Below, piece after piece: positions 1-64,000 of a DNA stretch of 64,000 nt. A program made the position numbers and the translations under genes. The DNA is from Kingdonia uniflora (Eukaryota > Streptophyta > Magnoliopsida > Ranunculales > Circaeasteraceae), in assembly GCA_014058105.1 (NCBI GenBank), contig JACGCM010002112.1:806001-870000 (forward strand), read 5' to 3'. Position 1 is the stretch's first letter, and each line of letters starts with the position of its first letter. The notes under the pieces are model-generated. The model worked only from the letters and a program-made list of their open reading frames with translations. It did no database searches and was not told the DNA's origin.

Positions 1-971
1 GCTGGGTACAACACTGATACAAAAATTGATGCTATACTGGGAGAGTCTCTGGGAAAAAATAAAAAGAAGAGGGTGGCGAGTTCTGATGTTCCTCCATTGC
101 TTCCTCATAAAAGGAAAACTCAACAATCGATAACGGAGGAGGTGGCTGGTACTGTTAGTTTAGCAGTTGTTGTGGATATGCATCCCCCACATGGTTTTGG
201 GAGTGTGGTCTCGAAGAAAGTCAGTGGCGAGACGTTGAAGAAGAAGTATGTTAAAGAGTCTGAGACGGAAGTTCAGAAGACTATGGATGCTTATACGTCT
301 GGGACATAGGAGCTGAAGACGGGGCTGAAGGATTGCATGGTGGGATTGATAGTTTGAATACATTTTTCAGCGAGGGTCAAAGGAATTTGATGAAGGTGAG
401 AAATTTGAATGCTTTTCTACGAATAAAAAAATTGGTAGGTCACTTGAATATTCATTATATGACTTTAATGCAGATTAAAAATTGGTAATTGAGGTTATGG
501 GTCGCGTTGTGGGCAGCAGAGAGATGGCAAACCAGATTATTGCCTACAAAAATGTAGAGAAAGATTTGATCGTAGAGAAGGTGGATTTGAATGCAACTTT
601 GAATAGGTATAAGCTCGATGCCAAGAAGGCGAGGGAAGATGCGCTGGGTGAAGCGAAGAAAGTGGCAGAGAAAGAGAAAAAGGAGGCTTTGGCGTTGCAG
701 AAGGTCACCTTTGAAAAAGATGTAAGGGATCATGTTGCCGATGTTCGTAAAGCAATGGAGCAAGAGCAGGGCAAGCTGCTCGATGAGGTGAGGGCGAAGA
801 TAAATGAGGAGAAATTGGAAAAATGCATGAAAGTGAGGATGCACTATAAGGAGTAATATAACGCATTGGATGAGAGGAAGAAAATTCTACGAGGGACTTG
901 TAAAAGCTGGTGGTATTGTGTTTGATGATAGCTCGGATAATGATGTACCCCAGACTCCTGATTTACGAGAA
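1..971 (+). pseudogene. Antisense extra ORF (aORF) of Tat element 1, coiled-coil protein
   Basis: Plus-strand coding remnants run opposite to gag-pol. Bases 73-309 encode a Lys/Ser-rich piece. Bases 310-481 continue in another frame (a segment ending in LMKVRNLNAF is visible). Bases 482-856 encode 124 residues of Lys/Glu/Ala-rich heptads, clearly coiled coil. A tail near 890-971 reads into DNDVPQTPDL before a stop. At least two frameshifts separate the parts. Position between pol and the 3' LTR and the antisense orientation match the extra ORFs described for Tat elements; their function is unknown. The Pro/acid-rich tail resembles the tail at 7.8-7.98 kb in element 2, which supports homology. 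The gene start lies outside the window. Confidence 0.6.
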
Positions 972-1139
972 TGAGTACCCGATGTATATCCTTAGATGGG
1001 TATCTGGATTTAGAATTTGAGAAGAATAAGAGCTCTCTTAGAGGTTGTTCGATAAGTAAAGAGCGTAAAGTAAAATATCCTGCAATTGGATATTGTTCGC
1101 GTAAAATTCAAATGATAGGCTTTAGGTATACTTGTTAAG

Positions 1140-1655
1140 TAGTGACCAAAAGAAAATCAAGATAGCAAGGATTTTGTTTGTCTGATGAATACTTGACAAA
1201 TATAGATTAAGATCAAATCAAATAGTAAAGATAATGTTTGTCTAATGTAGACTTGACAAGTATAGCTCGAGATCAAATCAAATAGGAAAGATATTGTTTG
1301 TCTGATGTATACTTGACAAGTATAGATCTAGATCAAATCAAATAGTAAAGATATTGTTTGTCTGATGAATACTTGAAAAGTATAGATCGAGATCAAATCA
1401 AATAGTAAAGATATTATTTGTCTGATGAATACTTGACAAGTATAGATCGAGATCAAATCAAATAGTAAAGAAATTGTTTGTCTGATGGATACTTGATAAG
1501 TATAGATCAGGATCAAATCAAATAGTAAATATATTATTTATTTGATGTATACTTGATAAGTATAGGTCAAGATCAAAACAAATAGTAAAGAAATTGTTTG
1601 TCTGATGGATACTTGATAAGTATAGATCGAGATTAAATCAAATAGTAAAGATTAA
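1140..1655. repeat. 60-bp tandem array, about 8.5 copies
   Basis: A unit of exactly 60 bp repeats in register from about 1140 to 1655. Each copy contains TACTTGACAAGTATAGATC (itself holding the odd palindrome ACTTGACAAGT) followed by a GATCAAATCAAATAGTAAAG block. Copies differ by a few substitutions. It lies between the integrase end and the antisense ORF of element 1. A single diverged unit sits at the equivalent place in element 2 near 8425-8480, so the array grew inside the element family. Short ORFs read through it are artefacts of the repeat. Confidence 0.93.
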
Positions 1656-1859
1656 AGTGATAACAAAAGATGTTTATTTGAATCGATCAAAACGGTTATA
1701 GTGTCTCATCTGTAAAATAGTTTTAGTTGAGCCGTGTTCTATGGATATTCAAGTTATATTTCATCTTCAGTCATCAGCCAATAAGTCCTACTATCTATTT
1801 TGTTGTTGACAATGTATGGTCCTTCCCAGTTTTCTGATAATTTTCTAGAATTTTTAGGC

Positions 1860-2800
1860 CGAGAACTATCTTGGATCCGTCGTAAGACAAGGTCTCCAAT
1901 ACCAAATTTATGTTCCTAAACTTTCTTGTTGTATGCTTTTTTCAAGGTATCATGGCATCGTCCCAAATTCGTGATGGCCTTGTCTCTGGTTTTCTCTATC
2001 CAATTAAGGTTACAAAGGAGACTGAGTTTATTTGCTTCGTTTGGAATTTTTCGTCTAGTACTAGGTAGATCTAGGTCCAAAGGTATGACTGCTTCAGTGC
2101 CAAAAGCCATCATGAATGGAGTGTAGCCTATTGAGACTCGAGGTTTGGTGCGGTAAGCCCATAGAACACTGAGCAATTCATCCACCCATCGCCCTTTCTT
2201 GTCGTCAAGACGCTTGCGTAATCCTAATTTGGTGCTTTTGTTTATGGCTCTGGCTTGGCCATTGCCTTGAGGATAATATGGTTTGGACATTGAGTGCTGG
2301 ATTTTGTATTTATGGAAGAAAATAAGGACTTTGGCGCTGATGAACTGTTTGCCATTATCGGAGCGTATCATTTGCGGACAGCCAAACCTGGTGATGATGT
2401 GCTCCCAAAAGAACTTAATAACTTTGTTTTAATCCTTATGATAGAGAGGAATTGCTTCAACCTATTTTGTGAAATAATCAGTGGCAACCAGGATGAACCT
2501 TCAGTTTCCTGATGCTGGATGGAAAGGTCCTATGATGTCGATTCCTCATCGCTTGAATGGTCAGAGAACATTGTTCATATAAAAGTCTAAGGCTGGGCTT
2601 TTGATATCTTGGGTATGGATTTGGCATTTGTAGCATTTTTGAACGAAGTCTTCGCAGTCTTGTCTTATTTTAGGCCAATACAACCCTTGTGTAAAAGCGC
2701 GTTGGGCTAACGATCTTCCTAAGGCCTGTGCATCACAGATACCTTCGTGAAGTTCTCGGATTTTGATTTAAGCTTGTTTATGAGAAATGCATTCTATAAG
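1860..2800 (-). pseudogene. Integrase (Tat element 1), broken
   Basis: The minus strand encodes the zinc-binding region (cysteines visible around 2620-2650) and the catalytic core of a retroviral-type integrase. The second catalytic Asp is present in SDNGKQF, and the conserved YYPQGNGQA and WAYRT blocks follow. The third catalytic residue is lost: the family usually has Glu after NGQA, but this copy has Arg (GNGQARAINK). The longest open piece is 2371-1916; upstream parts are in other frames. Downstream residues (FGTEAVIPLDLDLPS, CNLNWIE) match the usual Tat integrase C-terminus. It would insert element cDNA, but this copy is inactive. Confidence 0.9.
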
Positions 2801-3055
2801 TTATAAGTGGTCCCTCACCTGTGATTTGATATAAGATATGACCTTGGACAGTGAATCTGGGGTACTTGACCAGAAGACATCGAGCTTCTTCTTTGCTACT
2901 AGGGAGGATGTTGGAGTTGATGTATGCATAGAATTGTCTTCACCAGTCTTTAGGATCGCCGTCTTCAGCAATGGTGATCTGGAGTGTTGATAGTATATCG
3001 AGGCTGGAATGTTCGATAATTTTAATTTCTAAAGTTCTTTTTTACTGTCTCTCAG

Positions 3056-4260
3056 CAATGGTGATGAGTTTGAGGGGGAATTTGATGATGACTTTGATGG
3101 GATGAGCTTAGAAATAAGGACACAGTTATTGAAAACTGTAGACCAGAGCGATTAACAGTTTTTCTGTTGTCGTGTACTATTTTTTAGCAGATATAAGTGT
3201 CTTACTGATGAAATAGATTGATTTTTCTACTCTGCCATCTTCTCGAATAAGGACAGAACTGATTGAATCTTCAGTTGTGGATAAGTACATTGTAAGAGAT
3301 TCTCCATCAATTGGGGTACTCATTATAAGAGGATGTTCCAAGTATCGTATAAGGTCTCGGAAAGCCATCTCACGGTCAGGAGTCCAAAGGACTTTCTTTT
3401 GTTGTTTTGTCAAAAGAGGAGTGAGGTTGCCACGAAGAAGGAGGTAAAGGAGTTTACCTCGATCAAATGACTTTGAGATGAATCTGTGAAGAGCAACAAT
3501 TTTGCCTATAAATTTTTGAACATCTTTTTTTGTTCGAGGAGATGGCATTGCCATGAGTGCTTTGATTTGTGCGGGATCAATTTTTATCCCACTTTTGCTG
3601 ACCAGATATTCTAGGAATTTATGAAATTTGACTTCGAATTGACATTTTTCTGGGTTGAGATTCATTTGGTACTTGCGAAGGATATCAAAAATGGTTTGGA
3701 GGTTGCTGGAGTGATCTTCTTGTTTCGAGCCTTTGCAGATCATATCATCGATGTAGACTTCCATAATTGTGTCGAGATGATCTTTAAACATTTTAGTTAC
3801 AAGTCTTTGGTAAGTAGCGCCTGCATTTTTTAAACCGTAAGGCATTGCCGTATAACAGTAGAGACCTCTGTCGGTGATGAAGGTTGTTTTTTTCTGATCT
3901 TCTTCGGCTAGTGGAACTTGGTTATAACCAGAGGCTGTATCCATCATAGAAAGAAGTTCGTATCCTGCGACTGAGTCGAGAAGTTATGGAATGAGTGGTA
4001 GCGGAAAACTGTCCTTAGGTGTGAGCTTATTGGGTTCTGTGAAGTCAACACAAACCCTAATTTTTCCATTTTTCTTTGGTACCACTACGATATTGGAAAC
4101 CCACTTCGGATATTTAGCTTCCCGAATAAATCTTACCCGAAGAAGTTTATCAATTTCTTTGTTTACTGCATCGCGGAGTCGGGGGGCTAGATTCCGTCAT
4201 TTTTGGATGATAGCTTTGCTGTCTAGAAGGAGGTTGAGTCGGTGACAAGCGATTGAGGGG
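3056..4260 (-). pseudogene. Reverse transcriptase with truncated RNase H (Tat element 1)
   Basis: RT begins near 4260 in a frameshifted part (VVVPKKNGKIRVCVDF is readable around 4080-4040). It continues in the ORF 3947-3177 with MPYGLKNAGATYQ and the catalytic YIDD motif, then the thumb/connection region. RNase H follows (FISKTL near 3195; then a stop; YTTTEKLL and KVIIKFPLKL readable to about 3056). Just after this the sequence jumps to the linker preceding integrase, so the end of RNase H and the entire second RNase H typical of Tat elements are deleted. Confidence 0.92.
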
Positions 4261-4489
4261 TCGATGCTAGGCATTTCATTGAAAGTTCAGGCTAAAATGT
4301 CGATGTTCTTCTTAAGTAGTTGTATCATGTCCCCTTTTTCATCGGCTGATAATTTGGAGCCGATGAAGGTTGTGCGCTCTGGGCCATCGAGTTCAACATA
4401 TTCGACTATCTCGGTGTCATGTTGCTTAAATGTTGCTGATTCCTCTTGCTGTAGTTACTATGCTTTGAGAAGCTTGGTTTTATGAGGGT

Positions 4490-5027
4490 TGGTTGTGGTA
4501 TTCTAGCATATTTGTGAAACTGCTTGACTGCCTTTAATTTCATAAATTCCGTGATCTGTTGGAAAATGTAGCACTAGATGATAAATAGAAGGCACTGCTT
4601 TAATTGAATGTAACCAGCTTCATCCTAAAATCCCCAAATATTTAGACTCTGCATTGATGATGAGGAATTTGACGAATGTAGTTTCAGAACCTGCCTGAAC
4701 TGGCAGAGTGATTTATCCTGTGGCTAATTCTTTCGAACCATTGAAGCCCGTGATTGTTGTTGTCGAAGCTTTTACCGAATCTGCAAGGCCTAGGACTTTT
4801 ATTGCTCTTTTGAACAATACATTTGTGGCGCTCCCAGTATCGATGATAAGTGTATGTAAATAGTCCTGTCCGATTTTGAACATAATGGCAAGAAGGTCAT
4901 CATGAGGGTATTTTACGTGGTTTGTGTCACAGTCTTCGTAGGTGATTTGGTAAGGACGCCTCGATTTGCTTGTGCTGGATAGCAGTTTTGCTGATTTGGC
5001 CGAGGAGGTCATTTTATAACAAGACAT
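4490..5027 (-). pseudogene. Aspartic protease (Tat element 1)
   Basis: The ORF 5027-4713 carries the retropepsin active-site motif in IIDTGSATNVLF (Asp-Thr-Gly present) about 65 residues in, preceded by a short basic linker. Coding similarity continues out of frame towards 4490. Retropepsin processes the Gag-Pol polyprotein. It sits between the gag zinc finger and RT as expected for Ty3/gypsy. Stops after residue 104 mark the copy as broken. Confidence 0.85.
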
Positions 5028-5108
5028 AATTCAACCGTCTTGCTTTCTTTTCTTCACGTTTTGAATCTCAATAATGTACAGGTGGCGAGCTTGCCCTTGG
5101 GCCTAATT

Positions 5109-6599
5109 TTACTCCACTTCCTTATTTTTAGCTTTATTCTTTAGAAATTTTTGGATGTCGATGACATAATAGTAAAGTCTTCTAGCTAATAGGATGTGAT
5201 GGAAGATTTGTATGAGGGAGTAACAAGTATCAGTCTCATGGGTATGCATATTATGATACTGACATAGTAGTCTGCTGGGAAGATCAGGAATTGTCTGTGG
5301 TGCGCAATAACACTCATCTCCCTTTATTGTCGGCAAGATAGTGGAGAGAGTTGTTATCATTGGCAGCAAAACTGGGAAATGTCCGTCTGGTCTGCCGTCC
5401 CTTCTTATATTATTGTCAGTATTTCTGTCGCACTGTTTGGGTGCTTCAGGAGTGACTGTTCGCTGAGATGGGGTTGAAGATGTTTCTCGAGAATGGATTA
5501 CAGATAAGTTTTTCATCTTATCTTTCTTTGATCACTCCAGTTCGATGTAGTTATTAACCACATCAATCATCTCAGTGACTGCACATGGCTTTTGTAGAGT
5601 AAGTTCTTCTCAAACTTTTGATTCAATGTATAGAGCGGAGGTGAATGCTGGAACGACAATTTTAGGGTCTGAGTTCCTTATTTTCCTTATTTCATGTAGG
5701 AAGCGTTTATAAAAGTTTGCCAGTGTCTCTTTCGTGCTTTGCTCGAAGTAAAACAAGGAGTCAACAATAATCTCTTGCTTTCTGGAATGAGCGTAATTGG
5801 ATTCGAAAAGATACTGCAACTGGTTGAACATGGTGATGGAGGACTCTTGAATAGTATGGAACCAGCAGAGCAGTTCTTCCTTCAGGCTCATGTTGAAGAG
5901 TCTACATAATATGTTGTCGAGTTTGAAATATAATCCCACTGCGGCTTTGAAATGTCGAAAATGTGTGAGATGGTCAGTCAGGCCTGCATACTTATTAAAT
6001 TTGGGCATATGGAAATTGTCCGGAATGGGCATAACTTTGAGATGAAGGGAGATGGGGTTTATGTCAATTTTATCAAGCGCGGATCTTCAGCCTAGAATGT
6101 CAGAATTTATGGCATGGATCCTGTTGTTGAGGTCGTCTAAGGTAACAAATTGTTGCGGGGGAAATGGTAAGGTTGTAACCTGAGGAACAAAATCTCCCTG
6201 TCCTTCTGGTCCCAATCGATCCGTTATCGGTCTTCTTTCAGGCAGGGGAGTTTAATGTCGAGTGCGTCGATTTCCTTAAGTTGCCGATGCTGAGGATGTT
6301 ATGCCAAAATGTCGAGAGGCTCTGTTTGGATTTCCAGATCTAGATCGAGAAACACAGAGTTCATCTTCCCTTGATGGATCATCACGTTGAATTTTTCTTG
6401 ATCTATGCTCGCTTCGAACGAGTAGAGGGGACGCCTGTCGATCGGTAAGTCGATCCTGTATTCTCCTTAATAGTTTCATTTTTTTCTGATGTGTTTGACT
6501 TTGTTGATCTAAGGCTTTCCGCTGTTCCTCTCTCTTTGTTTGCAGAGCTTGAGCGTGTCCACGCTGATCTTCCATTCTTTGAGCTTTTTTTGTAGCCAT
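5109..6599 (-). pseudogene. Gag (Tat element 1), three fragments
   Basis: Three minus-strand pieces in order: 6599-6276 (Gln/Arg/Lys-rich coiled N-terminus), 6032-5610 (capsid-type retrotransposon gag domain with FRHFKAAVGLY, LFNMSLKEELLCWFHTI and FYKRFLHEIRKI), and 5516-5109 (a His/Cys zinc-knuckle variant, CQYHNMHTHETDTC, then LIQIFHHILLAGRL-like sequence). The Cys-His-His-Cys spacing is the form seen in Tat gags. Frameshifts separate the pieces. The homologous gag in element 2 lies at 11904-10372. Confidence 0.88.
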
Positions 6600-6747
6600 T
6601 TGTTACTGAAGCTTGAGTACGACACCGTGAAGATCAACAGTTCCTGGTATTTCCTGATCACTAATGGTACTGGAATGGCTTCTGAGGTTCATGTTTGTTA
6701 TCGGGTGGTGTTTAGATTAGTGATGGTAAAAAAAATGTGGTAATTCC

Positions 6748-6764
6748 TACAGACGGCGCCAATT
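6748..6764 (-). promoter_or_regulatory. Primer-binding site, Tat element 1
   Basis: Immediately inside the LTR the minus strand reads TTGGCGCCGTCTGTAGG. The TGGCGCCGT start matches the CCA end of a plant tRNA (tRNA-Asp is usual in Athila/Tat-type elements) and fixes the element's orientation. Confidence 0.75.
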
Positions 6765-7245
6765 GTAGTGGCATGTTTTTCGGAAGGAGAATCTTCGCCA
6801 ATACTTATTTGTAAAGAGAATGTAATAAAGTAAGATAAAATAAGATTTTACATGGAAAACTCAGTAAAGGCTGTGAAAAACTATGACCCTGAGGAGGATT
6901 TTATGTAAAATCCAGTAAGATGCTAGTTATTGCACGTTTTGAGTGATGTTGGATTTAGAAAGTAAGAATAGTAAAAGATTGTGGTCCTGTAGAATCTATT
7001 CTCTGCCTAAATTTATAGTCATACAGGTAGTTTTGCAGAAATAAAGAAATAGTCTTCTATTCCGGGAGAGTGGGCGAACTTTGCAGATCTCTAACAGTTC
7101 TCTCTTAAACAGGCTCCAACGACTACTTTTGGTAAGTCGAAGACTTATAGTAACTTCTAGAATAATGGCATTCGATCAGGTACGGCTATCTTCGACTATA
7201 ATTTGTTGGCTTACTCTTGTTGAATCTGGGAAATATGCTACTATA
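6765..7245 (-). repeat. LTR of Tat element 1
   Basis: About 480 bp between the primer-binding site and base 7245. It aligns by eye along its length with the LTR at 12054-12535, for example at TCTTCGCCAATACTTAT, in the GATTTTACAT block, and at the GGGAARTATGCTACTATA end. The inner end (sense strand) is ..CACTACA. The outer end does not show a clean TG, so it may be mutated or misplaced. Confidence 0.7.
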
Positions 7246-7738
7246 GTTATGCTTGGTCAAATAGAGCTGTTGGGAGATTCGCAAATTTCGTCCTCTACCC
7301 CCGAAATAGGAAACTAGTTTTCTTTTTGTAAACTACCTGAATCTACTATAAATATAGGGAAAGAATGAGTTATTCTGATCTATAAATTTTACTATTCATT
7401 TATCCTTACTATCTTACCAAAACAACAAATTGTAATAACTAGCAACTTATTAGAATTTTCATCAAAACCCTCCTCGAGGTCGTAGTTTTTCTCAGCCTTT
7501 ACTAAGTTTTCACGTAAAATTTTATTTGTTTAAACTTATTATTACATAATCCTCACTATAAGTATTGGAGAAGATTATCCTCTCGGAAAACACTCCATTA
7601 CAATTGGCGCCGTCTAAGAGAATACCATACTTTTCTTTACCATTGTGATCTAAGATAGTCCGATGATAAACATGAATCTCCAAAGTGCCTCCAGTACGCT
7701 GAGGAACCACGAGATAGAAGAAAGAATTGGTCAATTTG
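7246..7738 (+). mobile_element. Inverted Tat LTR plus leader fragment
   Basis: Bases 7246-7602 are a plus-oriented LTR truncated at its 5' side. Bases 7603-7615 are the primer-binding site (ATTGGCGCCGTCT). The following 120 bp are the 5' leader/gag start. The whole block is the reverse complement of 11935-12420 in element 2, to which it is much closer than to element 1. It abuts the outer end of element 1's LTR on the left and the antisense-ORF tail of element 2 on the right. Confidence 0.8.
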
Positions 7739-7740
7739 AG

Positions 7741-7989
7741 GAGATGGAAGAGAAAAAATATTTTTTCAAGAAGTTAACAATTGTTGGTAACCAATTTTTT
7801 CTTGATTGAGACCCGGATAACGAAGTTCCTGAAATGCTTGAAGCGCCCGAAGTGCCCGTGGCGCCTGAAGTGCCAGAAGCTCCTGTGGTGACTATCCTCG
7901 AGGGTATTCTAGCCAATGATTTATTAGATGAGCTGACTTCAGGTGTACCAGTGAAGGTTGATGCTGCAATCTCTCCCCCTACAGAGTAA
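7741..7989 (+). pseudogene. Tail of the antisense extra ORF of Tat element 2
   Basis: The plus strand reads through one stop near 7810 into an acidic Pro-rich repeat (EVPEMLEAPEVPVAPEVPEA) and ends at TAA at 7987-7989. A similar DNDVPQTPDL tail ends the antisense ORF of element 1. Only the C-terminal part is left; the 5' portion was replaced by the inverted LTR fragment. Function unknown. Confidence 0.5.
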
Positions 7990-8579
7990 ATGATGTTGAA
8001 AAAGTTTATGTTTTGTTAAAGTTGTAAAAATGGTCGATGGGACCGAAACAATATTTTGTTATTTTTTGGATTGCTTATATTGATGTTTTGTCAAAGAATA
8101 TTTTGAAAGTAATGTATGCATAGTTTTTGCTAAATTTATGTTAAGTGTTATTGCTCGACAAGATCAAGAACATGAGATATGATTGTAGATAGTGTCCAGA
8201 GTAGTGTTTTGAAGCAAGTATCTGAGATGATGGAAAGAGGGACATGTAATGGCTCATGTGAATGTAGATTGATGACCAGATGTTTTACCTCGATGGAATA
8301 TCTAGGTTTGATGTTGATGAGAAAAAAGAACAAAAACATGACATGATTAGTTTGATAAGTAATGAAATGCAAACAAGGTTATCCTGTAATTGAATAGGCC
8401 ATTGTCGAAGTAATATTAGTTAGCGATGATGTATACTTGTTAAGTATATATCGATACTAAGCGAATAATAGTAAAAAAGATAGAAACGATAGTAAAGATG
8501 TCTTTATTTGATTTTGTCAATAGCGGTTACATAGGTTATCTGTAGAACATTTTCAGCTGGGCTGTATTCTACAAATATT

Positions 8580-9545
8580 CAAACTAAATTTCATCTTCGG
8601 TCATTAACCAGTAAGTCCCACTATCGATCTTATCACTGATAATATATGGTCCTTCCAAGTTTTCTGATAACTTGCTAGAATTCTTAGGTCGAGTACTGTC
8701 TTGGATGCGCCGAAAAACAAGGTCACCAATGCCAAACATTCACTTCCGAATCTTTTTGTTGTAAGCTTTCTTGAGAGTGTCATGGTACTGCCCCAAGTTT
8801 GTAATGGCTTGGTCTCAGTTTCTTTGATCCAGTTGAGGTTGCAGAGGAGTCTCAGGTCATTATTTTCATTTGTGATTTTTCTTTGAGTACTTGGTATATC
8901 AGGATCTGAAGGTATGATTGCTTCTGTGCCAAAGGCCATCATGAATGGTGTACAACCAGTTGATGTTCGAGGAGTCGTCTAGTATGTCCATAGGATATTT
9001 AGTAATTCATCGACCCATCTGCCTTTTTTCTCGTCGAGGCGCTTGTGTAATCCTGACTTGATGCCTTTGTTAATGGCTTTAACTTTGCTATTTCCTTGAG
9101 GGCAGTATGGTGTCGAAGTAGACAGTTGAATCTTATATTTGTCGAGGAAATTGAGAATTTTGATGCTGATCAATTGTTTGCCATTATCTGATCGTATCAT
9201 TTACGGATAACCAAATTGGGTCATGATGTATCCCAAAAGGAACTTGATGACTTCATTTTCATCTATGTGACATAGAGGTACTGCCTTAGCCTACTTGGTG
9301 AAGTAGTCTATTACCATAAGAATGAACTTTCGGTTTCCCGATGCTGGGCGGAAAGGTCCAATAATATCGATTCCCCATCTTTTGAATAGCCAAAGGATAT
9401 TGCTAATTCGTAGGTTGAGCGTTGGACTTTTGATGTCTTGAGCGTGGATTTGGCATTTGTAGCACTTAAGGATAAAGCCTTCACAGTCTTGTCGCTTCTT
9501 TGGCCAGTATAACCCTTGAGTGAATACCCACTGGGCCAATGATCG
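8580..9545 (-). pseudogene. Integrase (Tat element 2), broken
   Basis: Three minus-strand pieces: 9539-9291 (zinc-binding end, CYKCQIHAQDI, then the first catalytic Asp in WGIDIIGPF), 9200-8979 (second Asp in SDNGKQL; the Glu position is Lys in GNSKVKAINK), and 8942-8604 (C-terminal FGTEAIIPSDPDIPS block, shifted frame after CNLNWIKET). Stops and frameshifts separate them. The catalytic Glu is lost here too, by a different substitution from element 1. Confidence 0.9.
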
Positions 9546-9854
9546 TCCTAAAATATGAGCTGCGCAGATTCCTTCGTGAAGTTCTTTGATTTTGATTTAA
9601 ACTAATTTCTGAGAGATAAATTCGATAAGTGGTCTTCCTCTTGTATTGGAATATAAGATTTTATTATGAACTGTGAATCGAGGGTATTTCGCTAAGAGTG
9701 ATCGGGCCTCTTCTTTGTTACTTGGGAGGATGTTAGAATTAAGGTATGCATAAAATGGTCTTATCCAATCTTTAGTATCTTTATCTTCAGTAACATTAAT
9801 GTGCATCATATAGCTTATATCGAGACTGGAATGTTCGATGACCTTGGTGTCCAA
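9546..9854 (-). pseudogene. RNase H-integrase linker of Tat element 2
   Basis: The minus strand holds the linker (ORF 9854-9597, with DWIRPFYAYL, LLAKYPRFTVHNKILY and GRPLIEF), typical of the region just before the integrase zinc finger in Tat polyproteins. A stop at about 9597 separates it from the integrase. The same linker begins near 3040 in element 1, which allows the pol deletion there to be placed. Confidence 0.75.
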
Positions 9855-10390
9855 AGTTTTTTTTATTGTCTTCGAGCATTACACCAATATATGCAAACGC
9901 GTTAGTGTGGCGATTTTCAGCTCGAGGGAGGTAAGAGATTGTTGTTGTTGTTGTGATTTTTCTCATTTTCTCTTCGATCAGGGCTGCATAATCAATCATC
10001 TTTCCAGATGTTTTGAACGTTTTGTTGTAATGGTTAGCGACGAGCAAGGAGTCGACGTATACAGTTATTTCATCCACCCCAAGTGCTATAGCATGATCTA
10101 GTCCATGGAGGATAGCTTCATATTCTGTTTCCTTGTTAGTGGCAAAGAACTTGAGTTTAATAGCCTTCTCGATGCGATGATTGGATGGTGTAACGAGGAT
10201 GATGTTGATTCCTGATCCTCGCAGTCCAACATATCCGTCTATAAAGAGTTTCCATCCTGTACTTCGTGACCATGCGTCTGGTTCTGTAATTAAGTCATCA
10301 GTCAATACTTCTTCGAGTTCTTCCCAACTGGGGTTTTTGACTTGAAAATTTGCTAAGAAATCAGCTACTGCTTATCCTTGTACTTGATCT
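9796..10390 (-). pseudogene. Second, archaeal-type RNase H of Tat element 2
   Basis: The minus-strand ORF 10305-9796 shows an RNase HI fold: FIDGY (first Asp), ETEYEAILHGL (Glu), VYVDSLLVANHYN (Asp), then RHTNAFA where the fourth acidic residue is normally Asp and is Asn here. The preceding AVADFLANFQVKNPSWEEL block (10390-10306) is the usual lead-in and has one stop. Tat elements are known for carrying this extra RNase H. The domain is fused by deletion to the gag end at about 10375. Confidence 0.85.
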
Positions 10391-11904
10391 TGTTGAATGT
10401 CGTTACTTTTGGTTTCTTCTTCGAGGAACTTCTGAACGTCGAGAACATAATCGTAAAGTCTTCCAGCTAGTAGAATGTGATGGAAAATCTGAATGAGAGA
10501 GTAACAGTTGTCAGTCATGTGGCTATACACGTTGTGATACTGGCGCAGGGGTTTGTTGGGTAAATCAGGAATTGCTTGTGCTTCCCAAAATAATTTGTCT
10601 CCCTTTATCGTTGGTAAGATAGCGGAGAGTGTGGTCATCATAGGAGGTAAAACCGGGATAGTTCTGTCCAGTTTTCCATCACTTATCTTAACGTTGTCGG
10701 TGCTTCTTTCGTGTAACTTGGGTGGTCCGGTATGGGTTGATTTTTGAGGTAGCGATGAAAATGCTTCATTAGAATGGATGGCTGAAGAGCTCTTTATCTT
10801 ATCCTTTTTGGATCGTTCTAACTCGATGTAGTTATTAGCAACATCAATCATTTATGTCACCGTTCTGGGTTTGTGCAAGGTAAGTTCTTATCGAATTTTA
10901 GAGTCGATGTGTAGTGTTGAGGTGAATGCGGGAACAACAATCTTGGGATCTAAATTCTCAATCATCCGTATTTCTTGTAAGAAATGCTTGTAAAAACTTA
11001 CCAAGGTTTCTTTTGCACCTTGCTCGAAGAAGAACAATGAATCCACTGTTATTTCTTGCTCCTTAGCAGGAACATAGTTTGACTCGAAGAGGCGCTACAA
11101 TTGGCTGAATGTATTAATAGAACCTTCAAGGATAGTATGGAACCATCTGAGAGGTTCTTCTTTTAGGCTCATGTTAAATAATTTGCATAGCATGTGATGG
11201 AGTTTGGAGTACAATCCAACTGCAACTCTGAAGTGTCGAACGTAGGTGAGAGGGTCAGTAAGGCTTGTATACTGATTAAATTTTGGCATGTAGAAATTAT
11301 CTAGAATAGGCATGATTTTAAGATGAGGAGAGATGGAATTTGTTTCGAATCTATCGAGAGCATTCCTACAGCCTGGGATATCAGAGTTTATAGCTTGGAT
11401 CCTATTGTTTAGGTCATCCAAGGTGATGAATTGTGGTGGAGGATTTGGTGCGACTGTAACCTATAGATCAAAGTCTCCCTATTTTTCAGGTCTTAATCAG
11501 TCTCTTATAGGCCATCTTACTGGTGGTGGTGGAGTTTGATGATATGTACGTTGACTTTTGAGAGTTGTCGATGATGAGGATGTAAGTCCAATATGTCTAG
11601 AAACCCTGTTTGGATTTCTTGATCTAGATCGAGAAATTCCTACTCATTCTTCTCTTGGCTGCTTTTCTCTTTGGGTTGCCCTAGAGCGATGATCACTTCG
11701 GGCATGAGGATGTGACGTTTGACGGCCAGTAAGCCGATCTTGAGTTATTCGTAAATACTCTATTTCTTTATGATGCGTTCGGCTCTGTTGGTCCAAGGCT
11801 TTTCTTTTTTTGTCCCTTTCAACTTGAAGAGCTTGAGCGTGAATTAACTGATCTTCAAGCCTCTGGACTTGGCCAGATTCTATTTTCTTCTGAAGTTTGA
11901 TCAC
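10372..11904 (-). pseudogene. Gag (Tat element 2), fragments
   Basis: Pieces 11904-11644 (coiled, Gln/Arg-rich N-terminus), 11421-11095 (capsid-type domain with RHFRVAVGLYSKL and LFNMSLKEEPLRWFHTI) and 10851-10372 (linker and zinc knuckle CQYHNVYSHMTDNC?-like Cys/His cluster, LIQIFHHILLAGRLYDYV). The last piece is joined directly to the RNase H lead-in, marking the internal pol deletion. It aligns along its length with the gag of element 1. Confidence 0.86.
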
Positions 11905-12053
11905 TACGCTGTGCAGATCGACTATTTCCGGTATTGGGTTGATCTCGTGGTTCCTCAGCGTACTAGAGGCATTTTAGAGATTTATGTTTGTCATCGGACT
12001 GTCTTTGATCACAGTGGTAAAGAAAAGTATGGTAGTCCTACAGACGACGTCAA

Positions 12054-12535
12054 TTATAATGGCGTGTTTTCTTGGAGGATAATCTTCGCCAATACTTATA
12101 GTGAGGATTATGTAATAATTAGTTTAAACAAATAAGATTTTACATAGAAACTCAATAAAGGCTGAGAAAAGCTGTGACCTCGAGGAAGGTTTTAATGAAA
12201 AATCCAATAAGTTGCTAGTTATTATAATTTGTTGTTTTGGTAAGATAGTAAGGATGAATAAATAGTAAAAGTTGCGGATCAGAATAACTCATTCTCTGCC
12301 TGTATTTATATTAGATACAGGCAGTTTACAAAAATAAAAATAGTTTCCTATTTCGGGGGTAGGGGCGAACTTCGTGGATCTCCCAACAACTCTATTTGAC
12401 CAAGCATAACGGCTACTTTTCGTAGATCGAGAACTATGGTTACAGACGCGACATCTTCTTGAATGATGGAATGTCTTCGACTAAGGTCCGTTTGCTTCTC
12501 TTTGTCTAATCTGGGAAGTATGCTACTATAAATTC
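12054..12535 (-). repeat. 5' LTR of Tat element 2
   Basis: About 480 bp beside a mutated primer-binding site (sense TTGACGTCGTCTGTAGG instead of TTGGCGCCGTC). Homologous to 6765-7245 and, in reverse complement, to 7246-7602. The outer end is placed where similarity to element 1's LTR stops (GCTACTATA). Confidence 0.72.
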
Positions 12536-14746
12536 CTAAGCTTCTGAAGAAGAGATAATCTTAATTTACACATTGAAGGCTCTGCCTATAATTATATTCG
12601 CAAACACATCTGATACCATAATCCTTTCATCTACTGGTGATAACGATATTGTGAATCAAAAAAGAAAATGACAAATTATCAATAACAAATGATAATAGAG
12701 GTAAAAACAAATAACAAAGTTCTCGGTAAATAGAAGATAAAGTTCTCTAAACAAATGACAAAGTTTTTTGAAATATCAGTTAAAACAATAAATGACATAA
12801 ATATAGCATAAGAAAAGATAGTATATCATCAGAAAAAGAAAATGACAAATTATCAACAATAAATGATAATAGAGGTAAAGACAAATGACAAATTTCTGAG
12901 AAAACAAATGACATAAATATAGCATAAGAAAAGATAGTATATCATCGGACAAACATAGATAAAATAAATGACTAATAACATATTACCAATGACAAAGGGT
13001 TACCTTATTGTCCAATAATTGATTTGGATGTAAGGTGTAAAAAGCATCAAGGCAAACAGTTTCTTCACCTATCCTCCTATAAATTCACTTGTTGTAGTCC
13101 CTATCCTCAGTAGATAATTCATCTTTCCTGAGTGGCCAAACATGGTCCACCTGGTTCATCTCATCCTAGGAGATGGGTCTTTGAATAAAAGATTCGAATA
13201 ATACACTAAGAAAAAGTTTATCAAGGTGAGTATGCAATAAGTTCATTTTACAAGCCCTTGAAATGTTTTCTCATTAATCTCATCGTCAGTTAGTTTATAC
13301 ATCTTCTGTAAGGTCTCTACCACTTCTGACTATAGTAAAACAAGCTGGAACAGATGAATTACTTGAGTAATAAGATATGGCACATGAGAATGAGAAAATA
13401 TTAATGTTAAATGATAAAAAATAAATCTTATTACTAACGGGAATGATGAAACTGCATATTTCAAAGTTCATTCATACATTGGTCTGCTCATCAGTCATTT
13501 CTTTATAATTTTCTCAGGGTTTGGTTTTTTCTGTAGAACTTCAGTTCCATCATCATCACCCTTGCCTTCAACCACATATACGTCTTTACTCTGTTCCTCA
13601 CAAGTTGTTTGGTATACACTCATCTGTAACTAAGCATATTACAAATCAGATACAAATGATAACTACAAATGATAAGAGTGATACAGTATATGGTAAAATA
13701 ATAAGAAACAAATGATAAGTTACCATCAAACAAATGACTAATAATACCAATGTAAGTTATATACCTCCTTGGCTTCATTAACATTTTCCTGGACCACTAC
13801 TTCAGTTGTTATTTGTTATACAACCATCTGTAAATACAAATGATAAAATTATATGAATCAAATGACAGTAGTACAACACAAATAATATGATAAATACTTC
13901 TACCACATTTTCTTGGTCTGCACCCTCCTTAGTCTACGCAACAAATGGTTAAGAAGAAACAAATTCAAAATGGTAAGGATAGGTCAACAAATATAATGGG
14001 TAGCTCAAAACAAATGTTAATTAAATACCACATCGGCATCTTTTATTAAATCTTTTTTTTTCAACTTCCTGGACTACTATAGTTGTTTGTTCAGCATCCA
14101 TCTGTGAAATATGATATACATACTACAAATGGTAAAATTAAATAAACAAATAACAGGGTAGCACACAACAAATGGTAAGGACTGCATTCAGAAATGCGAT
14201 AGATAGCTCAAAACAAATATTAGATAAATACCTCATTTTCTTCCTCATCTTAAACAAATTTAGCTTTCTCATCATCATCTTTCTGGTTAGACTATTTCTT
14301 AGATTCTTTCTCTTCACCATATTTCTCATTATATTCTTTATCATCTTTATCATCTTTTTCTTTTGCTTCTTCCACAACGCCCTCCTGTAACTTAACATAC
14401 AACAAATGAAATGGCAAACAAAAGACAAGCAAACATAAACAAATGGCAATAAAAATGTAAATAAATGATAAGGTTGTAAACAAATGATACCTCTACAAGT
14501 TCATCACCATATTCAGAAGATATAGCGTTCATTTTTACCTCGTCAACTTCATCCTCTACCTCTTAAGTCTTTTTCCACCTCCACTCCCTTTCCCAGAGCA
14601 ATTTTTATCCAATAAATACCAGGCAAACAAATAAAAAAAGAAATGAATGAGATAATAAAATGTATGCGAAGAAATAATTAAAGATATGCTAATAAAAGAG
14701 TATTAAAACCTGGTGAATCAAATTTTCTTGAGTTGATGGAATTTAA

Positions 14747-15136
14747 TTAGACTTTAGATTTGTTTTTGTCACCCGTCCTTGTGAGAGCTTTTTTCTTGAT
14801 GCCTTCAACCTGAACATCAGTTTTGTTACCCTTCTTGTTCTTCTTATTGGCATTGATCTTTTTGATATATGTTTTTCCATCACTCAACTTCTCAACTTCT
14901 TCCCTTTCTCTTTTATGTTTTTTCTTCTCTTCAATTTTTATATTCTTTTGTTGTACATCTCTTTGCCATGTTCTCAGCCTTGCCTTCTTTCTTTTGCCAT
15001 CTTCTATCTCACCATTTTCTTTTTCTCGCTTTTGTTTTACGATTTGCTCAGGAGAAGAGTACTGCCTAAGGAGTAGAGTACTATCTCTAAGTAGTAGAGT
15101 ACTGTCTCCAAGTATAGACAGTGAAATGCGTTCCAA
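14747..15136 (-). pseudogene. Basic Lys/Glu-rich exon of the DUF1985-like gene
   Basis: 129 open codons. The N-terminus has a short internal repeat (DSTLLLRDSTLLLRQYS), then long Lys/Arg/Glu-rich helical sequence with likely nuclear-localisation clusters (KRKKAR, KKKHKRER). It is part of the gene at 13.0-17.2 kb and has no recognised domain of its own. Confidence 0.45.
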
Positions 15137-16133
15137 AAAAATTACTATGATTCTGCAACTGATGGCATAGATGAAACCAGGTTATTAAAAATAAGATATA
15201 TATATTGCATTTCAAATTTCAAAGTACAAATAAATTATGGCAAGAAGTATACCTCAACCATTCCTTCACATAAAGCAGCTCCGATATCAACTTTGATATA
15301 ACTGCTATCGATATCAACTTTGATACAGGTGCTTCATTGTAATTTTTCAAATAGATATCATTCAAACAATGGACAAAAAGAGATTTAGAAATGATAGACA
15401 AAAATAATCTACAAATGAAGCAATAAACTAATGACAACAAGATATTAGGAGATGACAGGGAAGCCGTATAACAAATGACAAGAAGCAACCAACAAATGAA
15501 TCATGCATACAAATGACAAATGGCAACAAACCAATGACAAAAGGAACTTAATAATAACACAGATGCATTGACACAAATGACAAAAAAATATTAGGAAATG
15601 TCAAAGAAACAATCTAACAAATGACAAGAAGCAAAAAACAAATGAATCATGCATATAAATGAAATGAGGTAAAAATTAAGGGAAGTTTACAATGGCCTCA
15701 TGCACAAGTTCTTGCTGCATGTCAGTCTCAGAAGGCTTCAAAACTAAAGCCACAAATTTGGAATTGGCAAAAAACTTTTTAAATGTCACAATTTGATGTT
15801 GCTTAAAGAATGTTATCCGCCATCCCTGTATCTTAGGGAACAAATGTTTGGTTGCCTCAATTCTTGGAAACATCAGGTCAGGAATACAAAGGAAAGCCCA
15901 TATCATCAACACTCAAGTACATCCGTGCAGTGATAAAGCTTTATCTAATTTTTTATGATCGACTCAACAAAAAATAAAACACTTGTTGACCCTAGGGGAA
16001 TCTGTTAAACTTCTCTAGATCATCTACCAAATCGATATAATTCATCTCAACATCGTCTGTAAAACAAAACCACAAAACCATTAAGTGTCAAAAAATAGAA
16101 AACCGTGACAAAGAATAAGAATGGGAAACAAAT

Positions 16134-16675
16134 GACAAATATAATATAGAGTACAATGCTAAAACATCCTTAACAAATGACACAAGAACAAGGAACCAAT
16201 AACAAGTCTAAAGTAATGATAAGAACCCTAGAGAATAATGATAAAACAACCCCAACAAATGACAAATATAATACATAAATTCTTGTGGTGCCAAATACAA
16301 TGTAGAGAAAAAATGACAGATACAATACAGAGTACAATGCTAAAACATCCTTAACAAATGACACATGAACTGGGAACCAATAACAAGTATAAAGAAATGA
16401 TAAGAACCCTAGAGAATAATGATAAAACAACCCTAATAATTGACAAATACAGTACACAAATTCTTGGGGTGACAAATACAATGCAAATGACAAATGACAA
16501 ATACAATACATAGTACAATGCTAAAGCATCCTTAACAAATGGCACAAGAACATGGAACCAATGACGAGTCTAAAGTAATGATAAGAACCCTAGATAATAA
16601 TGATACAATAACCCAATAATTGACAAATGCAATACAAAAATTCTTGGGGTGATAAATACAATGTAGAAAAATGAT
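16134..16675. repeat. About 181-bp tandem repeat, three copies
   Basis: Copies start near 16134, 16315 and 16496. Shared landmarks are AGTACAATGCTAAARCATCC, TAATGATAAGAACCCTAGA and AATTCTTGKGGTG. Each unit includes several ACAAATGACA motifs. It sits in an intron-like gap between the 16.73 kb and 16.05 kb exon blocks. Confidence 0.9.
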
Positions 16676-17199
16676 AAAACAGTCCCAACAAATGACAAAT
16701 TAGAATCTTACTATGATGTCTTTCTAATTTTGGTTGTTTTAAAGCCGCATCAATTTCCATGAATTCATATGTTTTCTTCTTTTTGGGGAAACGCCTATTC
16801 CTGAACTCTATGACATGCTTAGGATCAACAAATGCAAAATTATTGTGAATATGAGAAACATGTAGGCCCCAAAATCAGACAAACATGAATGAGTTTCATC
16901 TAAATTATGGTCCCCCTAAATTTGAATTTCATATCACTGAGATGAAGATCAAATATTTCCACAACCAACTTCGACATCGCCGCTATTAGGTCAATCATTA
17001 GTAACGGTGCAAAGTAAGTGGTATGACGAGCACACTTCTCTTCCTCAGGCAGAGCTTTAAACATTTTATTCAGTTCCAAACTTATACATTGAGAGGTATA
17101 ATTTTTAGTATTGGTGACCTTCTTCTCTCTACCCTCTTGCATTTGGTTCTCTTCAACAAATTGCTCATTACTCACTTCTTTATCAGACTTCATCATTGT

Positions 17200-17966
17200 G
17201 AATCAAGTAACTAAAAGTAAAAGAAAGAAAGAAAAACCAGACATTAATCAAACACTTGGTAGGCAGTAATGAGACAACAACACGATTTGCCCAAAGTATA
17301 AGCACACTGAAATCACACACACAGGACTCGACGATTGTGAAAAAAATGGTTGTGGAGTTATTAAATGAAAAATAATGCCAGAATCAGGACGGTTGTTTCC
17401 GTCGAGATTAGAAGAAACTGTTTGACGAATCGGGACAGTTTTTGGCACCAAAAATCAGAGGAACTCATGTGAATTGCACGTGATAACCTAACCAGAAACA
17501 AATGACAAATATGCGTTACATATGGCTAATTTGTTTGAATGCGTGATAAATTCCCCTGAAACAAATGACAAGTAATATCTGAAATGGTGACAGAGTCTGC
17601 CTTACACGTCTCAAAATGGTAATGACGTGTACATTGAAGAATTAAATTTGGACACGTGGCGTAATATATTACTTTAAAATGATTTGAACATTTATTATTA
17701 TTTCGGAAGTAAAATTCGTACTTGTGGAGCCCACGACCTGTAAAAAAATATATGGTTAACTACTGTAATATTCAAACTCTAGTAGGGGAAAAATTAGAAT
17801 TTTCTCTTGCAAGTATCGATTTTGTAATTTATTGTTCTTTGGTCGATTTTCAAAACTTTGCATGTTGGAGTATTTAAAATTATAATTTACTTTGTAAGAA
17901 CTATAATATGATTGTGTTGTTTATTATTTTTGTTATATTAATTTCTTTTACTAAAATATATATATA
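17200..17966. other. Non-coding gap between mobile gene and Helitron A
   Basis: Upstream side of the DUF1985-like gene, with two last ACAAATGACAA motifs near 17500 and 17560, then AT-rich sequence. No ORF or RNA gene is recognised. A promoter would be expected here but no clear element is visible. Confidence 0.4.
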
Positions 17967-17977
17967 CGAGAAATGTG

Positions 17978-17995
17978 GCACGCGCTAGCGCGTGC
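17978..17995 (-). other. Helitron A 3' terminal hairpin
   Basis: Perfect 18-bp palindrome GCACGCGCTAGCGCGTGC in AT-rich surroundings, followed on the minus strand by CACATTT and CTCG|T. The same architecture occurs in plus orientation at 43359-43390. Confidence 0.75.
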
Positions 17996-18808
17996 GAATG
18001 CATTATTTGTAAGATTTAAGTTGGGTTTGAGTGTAATTTTTTGATATTAGTTTATCTTTTCTTTGCTTAGGAATACCATATTATGCCAGCATTTTTAACA
18101 AAAACTATATGTCGGATAATACTCGTCATTGGATATAGTCTTTGCAACTGAAATAATTTTTGTGTATTTGGTTTTGTTTCAGATTACCAATGAGAGTAGG
18201 CAAGTAGACATGAAGTACATTTAAGATATTATAAATGGCAAACTATGTACTACACAATGCATAAATTTGAGTAACAACACTACAGCTCAACCGCAAATGT
18301 TTATGAGTGATTTATACATATGCTAACCATTAGATTTATGTATGAGATGAAAGCTTAGCTAAATCAATGGGCAACAACTATCTAAATCATGCGATCACAA
18401 ACATTTCTAGTGTACAAAATAGAGCACATAATTGGGCAGAAAATGAACTTAAGAAAAATAAGCATCCCTCTGGCCATTACTGAAACATTTTGACATAACA
18501 ACCTACATTGTGATACTATTGATAGTTGGACTAATAATTAATTTTCTTTTGCGCTATCCTCCATATATATTCCAAGATTAATCTACATAGATAAACTTTG
18601 TTAGGAAGCTGAAAGGGCGTAACTCCATTGGATATCAATAAAACTTTAAATATAATAAGTACATAAAAACTAATAATGCAATATATTATCATCTAAGAAC
18701 AGTTTGAAGACACAAACCCATTGAATATGAGTTCTGATTATAAACTATACTTTTTGGCTCAAACAAGACCAATTTTATGCTCTAATTGTAAACTATAGTA
18801 TAATTCCA
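17996..18808. other. Helitron A 3' region, no gene recognised
   Basis: AT-rich sequence without long ORFs or recognisable domains. It lies between the 3' hairpin and the Cassandra-like LTR. Confidence 0.4.
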
Positions 18809-19094
18809 TGTTACCATAATACATACATAACGCCTGGGAGTCGAAAGAAAGGTCGATCCAGATCCTTGGTACAAAGGCAATTATCTATCATATACTATCA
18901 CCGAGTCCTTTTGAGCCCATTTTGTTGTGGGAGTTGAAAGAACTCCACGGTTAAGCGTGTTTGGGCGGGAACAATCCTGGGATGGGCAACCCACCGGGAA
19001 GCTGCCGCCAAATATAAACCGCATACTGCTAATGATCCGCAGTGGCTAAGTGGAGACAGTATCGGTGAGTATAGTATAGGGTGGATCATTACAA
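18809..19094 (+). mobile_element. Cassandra-like TRIM LTR with 5S rRNA-derived core
   Basis: Bases about 18898-19012 resemble plant 5S rRNA through AACTCCACGGTTAAGCGTG, TTGGGC, then TGGGATGGGCAACC and CCGGGAAG, which include the internal control region. Plant 5S normally has GGATGGGTGACC, so this is a diverged copy. 5S-like sequence inside an LTR defines Cassandra TRIMs. Candidate ends are TGTTACC at 18809 and CATTACA at 19094. I found no clear target duplication, so it may be a solo or truncated LTR. Confidence 0.65.
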
Positions 19095-19633
19095 TAAACA
19101 TAGATTTTTTACCAAATGAAATCAAGATTAACTGTCATTTCAAGGTATTAATATCCATTCCTAACGGAACCAAGTTATCCATGAATGAAAACACATAATA
19201 TGATAGTTTTTGCATGAATAAAAATAATTCCTAATTAAATTGGGGTCTGGGTTTATAATTGTAAGGCTCCTTACATCTACATGGGTTTATTCAAAGTCGA
19301 AGCTTTTGCCGGCTTGGCCATATCACTTTTACTTATAACCAAAAAATACCAGGTAATAATTTCCAGCAAGATGTTTCTTCACTTGCAAGTCCCAAATTGT
19401 TATAATCACGATCCTACAAAATTAATAATATTTCTAAATCAAACTGTGCAAGGATCAAAAAGATCAAACTATATATACTAGAATCACATTACAAAAGGAA
19501 GAATCTCCACTTCCTGAAGATGCATGGGGTACATATAAAAAATTGGCTCCGGAACACACCGGGCAGTGTACCATTATAATAGATAGAAACTCCAATTTAT
19601 GCTTTTACCCTCGAAAGAATGTAATAAACATAC
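19095..19633. other. Intergenic/intronic stretch in Helitron A
   Basis: No supported gene. The plus-strand ORF at 19281-19481 has no recognisable domain and overlaps intron-like sequence next to the alpha-mannosidase fragment. Confidence 0.35.
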
Positions 19634-19888
19634 CCTTTTAATAAAATCCTGCCCATTATAATCTGTATAGAACATTTTATTGGTCTTCATAGTAGTTGAA
19701 ATTAGTGTTGCAATTTCTTTCCCACGTCCATCATCGACTGGTATTGGTCCAATCTATAGTTGTAGATATCATCGATAAGCAAAATGTCAAAAAATAGTAT
19801 CAATGGATAGAGAGATCAATATAGAAGTTGTTATGCTTACGGCAAACTCAACTTCGGCATGCTCTTTCCCCTTGTAAACTCTTGTGAT
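19634..19888 (-). pseudogene. Alpha-mannosidase (GH38) fragment, two exons
   Basis: Exon 19888-19841 reads ITRVYKGKEHAEVEFA and exon 19753-19634 reads IGPIPVDDGRGKEIATLIS, then NKMFYTDYNGQDFIKR, each with AG acceptor and GT donor in place. This matches the C-terminal half of plant lysosomal/vacuolar alpha-mannosidases (K-E-H-A-E-V-E-F and FYTD.NG.DFIKR are conserved there). The rest of the gene is absent. It lies immediately downstream of the hydrolase fragment in the same direction, as expected for Helitron-style exon capture. Confidence 0.75.
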
Positions 19889-20518
19889 CTGAAAATATTC
19901 ACATAGATAAAGGACATTATCATGATGTAATGAGCCCTAAAGACAACAATTTCAATGCATCTAGTTAAAGGACCTGACGTATTCAAGGGCTGATCATTTG
20001 GTGTACTTTAGTTAGCACTGGCCCCTAAAACCAGTTAAAGAAACCTAAACAATAAAGCAATTATAATGAGAAGAACATCAGAACATAGTGGGCAGTAGCA
20101 AATAATTAGCTGGATCGAGCATTGTAGCCTGTAGGTGGTGGTTGGGCCATCTCTCAAGTGTTGTAGGTGGCTGATTGGGCCAATTAACAGTATCGTTGTT
20201 ATCGTAAGTCAGAGATCTCAAGTGTTGTAGAGGTCAGATTAAAAATGGGAATTCACTATAATCTAAGAGCCCTATATTATGTTTATTAGTATCGAACTTT
20301 CCTATATTTTTTAATTTTATTAATATGACTGCTTGAGGATTTACAAAGAAACTGCAGCAAAACAGAATACTTACAGAATTTACAAGCTTTGAAGCCATAA
20401 CTTGAGAGATTTTAGAGAAACAAGTGCATCCTCAGCACCTGCGACGACCAAAATTGGCAGGTCCTCAAGAGATTTAAGTAATATTTCTGCTTTCTGTGTC
20501 GAGAGAAATGTTTCAGAT

Positions 20519-23500
20519 CACTACAACAAAAACAATAAAATACTACAAAAGGAAACGAGGGATTTTTCTGTCGCTAGAAAGCGACTACTATTGCTAACAT
20601 TTTTGTACCTTGCCGTTTTTTATTTATTTTAGGGAATTAGAACTCTCGCACTTCCCATTCCTTATCCAATTTTCAACCCGCAATTTCAAAGGGAACATTG
20701 CCGATCATCTATAAGTCTTCTCTCCTCCTTGTTGTATTTCTGATTCCTTCAATCTTTGCATATGAGGTATTTGAATGGAGGCTTTGAAATTCATTGCTCT
20801 CTCGTTCAATCTTCAGGTGTAGGATCTAATTTATCTAATCTATGTGAAGGTTTTAGGGTTCCTGCAAGTTGGTTAATTTTTGTCTCATTTCTCCCCTTCA
20901 AATCAGCAATCATTGTTATGTATTTATGCATTCTCTTTTGATTTTGGGGTTAATGTTTGTTAATTTTTGTATTGGTGGTGCTACGAGGCAGTTTGAAATC
21001 GATTCAAAGGTATGATTTTCCTGCTAAATTTGTATTTCTTAGATTTAAACCCTAATTGGGTTTTTCCTCTTTTTTCACTAAATTTTATTATCGCTATAAT
21101 AGGTTTGAGAACAACAATTTGTCTGGAGCATTTGCTTTATCTTGGCTAACATGCCTCTGGTTGAATATGTAAATCAATTCAACTCCCAAATTTCAGCTCC
21201 AACATGTAAGTTGTACTTTTGACAATTTTTGCTAATTTGTGTTTCTTTGCTTATCATAGGTAGAAGAATAGACTAGTAGTTGATTCACATTTTTGCTTAA
21301 TATGTAACAACACTTGTGCCAAATGCTTTCCATTAATTTGACTAGTTGACTCCCTACAAACCTTAATACTTTGCTGAATTTCATTGAAATTAGTTTTATT
21401 TAACTTAATTCACATTTTATTTGTACGGTTCCTTATTTTTAGTTTTGTGCTTATCTCAGGTAATCCATTCATGGCCACTACATTGTGCCTGAATTGAGTC
21501 CTGGTCTGAAGTTTGCTTATTCTTCTCATAAGGCGGTGACTGAGTACAAGGAGGCTAAGGAGGTAATTGATATAATAACTTGTCAAAAATAAAGTATATA
21601 ATCTGGTAGTGTTATATCAGTATATTGCCAAAGTATCTTACGGAATTATGACATTATATAATCTGGCAGTGTTATATCAATATGATACTGTAAATGTCAC
21701 AATTAATATTAGTCGGCATACTTGCAGAGACAGCATATCAGTGATTTGTCCATCTATGCAATCTAGTCAAAACATACTAATTTTTATGAAAGAGATATAT
21801 CATCTAATTAATGTATGTTGATTTAGGAAGATCTAAGAATGTTTTTAAAGCATGGATATACAATGTACTTTATATGGCCTATCCAGTTCAGTTTGGACTT
21901 TTTTTATCTCTGCAAGTTATGGTGCCATAAGTATGCCGACTCTATGTTGTCTCGTTGCAACTTGGAATTGAGAGTCTCAGTTCTTGTTGGCTCTGTTTCC
22001 TACTTATTGTTGTCGAAGCCTAATAAGGGTGTTGAGAAATCATTTGCACTCCTTTAATTACTTGAAAAGATCCTTCTAGTGTACAAGTAAGTTTTCTATT
22101 AGCACATCAACTTTTGAGTTTTCTGTTAGTATATCAACTTTTGTGATTTATGTCATCTTTTTATATTTGAATCTCAGATTTTTCCATCTTATTTTTATAT
22201 CCTTGTCATTACAGAGAAGTTTTGGCTGAGTTGAAGGCTGTCGGAGCTACTTGGGTTCAAATTGATGAACCAACACTTGTGATGGATTTGGATTCTCATA
22301 AACTGAAAGCATTTACTGAAGCTTATGAACAGTTAGAGGATGCATTATCTGGGTTCAGTGTTATTATCGAGACCTATTTTGCCAATCTCCTTGCCGAGGC
22401 ATACAAGTAAGTTGAACTATATGGACTTGCTTTATTTATATCCTTAGATTTGACTACTAAATTTTGGCATTTCTGACTCCTTTGACTTCCTTCTAATTCT
22501 TCTTTAGGACGATCATCTCATTGAAGGGTGTCTTTGCAATTGGGTTGGATCTTGTCTGTGGAGACAAAACTCTTGAATTGGTTAAGAGTTTGGGATTTCC
22601 TTCTAAAAAGTATCTCTTTGTTGATGTTGTCAACGTCGTAATATTTGGGCCAATGATCTCGAAGCTTCTCTCACTGCCCTCAAAACTCTTGAAGGCATTG
22701 TTAGCAAAGGTACAATGTATAATAGTGGATCCACAATTAAGAAAGTAGGAGTTACACATTAGATATTTATGTTAGGCTATTGAAGTGGTTAAACTACATT
22801 GGGGAAAGTAAAAAACATGCCAAATGCTCTTTAATCCATCCACGATGTATGGAGCTATATATTAATGAAATTCGGCCTTTTATATTGTTAACTCACAATA
22901 TGTGATCCCTTGGTTGGTCATTACTAGGATACAAGTGCAGACATTTAATTGATTCTGTCTAAGTTAAATCTAATTTTACCATTATCCGACCATTTAAGTC
23001 CTAAACATAGTTTGCTTATGAATTACAGATAAACTTGTTGTTTCTACTTCATGCTCGCTTATATGTTAGACGAGGAGATTAAGTCTTGGCTAACTTTTGC
23101 TGCACAGAAAATTCTTGAGGTTAATGCCTTGGCCAAGGCATTGGCCGGTGAAAAGGATGAGGTACGGGCAGCATCGAAAACCATGTTTTTTTCTACCAAT
23201 AATTGTAATATGCCCTTTCTTATCTTTAATTTTATATATAGGCATTCTTTTCTGCCAACGCTGCATCCCAAGCTTCTAGAAAATCATCACCCAGGGTGAA
23301 TGATGAAGCACTTCAGAAAGCAGTAAGTAGCACTTTTGTTCATATATTTTGAATAGTGTAAAACTCTTTCTCTCTTACACACATTTATTTACTGATGCTA
23401 ATCTTTTGAACTATAGGCCTTTACTATAAGGGAATCAGAACATCATCGCGACACTCCAGTAACTGCTAGACTTGATGCACAGTAAAAGAACCTCAATCTC

Positions 23501-24617
23501 TCAATTCTTCCAACCACGACCATTGGGTCATTTCCTCAAACCCCTGATCTACGTAGGGTTAGACGGGAATACAAAGCAAACAAGTAAGTCCTTTGATTTA
23601 GCACAATAGGATTGAGGGAGTTGAAAGCTTTGTAAATATTTAATATCTGTTATGTATCAAAACACACTATTACTGAACCCTATATAACCTTCCAGGATCT
23701 CTGAAGAGGAGTACAGCAAAGCCATGAAAAAAGAGATCAACAAGGTCGTCAAGTTGCAGGAAGACCTTGACATTGATGTTCTTGTCCATAGAAAACCTTA
23801 GGTACGACACCTAACGAGAAAGATCCTGGCTGACCCAATTTATAATTTTATTTCATCAAATATGTTTAAAATTGATTACACTCTCTTAAAATTTTGCAGA
23901 GGAAAGACATGGTGGAGTACTTTGGAGAACAGCTGAAGGGGTTTGCCTTCTTTGCTAATGGATGGGTTCAGTCCTATGGTTCACGTTGTGTAAAGCCACC
24001 AATTATTTACGGTGCTGATATCCCAAGAGTGACTGATACACAAAGAGTTCAAAGGATTTCCAAGGACCAAACCTTATTTGAGAAAGGGCATGCAAAGAAC
24101 AAGTGCCCCATTTTTAATGAGAAACAAGTTGTTCGAAGATGAAGGGATAGAGAAAGTTCTCTTTATTAATGATTCCAAATTTTTATGTAGTCTTACAACA
24201 TTTTTTTTTGAATATTGATACCTTATATTTTTTGATTAATAATACTTTTATTTCTTTGCTATTGTTATTTTTTGTTCCTATATACCAAAAACTAAAAAGA
24301 AAAAATATTCTAGTAAATTGCAGTGGTTTTAGCTCTCGTTTTGTTTGCCCATGTAAGCGGGAAAAGAACGACATGTCCTAGTAGTCATATTTTACCAGTA
24401 AATGCTTTGTTTAACTAGGAAAAAAATGACCGCTTATTGTTGTCGCCAATTAGCGATGGGTTTGCGTAGTCGTATCGGCCTTGAAAAACGATGGCCAGTG
24501 GTGCTGTTAAAAAATATGGCTAACCAACGGCGACGGGTAAAGCGACGGCAACTGCCCTCATTTTTATGTAAAAGCGACGGACTACTGCCCTCGTTTCTTA
24601 GCCCTTTTGTTGTAGTG
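20519..24617. mobile_element. CACTA (En/Spm-type) element carrying a captured gene
   Basis: Terminal inverted repeats CACTACAACAAAA (20519-20531) and TTTTGTTGTAGTG (24605-24617) are perfect over 13 bp. A 3-bp target duplication GAT flanks them (20516-20518, 24618-24620). Subterminal regions hold repeated AAAGCGAC/GCGACGG words and a GAGGG/CCCTC pair, usual for CACTA transposase-binding regions. No transposase is visible; the interior is a methionine synthase pseudogene. Removing the element and one GAT rejoins the hydrolase exon. Confidence 0.93.
21460..24142 (+). pseudogene. Cobalamin-independent methionine synthase (MetE) pseudogene with introns
   Basis: Exons on the plus strand: 21460-21562 ([15 protein letters not shown]), about 21955-22086 (VLVGSVSYLLLSKPNKGVEK, one stop), 22215-22406 ([20 protein letters not shown]), 22508-22709 (SLKGVFAIGLDLVCG, frameshift near 22640), 23029-23161 ([17 protein letters not shown]; about a dozen residues deleted before it), 23242-23322 ([16 protein letters not shown]), 23417-23583 ([20 protein letters not shown], one stop), 23696-23801 ([10 protein letters not shown]), 23900-24142 ([32 protein letters not shown], then unrelated sequence). 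The enzyme methylates homocysteine using methyl-tetrahydrofolate. The start and the C-terminal zinc-site half are missing. Confidence 0.93.
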
Positions 24618-24676
24618 GATGACAATCTACCAATTTCATGGAGTGTTTCATCCCAACCTTCTACACATAGTGGGAC

Positions 24677-25357
24677 CTGATTGCATAAACAACCATTTTA
24701 ATAACCAAATGAAATGGGCACATTTATTAGCAATCACTAGACATAAAAGCTAGAGTATTTGTATGAAAATATAATTTATGAGTAATGCCAATACACATGA
24801 ATTTGCAACTTAACCATAAATATACATTGACGTTAGACAAAAAGACATACCATTAGATTTCAAGTTATACAGATTTCTATATAGCTTTCCAATTTTTTAA
24901 GCTCGTGACACAAGGTTCAGTCATACTAATTTTTTACTTACATCATGCATGTCTAGCGAGGATATCAATAAGGTATGAAGGTCAATATAGGCCTCATAGC
25001 ATGTTTAAAGGGGAAATGGCATGGTTCCTAGCATTACTCATTATTTGTTACCTATACAATGCGATTCTTTTATTCGTTACTTAATTATCCAACATTTTGT
25101 GAAAATCTTTATTTCATAGATACTGGTGCTGCTCCATATATGAAATAGAAAGAACCGGGTCAACTCTGCCGTCCAAACGGCCTCTACTATTTTCCTAAAT
25201 ACCAAAATGATTAAAAATACCTTAATAAACAGATTAACAAAAAATATGAACTTTTTGATTGATTTCAAATTCCAATCATTAGCAGCTAGATCGTGAAATT
25301 ATCAGAACAGGATAATATAATTTTCTTAAGCAATATATCATTCTTGGATAAACATAC
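24677..25357. other. Intron of the captured alpha/beta hydrolase gene
   Basis: AT-rich interval between the 25550-25358 exon (donor GT at 25357-25356) and the 24676 exon (acceptor AG at 24678-24677). A short minus-strand ORF (25268-25077) is not recognised as coding. Confidence 0.4.
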
Positions 25358-26979
25358 CTTGTAAAGGTTCAAAACCTTTGTCGTTAGTTTGGTAGCATCA
25401 TAACATGAACATCAATTAACCACTTGAGTAATCTCAATACGTAGCAAAGGCCATACTAAGTGCCTCTTCCCTAAAGAAGTACGCAATAGAATCCTAGCAA
25501 AGGCAAGAACAACTTCTCTTGACAAGCTTACACCAATCAGCACAATTCCCCTGATTTGTACCGGCAAAATGTAAATGATTAACCTATTTTGATTAAATCA
25601 TTGATTTGAAAGACAGAATCAGTTGTTATTCAACTGGACAACTAGAAAATAACTATGAGAAGAGAACCAAGAAAATATAATATTTTGTAAAGTATTAAGC
25701 AATAGAATGGGATCACCATGGGAGATACTCCAAGAAAAAGGACAACATCCAAATCTTACAAGTCGGAAGCGGAATTAGGATTACTTGCAACATATTATCA
25801 AGCAGGTGTACTCACATGCTTGGGATTTTCAAATTCCCAGGCTCCATCATCATGGCCAACAAGTACAACCGAAGAAAACCCCATCTCCAAACAAAAAGAT
25901 AGAAGAAGATCAACTTACATACAAAAGAAAATCACAATCTCACATCCGTCAAGAAGTCTAAAATGTAGCAAATTTATCAAATAATGTTTATATAGTAGGA
26001 AAAAGGACATGCAAAAATAATAAGCTCAAATTGATATTAGAAGCTATTTTTTACCACACTAAGTTTTAGATTGCGTAAATACAAAGAAATGGAGTAAATG
26101 CAATACCTAAGTTTCAAGCTTGTACAGATTAGGCAGTTGATTTTCTTCCCAATCATTTTTGAGTGGAGAAGTTAAACCCTAACCTGGTCGATCAAAAGCA
26201 ACAACCTCGCAGCCAACTTGTCGTGCAAACACTCCCATCACATGCCTCCATGAGAACACTCCCCCTCCAAACCCATGCACATAAACAATGCCAACATTTT
26301 AAGTTTCATCAATATTTTCCACTGAATTCTTAAGATCCTTGCTATTATCTTAATCATCTAAACTAAAAACAGGGATTTCCTCAGAGAAATAAGCTAGTGA
26401 ATTTGTAGAACCCTCTAACAATAGGGCGTACAGGGAGGAACTGTATAATTGATTACTAAAGCTTCTATGGAGATTGTGATTCTGTCTTTTAGATGAAACA
26501 GTCAGAGCTTGTCTTTCAAGTCTACGCCTTCTTGAGGTCATTCTAGGAGAAATGCAGCTTGAGTTCTGTTCGAGGAAATTAGTGGATGGTAGAGACCGAG
26601 ATGTAGGTGATTCAAAAAGGTTGTGCTTATACATTCATCAGTTTGTAATATGCTTACCAAAAATGGCATTGTTCAGCCGGAATCAATATATTTTTCTTTC
26701 CTAGGGTACATATATTAAGTAGAGATGGATGCATATAATATAGAGATTGAAGCAACCAAAGGAGGTACACAAAATTGCCATTAGTAAGTGTTGTATTTTT
26801 GGGGTTGGATACCAATTAGAGCTACAAATTCACATGTACTGCATAGTTGGTTCTCACCTTAAGAAGTCAGCTTCCAGCTTTGTCAATGTACCAATGAAGT
26901 TTTCCACAGCTTTTACGGAATACTGATCACCCACATTATTGGAGCTTTCTAGATACACTGTATAAATATGAAAAGACAA

Positions 26980-29528
26980 AAAGGAAAAAGAATTAAACGG
27001 TTGATTTGAAGAAAGGTCCTTTAATTATAATGCCTCTTCTCTGACGTGGACTTAACACTGGCATCTGTACTTGCCAAACTCTGGTGGTAATGACCCTTGC
27101 TAGAACCTGCGTACATCTGCGTCACAACTTGCAGCTCTTCCCACACTCAATAAGCTCGATGTCCGCGTCGAGAACAAAGCTGTGACATATGACTGACGGA
27201 CTACTGAAGCGTTTCTCCATCTCTACATCCCTACTCCAACTTGAGTACTTGGGGAACTTGGGAACAAGATACTGTCACTGCACCTGTCACCCTGAGCTCG
27301 TTGGCTTGCCATGTCCAACTGCTATCAAACTCGCAGAGACCAACCTTCATACTGTCGCAATCATCTTTAAATTTGAAGCGTAGCCATTCTCTGTCTCTTG
27401 AATTGGCTTCAACAAACGCAATCAACTCTAACCGGTTACTGAGATGTGGTCTTCTAAAGATACTCCATCAATACAAATGAAGAATGAGGCGCAGGTACTC
27501 TATCCCTACCGCCAACCGCCAAGTGATCAGGAATTGGGAAACTGACATCCAATTCCGCTCAGGATCTTTCATCCTAGAGCAATCTTCCATCTGAGATCAT
27601 GTCTGAGGTAACCCGTACAACTGACTGTAGCTCAACTCAGTTCTGCGACAACCACGTAACTTACTAACCTTCGGAAACGTGAGTCTTCACCCATCTGTGA
27701 GCTTAAATGACCCAGAACCATCTTGTGGAACAACATGGATCAACCCGGCTAGAGCACTCGAACGCCGACAAACCTGAAACTCACAGCGGAGCCAGAGAAC
27801 AAACATCACTCGGCAACTCGCCTTCTTTGAGTGATCAAAGCAGTGTTCTGTGTAACTAGGGACCAACTGCAGACAAGCGACAACCCATCTTGGAGGTCGC
27901 AGTTCATGTCGCGTAATAACGAGAAACTCTGCCCTCAACGTCTACCTGACGATATCACTGTGTGCAAACTCGGGACCCAAACCATGTCTTCATCTGTTAC
28001 TTCATGCCGCTTCATCTTTGGCTATTCACCTCCGGAATGTCTCTGTGTCCAACTCAGGACAATCACAACGAGTAACTCTCAAGATTCTTCAATCTTCGGT
28101 AGACCCTAAGGAATTCCAACCAAACCAAGCTTCGCAGCTTCCCTACGAAAGTACTCGGCAACTGACACTGACCATATCGATCTCTGCTGAGGGGCATCGT
28201 CCTTGATCACAACTGTTAATAAACTTCACAGTGGGTATGTGGACCGAATGCAATAACAACCTGCTAGATCGCTTTATTACAATTCTTCATAGAGCATCTG
28301 CGACACTGACCAACCTTCTAGAGACAACAAACGATATAGGCCATCACGTCCAACTCAAGTATCAATCCTTCTTTTATCGTCATTGTCCAAAGCACACTTA
28401 ACTTGAGCAATCTCGCGCTCAGATATGGAGCCTTTCTCTCGCATCTAATATCAACTGATATGTAGGCAACTCACTCTACAAGCGTTCACAACGGTGCTTG
28501 GATCATCTGTACGGAGCAACTACGGCTCTGAAGATCACAACTGACAAGTAGGTATCCCGCATTTTCAACTTGGGAACCATCACAAAGATCTGCTCTAACA
28601 AGATCTGATAACTCGGCCCAACTCTAGATCGATTCTGAGAGACGTAGGCACAATCCATCTACGCTCTACCAACTGAAGAGCTAAGCTTTGACAAGCTATT
28701 CTCGCTCTAATACCATCTGTCACGGCCCAGCCCAGGACCGCCTCTACAGTGCCCAGAGTATAGCGGAATAAGGCACCGTGCGACGTACACTGACGTGCGG
28801 TCGGCGTGTACCAGCCATCTTCACGGGCGCGGCGCGCCAGTGGCATACAACCCACGGATGCTAGAGCGACATCCAGATAATCCTGGATACTCGTGAGGGG
28901 TCATCGAATATGTATTCGGGATAGGCAACAACGCTTAAGGTTTCCTCAATAATCCCTACAGCGTAATCTCTCGCGACGCGCGCAAGGTACGGAAAGCACA
29001 CCTGTCCTGTAGCGGATCAGGGTAGCTCAATATGCCGGTTTCCATATAAGGGACTCATATCTCAAGGGGCGACGAGCCTGAACTATTTATATTATCCATC
29101 TGTAAGGGGCGGTGTGTCTCGGATAGCCCGCGAGGAATAGCGGCGCCATATGAAGCCCTCTTTGGAAAACTGGCCCGCATTACGAGGCAGTGTCCCCTAG
29201 CCTTCCCTAGGCCTAGGAGAACTCATAACTATCCCTTGTAGATAGTCCATGAGCCGGGGTCCTTGATGATCAAGCATTAAAGCTCTTTTAGTCATGGGGA
29301 TGATCGGACCAAGGTTCCTCCTTAATATAGCTACTAAGTAAATAGTCAATTTCCAAAAGGAAGCGTTAAAACATGAGACGAAGTGTACTGGCCCTTTTCG
29401 CCCCCTTAACCGAATCCGATTGCGATGAAACTTGGCGTACAACTATATTAAGATATAGAGAACATATACATTCGGACAGAACTCAAAACGCTCAGGTGGA
29501 TTTGGCTGGCGTTCGGTAGGTCGTCACA
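26980..29528 (-). mobile_element. Non-autonomous LTR element (LARD-like), copy A, left end unresolved
   Basis: The 5' LTR spans 29528-28718 on the minus strand (TGTGACG...CGTGACA). It is followed by a primer-binding site reading TGGTATTAGAGCG, close to the initiator-Met site TGGTATCAGAGC. The internal region 28717 to about 27570 is collinear with 44640-45730 of copy B but encodes no recognisable gag or pol. Beyond 27570 it continues with further GC-richer non-coding sequence to about 26.98 kb. I cannot find the second LTR. Open frames here (for example 28595-28855, 27687-27938) lack known domains. Confidence 0.7.
28718..29528 (-). repeat. LTR of LARD-like copy A
   Basis: 811 bp with TG..CA ends, homologous to 43891-44636 and 45731-46532. 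Shared words include AAGGGGGCGA, TTGGTCCRA, CCCCGGYTCATGG and GGATGTCGCTCTAGCATCCG. It contains the region of the likely promoter and poly(A) signals, which I cannot place exactly. Confidence 0.85.
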
Positions 29529-30342
29529 ATTACTCTTGTTGTCATGTGAACATGATATCATAAAATGCCGTCTACAATGCCAAACCAATAACACTAAACA
29601 AATTTATTGTACAACATCTTCATTGCTAAGTTATTGTAAATATCTTCTTAATAGCAAATTCATTGTAGAACTTCATAGCCATTGGAAGTAAGCAAAGGAA
29701 TGTGGCTCAACTTCAAAAGCATAGGAAACAAGCGAACTCCTAGTAGAATGCAAGCAAGTTTAAGTTTTTTCCTAACTACCCCTTATGCCTCGTGTTTCAA
29801 AAAGTAGCAAAAAGTTCAAACCCTTTAACACCGAAAATAGCAACTCGCCGTTCAATTTCAGGTGGTCACCAGTTTGGGTATTTACAATGGTCAGTGGGTA
29901 CTTCAAATAGGATGCCAAGGTGGCCACTGTAACTCTGACTTACCAAGGGAATTTTCTTACTGTACACGTTAACTTTAAGCGCTCTTCCATCTTACAAGCT
30001 AGCTTATGGTATGCAAGAATAGCCATTTCAATTTATACTCAGCACTGGATACTTAAGTTATGCGGTTCCAAAAGTTCTTACAATAAAAACTATGGTTCAT
30101 TGTAGCCTCCAAATACTGGGACCTATGAATCAAAGAATTGATTGCTGACAGAGAAGATAGTATCAGTAGATATATCAGCTAGTTTTTTTCTAAGAGATTC
30201 GAACGGATGGCGAATAAATCACTCATATTGACAATATTATCGGATATATCGGGTTTTTATGATATTTTCAAAATGTTCAATTAGCTGAATCAGCAGAAAT
30301 AGTAGCTGATAAAATAGTATAAGCTCTGTAGAATCAGTGTAC
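29529..30342. other. Spacer in Helitron A, no gene recognised
   Basis: AT-rich sequence between copy A's LTR and the coiled-coil gene fragment. A 61-codon plus-strand ORF (29920-30105) shows no known domain. Confidence 0.35.
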
Positions 30343-31071
30343 CTTCTCAATATCCATAACTTCATTAGCTTTTGCCACACGGAACTTGAGCGCCTCTTCT
30401 TTCTGATGCCTACTCAGCATATGGAGGAAAACATTAAGGATTAAAGCAAAAGATCTATACATGATACGAAACAGAGATCATCAAGATAAATATACATATG
30501 CATATAAAGGAAGGTACAGTTAATTTATAGTATTCAAATTAGAAATTCTTGTGCTTGTATTCGAATCAACATTTCCACTTTGATTCATTAATGGAGAATT
30601 CTAAAAAAAATCATTTAATTAACTATTACCAAAGAATTGCCAATCTAAATTAATGGTGATCATTTTCCAAGGTTGCAGTAACTTCTTCAGGCCATTAAAG
30701 CCCCTGTTTTATTCGTGTCCTTGTATGACCAATGAGCATGAGAAAATGAACAATGTCTCATAAACGCCCGAGTTAGCATGGACTTAGAAATAATGATATT
30801 GTTTCTCTTGTTATTGATAACATTTTCTTTGTATATACGACTTTTGAGTGTGAACTAACAATAATACGCGAAATATCTGCAACACCAAAGTAGAACCATA
30901 GTTTGAAAAAATACACACATGGACATAAGTAGCCTTGACATAAATTATCCAGTTGCCTAGGAAAACAAAAAAGTTATGAAATACAAGTTTAGACCTGTGT
31001 TGAGAAAAACATTTTTCTGCTTTCGACATGGAGCTTGCAAGAGACTCTGATAAGACCTTTAACTTATCAAC
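30343..31071 (-). pseudogene. Coiled-coil gene fragment, two exons
   Basis: Exon 31071-30995 reads VDKLKVLSESLASSMSKAEK and exon 30409-30343 reads HQKEEALKFRVAKANEVMDI, each bounded by AG and GT. Both are charged, heptad-like helical sequence and read as one coiled coil when joined. I do not recognise the parent gene with confidence. Direction agrees with the hydrolase and mannosidase fragments. The likely 5' portion (31.1-31.75 kb) shows no open exon. Confidence 0.5.
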
Positions 31072-31757
31072 CTGCATGTTGATTAAACTTGGAATTAATA
31101 ATTAATTATTAATAAACTTCCTCCTCATAACTATACTCTATTGATTCTATTCGTTGAGATTTTACATTGCCGTACTTAAGCTGTATATAGAAATGTTACA
31201 TATTTTCTAAAGTAAATTTGGATTTCGTACGTAAATTTTAAAACCCATCTCCAAAATTAGTTCAATAGTGACTTGGGTATCCATGATTCATGATTGTCCA
31301 CTACTAAACACAACTCACAAATATATCATAGATAGGCAGGTACATACATACATATAATGAGTTAGTAACTGGGGTTTACGTACACAAGTACAATTTCAAC
31401 ACTAAATACTACAACTAATCCAGCTCAATTGCATTAGAGATCATAATCTCTCAAAAGCTTCAATCTTGCAAATGCAATCATACCCATTACACAAAACCAG
31501 ATCATAAATTCACTCTAGCAAGAGAGCTAATGTTCAAATTAGAGAACTTGCAGAGAAATTGAGTTAAAAATACTTACTTTTCGATCAACTTTGGAGATTA
31601 TCAAATCATAATAAACAGGTATTGAGAGAATCGCAAGAAAAAATAGGGCAAAACCCAATTGAAATCCCTTTTTCCCCTATTCAATCAATCACTCAATTTC
31701 GATTTTGATTTAGGTTTGATCTGTGGAAAAAAAAGGGAGTGATTGATTTATAGAGCA

Positions 31758-32485
31758 AATCGGAATTGGAGAGACTGAGATGCGGATCTTCGATGGTTAA
31801 GCACAGACGATTGTGAGAAATCTGAAATCTGAGATAGGTTTTTGGTTTTAAGGATTGCCTTGTTTCTTTTTAAGGATTGCCATTTAATTGGACTTAATAG
31901 ACTAATATTAGCCCCTCGAGATCGACTAGGGAAATGAACGGCTAGGATTTTTTTGGACAAATGTTTAGATCCGACGGCTCAGCCCATTTTTTTGGCCAAA
32001 TTTGTTTGCATCCCGAAAATGGACAGCCGAAACCCAATAAAAAAATCCATTAATTGATGATGTTGCCTCTTCATTGCCTCACAAAAAACTCCATTAAAAG
32101 GTTAGACTTTTGGAACAGTAGATTCAAATAACTCAGAAGCTCAAACCTAAATCATTTAAAATTCCTAGAAAATCAGAATTGGAGAGGCAGAGAAGTGGAT
32201 CTTCGATGGTTAAGCATAGACGATTGTGAGAAATCTGAAATCTGAGATGGGTTTTTGGTTTTAAGGATTGTCATTCAACTTTGTTTGTTTGTTTTCAAGG
32301 ATTGCAATTTAATTTGGCTTAATAGACTAATATTAGCCCCTCGAGATCGACTTGGGAAATGAACGGTTGGGATTTAATTTTTCAGACAAATGTTTAGATC
32401 TGACGGCCCAGGCCTGTTTTTTCGGCCAAATTTGCTTACGACTTCAAAATCTGACGGCTGAAACCCAATAAAGTTGGACAGCTTA
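31758..32485. repeat. Direct duplication of about 280 bp, with Helitron-end-like part
   Basis: 31758-32040 and about 32175-32485 are the same sequence in direct repeat. Shared words include GGATCTTCGATGGTTAAGC, AGACGATTGTGAGAAATC, GACTAATATTAGCCCCTCG and ACAAATGTTTAGATC. The GATCYGACGGCYCA..GGCCAAAT..CCGAAACCCAATAAA part also matches the 150 bp next to the 5' TC end of Helitron A (36430-36560). Terminal TC motifs are not evident here, so these may be degenerate or internal copies. Confidence 0.75.
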
Positions 32486-32719
32486 GTTTGAGTAAACAAG
32501 CTCTTGGAAAGGCTACCTTACACCATTTTAATAATCTTGTCAGGTATATATTATTCTTCTTATGGAAAGAAAACTTAGAAGTCTCTAGCTACGTGAAAAT
32601 CAAAACGGCATGTCTCTTGTAATTATCAGACATTGTTCTTCGGATAACAGTTTATTATGTATAACTTGGTGATACTCTATGACCGTTTGACCTCACAAAT
32701 TTCATTTTTGCATCTTCAG

Positions 32720-33321
32720 TGATTTTATTAAACTTAACTGGTACATGAATTCTGATGCTGGCGTTTCTGATTCTAGGTTCACTCACAAAAATCTGTTAAG
32801 GGTTTACCCGAAAGGCACACGGTTTGATTCCTCAAATTATAACCCACTAATTGGATGGATGCATGAATGTCAAATGGTTGCATTTAATATGCAGGTCAGA
32901 TTCTTTGATTTGTTATTTAAATTGAATTGTGGAAGCTTATTGTTTCTATTATCTAAACTCCTTACATGGGATTGTATGGAAGCTCATAAAACTTTTCCTT
33001 GCCTAAAGGTTTTATGTTTAAAATTACCTTTCTATAAAAAAAGAGCTTCCATGAACATTGATATTCATATTGGGCCTTGACTTATTGGAATGATTTTTTC
33101 GTGAAAATTATATTTTGCTTAATCTGTGTGTGTGAGTGTGTTTTATTTTTTTATTTTTTCTATTTCAGGGTTATGGCAGATCACTCTGGCTGATGCAGGG
33201 AATGTTCAAATCCAATGGAGGATGCGGTTATGTTAAGAAACCGGATTTTCTAATGAAAGAAGACCAGCATAATCAATTCTTTAATCCTACAGTGAAAATA
33301 CCAGTGAAGAAAACTTTGAAG
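32720..33321 (+). pseudogene. Phosphoinositide phospholipase C (PI-PLC) fragment, Y domain exons
   Basis: Exon 32720-32894 includes [20 protein letters not shown], then [18 protein letters not shown]; exon 33169-33321 starts [20 protein letters not shown] and ends PVKKTLK, with canonical AG/GT borders and no internal stop in the two exons. This is the C-terminal half of the catalytic Y region up to the start of the C2 domain in plant PI-PLCs, which cleave PIP2 at the plasma membrane. No X domain, EF-hand or C2 exon is found. It is in the opposite direction to the hydrolase fragment. Confidence 0.9.
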
Positions 33322-34615
33322 GTGAAGTATTTTCTTATAACAAGTAATTAAGGGAAATGTTCCTCGCATTGGATCCACACCCTATCTAGCTAGATAGATT
33401 GGGTAGTTTATGGTGATCCCAGTTTGTAGGATCAACTATTTGTTCTTTACATTTACTTTCATAGCCTAATAGTCATTTGAGCAACTTCTATGTTCGTGGA
33501 GTCTATTAGAAACAGCTTCTTGTTAGGAAATTAGCAAATAAAGGAACACAAACAAGAGCCAATCACAATGCACAAAGATTTAACATGGCATACAAAAGTA
33601 GCTACACCCACAGTTTGATACCAAGAAGATGCTCTCTAATTAGTCTGACACTCTCGTCACTCTTGTGTTAGATGCTTTCTCTGATGGAATGCTCATCACT
33701 GATGGAATGCTCCTAGGCAGTGTATCACTAACAGGAAATTATTCCCAAGTTTTTAACTGTGAATGGGCTCTCTTCCCCTCTACTCAGATTTACACATGGA
33801 TACTGGATGGAGACTCATAGTATCTACAATCCAAACTCAATAAGAACAGAGTCCTTTCTATCTTGTAAGTGTTGCAGCCCTAATATCTGCAAGAGCGCTA
33901 GACTGTGAACCAACATGGGGCGAGTTATGTGACTCGAAATCTCCCAATGTTTTCCATTTCAGTATGAGTCCAAATGAAACAGGCAGGTTCGCGGATTTGA
34001 GTAAAGCTCGAAGCATGTGAAATCACATGCTAAGTTGTGAACTGTAAATAGCAATGAAGGAATCCCTTCAATAACACAATGAGGGTTGCGGATTTTTATC
34101 TCGCTGTTATCGCCAAATTTCATTCTTTAACAAACTATTTAGTAGCCAAAAACACAAGTAGAGCACAAGTTACAGAGAATCGACAGTATAAACACAAGTT
34201 ATAGAGAATCAAGTTACAAACCATAAACAACATAGAACCAGTAGAGATATCTTCACAAAAAATTTCTTGTTCCCGAAGTTCCAATGAGACTAGTCTAAAG
34301 AAAATTTTGCTATGTTGGGATTCTACTATTTTGAAGGTGACTGTGATTAGTCAAACTCCTCAAGTGATTTACTGTGAAGTTGAACACGACAACACCACCT
34401 TTATTGTCTCTGCTATCTATCTCTCTAAAGAAAGACATGGAAGGGAAGTACTGTGGAAGATACTCAAATAATTACAGGGACTCACAATAAACCTTGGATT
34501 TTATTAGAAGATTTATCATTCCCTTCGCTGGTTTTGAGAAAGTTGGGTGTAGAGTAGATTTTTTTTGAAAGGCAGGTGTAGAGTAGACAAGAAGGTTATG
34601 TTCCCTAAACCTACT
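33322..34615. other. Spacer between PLC and purine permease fragments
   Basis: No gene recognised. Around 33540-33640 the words CAATCACAATGCACAAAGATTTAACATGG (split here as CAATCACAATGCAC and AAAGATTTAACATGG) resemble the conserved block near the 5' end of many plant copia-type LTR elements, but LTR ends cannot be fixed. Confidence 0.3.
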
Positions 34616-34619
34616 GTAT

Positions 34620-35571
34620 ATCGTCGGAAACACTCATCCAATTTGCAGCTTTCCCGGTTCTTTTCATTCCGTTGTTAGTCTTTTGCTCCTCGCCCATTCA
34701 ATCTTCAACTAACATAGCCACCATTAACAAACCTTCTATTGCTAAACTCAGTCTAATATATATTTCCCTTGGCTTAGTCATTGCTGGCGATAACATGATG
34801 TACTAAGTTGGGCCCTTGTATCTTCCTGTATCTACTTATTCTCTCCTTTGTGGAACCCAATTAGCCTTCAATGCAGTATTCTCCTTCTTCATCAATTCTC
34901 AGAAATTTACAGCTTTAATATTTAATTATGTAGCCATTTTAACCTTATCTGGCACCCTTATTGCCGTCAATACCGATTCTACATAGCAAAGTGGAGTTTT
35001 TAATGGAAAGTACGTGATTGGGTTTATATGCACGCTCGGGGCATCTGCCACTTATTCCCTAATTATTTCCCTTATGCAGCTTTCCTTTCAAAGAGTGATA
35101 AATACGGACACATTTTCTGTAGTCTTAGATATGCAAATCTATACGTCGCTGGTTGCAACTTGTGCTTCTACTGTTGCTCTTTTTGCAAGTGGGGAATGAA
35201 GTAGTTTAAAAGGAGAGATGGATCATGGATGGGTTTAAGAATGGAAGAGTTTCTTATGTGATGATTTTGGTTTGAAATGCTACTGCTTGGCAGATTTTCT
35301 CTGTTGGTGTTGTGGGTTTGATATTTGTGGTGTCTTCTCTCTTCTCCAATGTTATTAGTACCATGTCTTTGCCCCTTGTTCCTATTTCTGTTGTGATAAT
35401 TTTCCATGAAAAGATGAATGGGTGATGGTTGTGGCTATGTTAATGGCTCTGTGGGGATTCTCTTCTTATCTATATCAATATTATCTTGATGATCTTAAGC
35501 AGAAGGAAACGGCCACTAGCAAATTTATGGTCCATGTCTCTTCGACATCTTGTGAGACATTGGTTGCTTAA
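34620..35571 (+). pseudogene. Purine permease (PUP) family transporter pseudogene
   Basis: Single-exon plus-strand reading with stops. Segments in order: FAAFPVLFIPLLVF, LYLPVSTYSLLCGTQLAFN, AVFSFFINSQKFTALIFNY, YVIGFICTLGASATYSLIIS, QRVINTDTFSVVLDMQIYTS, then GE followed by a TGA where the family has Trp, WQIFSVGVVGLIFVVSSLFS, and SLPLVPISVVIIFHEKMNG ahead of the C-terminal helices. These are membrane helices of the plant drug/metabolite-type permeases that move purines, cytokinins and alkaloids. The first helices are missing and at least three stops occur. Confidence 0.9.
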
Positions 35572-36429
35572 TTCTAAATCGGCCTGAATTACAGACTTGC
35601 TACTCCGTTATAATGGGTACGTATATCTTATTCAACTCTATTGTACCTTACATTTGTTTACATTAAAAGTTGTGATCTGTAAATGTACATATTTTCTTAT
35701 TCAATTAAACTTTGTTGAATTATCTGTACCGCACGACTTAAAATTAGATATGATTATTATGGGATACTCAGGATCCCATATTTGTAATTTGCGAATGTGG
35801 ATTCCTCTATTTCCTTGTATTAATACTAGTAACATGAAACTTGATAATAAAACACACTTCAGTGGATTTGCATACCTAAACCATATAGTCTCTTACTTTT
35901 TTTATTTACCCTTTTTTATCTTTTGTTATTCTTTGAAATTTACCTTCGTTTATCTTAAGTTTCTTGTAAACTTAGAAGAACTACTTATTTCTGTAAAATA
36001 AGTTCAAAAGATTCATAACAGACATTTGGTTAATAACATACCAAGATTCTCCAAATACTCGAACAATAATTCATTTAAAGATAATGAAGGTGACCTAGTT
36101 TTGAGATTTTTCCGTACCTGGCTTTGAAAATTTTCCCAGTTTGAATACTCCCAGATCGAGCTCTAAAAAATCCAAATCCGAGCTCTCAATCCAACAATGT
36201 TTACAAATCAAAATTGAATTTGTTTCTGTTAGAACGATCAAAGCAACGATTGAAGGCTGTTTTATTCTAAATTGAAGTTGTTTTTGCTAGATCGATCGAA
36301 GCAACGATTGAAGACTGTTTTGTAGAGAGAGAGAGAAAAGAAGGATATCGAGAGTTTGCAGAGGGAGAAGATTAGATAGAGGGCGATAATATGGGACGGG
36401 ATGATAGATATTAAGATAATTCGAGTAAC
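35572..36429. other. Helitron A 5' portion, no gene recognised
   Basis: AT-rich. A 134-codon plus-strand ORF (35597-36001) has hydrophobic, Ile/Leu/Phe-rich low-complexity content and no known domain. 36220-36320 contains a short imperfect repeat (GATCGATCGAAGCAACGATTG / GATCAAAGCAACGATTG, written here in part). Confidence 0.35.
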
Positions 36430-36595
36430 ATCGAGATTTTATTGGGTATCGAATGGCTAGGATTGATTTTTTTCGACAAATGTTTGGATCCGACGGCTCA
36501 GGACAATATTTTCATCCAAATACGTTTATATCTCGGAATTGGACGGCCGAAACGCGATATTAAAAAAACTATATTCCTTTCTTATTATAGATATA
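36430..36595. other. Head-to-head Helitron 5' ends
   Basis: Minus-strand TCTATAATAAGAAAGG begins at 36591; plus-strand TCTATACTACCACCG begins at 36596; the 4 bp between are TATA. Each TC is preceded by A on its own strand, as expected for Helitron 5' junctions. The Helitron A side contains the GATCCGACGGCTCAGG block repeated at 31.9 and 32.4 kb. Confidence 0.6.
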
Positions 36596-36729
36596 TCTAT
36601 ACTACCACCGATAGATACTTTCTGCCAACGTCTAATACATGCCGTTGATCTTCCATTTCTCGTGCGTCGAGGACGTTTTAAAAGGCTCGGATAGGTTTCA
36701 ACAGTTAAGTTTAAACTCAGCCGTCAGAT

Positions 36730-36955
36730 CTTGAACAAATTTTTTGTCTTCCATCTTAAATTTCAGTCTCTCTTTTTGGCAAATCATTTGGCAAAATTCG
36801 CCCCCCACAAATCTCTGTCTCCTCCTGCGATCTCCCTCTTCTCATACGATCTCTCTCTTCCAATTTTAATCTTCATCTTCAATTTCTTAACGATTCGGCT
36901 GCGATTCTCGACGTTTGATTTGTGTGCTCAATTTTCTCTGAGGTTAGTTCAATCT
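36730..36955 (+). promoter_or_regulatory. Possible captured 5' UTR exon and intron donor
   Basis: CT-rich stretch (CTCTGTCTCCTCC, GATCTCTCTCTTCC) of the kind common in plant 5' untranslated leaders, ending TTTTCTCTGAG|GTTAGTTC, a good donor, followed by T-rich intron-like sequence with poly(GGTTGT). It may be the leader of the NF-YA or VWA gene carried downstream. No TATA box is assigned. Confidence 0.3.
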
Positions 36956-38527
36956 CTTTATTTGCTACTTTTAATATCGATTTTGCTACTTTTAGCTTAA
37001 TTTGATTCATTGATTGGTGTATTTGGTTGTGGTTGTGGTTGTGGTTATGGTTTATTAGGGTTTGAGTTTCTAATTTATTATTAATTTATTGGGTTTTGGA
37101 AGAGTCGATATTGTCTTAGCTGTGTTGAGGTTGATTTGAACATGCAGAGGGACATTAGGCTTCACGCTCTACCATGAATTCACCTAAACCTAATTTGATT
37201 GAAGATTAGATCTCAGGTAAACCTAATTTGAATCAATGTTTTATTTAATTTGATAAAGTTTTGAGGTTGAATCAATCAGATACTAGTTTCCATGGCCAAA
37301 GGATCACTCTACAACACTTTTAGAGAAAAAAAAATGTTAAATCAGCAAATCCCATATTTTATCTGTGCAGGTATGTTGGATTCACTCTTCAAAATCAGAT
37401 TTTTAATATTATTAGGATTTCATTCTAACTTTTGGTAATTCCGTATTTTTACAGTTTGTTATTCTCCAACTTTTCATGTCATAATCACATATTTGTTATT
37501 GTCATGAACACAGGTTTTCCCTGGTTACAGTGTTTCATAATTATTAATGGTTGAAATTGGATCTGTAATATTCCCTAAATGATCAGGCTTTTACTTGAGC
37601 ACTCTGAATGTTTATTCCTTATTTTCGAATTTTCCTTATCCAGTGGTAATCATATTGTACTATCTTAACTTCTTACTTGTGTTTACAAAAAAAAACTGCT
37701 TACCTGTTTGGGAAGTGACGAAGTTGAGCCATTTAAATTTTTGCAGGATACTGCAGCTGTTCACTCAGGGCTTTGGAGAATAGGGATAATATTCTCGCAA
37801 TCAATAAAAAATATGGCTAGCAATATACATTGCAGTTGAGATATTCTCTTAATTGTGTGGTACTTCAAACGTTCAAACACTTTCCAATTTTAGTTGTCAA
37901 TATTGTGTCTCCTCACTTGTCATTCGATTATTTATATTCATGGATCTGTCTTAGTGCAACTTTAACATCGTCCTTTGTGGTAATCTTCAGGACACGGGGT
38001 GTTATATTAGGCCAAGTTCATATCATTTGTGCCGTTTCTCTGAATCTCCAGGTACATGAATCTATAATCTATATTACCAAGCTTACAAGTGTAGGGAGAA
38101 CTAAAACTTTAGACTGCCATAGATCACAGAAAAAAACCCATCCCTGAATCAAGAAAGCAATGTTGACGATAACATCAGTGAGTTGTCGAATGCTCTTTAC
38201 CACATTTTTTCCTTCCATATTTAGTCATAGTCGTCTTTGTTTTTATTTCAAACTTTTGTGTGACACCATTCAGAATGTCTTCCACCATTGGGCCGCTAAT
38301 ATAATTTTTAAATAGCTTTTGCCTTTTTATAAGTGATTAAGAGCATGGCATCACGGCCTTTCTAGGATTTTCGTCCAAAATTAGAATTGTACAATGCAAT
38401 TTATTTCAAGAACACCATTGGACATGCTCTAGTCAGTTTCTTAATAGTTAATACTTTTCTTCATATTTCATAGCTACCTTTTTCTGGATTTGATTCACCT
38501 TATTGGATGATTCTAATAGGTTTTCAG
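36956..38527. other. Intron-like sequence upstream of the VWA exon
   Basis: T-rich, no long ORF with recognisable content. Several possible AG acceptors. No further exon could be assigned. Confidence 0.35.
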
Positions 38528-38789
38528 AAAGGGCATAGTTTTCCTTGTTGATATAAGTTTAAGTATGCAGGGGAAACCTCATGAGATTGCAAAAAGTGCA
38601 CTATCTTCAACCCTATCAAATCTCAACCTAGAGGACTCCTTTAGCATAATAGCTTTGAATGGGGAGACTTACTTATTCTTGTCATCGCTGGAGCCGGCAA
38701 CCAAGGAAACAATTGAAAAGGCCATTGAATGGATAAACATGAACTTCATAGCAGGAGGTGGTACAAACATTTTGCTTCCTCTGAATCAG
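38528..38789 (+). pseudogene. VWA-domain (inter-alpha-trypsin inhibitor-type) gene fragment, one exon
   Basis: After the acceptor TTTTCAG the reading is KGIVFLVDISLSMQGKPHEI, SLEPATKETIEKAIEW and NFIAGGGTNILLPLNQ, ending at donor GT. VDISLSM contains the MIDAS Asp-x-Ser-x-Ser metal site. This matches plant von Willebrand factor A proteins of the VIT/ITIH-like group. No stops occur in the exon (about 87 codons), but flanking exons are not identified, so it is a captured fragment. Confidence 0.85.
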
Positions 38790-39997
38790 GTAGTCTCCTT
38801 TTCAATGACTTGTACCTTAACAATTTCATCACTCACTTTATTTTTTGTATTTCACATGAGTAGGTTATATGCACTATACTTCTATGCATCTTTACTAGTT
38901 ATATAAGCAACATCTTTACTACTTATGAGAAAAGAAGGGTCTTTGGAAAAAAGTGGCACCTATTTTCCAGACTCAGACATAACTTTCATTTATATAAAAC
39001 AGATACATAGACAACATCCAATGCCATGCCTGTCTTTTCAGTCTAGGAAACAAAATTTCTTCAATTTCTCCTATGTGAACTAGAGTATGAAATCATCTGC
39101 GTTGTTAGGTGCATGTTTTTGTTGTGTCCTTTTTGCTCTTGTGCAATATGTTGTGAGGGTTTACTCCCGCATTGTCTGACAACATGTTTACTAGGTATTT
39201 CCCCTGCTGATATAAAAAGGATTAGTCATAAGCTTTAGTATTCAAGCCTATTACAGCATATCTTTCACCTCAAGAGCGCCTCAACTTTCTTTATAACTAA
39301 CATATAGTAATTTCTGTTTTCTACTTTGATATCCAAGGAACTGTAATAGGGCTAATTATCCTTTATCTTTCATGCAGGTATACTTTATATGCATTAGTAA
39401 TAACCCTTTTCTCATCTTATGGGTTTCCTTGACACTCCACACCACTATAGTCTCTAGGTATTAAAAGAATTATTTCCCCATGGAAGTTAAGTCCTATGTT
39501 TACAATATCCAGACAATTTTCCATGCAATAAGGGTTCATGAAGTTCTATGTAATGGTTTGAATCCCGATTCCAGTTATCTTCAACTATAAACTCAGTGAG
39601 ACTTGGTACTAAACTACTTGTTGGAGTGTATCCAACACTACTATCGCAATGAACTTAGTCCTGACAAATATCTACCTTAAATGCCCCATTATACATATGT
39701 TCCTTTGGCATTCGACTTCATTCCTATGAGAGTATTCCTCCTCTGGCAGCCATTCCACCAATGCCTCTTTTTGGTCAGCAGTCAGTTAGACAATATTGAT
39801 TTGCATAGTTTAGTTAGTTCTGCACATCTGGGGGTAAATATACTTAGAGATCTTGAGAAATATTCCTGGAACTCACATTCTTTGTTGGACTCTTATTTAC
39901 TGATATCCTTAGTCTTAACATTCATAACATACAAATGATTATCAAGGTTCCTTAGAAAACTGGTATCATATTTTCCTTTGGCTTTTGTTCTGCTTAG
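38790..39997. other. Non-coding stretch between VWA and NF-YA fragments
   Basis: Intron/intergenic-like AT-rich sequence. The plus-strand ORF 39681-39938 has no recognised domain. Confidence 0.35.
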
Positions 39998-41659
39998 GGA
40001 GAAATGGGACTAGTAGAAGCCAAGCAGGAGGTCACATGAAACCAACATTGTCTCTGGGAACTTTAGATATCGTCTTCACTCAACAAGTTAAGTATGGTCA
40101 GCCAATGGTAAGTATGTCACACATGTGTTTACTACAAGTGTTCCTGCGAATCTATATTGTTTTTCATCAACTTGCAAGAATAAAATGTTTTTCATCATTT
40201 ACATTTCAGGCTCGGATCCCGTATCCACATGTTGTTCCATATTTTGGTAGGATGTGGGATGCTTATGGACGACAAGCTATTGTAAGTACAACTTTAATTT
40301 TGATTGTTTGCCTTACTTAATCCATATTGTTGTTTCATTTCAGTCATATTGAGTGGAAACTAGTTAAATATAATTTTATTAGTGGGTGGCGGAAATTCAT
40401 ATCCTAGTTCAGGAGAGAGATTTGTACGTCTCGACACTTAAGACATTAAAACAAGAGACATTTGTGTTTTTACATCTCCCAAGACATTAAAACTTCTTCT
40501 TGCTCATTATGGAAGTTACCCTACTACCAATTAATTAACTTGGTTCTCCATACATGCCTTTTATTAGGGCAAGCTGGGAGACTAACCCCCGTGAACTACA
40601 CATAAACAAAAACCAGAAGATATACAAATGGGGACAAACTCCCCTACAGTACAAGCAGGGCAGGGGAGGGCCTAACACCAAAAGAATGAACAGAAAATAC
40701 AGGCAATAAGGTTTACTTTGAGCAAAAGGCCAACAAGTTCTCCACAAATGCCATTTCTTTTCTCCTCAGTACTCATTCTTTTTTGTTATATCCTATATCT
40801 CCTGTTGTCCATTTTCTCTATTTGACTTTTATTAATGAAATTTCTTCCTCTATCAGAAAGAAAATAAATATATTAGTCTTTGTTTCTTGATATGAGTTTA
40901 AGTATCAAATAAATCATTGTGATCTTCATTTAAGATATTTTGCTGAAGCAGGGCGAGTTTTGGTTTTGAAAATGTTGTAATTATTGTATGTTCATTTTGG
41001 AAATAAACCAGATACACCCCCAAATTGTTGGTATGACGACGTCTGCATGAGTTGCACTGCCTCTTGATCCTCAAGCGGAGAGAATCATGTGCCAAGCTTG
41101 AGGCTAAAAACAAAGTTACTAAGGATCGAAAAGTACACATTTTCTCTAATCTTTATTTATCAATAGATTTGACTTTTCATTTGGAATCTTGCATATCTAA
41201 GTTGTCTCTTGCTTCATCAGCATCTGGGATTTTATCTAATAAGTCTAAACCTGACTTATGCCTTAATGATGCAAATGGTGCTTACTTTTTTAAATCGGCC
41301 TGTATTATAGAGTTATACACATGTTTCAGTTGTATTTTCCCAATTTTCTTTTACTTTTTTTGTTGTATTCTAGCTTTGTTTTTATTATTGCTAACTAGAT
41401 TTTTACATGGCAGCCGTATCTCTACGAATCTCGGCATCTGCACGCACTGAAGAGGGTGAGGGGATCCGGTGGACGCTTTGTTAATACAAAGAAGATAGAA
41501 GAATCCAATGATCAAAATGCCTCCAATGTTGGTTTTCTTCAAAGGGGTCATGAAAACCGTACTGGATCGGAACATCTTCACTCAGAAGTCAGTAATGCCT
41601 TTGCTTCTGCTACATCCTGCTCTGACGTCAATAGTGTCTCCACTGGTGACGCTGATTAG
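39998..41659 (+). pseudogene. NF-YA (CCAAT-binding factor subunit A) gene, partial and damaged
   Basis: Exons: 39998-40107 (KPTLSLGTLDIVF, VKYGQPM), 40210-40281 (ARIPYPHVVPYFGRMWDAYG), 41013-41132 (IHPQIVGMTTSA, a stop, VALPLDPQAE, then in another frame LKRRESCAKLEAKNKVTKDR) and 41414-41659 (PYLYESRHLHALKRVRGSGG RFVNTKK region, then acidic/Ser tail to a natural stop). The last exon encodes the DNA-contacting NF-YA2 helix region intact. The NF-YA1 helix that binds NF-YB/NF-YC is damaged by a deletion and frame change in the third exon. 5' exons with the start are missing or unrecognised. Confidence 0.88.
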
Positions 41660-43358
41660 CTCCGACAGTCGGATTTAAGGTTCAGGGGTTACCCTCCCCA
41701 AGAGTGGGACGTGTCCCACCATCGAGTTCGTGTCGTACAGTAACCGGAACAACGACCACACGGTTGCCCAATGATGAAGCGTTGTTTTGTCTTGGGGTTG
41801 GTGAATTTGGGTGTGGTTCTATTGGAAATTCATCCTTGGCTTTGTTACTTTGGTTTAACTTCTTGATGTTTCATTCAATGTTTTGGTTAAGTGTAAGTAC
41901 TACTTGTGAAATACAATGAAGCACTGCTTCCTCTTCTCTTCAATCTCGAAAATACCTTTTGTAGTTCTACTTCTTTTCTTTTTTTCTTTCTTTCTTTTTT
42001 TGTAGTTCTACATCTATATGCATGATGTCTTTGGTCTAATGTTGTAGACTTGATCGAACATGTGTTCGTTTTCAAAAACTGAGAACAAGATTTTATTTAT
42101 ATTTGTGTGCATTGGACTTCAGCTTTACCTAATGTGAACTAATTATTTGTGTAGCGATATGACTCTTTTCCGGCCTTTGATGCCTAGGAGTTGCATGTTA
42201 TAGCAGTCATTAGAGGGTTGCAATGCAAGCTGCCTCAGATGCAAGATTAATGAAAGTTTTCATCTTCTCAGTTTGTCAGCATTAATCGATTGATTCTCTA
42301 AGGATGCAAGAATGTATTTTTATGTGATTATAGACATAATATTAACCCTAGGCACAAATTTAAAATAGAGAGCTATTGGCAAAAACTTTAGGAGCAAAAT
42401 TTAAATGTACAAGCATGACATGTGATGCCCAATAGATAAAGTATTTGCCATTTCAGATCTCATGCACTTATATTTTCCCAAAGGTTGATGTCGACTATAT
42501 CTTTAATATATAGAATGAAGTTAATGGATGGCACCTAAGGTCAGAAGGTATCGGTGTAAGCTGAAATTGTAGTTGACTCTAAAGTTCTATAACGTTATTA
42601 GTGAAATAAATAATTTACTGGAACTTTGTTGTAATTGAGTGTAAAATTTTGGAACCAAATTGAATGACCCCTTATTATGATTTTGAGGGTGGCGTAACGA
42701 AAAATCAAATGCTGAAATTCATGGGAGCAAACATCAGCGTATCCTTAATGCAGGCAATTGAACATTTAGAGGTTAGTTTAGTGAGGATGATGCTTGCTAA
42801 GTAGAGCAAAAGTTTCTTAACGTGAAGAGTGCATTAACAAAAATGAAGAGTATGATCTTGTAGTAGTAATAGTAGTACAATTTTCTTATCTTCAAGATGT
42901 TGGCACATTGGTACTATTTTGGTTTGTACACTTTATCAATTGTTGTTGGTTTTCTCCTTTTATCTTTTTTCTGACGTTTCTTCTTTGTTTGAGCCAAATT
43001 TCTTTGTGACGATATATTGTTACAACAGATACATTACTGTGAAACTCTATAAAGAGTTGTACATTGTCGTTCAGGCAAAATGCTTTGTGGCACATCAACT
43101 ACGGTGTGAGCCTATAGAGGATGATATCTAATGTTGATATTGTAGGGGTTGTAGTATGGAATTTCCCATGATCGTTGAATTGAAGATGATGATCTTGCAG
43201 AAATTGAGACCGAATTTTGAAGTGTCATATATTTCTTTATGGTGCTATACAATTGGGCGCTCAAACATTAGGCACACAATTAGAGGATGAAAACCAAGTG
43301 ATTGGTAATTTATTAGACAAACAAGGGCACATGCCTCATTGACTGAACTGTCGGGCTA
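41660..43358. other. Helitron B 3' portion, no gene recognised
   Basis: Starts with the likely 3' UTR of the NF-YA copy, then AT-rich sequence. ORFs at 42892-43131 overlap on both strands and show no domain. Confidence 0.35.
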
Positions 43359-43378
43359 GCACGCGCGTTAGCGCGTGC
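43359..43378 (+). other. Helitron B 3' terminal hairpin
   Basis: 8-bp stem GCACGCGC / GCGCGTGC with loop GTTA, followed by CTTGGTG and CTCG|T. It matches the hairpin at 17978-17995 read on the other strand. Confidence 0.75.
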
Positions 43379-43394
43379 CTTGGTGCTCGTATAT

Positions 43395-43885
43395 ATAACC
43401 AGGTTACGGTATCAATGTTTACCGCACTCAGGTTATTCTACATTAATGTTTCCCGTCAGCGGTATGATTTAATGTCGTACAGAGCTACAAGTTCCTTTTG
43501 CACATAGCCTCATCTCTGACAACATTTTGTACTCATTTACGGTGCGATTTATTACCATATATAGAGAAGTAATGTATCATGTACGGCATATTTTGGTATA
43601 GTACAGAGTTGCATAGTTCCTTTGAAACACTATTTTTCATATTCCTTTACAGTATGATTTATAACCGTATGTAATACAGAGGTAGACCATGTACGGTATG
43701 TGTTGGTAACGTAATATCGAATGAATAATCACATTCAATCTTGTTTTACAGAATACACTTTAAAATAAATATGAGAGATAATAACTAATGATAAACGCCA
43801 AAATGCATTCAATCTTTTCAAAATATTCAGTTACCACAAAGTATTCAAGCTTGAACATTAAGGTACACAAACATACATCGATATC
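43395..43885. repeat. Region with dispersed TACGGTA-like words
   Basis: About eight variants of TACGGTA / TACCGTA (for example GTTACGGTATC, TTTACGGTGCG, ATGTACGGCAT, ATGTACGGTATG, AACCGTATG) lie within 330 bp. A similar cluster occurs at 57445-57595 in the PMD gene region. It may be a subterminal or intronic repeat of that element; no gene is seen here. Confidence 0.45.
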
Positions 43886-43890
43886 CTATG

Positions 43891-44636
43891 TGTGACGCCC
43901 TAGTGAATGTCGAGCAAATCTACTCTAGCGTTTTGAGTTCCGATCTTGGATATATGTTATTTATATGCTAATATAGCTACACGCCAAGTTTCGTTAAAAA
44001 CGGAATTGGTTAAGGGGGCGAGAAGTGCCAGTACGCTTCGTCTCCACTTTTGATGTTTCCTTTTGGAAACTAGCTATTTACTTAGTAGCTATATTAAGAA
44101 GCCTTGGTCCAAACCTCTCCATGAAAAAGTAAGCTTTATTGCTTGGTCATCTTGGACCCCGGTTCATGGGCTATCCACAAGGGATGCTCATGAGTTCTCC
44201 TTGGCCTAGGAAGGCCAGGAGAAATTGCCTTGCAATGCGGGCTGCTTTCCCAAATAGGGATTCATAGGGCGCCGCTATGCCCCACGAGCCAACCGAGACG
44301 CACCGCCCCTTATATATATATATAACCCAACATATTGAGCTATCCTAATCCGCTACAGGACATGTGTGTTATCCATACCTTATGCCCAGTCACGAGATAT
44401 TAAACTGTAGGGATTATTGAGGGAACCTTCAACGTTGCTATCTATTCGATGATCCCTCACGAGTATCTAGGATTATCCGGATGTCGCTCTAGCATCCGTG
44501 ATTTTATTCCACTGGCGCTGCCGCGCCCAGTGAATAAGGCTTATGCATGTTGGGCGCACGTGCATGTACGCCGCACAGCCTCATATTCCGCTGTGCTCCA
44601 GGCACTATAGTGCTTGCCCTGAGCCGGGCCGTGACA
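43891..44636 (+). repeat. 5' LTR of LARD-like copy B
   Basis: 746 bp with TG..CA ends. It contains a (TA)n stretch near 44316 and aligns with 45731-46532 and with 28718-29528 in reverse. Confidence 0.88.
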
Positions 44637-45730
44637 GTTGGTATTAGAGCAAGGTTTGTAGCGTCTATGCTTATCAGAGCTAGAACAATTTGGTATAGGC
44701 TTATCAGAGCGAGTCAGGTTGGTTAAAAGGAATACCTGCTTGACAGTTGTTATCTTCAGAGCCGATGTTGTTCATGACATATGATCCAAGCACCGCTGTG
44801 AACGCTTGTAGAACGGGTTGCCTACGTACCAGTTGATATTGGAAGTGAGACAAAGGCTCCATATCTGAACGCGAGATTGCTTGAGTTAAGTGTGCTTTGG
44901 ACAATGACGCTAAGAGGAAGGACTGATATTTAAGTTGGACGCAGTGACCTATATCGTTAGTTGTCTCAAGAAGGCTGGTCAGTATAATAGATGTTCTATG
45001 AAGAATAGTAGTAGGGCGATCTAACAGGTCATTATTTGTATTCGATCCACCTACGCACTGTGAAGTATAGTAACAGTTATGATCAAGGATGATACCCATC
45101 TCAGCAGAGATCGATATGGTCAGTGTTATATGCCAAGTACTTACGTGTAGAAGCCGCAAAGCTTGGTTAGGTTGGAAATCCTTAGTGCCTACAAAAGGTT
45201 GAAGAATCCTTGTTGATACTCGTTTTGATTGTCCTGAGTTGGACACAAAGCATTTCGGAGCTGAACGTCATGATCCGAGAAAGAAGTAGAAGATGAAGAC
45301 ATGGTTTGAGTTCCAAGTTTGTACACAGTGATTTCCATCAGTATTGACATTAAGGGCAGAGTTTCTCTTGGTTACGCGACATGAACCGCGACCCCCCAAG
45401 TTGGGTTATCGCCTATTTCGCAGTTTGTCCCAGAATGCTCAGACAATACTTTACTCACTCTAAGAAGGTAAGAAGGCCGAGTAGTACTTGTTCTCTGGCT
45501 CCGTAGTTGAGTTTCAGGTTTGTCGTCGTATGGGTGCTCTAGCCGAGTTGATCCTTGTTGTTCCACAAGATGGTCCTGGATCATTTGAAGCTTACAAATT
45601 GGTGAAGACTCACGTTTTTGAATCACAGTAAGTTACGTGGTTGTCGCAGAACAGAGTTAAGCTACAGTCAATTGTGTGGGTTACCTGAGATATGGTCTTA
45701 AATGGATTAATGTGTTATGATAAAAGATCC

Positions 45731-46532
45731 TGAGAGAACGCTGAGCAAATCTACCCAAGCGTTTTGAGTTCTGACCTTGGATATATGTTCTTTATATCCT
45801 AATATAGCTACACGCCAAGTTTCGTTGAAAACAGAATTGGTTAAGGGGGCAAAAAGTGTCAGTACGCTTTGTTTCCACTTTTGATATTTCTTTTTAGAAG
45901 CTAGTTATTTATTTAGTAGCTATATTAAGTAGGAACCTTGGTCCAAACCACCCCATGACAAAGTAAGCTTTATAACTTGGTCATCTTGGACCCTGGCTCA
46001 TGGGCTATCCACAAGGGATGTTCATGAGTTCTCTTTGGCATAAGAAGGGCCAGGAGATATTGCCTTGCAATGTGGGACGCTTTCCCAGATAAGAGTTCAT
46101 AGAGCGCTGATATGCCGCCGCTATGCCCCACGGGCCAACCGTGATATACGCCGACCCTTATAGATGGACTATGTAACTAGTCTAGGCTCGTCGCCTATAT
46201 ATATATAACCCGACATATTGAGTTATCATGATCCGCTACAAGACAGGTGTGTTATCCGTACCTCGTGCCCAGTCACAAGAGATTACGCGGTAGGGATTAT
46301 TGAGGGAACTTTCAGCGTTGCCACCTATACTGAATACCTATTCGATGATCCCTCCCAAGTATCCAGGATTATCGGGATGTCGCTCTAACATTCGTGGCTC
46401 TATTCTACTGGCGTCATCGTGCCCAGTGAAGAAGGTTTGTGCATGCCGACCGCACGTGTATGAACGCCGTACGGCCTCATATTCCGTTGTGCTCTGGGCA
46501 CTGTAGTGCCTGCCTCAAGCCGGGCTGTAAAA
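45731..46532 (+). repeat. 3' LTR of LARD-like copy B
   Basis: Homologous to the 5' LTR with many substitutions, small indels and an extra segment near 46162-46200. The divergence is clearly higher than between the chromovirus LTRs further right, suggesting an older insertion. Confidence 0.85.
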
Positions 46533-46537
46533 CTATG

Positions 46538-47287
46538 GATCGAGAAACTTTTCTCTACCAAGGAAACTTTTCTTTACCCTCTTTCAACAAAGACTGAAAG
46601 CAATCCATCCGCAAATACCATTTGTCACTGACCTCATTATCATCTGAATCCTTATTATGCCTATACCAAGCACCAGAAATTGGCAGGAATGGGCAATCTT
46701 CTTCGTTGCGAAGCCATGCCCTATAAAACACATTTTGTTCGCCATTGACAATAAGATTTAGTGGTATATCCTTCTTCTTACGAGTGTTTACTCTCTTTAA
46801 TGGCATGAAAGTGGCACACCAATCCGGAGTAATGAAAGAAAATGCCATCTTGTAGAAGGAAGCAACAACATGACCTAAATAGGGTAATAACAGTCTTGAG
46901 TCATGTCTTTTTCCATCTTGATCATCGGTTTTGCATACGGTATCACACTTTTTTTAGACTTTATGACCTCATATGCAATAAGGCGCTAACATATCAGTAA
47001 TTATCGTCTGCTCAAACAACCTGATGTACTTGGCATTCATCTCCTCAGACTCTGTCAACTACGTTAGACAATTATTCTTTACTGTATGGAAGTTGCCCCC
47101 TGCCAATACACAATTCAATAGCTCGAAACTTGCAGTTATTATCTTTTCGAGATGTCTTGAACCTTTTAATAAAGCCCTAATAAGACATTGGGACATATTT
47201 CTTCGCCTCATGCTTGTTAACGCAATTTAAGGGTAAAGAGACATCATTATACCCAAGAGCCTTCAATTGTTGGTCCATCGTTTGTTT
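46538..47287 (-). pseudogene. Distal part of the PMD-type mobile gene (unrecognised domain)
   Basis: The minus-strand ORF 46848-46555 (97 codons, FITPDWCATFMPLKRVNTRK, VFYRAWLRNEEDCPFLPISG) and upstream degenerate reading at 47280-46850 (QTMDQQLKALGYNDVSLPLN, with stops) lie between the LARD-like element and the solo LTR. I do not recognise the domain. Direction and continuity across insertions place it downstream of the PMD exons; in related genes a protease-like domain can occupy this position, which I cannot confirm here. Confidence 0.4.
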
Positions 47288-50200
47288 TGTCACGCCCCAA
47301 AATCCAGTAATCGGTAGCTAGACCAATTACTGAGATTCGAGGATGTACAGGTCAGGAATCCAAAGATTCGCCCCACGAACAACCGAGCCATGGACAAATT
47401 CTGAGCCAGTCATTCACAATAGTATCACAACAGAGTAATATGGAAAGACAGAAACAGCGAAAAACTAAGATAACAATATCTAAACGTAAGATTCTACAAG
47501 CCTCTACGCAGCAAGCCCGACAGTAATAACTGGAGAATGAGCATCCAGCTCAGCTCCCCAAAGATCACCACAGCAGCAACTAAAACCTGAAACAACCTGC
47601 CACTGAAAGGAGGATATGAGAGTGAGCAAACAACGAGCTCACTAACTCCCAAGAATAGCTAAACGATTATACTAACCAATGAGATGGATATAATAATGAT
47701 AATAGGATATAATAATATCTAACGATAAACAATATATATATATCTAAATATATATAGATGCCTAATAGGTATTTAATAGGTACATAACTAGTCTAATGAT
47801 TATAGGTAACTATATTATAATTATACATACACATCTCGAGCAAAGAAGTGTTAAGACTATAACTACACTCCAGTCCCAAGGACTACAAACTACACTCTAA
47901 TCACTACCGTGACCCTCAGCGCCATAAGCGACAAACCTACCTCATAAATACAATCACACACGAGGGTAAACACCCTCAGCTCACAATAATCCAACAGGGT
48001 TACCCAAACCCTAACCATGCACAACCCGAAGCTATCACAAGCTAAACGAGATCGCCCACAACCAAATATCGGACTAAAGCTCACAACAACCAACCAGACT
48101 AAGTAACCTAATAAATTAACCAGATACAGAAGATGGAGGAATAGATACAGAGAGGAGATGAGTATGCAGAAGAAAGATGAATTTAATTACACCGCGAATC
48201 AATTAGGAGAAGAGGAATTTAAATAAGAGGAGAAGAATATGATAAACTAGGATAATCCCATAATTATCCCAATGCAATGTTATGTTATGATGATGATATG
48301 ATGGAATGAGATAATCTTATGATTATCCCAAGTGCAGAAGATTCTATATTAAATAATATGCAGAAAGGGTTAAGGATTTCTATCAGAAGAACCTACGAAT
48401 TGGAAGTATGCAGAGATGCAATGATATGCTTGATGATGATGATGATGATACGTTATGATGCAGAATGATTTAGCGATGTCAACCCAAAGGGCTAACCCCC
48501 TTGACTAAAGTGGGCTGACAACTGCTAAAGAAGGATTACCTTAAAGGACCATTATGGATATAGGTACAATTTTTTCTAAGCTGACCAGGCTGGGGGAACT
48601 ACGTTGGGTGTCACAAGCACCCCAAGGAATCACATTCTCAATCACACACAAGGAACCACAGTCCTTACCATACATAAGGAACCACAGTCCTTATCACACA
48701 CATGTCACATATAATACGGGTCAGGGGATGTATCCGATCGCAATAAGATAAGAGAATATATTATGTATGGATGAGAGCAAAAATCCTAAAGACTGAAGCA
48801 CAACTACTGCCAGCACAGCCAACATACAATAGAATAACCATCTGCCTGAGAGCGTGGCAACCAAAACTAACACAGATGCCCTTCTGTGACTCAGTTGCAC
48901 CATCTAAACCTAGATGAAACAGAAACTTAATCGTCACGACATCTAAACAACATCAGTCTCTAAGATTCCTCAAAGCAATATGATTACCATCAAGTACTAC
49001 AGTACTCTAGCTGTCAACACAGACTAGTACTCATGGGGTGACCTACAAGTGTCCAACAAGTAGCCAACAATCCCTAATAACCGAACCGCATCACAATCCT
49101 CCTAATCTTGTACATAAGTCACCAACACGGATATACAGGAACCCACCAGGTCTGTCTAAACTTAAGGTGACAATCTCTACGAACAGATGCTTGACGGTGA
49201 CAGTTTCTCTACACTGATGTGACAGTCCACCCTAGCAGATTCCAACATCACGGGTGACGTACAACTTCATAAACCACCTGGCTCAGCCGCGTACCTCACT
49301 GAGCCATGCTGTCTCGCTGCCTCCTAGATGACGGAAGGGAACACAGCCCTAACAGCCTCATCCCGGGGAAGGAAGGCTTACGAGTAAGCTCTATTAGCTC
49401 TAATAATCATGAGGACAATAAGTGTCACAATACGATAAGCAAACAATCCTAAGGCAAACTATCAGAAGTTCAACATCTACTACCAACCACCACGGACAAG
49501 CCGTCTGCTCACCACTAACTACTAACAGTCCAGGAGATTCTACACTCCCACAGAGAATTTAACATTCTAACCAACCACCAATCACAACGACAGTACTCAA
49601 GGACCAGGCCTCGAGAACACAGAGTACACCTAGGTTAATCCCAAGACAAATCAAAACAATAGCAGGCAAGAGGACGAGCTTCGAATCGAAGACCATGTCT
49701 TACTGAAGCTATGTCGCCCCAAGACTACCCTGGAACCAAGTCCAGCAACCTAAACTAACCAAGGTGCTACACTATAAGGTGAAAACTATAGTCTATGAAC
49801 TACACTATCTCAGAGAAATGGCGGCTAAACCACAGTCGTCCATACAACTCCACTAATAGCCAAACCTAGTTACTAGTGCCCTGAAATAAGCTGGGCACCC
49901 TAATAACTAACCAACAATACCATACTCAATATATTATATATATATTCCACACTCAAAATATTATATATATAGCGACACTAAGGTGTCACAACACAATGAG
50001 AAATGCCTTTGTTCTCAACCTCAGCGAAGAAAAGAGTCGCGATAACCACCCTCAATGAAATCGGTCTAAGAGGAATCTCAGGAGTCATCGTCACATCGAC
50101 GACAACAGAGAATAACCTCTTCTGGCTAATCATAACCTACGGGTTCTATCTAATAGCTAAACTCACATTGTTGCGGGTTTTACTAACTTATCAGACCCTT

Positions 50201-51823
50201 AAGTACTCTCGCCTAAGGTATGCTAAACGGATAACCCGTAAAAGTGTCCTCAACAATTAACCTTATACTAACCTAATCATAGATATAACATATTATACTA
50301 GGCATTTCTATAACTCACAAATCAGGATAATAGTCTAGTTATTCAGGAAGATAAAACTCGCCTGTAACCCGATGCAATGCTCCAGCAGAATCAATTCGAG
50401 CAAGCAACCCGAAGCTTCAACGATAGCATCTAGCAGACATGCCACCCGAATCATAGAACAACACAACCGCAACACCGTAACCATCGCAACGACCCAAACA
50501 CCACCACCACCGTCAAACCCAACACCTGCAACCATCATAACTCCGTAAATCAACAATACACCCAATAATCACAACCAACAACCAAACCCAATACCTGCGA
50601 TAATCGCAAATGCTGCAAACCCCAAGTCACAAACCCTAAATCAACCCACGAAATCGCCGCCACCGGCCAAGAATCAATCACACCTTATCGCCTCACACCG
50701 GCGATAAACCCAATCAAACACCACCTCCGAACACCCAAATCTTCCAACAATCGCAACCCACAATCAAACCTAATACCTACGATAATCGCAAACCCTAAGC
50801 CACAACTCAACAATCTAACACCTATCATAATCACCACTTCTCAACTCAACAATCACCCCAATCACAAAACCCAATATCAACCCACCATCACAAACCCTAG
50901 AAATCAAACCCTACGCCGAATCGAGAGAAATTGACAGAAAGGGAATCGAGAATTACTCACCAAGGATAAGAGTGAAGATCGAGGCGAAGCTCGGGGAAGA
51001 ATCCGCGATCGAATGAGAGAATTGGATCAAGAGTTTGGAGGAGAGGGGAGGATTTGAGTTTGGGAAGGATTTGGGCTGATTTTGGAAGAGGAGAGAGAGA
51101 AAAAAAAAAAGTTTTAAAACTACCCAAAACCCGGTTTAAGCAAAAAAAAAAACTGATTTTATGGTTTACAAAAGAATATTCGAATATTTTCAAAAATATT
51201 CGAATATTTTTTCCCTGCCCAAAAATATTCGAGTAAGAAAAAAATATTCTAATATTTTTTTCCTGCAAGGAAATATTCGAGTAAACTTAAAAAATATTCG
51301 AACAGAGGGATTCTTTTCTGACATTGAATATAAACTACAAGAAAGAAAACCCTGAAAACATAACAGCCAACCCCGGACACCTCGGAATCATACCAAACCA
51401 CCAGCACCACCACACAAATACTACTACAAGCCCAACAAAGGTTTCCCAAGGTATAAACACCACCTCCACCGTCTCACGACCACCAAAACGCCTAAACCCC
51501 CGAAAATGAATTTTTGCTCGGAAAACTCCGGAAACCTATCGGCCAATCCAACGGCTCACTGGAACCACACCAAACCACAAACACATCAAACAAACATCAC
51601 CACCAACCCATCTAGGGGTTCCCAAAGCCACAACGCCACCTCCTCCTTCGAATAACCACCGTACCACCGAAACTACATAAAAAGAATCTAACATACAAAA
51701 CCTGCCGAAAAGAATAAATGGATGCATAATGGATGAAAAAGTACATGCGGAATATATGCGCGGAACTTGACGTGGAGGAATAATAATAAATAAATAAATA
51801 ACCCGAAAATCCGGGACATTACA
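47288..51823 (-). mobile_element. 4.5 kb solo LTR, probable Tekay/Del-type chromovirus
   Basis: The minus strand runs TGTAATGTCCCGGATTTTCG (from 51823) to GGATTTTGGGGCGTGACA (to 47288), TG..CA. Target duplication TGTTT is at 47283-47287 and 51824-51828. No coding domain, primer site or second LTR is seen within. Long LTRs starting TGTAATG and ending GGGGCGTGACA are, from general knowledge, typical of Tekay/Del-like chromoviruses. ORFs inside are low-complexity (Asn/His/Pro-rich on one strand). The 50.4-51.05 kb AC-rich part could be the promoter/leader side. Confidence 0.75.
51160..51305. repeat. Palindromic AATATTCGAATATT cluster in the solo LTR
   Basis: Six or more AAATATTCGARTA-type words, several forming the inverted repeat AATATTCGAATATT, in 145 bp. 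Able to form small cruciforms. Lies near the middle of the U3/R side of the minus-oriented LTR. Confidence 0.75.
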
Positions 51824-51828
51824 TGTTT

Positions 51829-52715
51829 AAATATTTTTTTTGTTTCTCCGCTTTCCGCTTACTTCCAGTTGATGAAGCAACAACCTTTGATTTACCAATT
51901 GATTGCTTTGACGTGTTTTCCACAGACTCAGGTGCAAAACTAACCCTCTTTTCTGCAAACTTCTTCGGTGTACTTCGGGTGAAACTTTTTCAGCCTTTTT
52001 TGGTGTTATTTGGTTTGCTAGCACTTTTTCTGCCACCCTAAACTGTTTTAAAGGCCTAACCGCATCTGCCTTAGGCGAGCTCAATTTCAATTTATTAGTC
52101 TTAACAACATTTGTTTGACTAACGAAAGGCCTTTGAAATCACTTTGCCTTTGGGAGCCAGTGGCTGCAAGCCTGCAACAAAAGTAGTACAATCATCCGTT
52201 TCTTCCCCGATCAAGAAGTTAGATACACCAATAATATCAGATATCATAGCACTTAGTGCATTGTTGTACTTCACCACAATCTCCATCAATCCAGTTGATG
52301 CCAAAACCAATTTAGAACACTACAATAAAAAGGGTAAATGTTTATTATAATCTATCAACACAAGTGTTATAAATATAATGAAAAAAATCACACATTACTT
52401 TATAAAACTTACATTTTCTTCACCATCATTTGTTTTCTCATAAGTCGTTGGTGACGTGCCTTCTGACGCATCATCATCATCCATATTCTTCACAAGTCGA
52501 GGGTGGCTTCTCAGCTGGTACCAATTTTCATAATCTTCATCACAATCCCAACCCCAAACACATAATTCTCTCCTTTCAGACATTTTGACAATAGACCACC
52601 CTTCATCTAAGGAGACCTCGTGTTCAACTTTGTACATCTTTGAACTGTCGCATTTATCAACATATTTCGCCAACAATCTCAGCTTAGGGATACACTGTAT
52701 ATTATTATAACCCAT
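51829..52715 (-). pseudogene. Middle part of the PMD-type mobile gene
   Basis: Minus-strand exon-like blocks: 52715-52395 (CDSSKMYKVEHEVSLDEGWS, WDCDEDYENWYQLRSHPRLV, then an acidic DDDDASEGTS tail), 52310-52119 (LMEIVVKYNNALSAMISDII) and 52120-51829 (basic PKKAEKVSPEVHRRSLQKRG and KRRNKK). Acidic and basic low-complexity tails are usual in the variable C-terminal region of PMD/DUF1985 mobile genes. No catalytic domain is seen. Bounded by a PIF/Harbinger insertion on one side and the solo LTR on the other. Confidence 0.45.
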
Positions 52716-53419
52716 CTACCTTAGCAGTTAGCACCCGCATTTTCAACAACATCAAAGCTTCGTAATATCCCGTGAAAAAAAGAAAGACAACTCATGAAAC
52801 CTATGATCCTTATCACGTGAGGCATGCCAAAGTAAAAAACTTCACCTGAAAAAAAGAAGATATTACATGTCAAAAATATGAAACAAAGGCAAATGGTTAG
52901 CCAAGAGTTTCCTATGAAGTCTGACTAAGGTGGTGTTTGTTTTTCAAGTGCTGAATGCTGAAAAAAATTTCAAGTGCTGAATTGCTGAATAAGTTATCGT
53001 GTTTTTTTTCTAAGAAGTGCTGAAAACTGGTAAATATCTTAAATACCCTTGTTATAAAAGAACACAACTTGAAGCATATTCGAATAAACAAAAGTTCGGT
53101 CTATATCTGCCATTCTCTGTTCGAACAAAATGACAAAATATACATACAAAAGGCATCATTGCACAAAATGGACATACAACAAACATTATTATACAAAAAA
53201 AATGGACAAAAAAGACATACAAAATACATTATTGCACAAAATGGTTTATACAGATTATAAGCATTAAAGATAGTCTGAAGTATGAATATTAAGATAACAC
53301 AACCCAACATAGTCTAAAATAGCAAATAGTCGAACATCAACATAGTTTATAAATCCGAAAAACAAGATAATCCAAAATAGCAATGCATAGAAAACTAAAC
53401 TCCAAGAAACTGCATTAGG

Positions 53420-54045
53420 TAGAGTTTCTTTAATTCCAGCGCAGCCAAGCCCATAAACATGTCATCATATTCTAGATGTTCAGTAAACTTCAAACATGTT
53501 CAGTAGCCACTCTGTTTGCAAAAATAGCTTCCATCAAGTCCTCATGAAGTAACCCACATTTCCTAAATGTACTGACGTTCTCATTTATCTAATGTGTATC
53601 AAGAAAATAAACATTCAGAAATTTATAATATTACTAAACAGATGAACATAATAAACAAAATATTACTATACCTTAATCAAGGCATCCCACTCTTCGGGTG
53701 GAAGATGAAACGTGCGGGGTTTTGCATTAAAACCATTCCCAGTCCTTCTCAAAAGCCATGTCCAAGCATTGTACTTCGCCTTTTGGTAAAATCAGACATT
53801 ACTAAAATATTTTGGTTCACGAGTTATGTTAAATTTTGCATTGTACTCCTCCCTAATCTTGGCCCAAGAGGCTTTCGAAAGTCCAGACCCCACATCTTTA
53901 CTTGTGTCAAGTTCACGCTTGCATAATGCAAGATAAGTGTACAACATCTCACCATTAAGTTGTTTTGCGTGTTTGGGAGTATCTTGGCTTGGGTCTTGCC
54001 GAACCTTCTTATTCTTTGGAGGAATGGTAAACTTGATGAAGAAAT
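53420..54045 (-). pseudogene. Myb/SANT-like DNA-binding protein of the Harbinger element
   Basis: The minus strand reads KFTIPPKNKKVRQDPSQDTP, GLSKASWAKIREEYNAKFNI, a TGA, then YNAWTWLLRRTGNGFNAK and FHLPPEEWDALIK, and near 53590-53500 FRKCGLLHEDLMEAIFANRV. The spaced Trp residues and the pattern W..L....G.GF......W..LIK match plant Myb/SANT-like domains encoded by PIF/Harbinger ORF1 and by related domesticated genes. In these elements this protein helps the transposase bind the termini and enter the nucleus. One stop and later frameshifts mark decay. Confidence 0.65.
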
Positions 54046-54849
54046 CAAAACAAAAATGTCAACAATATATTCTACATACAGTATATCACAATGGTAAAAG
54101 ATGTTATTATGGTTTGCTTTATGCTAAAAGATATTATTATGGTTTGTTTTATGGTTTTTTAACCCCTCTCTACTTAAATCTATTGTAGATCCAATTGGCT
54201 GCTATCTTATGCTAAAGGATGCTAAAAGATTTCCCATATTCTTGTATTCCAAAAGCTATGTAATAACATATGCCCAGATGCATAAAATGTACAAAAGATT
54301 CCCCATATTCTTGTATGGATGATCAAAACTATATTGGTTAAGGTTGTCCACAATTAAGATGCTCTTAAGTATTTTTACTTGCCCATAGAATATGGCATAT
54401 GACTGAAAATAAGAACTGAAAACTGAAAACAAGAGCTATGTAAACCTATGTAAACTGCTATTAAGGGATGTAAAAGCTATTACAAAAGATGGTTCTTAGT
54501 AAATTTTACAAGTCATCAAAGCAGTGGGTACTAACCCACTGCTACTACAAAGTGTAGAAAAGCTCCAGTAATTTAGGCTGTAACCACTTTCTGACTCTAG
54601 TTCAACTGTAAACTACTTTTAGGCTACTACTACACTACTACTATTTGCATTCTGAAGTCTGCATGGATGAAGGTTAGAATTAGAAATGGGCATTGAAAAC
54701 TGTAATGGACATTTGCAGTCTGGATACACAACAAATGGGCAGCAACTTTAGACTTAACAGTCTCACCAAAATCTGTAATATCAAAAAAAAAAAAAAAAAA
54801 CTGTTAAAGGAATCTCATCCATTTCACCCCAAAAATCTAGAAAATTAGC

Positions 54850-55420
54850 TAAGTAATCAACACTTTAGTTTACCTTTCTGAATTTGTGCTCTAAAAGCTG
54901 CTCTGTGTCTTCTGATATTTTGCATGATAAAGTGACATAACCAAGGAGGATTTTTACCATTCTTGATGAAGTCTACCATAGCTATAGAGTCTATATACAA
55001 CCACATTTTCTTCACCCCTCTGCCAACTGTATTTCTCAACTCTGAGTCAATTGCCTTGAGTTCATAGTAAGTAATGCTTATGGGCTTAGTACATCCAGCT
55101 TATCAGAACATACTAGTCCATGCATAGAAAGCAGTATAGATGATAGTAGTTTAGAGCATGCCACCATCTAATGAATCTTCTCCTCAACGCTAAGAACATG
55201 TATATTCACCTTGCACATCAACATAACCTTGCACCACATATCTACTGCATACTCACAATCCATGAATAAGTGTTCAGTACTTTCATGGGCATTTCTGCAT
55301 TGATTGCATAAGGACTGGTTCAGAATGCCTCTTTGCACCAGTCTGTCTTAAGTTACAAGTTTTCTAACAAGCATCTGCCAGGTGGTGATGTTATGCTTAG
55401 GAGGAGCTGGGTAAAGCTAA
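54850..55420 (-). mobile_element. LINE (L1-type non-LTR) 3' fragment: zinc-binding RT end and RNase H
   Basis: The minus strand near 55400-55240 reads DRLVQRGILNQSLCNQCRNA, HESTEHLFMDCEYAVDMW, the Cys-x2-Cys...His...Cys zf-RVT motif found after RT in plant LINEs. From about 55080 to 54850 it reads ITYYELKAIDSELRN, MWLYIDSIAMVDFI, an RNase H of the LINE type with Glu and Asp present. Stops and frameshifts intervene. It is inserted in the Harbinger element; a (A)19 run at 54783-54801 lies nearby on the wrong strand for its tail. Confidence 0.7.
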
Positions 55421-56020
55421 CAAATTTTACTCCACTAAGCTACTACTCTTTTGTTCCTTATTGCCTTGTAAATGCCTACAACATTAAAAGTGCCCTCACT
55501 ACTTGGTACAATAAGGTCTTTGTCTCCTTGAGTTTCATAGATAATTGGCATAGCTTCAAAGATATCACTTAGGAAATTTTGAAGGTGAAGGGGAATTCTC
55601 CATCTACCATGACCAATAATATTGCTACTTTATATGAGTACTATACCACACAGATTGGATAAAAAGAAATCTATCTTCATGAGAAAGATATGCAATGAAG
55701 TACAATATGTGTATGCATTGAGAACAATTGTTCTGGATAGGCAGATGGACATAATAGCCTGTAAACAACATAACAACATAACAACATAAAGATTCTATAC
55801 AAGCTCTGGACAAAGCCTTGTAAAAAACTAATACCCAAAATGGACAAAATGGACAATCTCATAATAAAATTTGTTCAGTACAGATCATACAAATCACAGT
55901 TGATAGTTATATCACAACCTTTTAATGAAATATTTAAGACAAAAAAGCCAATGAATAGTAGCCATAGGAAAATACCCAAAAAAACCAAACAACAAAAAGA
56001 GGTAGTAGCCATATCAAGTA
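55421..56020. other. Harbinger interior, no gene recognised
   Basis: AT-rich. Overlapping short minus-strand ORFs at 55625-55862 look like noise. It may include more decayed LINE sequence. Confidence 0.3.
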
Positions 56021-56275
56021 CTAAACAACAGGAGTTTCATTAGTTGATTGCAATTCATAATAAGCAGCTAACTCCTCTGTAATGCACATCCTTTTAGTTC
56101 TCATAAAGCGCTGCTCAATTCCTCCAAATAATGCCTCGAAGCAGTCACCATTATGTACTTGAGGTTGTACATTTCCAAGATCCAAGTCTTCATTCTCAAA
56201 TACCGTAAACAACTCATCATTCAAAGAAATCCGACGGAGGTAATTATGTACTTGAGGTTGACATGGTTTATACAA
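56021..56275 (-). pseudogene. PIF/Harbinger transposase, C-terminal remnant
   Basis: 84 codons on the minus strand: VHNYLRRISLNDELFTVFEN, EDLDL, then a charged tail to a stop. HN(Y/F)(L/I)R followed by a short acidic tail is the usual end of PIF-type DDE transposases. The catalytic core upstream is not found before the 57377 terminus, so most of the gene is deleted. Confidence 0.55.
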
Positions 56276-56744
56276 AGTCTGGTAAAGATATTGTAAAAGA
56301 AAATGGAAAAGGGCCTAATGTATCTGGTGTTATTTGTAAAGAAGTTGAAGGTGTTGATTAACATAGCAGTCATTCAAGTGTTACCTATAGATGCATAATA
56401 CATAGCAGTGCTATTTGTAAAGAATGATCAGAGGCATAACACATAACATTCACAAGTCTTCAGAATAAGGATCAAGTTTCAGTTAACAATCACATAACAC
56501 ATAACACATAACAGTTAACAAAATAAGGATCAAGTTTCAGAATAAGGATAAAGAGGGAATGTACTTTGTATATGGAAACTGCTATGCCTACTACCTATAC
56601 AAGTCAACAACAGATTCTGGAACCCTTGTTGAATCTATTAAAACTAATCATGATACCACATGGACAATCAAGATTTCTTAAGTTGGGTTTCTATTAAAAT
56701 AGATTATGCAACTTCTCTTCACATTTTATGGCTGAAAATGAAAA

Positions 56745-57012
56745 TAAGGATGGGTAAAGGCAAATAAACAAACACCCATAGATTGTAGATAAACAAACAC
56801 CCATAAAGCAACAATTGGATTGCAGATAAACATTGGATTGCAGATAAACAAACACCCAAAGATCTCAACATTGGATTGCAGATAAACATACACCCATAAA
56901 GCAATAATTGGATTACAGATAAACATTGGAATGCAGATAAACAAATACCCAAAGATCTCAACATTGGATTGCAGATAAACAAACACCCATAAAGCAAATA
57001 AGCAAACACCCA
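56745..57012. repeat. Minisatellite near the Harbinger right end
   Basis: Interleaved copies of GATAAACAAACACCCA and CATTGGATTGCA, with CAAAGATCTCAA or TAAAGCAA inserts, in units of about 30-60 bp. The repetitive ORFs read through it on the minus strand are artefacts. Confidence 0.85.
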
Positions 57013-57662
57013 TAATCAGAAATTTTTACATGATCGATTGCAACAATTTGTACCTGATTTTTCCCTAGCAACAAAGAGAGATGAGTTCCCAAACAACATC
57101 AACAACAACAATAACAACAATTGGAAGAGATAGATGAGAGATTCCACGCCTCGAATTCGGTTCTTCAGGTTTGGAGACGTGTTGAAGACGAGGGCAATTG
57201 AGGCATTAATTTTGCTTCAAGTGCTAAAATTTTTTTTAGCATGAATTCCAAGCTGATTTTTTTTTTACTGAATTTGGTTGTCTTAAAGTAATTTTTTTAG
57301 TTAAAGAAACGTCAAACCCACTGCTGAATTTTTTTTCAGCTGCTGAAAAAAAATTTAGCAGGCAAAGAAACACCACCTAAATCTCAAAAAATGCAAGTTC
57401 TTTTTTATGGTACAATACTACATTGTAAATAAGAGCTCCAAGAAATTCCGCGTTATGCCTTACGATATATCAACCTACCGTATACCAGTAAAGTAAACGC
57501 CATAAACGGCAGATTAACCTCCCATATATCCGATATCAGATGTACAAATAATCTTTCATAGTTCACATATAACAGTTCTAGAAGGTACCGTATCTTTAAT
57601 TTTATCATATATTTCCAATTAAACAAAGGTTTAAGTGAAAATATATATGATTTTCAATAAAA

Positions 57663-57864
57663 CAAAAGTTTCATGTCCAGATATTACCTCCTTCCTTCAT
57701 CAACGAGTCCAAATAAGATCAATAGTCCATCAGACGTCTCTTAGCGTCCGGAACAAAAGGTTTAGGTAACCAACGAAGAACACAAGGATCAAAATTGTGA
57801 TAAGATTTGTTAAGAGGTGGTTTCAAGCTTTCCGTGACAAATCCGTGCTCATAAGCCCAACCCT
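57663..57864 (-). pseudogene. PMD gene exon after the chromovirus-bearing intron
   Basis: The minus strand has acceptor TGTAG and then GWAYEHGFVTESLKPPLNKS, DPCVLRWLPKPFVPDAKRRL, MDYWSYLDSLMKEGG, ending at a GTAATA donor near 57684. WAYEHF, W and the D.LMKEGG-type end are recurrent in plant mobile domain genes. It continues the PMD reading of 63945-63558, from which it is separated by an intron into which the chromovirus has inserted. Confidence 0.7.
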
Positions 57865-57883
57865 ACACCATTGTAATATATGT

Positions 57884-58304
57884 TGACACAGACCAACTTA
57901 AACTCAATCTTGGCACGTACAGCACTCGAGTCACCTGTCTCAAGTAAGCCTAATTATTCACCTCTTTCAATCGTTTATCAACACAACATCGCAAAGCATC
58001 ACATAATCTCAAGGCAACACAAACACTGTACAAAGGGTCTTTGAAAGCATCATTTCATTTATATATCAGCAACTATTACAAAGTACTATTACAAGCTTTA
58101 AATTCCTTCTTGGATGTATCGGAGTCAAGTCCTCTACATATATAGCTACTAAGTAAATGGCTAAGTTCTAAAAGGAAACATCAAAATTGGAGACGAAGCG
58201 TACTCCCCCTTTTTCCTAAGCTAACCTTTACAATAAATAAATAAAAATTTATACAAAGCTTTCTTACAACCTAAGGATACTATTTACAAAGCCTGGGCGT
58301 CACA
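57884..58304 (-). repeat. 3' LTR of the chromovirus
   Basis: 421 bp, TGACAC...GTCACA. The purine-rich tract CTGAGTGGGAGAGAT (minus strand, 58319-58305) sits immediately inside and would prime plus-strand synthesis. Confidence 0.95.
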
Positions 58305-58315
58305 ATCTCTCCCAC

Positions 58316-58525
58316 TCAGCTTGGAGACGCCCTCGTCGACTTCTTCTTCTTCTTCCACATCTGCCGGTTCTCTTTCCTCTCTTGCTTGGCCTCAATCTTC
58401 CTTAGTCGGACCAGAAGGGGATGAGAATCTTGGTGCTCCCAGCTGGCTTCGGAGTCTGGCAGATCCTTCCACTTCATAAGGTACTCGTAGACTTCCTCTT
58501 TGGTGTCTGGGTCAACATGGGTCAC
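58316..58525 (-). pseudogene. Chromodomain at integrase C-terminus (chromovirus)
   Basis: 69 codons with EVYEYLMKWKDLPDSEASWE, the chromodomain core in which the aromatic cage is normally built from Tyr/Trp residues (the first and third positions YLMKW and ASWE are present), followed by a Lys-rich end. In chromoviruses this domain guides insertion to particular chromatin. It is separated from the integrase by a frame change between 58742 and 58525. Confidence 0.9.
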
Positions 58526-58741
58526 TCTGTGAGCAAGAACACTCTCTGAAACTTGGACTGGATGGACTGGCTTGCTAGGAACGTGCGATCTGACAGTACT
58601 TCTGCTTGGATCTTCCTAATCTTGGTGGTAAGGCTTTAGAGCACTGGCATGGAACACTGGATGGATAAAACGAAGGTGGCGTGGCAGCTGAAGCTTGTAA
58701 GAAACCTTCCCAACTTTGCCAATGAACAACATTGGACCAAT

Positions 58742-59602
58742 TTACTTGGGTACCAGGCCTTGGTGTACTCTGTGACCTCTAGGCTTGAGGTGAGATTTCT
58801 TGATCAGAACAAGGTCTCCCACTTGGAAAGGATCTGGTCGTCTCTTTTGATCTGCCCACTTCTTCATTCTGGCAGATGCTTTTTCCAAATAGGCCCGAGC
58901 AATATCAGTATTTCTCTGCCATTCCCATGCAAACAGGTAGGCTCTCGGAACACTTTCTTTGTACCCGGAGACCACCGTGAGTGGTGTGAGGAGATACTGT
59001 CCCAATAGTATCTCAGAGGGACTCTTATTGGTGGAGGAACTCTTTTGTAGATTAAAACAATACTGCGCTACATCCAGGAGTTCGGCCCAGTTCTTCTTGT
59101 TCGCCCTGACGAAGTGTCGGAGGTACTCTTCCAACATTGCATTGAAGCGTTTGGTCTGACCATCTGATTGCGGATGGTTACTGGTTGAGAAGTTGAGAGT
59201 AGATCTCAGTAATCTGAATACTTCCCTCCAAAACTTCCCAGTAAATCTCGGATCTTTATCGCTAATAATGTCCTGTGGCATGCCCCAGTACCTAACAATG
59301 TGCTTCACAAAGAGATGTGCCATTTTATCTGTCGTACAAACAATCGGGGATGGAATGAACGTCGTATACTTCGAGAATCTATCAATGATCACGAGGATGA
59401 AACCATATCCTTTAGTCTTAGGTAACCCTGAGACAAAGTCTAGAAAGACGCTTTCCCAAGGTCGTGTTGGTACAGGAAGTGGTTCAAGCAGTCCCAGCGG
59501 CAAGTCCCGATCTACTTTGTCTTGTTGGCAAATGTGACAAGTCCGCGTATAATCCATCACATCGTTTTGATCATTGGACCAATAGTAACCCATGTGCAAC
59601 AA
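58742..59602 (-). pseudogene. Integrase (chromovirus)
   Basis: 286 open codons: zinc-finger end (CHICQQDKVDRDLP), first catalytic Asp in SVFLDFVSGLP, second in IISDKDPRFTGKFW, and NHPQSDGQTKRFNAMLEEYL where the third catalytic Glu (usually QTERxN) is Lys. A GPY/F-like C-terminal region follows (DPFQVGDLVLIKKSHL). The N-terminal His-His part of the zinc finger continues upstream near 59602-59700 in another frame. Confidence 0.95.
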
Positions 59603-59760
59603 GGATAGTATTCTCCGCCAACCTGGATGGCCTGCTCAAAGAGTATCATGGCACTCTATCATCTCCCGTCTTAGTCCTGCGAACCGAGGAACATAAATCC
59701 CCTGTCCCTTCGTATATAAAAGACCATCTTCTACCCAAAACCGCTTTATCTTCCCCTGTT

Positions 59761-60956
59761 TCACAAGCTAATGATGGCTTGGGTCTGAAGATCCACTGCC
59801 AACCCTTCGCGGATCCTATCTTGAAAAGTATTGACAACATGAGAGTGAGACTGTTTAGCAGCTATAGAGACGGCCGCAAGGTCAGCTCTACGACTCAACG
59901 CATCCGGCACATTGTTCATCCTCCCTGGCTTGTTTTCGAGCTCTAAATCAAACTCTGCTAGAAACTCTTGCCAACGAGCCTGTATTGAGGTTAACTTCTT
60001 CTGGGTAAGAAAATGGCTTGCCGCACTGTTATCGGTCTTCACCAGAACCTTCATTCCCAACAGATAGTGTCGCCATACTCGCAGATAATGTACAATAGCT
60101 AGGAGTTCCTTCTGTTGGGCTGAATGCCTCCTCCCTGTGTCATTCAGCTTCCTGCTCTCGTATGCCACCGGATGTCCCTCTTGTAACAATACTCCACCGA
60201 TAGAAAAATTAGACGCATCGGTATGTACCTCAAACGGCTTGGTAATATCTGGCAAGGCGAAGACTGGATTACTAATTACCGCATGCTTCAGATCGTCAAA
60301 GGCTATTTGACATCTCTCGGACCAAGACCAAGATAAGTCCTTCTTGAGAAGATCTGTAAGGGGCGCCGCGCACTTCGAATATCCTTCGATGAACTTACGG
60401 TAGTAGTTCACGAGGCCAAGAAAGGAACAAACTTTTGCAACCTCTGTAGGAGGTTTCCACTTCTCAATAGCGCGGACATTCCCCATATCCATACGGATCT
60501 GTCCTCTGCCAATACTGTGTTCAAGAAACATAACTTGTTCCTGGGCAAACGAGCATTTCTCCAAATTAACATAGAGCTGGTTCTGCAGCAGGACTTGGAA
60601 TACCAGGCGAAGATGCTCAAGATGTTCTTCCATAGTGTGGTCGTATATAACAATATTATCCAGATATACCACCACAAACTTGTCGATATATTTCCGAAAG
60701 AGCTCATTCATAAGAGTACAGAAAGTTGCAGGAGCGTTGGTCAGGCCGAATGGCATGACAAGAAATTCATATGCCCCATATCGAGTGGAACAAGTCGTCT
60801 TCTGTCGACAATAATCCTGACCTGATAGTAACCCGATCTCAAATCAAGTTTAGAGAAGTACTTCGCAGATGTAAGCTGGTCAAATAAGTCGACAATGAGC
60901 GGTATTGGATACCTGTTCTTCACCATTACCTTGTTCAGGCTTGATAGTCGATACAT
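59761..60956 (-). pseudogene. Reverse transcriptase and RNase H (chromovirus)
   Basis: 60956-60741 encodes the RT start ([31 protein letters not shown]; first catalytic Asp present). A frameshift leads into 60756-59761: [12 protein letters not shown], the polymerase box VVYLDNIVIY (the family has YLDD, so the second catalytic Asp is Asn), FLGLVNYYRKFIEGYS, then RNase H with HTDASNFSIGGVL, QQKELLAIVHYLRVWRHYL and NNVPDALSRR. Length fits a full RT-RNase H. The YLDN change should abolish polymerase activity. Confidence 0.95.
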
Positions 60957-61091
60957 AATCGCAGGCTTCTATCTTGTTTCTTCTGAAATAAGACCGGGGC
61001 ACAATATGACGCCTTTGGGAGGCGAATAAAGCCCGATTCCAATAGTCCATCAAGCTGTTTCCGAAGCTCTGCTAGTTCAAGCGGACTCAAC

Positions 61092-61851
61092 CTATATGGT
61101 CCTTTTTGCAAGAGGCTTGGTTCCAGGGACTAACTCAATTTGATGATCGATAGGCCTTCGGGGAGGTAGCACCTTTGGCAGTTCCATCGACATCACATCC
61201 TTGAACTTGGTAAGCACTCGGGAAACTTCTGTCAGTATGGCACAGTGAATCTGATCATTCGGCCTTAGTCGTAAGGTAGTAAGGTAAGTCAACTCCCCTC
61301 GCTTCAGTTCCTTCTCCAACTGAAGAGCTAATAAGAGTTTGCTTTCATCTTAATACGTGGACATCTGTATGATTGAAGGATTTTCGCCAAAAATCCCCAA
61401 GGAATTGACAAACGGCATCGGCACTGCCTTGTGGTAGCAAAGAAAGTCCCAGGATAATCTTGAAATCATCCAATATCACTGCGAGAAGGTTAACCTTTCC
61501 ACTCCACTGTCCCATCTTAACTGGAATCAACTTGGCAATACCATGTATCGGCATCGCGGCAGAGTTGACAGCTTTTATCCGACTAGAATCTTTCACCAAA
61601 CGCAGTCCCAGACGATTCACCTCTTGAATGGCGATAAAGTTGTGGGTAGCACATGTATCAACCATCGCTAAAGTGCTCCGCCCATTAATACTAAGATCCA
61701 CATACATGAGTCCCTTCTTCGGCTTAATCTCTGGCAACTGAATGGTCACGGCATTGAGCAAGTAAAGAGAACCCATATGAGTTTTACGACTATCATTTCC
61801 CTGAGTGGTGTCATCAGCTTGGTCCCCTCGCGACGCCATTAGAGCATTCAA
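61092..61851 (-). pseudogene. Protease and RT lead-in (chromovirus)
   Basis: The ORF 61851-61345 contains VDTCATHNFI, where chromoviruses have Asp-Ser/Thr-Gly-Ala; the Gly is Cys, so the active site is damaged. 61319-61092 carries LPPRRPIDHQIELVPGTKPL, the conserved stretch between protease and RT. A frame break separates the two. Confidence 0.9.
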
Positions 61852-61860
61852 GGCCGTCTT

Positions 61861-62992
61861 CTAAGGACACTGATAAGCTTTGTGACTCTCTCTATAAAGA
61901 AAACACTTCAAGTTCTCAGGACGTTCTTGAAACCTTGACGAGGAGGAAGTACCACCATTGTTACGTAACCTGTGGTACTCCTTCCCAGAATTAGAACTCG
62001 AGGTACCACCTGTACTTGCTCCCCCACTCCTGCTCTGGCCATGACCTTGGTCTCCCCCACTTCTAGCTTGGTATCCCCCATTCTTGCCCTTATTGTAATT
62101 ATTGGAGGATCCCATTCTTTGTTGCGACTGGGAACTAGACTGATAGGAACTAGACTAAGACTGAGTCGGTCGACGCTCACCCTGCATAGGGGTGTAGTCA
62201 TTGATACGCTCGGCGGAGGCCATTGCAGAGGCCAAATCTTGAACCCGTTGCCTTTGCAATTCATTATGGATCCGTGGTTTTAGACCTTCCAAGAAACAAA
62301 ACAACTTATCATTTCAGACATGTGCGGATATCTAACATCAAGGCTGAGAACCGCTTCACATACTAACGGATGTTGTTGGTCTGCTTTAGTTGCCTTAAAC
62401 TCCTCCGAGCAATGAACTCAACATTCTCAGGTAAGAATTGATTCATCAGCTCTTTCTTCAAGTCATCCCACGTTCTAATAGTGCAGTGACCGCTCTGGAT
62501 CTCAGCATACTTGGTGCGCCACCATAGTTTTGCATCACCGACAAGGTACATGGTCGCTATCGAAACCTTTGCACCTTCGCTATCAGGATTGACCACATTG
62601 AAGTACGTATCCATATCAAAAAGGAAGTTCTCTACCTCCTTTGTGTCCCTCTCTCCCTCGTACGCCTTGGGTTCGGGGACCTTGATCCTGGGCCGGTCTA
62701 TACCGCTACCCAAAGGTGCTGGTTCACCATTTCTAACAACCTTAACTAGGAGATTTACCTTCAAAGAAAGTTCAACCACCTGATCTAGAAGAGTATCCAT
62801 ATTCCATTTAACCTCTCCTAGCATAACGAGACGTTCGCCCATATGGGCCTGATCGTCTGAGAACCCGTCCAATCGTTCCTCTAAAGTCGTCACTTGATTG
62901 ATAATCCTACTTAGAGCTTGCATCTTTTCCTCAAATTGGTCCAACAGCGTTCGAGTATTCAAGGGCCTGGGATTGATGGGTGGTCCTACCAC
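61861..62992 (-). pseudogene. Gag with zinc knuckle (chromovirus)
   Basis: 62992-62363: coiled N-terminus, then EVENFLFDMDTYFNVVNPDS, DAKLWWRTKYAEIQSG, LKKELMNQFLPENVEFIARR, the retrotransposon gag domain. A stop/frame change, then Gly/Ser/Asn-rich spacer and CFLYRESHKAYQCP (62115-61861), a CCHC knuckle whose second Cys is Tyr. Gag forms the particle and binds RNA. Confidence 0.92.
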
Positions 62993-63064
62993 ATACGGGG
63001 TAAGGACCTGGGCGGGTCAGTAGCATTCGGGCCCTCTGCCATTGCAATTGGATCACTTTCTACT

Positions 63065-63083
63065 AGATCGCTCTGATACTAAC
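63065..63083 (-). promoter_or_regulatory. Chromovirus primer-binding site
   Basis: The minus strand immediately after the 5' LTR reads TTAGTATCAGAGCGATC, close to TGGTATCAGAGC, complementary to initiator tRNA-Met, the usual primer for chromoviruses. Confidence 0.85.
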
Positions 63084-63507
63084 TGACACGGACCAGCTTA
63101 AACTCAAGCTTGGCACGTGCGGCACTCGAGTCACTTGTCTCAAGTAAGCCTAATTATTCACCTCTTTCAATCGTTTATCAACACAACATCTCAAAGCATC
63201 ACATAATCTCAAGGCAACACAAATACTGTACAAAGGGTCTTTGAAATCATCATTTCATTCATATATCAACAACTATTACAAAGTACTATTACAAGCTTTA
63301 AATTCCTTCTTAGATGTATCGGAGTCAAGTCCTCTACATATATAGCTAGCCTAGTAGTAAATGGCTAAGTTCTTAAAGGAAACATCAAAATTGGAGACGA
63401 AGCGTACTCCCCCTTTTTCCTAAGCTAACTTTTACAAAAATAAATAAAAATTTATACAAAGCTTTTTTACAACCTAAGGATACTATTTACAAAGTTTGGG
63501 CGTCACA
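63084..63507 (-). repeat. 5' LTR of the chromovirus
   Basis: 424 bp, TGACAC..GTCACA. Differs from the 3' copy mainly by transitions and a few small indels, including an extra GCC-like triplet near 63349. Confidence 0.95.
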
Positions 63508-63557
63508 TATGTAGTTATAGTAATTCTTTTGTAAACACAACTTAAAAAGCACACAAG

Positions 63558-63945
63558 TTAAATTAGTATCTCTAACAGAGTTAGAGAACCAATAACGTGG
63601 GAACACGACTTTCGAGATGCAATCCATAGCTCACGGTAGAGGTGTGTAAGTACAGTGGCAACCCAAGCATACGTCTTGATCTTCTTCACTCCGACAAGTA
63701 GCTCAAGGTAAGGAAGAGGTACCATATGACCACTCTTATCAGCAAATAAACTGCATCCAAGCATATACAATACATAAGCCCGCACGTGCCGGTAAATGTA
63801 GTCTATTTACATCTTCAGGCATATCGTCGTTGCATGCATTGCTACCACTACATGTAGTCTTCAGCCAAGCCAGTGCTACTCGACATGATCCACCAAGAAA
63901 TTTTAACATCTCATCCTTCTTCTGGCTAAGTACTTCTGATATCAA
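63558..63945 (-). pseudogene. PMD (plant mobile domain, MAIN-like) exon
   Basis: Two overlapping minus-strand frames: 63945-63739 (SEVLSQKKDEMLKFLGGSCR region ending MPEDVN) and 63785-63558 (RAYVLYMLGCSLFADKSGHM, YLELL, YAWVATVLTHLYRELWIASR, GSLTLLE). The block YxLGxxLFxDKS..VP...L.LL....TYAWG.A.L..LYR.L is characteristic of the plant mobile domain found in MAIN-like proteins and Mutator-related elements. A frameshift near 63800 joins the two frames. The upstream start lies near or beyond the window end. It belongs to the same gene as the 57.7, 52 and 46.7 kb blocks. Confidence 0.8.
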
Positions 63946-64000
63946 CTCAGAATTATCAGCAACTCAGAATTGTCATCTTTTTTTTTTTTTTTTGAACTTA
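63946..64000. other. Window end, poly(T) tract
   Basis: About 18 consecutive T at 63976-63994, on the 5' side of the minus-strand PMD exon. Too short to assign. Confidence 0.4.

Follow-up and report, generated by a model that had tools for sequence, protein, structure and literature searches.

Results

Structure of the element

Positions 20519–24617 of the window, by which we mean the whole 64,000-nt stretch of Kingdonia uniflora DNA analysed here, are occupied by a non-autonomous CACTA element of 4,099 bp that encloses part of a methionine synthase (MetE) gene and is inserted in an exon of an alpha/beta-hydrolase pseudogene. The element, to which as a whole no strand was assigned, was delimited by its ends, its target-site duplication and its subterminal sites. 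It starts with the 13-bp terminal inverted repeat CACTACAACAAAA (20519–20531, plus strand) and finishes with the exact complement of that repeat (24605–24617, minus strand). The sequence GAT is present on both sides, at 20516–20518 and at 24618–24620.

Elements of the CACTA (En/Spm) superfamily have inverted ends of ~13 bp that begin with CACTA, a 3-bp target-site duplication, subterminal repeats of 10–20 bp and a TnpD-type transposase. The element in the window has the exact 13-bp inverted ends from CACTA and the 3-bp duplication (GAT/GAT, with a gapless join of the empty site). The motif GCGAC/GTCGC occurs seven times in the element, and six of these sites fall within the outer 250 bp of the ends, two on the left (20570 and 20581, spanning 20570–20585) and four on the right (24442, 24530, 24542 and 24574, spanning 24442–24578), with one in the interior. 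The remaining 59.9 kb of the window contains 34 such motifs, which makes the ends ~22-fold enriched, although this is a short motif at only six sites, whereas the superfamily is defined by units of 10–20 bp. All three occurrences of AAAGCGAC in the window lie inside the element ends.

The chance occurrence of such termini was estimated from 200 Markov-1 simulations of the window, in which we counted inverted pairs of the CACTA type that matched exactly over 13 bp and lay no more than 20 kb apart. The 200 simulations together yielded six pairs, and a 3-bp duplication accompanied one of these. Two pairs are present in the real window, where the one with a 3-bp duplication is the element at 20519–24617. 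The other pair (7554/12103) was rejected as a second element because it lies inside a long inverted repeat and has no target duplication. This repeat (424 nt, 88%, 7292–7715 versus 11942–12365) is apparently retroelement end sequence in head-to-head arrangement. Pieces of LTR retroelements (integrase, reverse transcriptase and RNase H domains), which we take to be of the Ty3/gypsy type, are found at 1916–2428, 3177–3983, 9796–10371, 58742–59635 and 59761–60843 (–).

A Pfam search of all six frames of the non-MetE stretches of the element (20560–21475 and 24029–24617) at an E-value of 0.1 returned no family, and hence no transposase is recognisable in it. An earlier note on this DNA had placed a CACTA element without transposase at these same coordinates on the strength of perfect 13-bp termini, a GAT target duplication and subterminal GCGAC repeats, and this description held throughout. 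CpG depletion was considered as a methylation signature, but the contrast between the element (0.50) and the rest of the window (0.63) was too weak to be of use.

The captured methionine synthase piece and its parent

Aligned to the K. uniflora MetE model P0123 (GIB67_033028, 826 aa, uninterrupted), the interior of the element contains nine MetE exon pieces in order on the plus strand, which together span 21475–24013 and correspond to P0123 residues 178–591. The first piece (21475–21562) holds the left edge of MetE similarity; as read in the window against the P0123 protein, this left breakpoint seems to fall within an exon. Exon 2 (21961–22086) has a 2-nt deletion and one stop, and the acceptor upstream of it is lost (AA). 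Exon 3 (22215–22406) is followed by exon 4 (22508–22709), which has one frameshift, and by exon 5 (23029–23161), with an internal deletion of ~11 codons (parent residues about 393–403). Exon 6 (23242–23322), exon 7 with one stop (23417–23583) and exon 8 with a stop at its end (23696–23801) precede the exon 9 piece (23900–24013), where clear MetE similarity stops. In all, the window copy is damaged by three in-frame stops, the 2-nt deletion in exon 2, the frameshift in exon 4 and the deletion in exon 5.

The eight introns between these pieces measure 80–398 bp, and seven of them are GT-AG while the first ends in AA. The nine exons of the earlier note are therefore present, but its good splice sites apply to seven introns and not to the first, whose acceptor is gone. 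P0123 is known as an uninterrupted protein, from which the eight introns of the element are inferred to be those of the parent. With eight introns kept, seven of them GT-AG, and nothing found in its favour, we regard uptake of a retroposed MetE copy into the element as having negligible probability; the earlier note had also excluded retroposition from the retained introns.

The captured span amounts to 414 of the 826 parent residues, about half, and lacks the N-terminal portion of the protein and the greater part of its C-terminal domain. In P0123 the Pfam domains Meth_synt_1 and Meth_synt_2 lie at residues 63–376 and 493–816, so the captured piece cuts both and is without most of the catalytic one. 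The description of the cargo as "nearly a whole" gene was thus too generous for a broken copy of half the protein. With half of the protein missing and a disrupted reading frame, it is very unlikely that an enzyme could be made from it.

The parent gene was identified as P0123. The record is labelled "partial", yet it is gap-free across MetE, and an N-terminal extension is present. The MetE sequence in the window matches it at 357 of 394 residues (90.6%), rising to 269 of 287 (93.7%) in clean exon interiors. In trees that included 16 further hand-picked proteins, the window sequence, the other Kingdonia models described below and P0123 fell within a group of MetE proteins of 804–817 aa (which also took in one 770-aa Papaver model), separate from the 765–766-aa type (to which a 666-aa Aquilegia model also belongs). 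The tree rules out cytosolic MetE as the parent. The longer group, parent included, is presumably plastidial (MS3-type), an assignment backed here by length and the N-terminal extension.

The insertion site

On the minus strand, the sequences flanking the element are the two halves of a single hydrolase exon, the downstream half at 20375–20518 and the upstream half at 24618–24679, as determined from the empty-site join and alignment to P0222, a 655-aa K. uniflora hydrolase model (GIB67_043130). When the element and one GAT are removed, the minus-strand flanks read on in frame through the exon (...VEGWDETLHEIGRLSSETFLSTQKAEILLKSLEDLPILVVAGAEDALVSLKS). The joined flanks align to P0222 residues 544–608 without a gap across the insertion point (84.6% identical, E = 4e-34). 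Since a single in-frame hydrolase exon results from the join, MetE was absent from this site before the element arrived. The earlier note had pointed to a MetE locus present here before the CACTA ends as the finding that would overturn its reading, and the continuous exon across the empty site contradicts that scenario.

Further exons of the same hydrolase copy, aligned to P0222 residues 258 to about 545, lie at 25295–26631 on the minus strand; at its low end the alignment enters an intron. The hydrolase pieces are 83% identical to P0222 and 68% identical to the next species. The copy covers P0222 residues 258–611 only; with three stops in the first exon found, another further on, and a window sequence that goes out of frame after SLKS, we call it decayed. 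A tblastn search of the window for the ends of the P0222 gene found neither, so the hydrolase copy may itself be a moved fragment. A search of 17000–30000 for inverted pairs of ≥18 nt, a length at which shorter ends would escape, gave 13, none of which convincingly marked a transposon enclosing it.

Other copies in Kingdonia

The same MetE piece was found in at least eight other, truncated Kingdonia protein models (P0001, P0002, P0004, P0066, P0105, P0124, P0129 and P0150), which lie on contigs of eight different lengths. This count comes from two protein searches, with 120 of 7,960 matches listed in the first and 120 of 7,998 in the second, for which P0002 was the query. As the copies are known as gene models, the sample is biased to less broken copies and contains some translated intron sequence. 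In the first search the Kingdonia models were 79–88% identical, compared to ≤72% for every other listed match. Among the listed matches of that search, a Cannabis sativa protein (P0003, 68%) ranked third by score, not by identity; two further Cannabis proteins (P0121 and P0122, 65%) ranked first and third by score among those of the P0002 search, and MetE similarity occurs in two stretches of P0121, which may be a further case of a rearranged MetE.

Similarity between the element and the models covers window positions 20960–24139 only, and it extends past MetE on both sides. On the left, a non-MetE stretch without Pfam match (20960–21169, plus strand) aligns to P0002, P0105, P0124 and P0129; on the right, a second non-MetE stretch (24014–24142, plus strand) is common to P0002, P0066, P0105, P0129 and P0150, up to 24067–24139 depending on the model. 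The borders are thus common to the window and four of the eight models on the left, and five of the eight on the right. Translated sequence from intron 1 of the element is present in P0150 and, briefly, in P0001. The shifted reading of exon 4 recurs in P0129, while P0001, P0002, P0004, P0066, P0124 and P0150 have GVVDG.NIW there. A short stretch elsewhere in the window (4611–4832, minus strand) matches N-terminal residues 99–167 of P0002, perhaps retroelement sequence that gene prediction fused to the MetE cargo.

The window copy differs from the parent at 37 residues, and ten of these differences occur in at least 75% of the models with data (at least four models). At nine of the ten, the parent and most outgroups have the same residue; T211R, which is among the ten, may stem from the 2-nt deletion in exon 2. 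The window sequence and the eight models form one clade with UFBoot 100 when all 414 columns are kept, among them stretches in which models have translated intron, and 99 with 288 clean exon-interior positions cut by hand. This clade is sister to P0123 (UFBoot 100). Branching within it mostly received weak support and was rather star-like in the clean-column tree. Taken together, the common derived changes, the partly common non-MetE borders and the single clade sister to the parent show, as far as protein models can be read, one capture of the MetE piece followed by its multiplication.

These observations bear on two other accounts of how MetE and the CACTA ends came together. In one, the site already held a MetE pseudogene, and CACTA ends came to lie around it afterwards, through coincidence or through two independent CACTA insertions. 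MetE-like and CACTA-like sequences are indeed both at the site, and insertions of Pack-TYPE elements close to one another can occur according to the accessible part of PMC8903248, but with exactly one GAT removed the flanks form a single in-frame hydrolase exon, and the same MetE piece with its visible borders recurs in the eight other models, which leaves this account extremely improbable. In the other, the MetE piece was spread by a different agent, such as a Helitron or a segmental duplication, and only the copy in the window has CACTA ends. What leaves room for this account is that the other copies are seen as protein models, which match the element only within 20960–24139; however, the non-MetE borders that they have in common with the window reach to ~440–480 bp from both CACTA ends. 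The repeated unit therefore extends beyond MetE while staying within the bounds of the element, and we consider spread by another agent highly improbable.

Discussion

The element at 20519–24617 is a Pack-CACTA, a kind already known: it has no recognisable transposase, host coding DNA lies between its ends, and the captured DNA is duplicated elsewhere, as seen in protein models. We hold it to be very probable that this K. uniflora element carries a genomic piece of a plastid-type MetE gene that was captured once, was moved in trans and has decayed as a non-coding passenger. Capture may have begun when two CACTA copies landed near each other at the MetE locus, after which the neighbouring copies and the MetE DNA between them would have been mobilised as one element; joint mobilisation of two neighbouring insertions is the model proposed for Pack-CACTA elements (PMC8903248; review PMC13317346, each in part). 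With no recognisable transposase of its own, the element would have been moved by proteins of an autonomous relative, and its MetE part would have decayed as a non-coding passenger.

A function for the captured MetE can be imagined: it might give a chimeric peptide, or else a regulatory RNA or small RNAs through which the plastid-type MetE gene is adjusted. The earlier note had raised the possibility that sense MetE transcripts interfere with the parent gene. The GT-AG borders kept in seven of eight introns would suit such a role, and gene pieces in the soybean element Tgm-Express1 are spliced into transcripts (PMC1947982, accessible part). Against this stand the stops, frameshifts and deletion, of which some recur in other models, the missing half of the protein, and the fact that the "hypothetical protein" models are predictions; we judge a function of any of these kinds very unlikely. 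More specifically, MetE exons and introns of a Kingdonia-specific, burst-amplified Pack-CACTA family might give rise to chimeric transcripts or small RNAs by which the intact plastid-type methionine synthase is regulated, a proposal that strikes us as a long shot.

As a decayed passenger, the MetE piece nevertheless has consequences for annotation. Among the matches listed, six of the eight truncated Kingdonia entries bear a methionine-synthase name in UniRef, and our comparison of the models suggests that the eight entries are probably transposon cargo and not MetE gene copies to be counted. Transduplication is cleanly illustrated by this locus in an early-diverging eudicot, with the parent identified, the empty site shown, and a single capture and multiplication read from protein models. 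The Kingdonia genome is ~1 Gb and the species was long taken for a long-lived asexual, while a population study infers cryptic sexuality (PMC9866071, accessible part); a multi-copy element in this plant is mildly interesting. In the open-access literature we found no paper that joins CACTA, methionine synthase and capture, and no study of Kingdonia CACTA elements among the matches listed.

The earlier note had called the capture of nearly a whole housekeeping gene by a CACTA element without transposase unusual, a view that the literature does not support, since capture of host genes by CACTA elements is documented already in the accessible parts of PMC8903248, PMC1947982, PMC8195511 and PMC8978399, and the comparisons that follow are likewise with those parts. 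In the Tpn1 family of Ipomoea nil (PMC8195511), CACTA ends also enclose a captured host gene, common ends there being combined with varied host genes. Chenopodium CACTA elements (PMC8978399) likewise contain host gene fragments; unlike the piece in Kingdonia, these are short fragments, from 80 to about 200 bp in length, located upstream of a transposase-associated domain. The likeness to soybean Tgm-Express1 (PMC1947982) is closer, as both are CACTA elements of a few kb with host exons and introns inserted in a gene, although Tgm-Express1 holds five captured genes and lies in an intron, whereas the Kingdonia element holds one recognisable gene and lies in an exon of a pseudogene. Soybean Tgmt* (PMC2613891) resembles it in the asymmetry of the subterminal sites (two left and four right in Kingdonia) as well as in its 13-bp ends and 3-bp duplication, but the motif defined in Kingdonia is the 5-bp GCGAC and not a unit of 10–20 bp. 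A 3-nt duplication is reported for soybean CACTA (PMC2613891) and, as ACC, for lettuce, and 5-nt duplications are reported for rice and maize elements (PMC8903248), from which the 3 nt in Kingdonia differ.

Pack-CACTA, or Pack-TYPE, elements of Arabidopsis, rice and maize are the nearest relatives in kind. They were reportedly described by Catoni and colleagues in 2019. Like these, as characterised in PMC8903248, the Kingdonia element is non-autonomous, has CACTA ends around host coding DNA, and has had its captured piece multiplied. Most rice and maize Pack-CACTA elements are of low copy number in that account, compared to at least nine copies of the Kingdonia MetE piece, counting the window copy and the eight protein models, and the Kingdonia element is further set apart from them in that it carries one long stretch of DNA, with eight introns, from a single gene of known identity.
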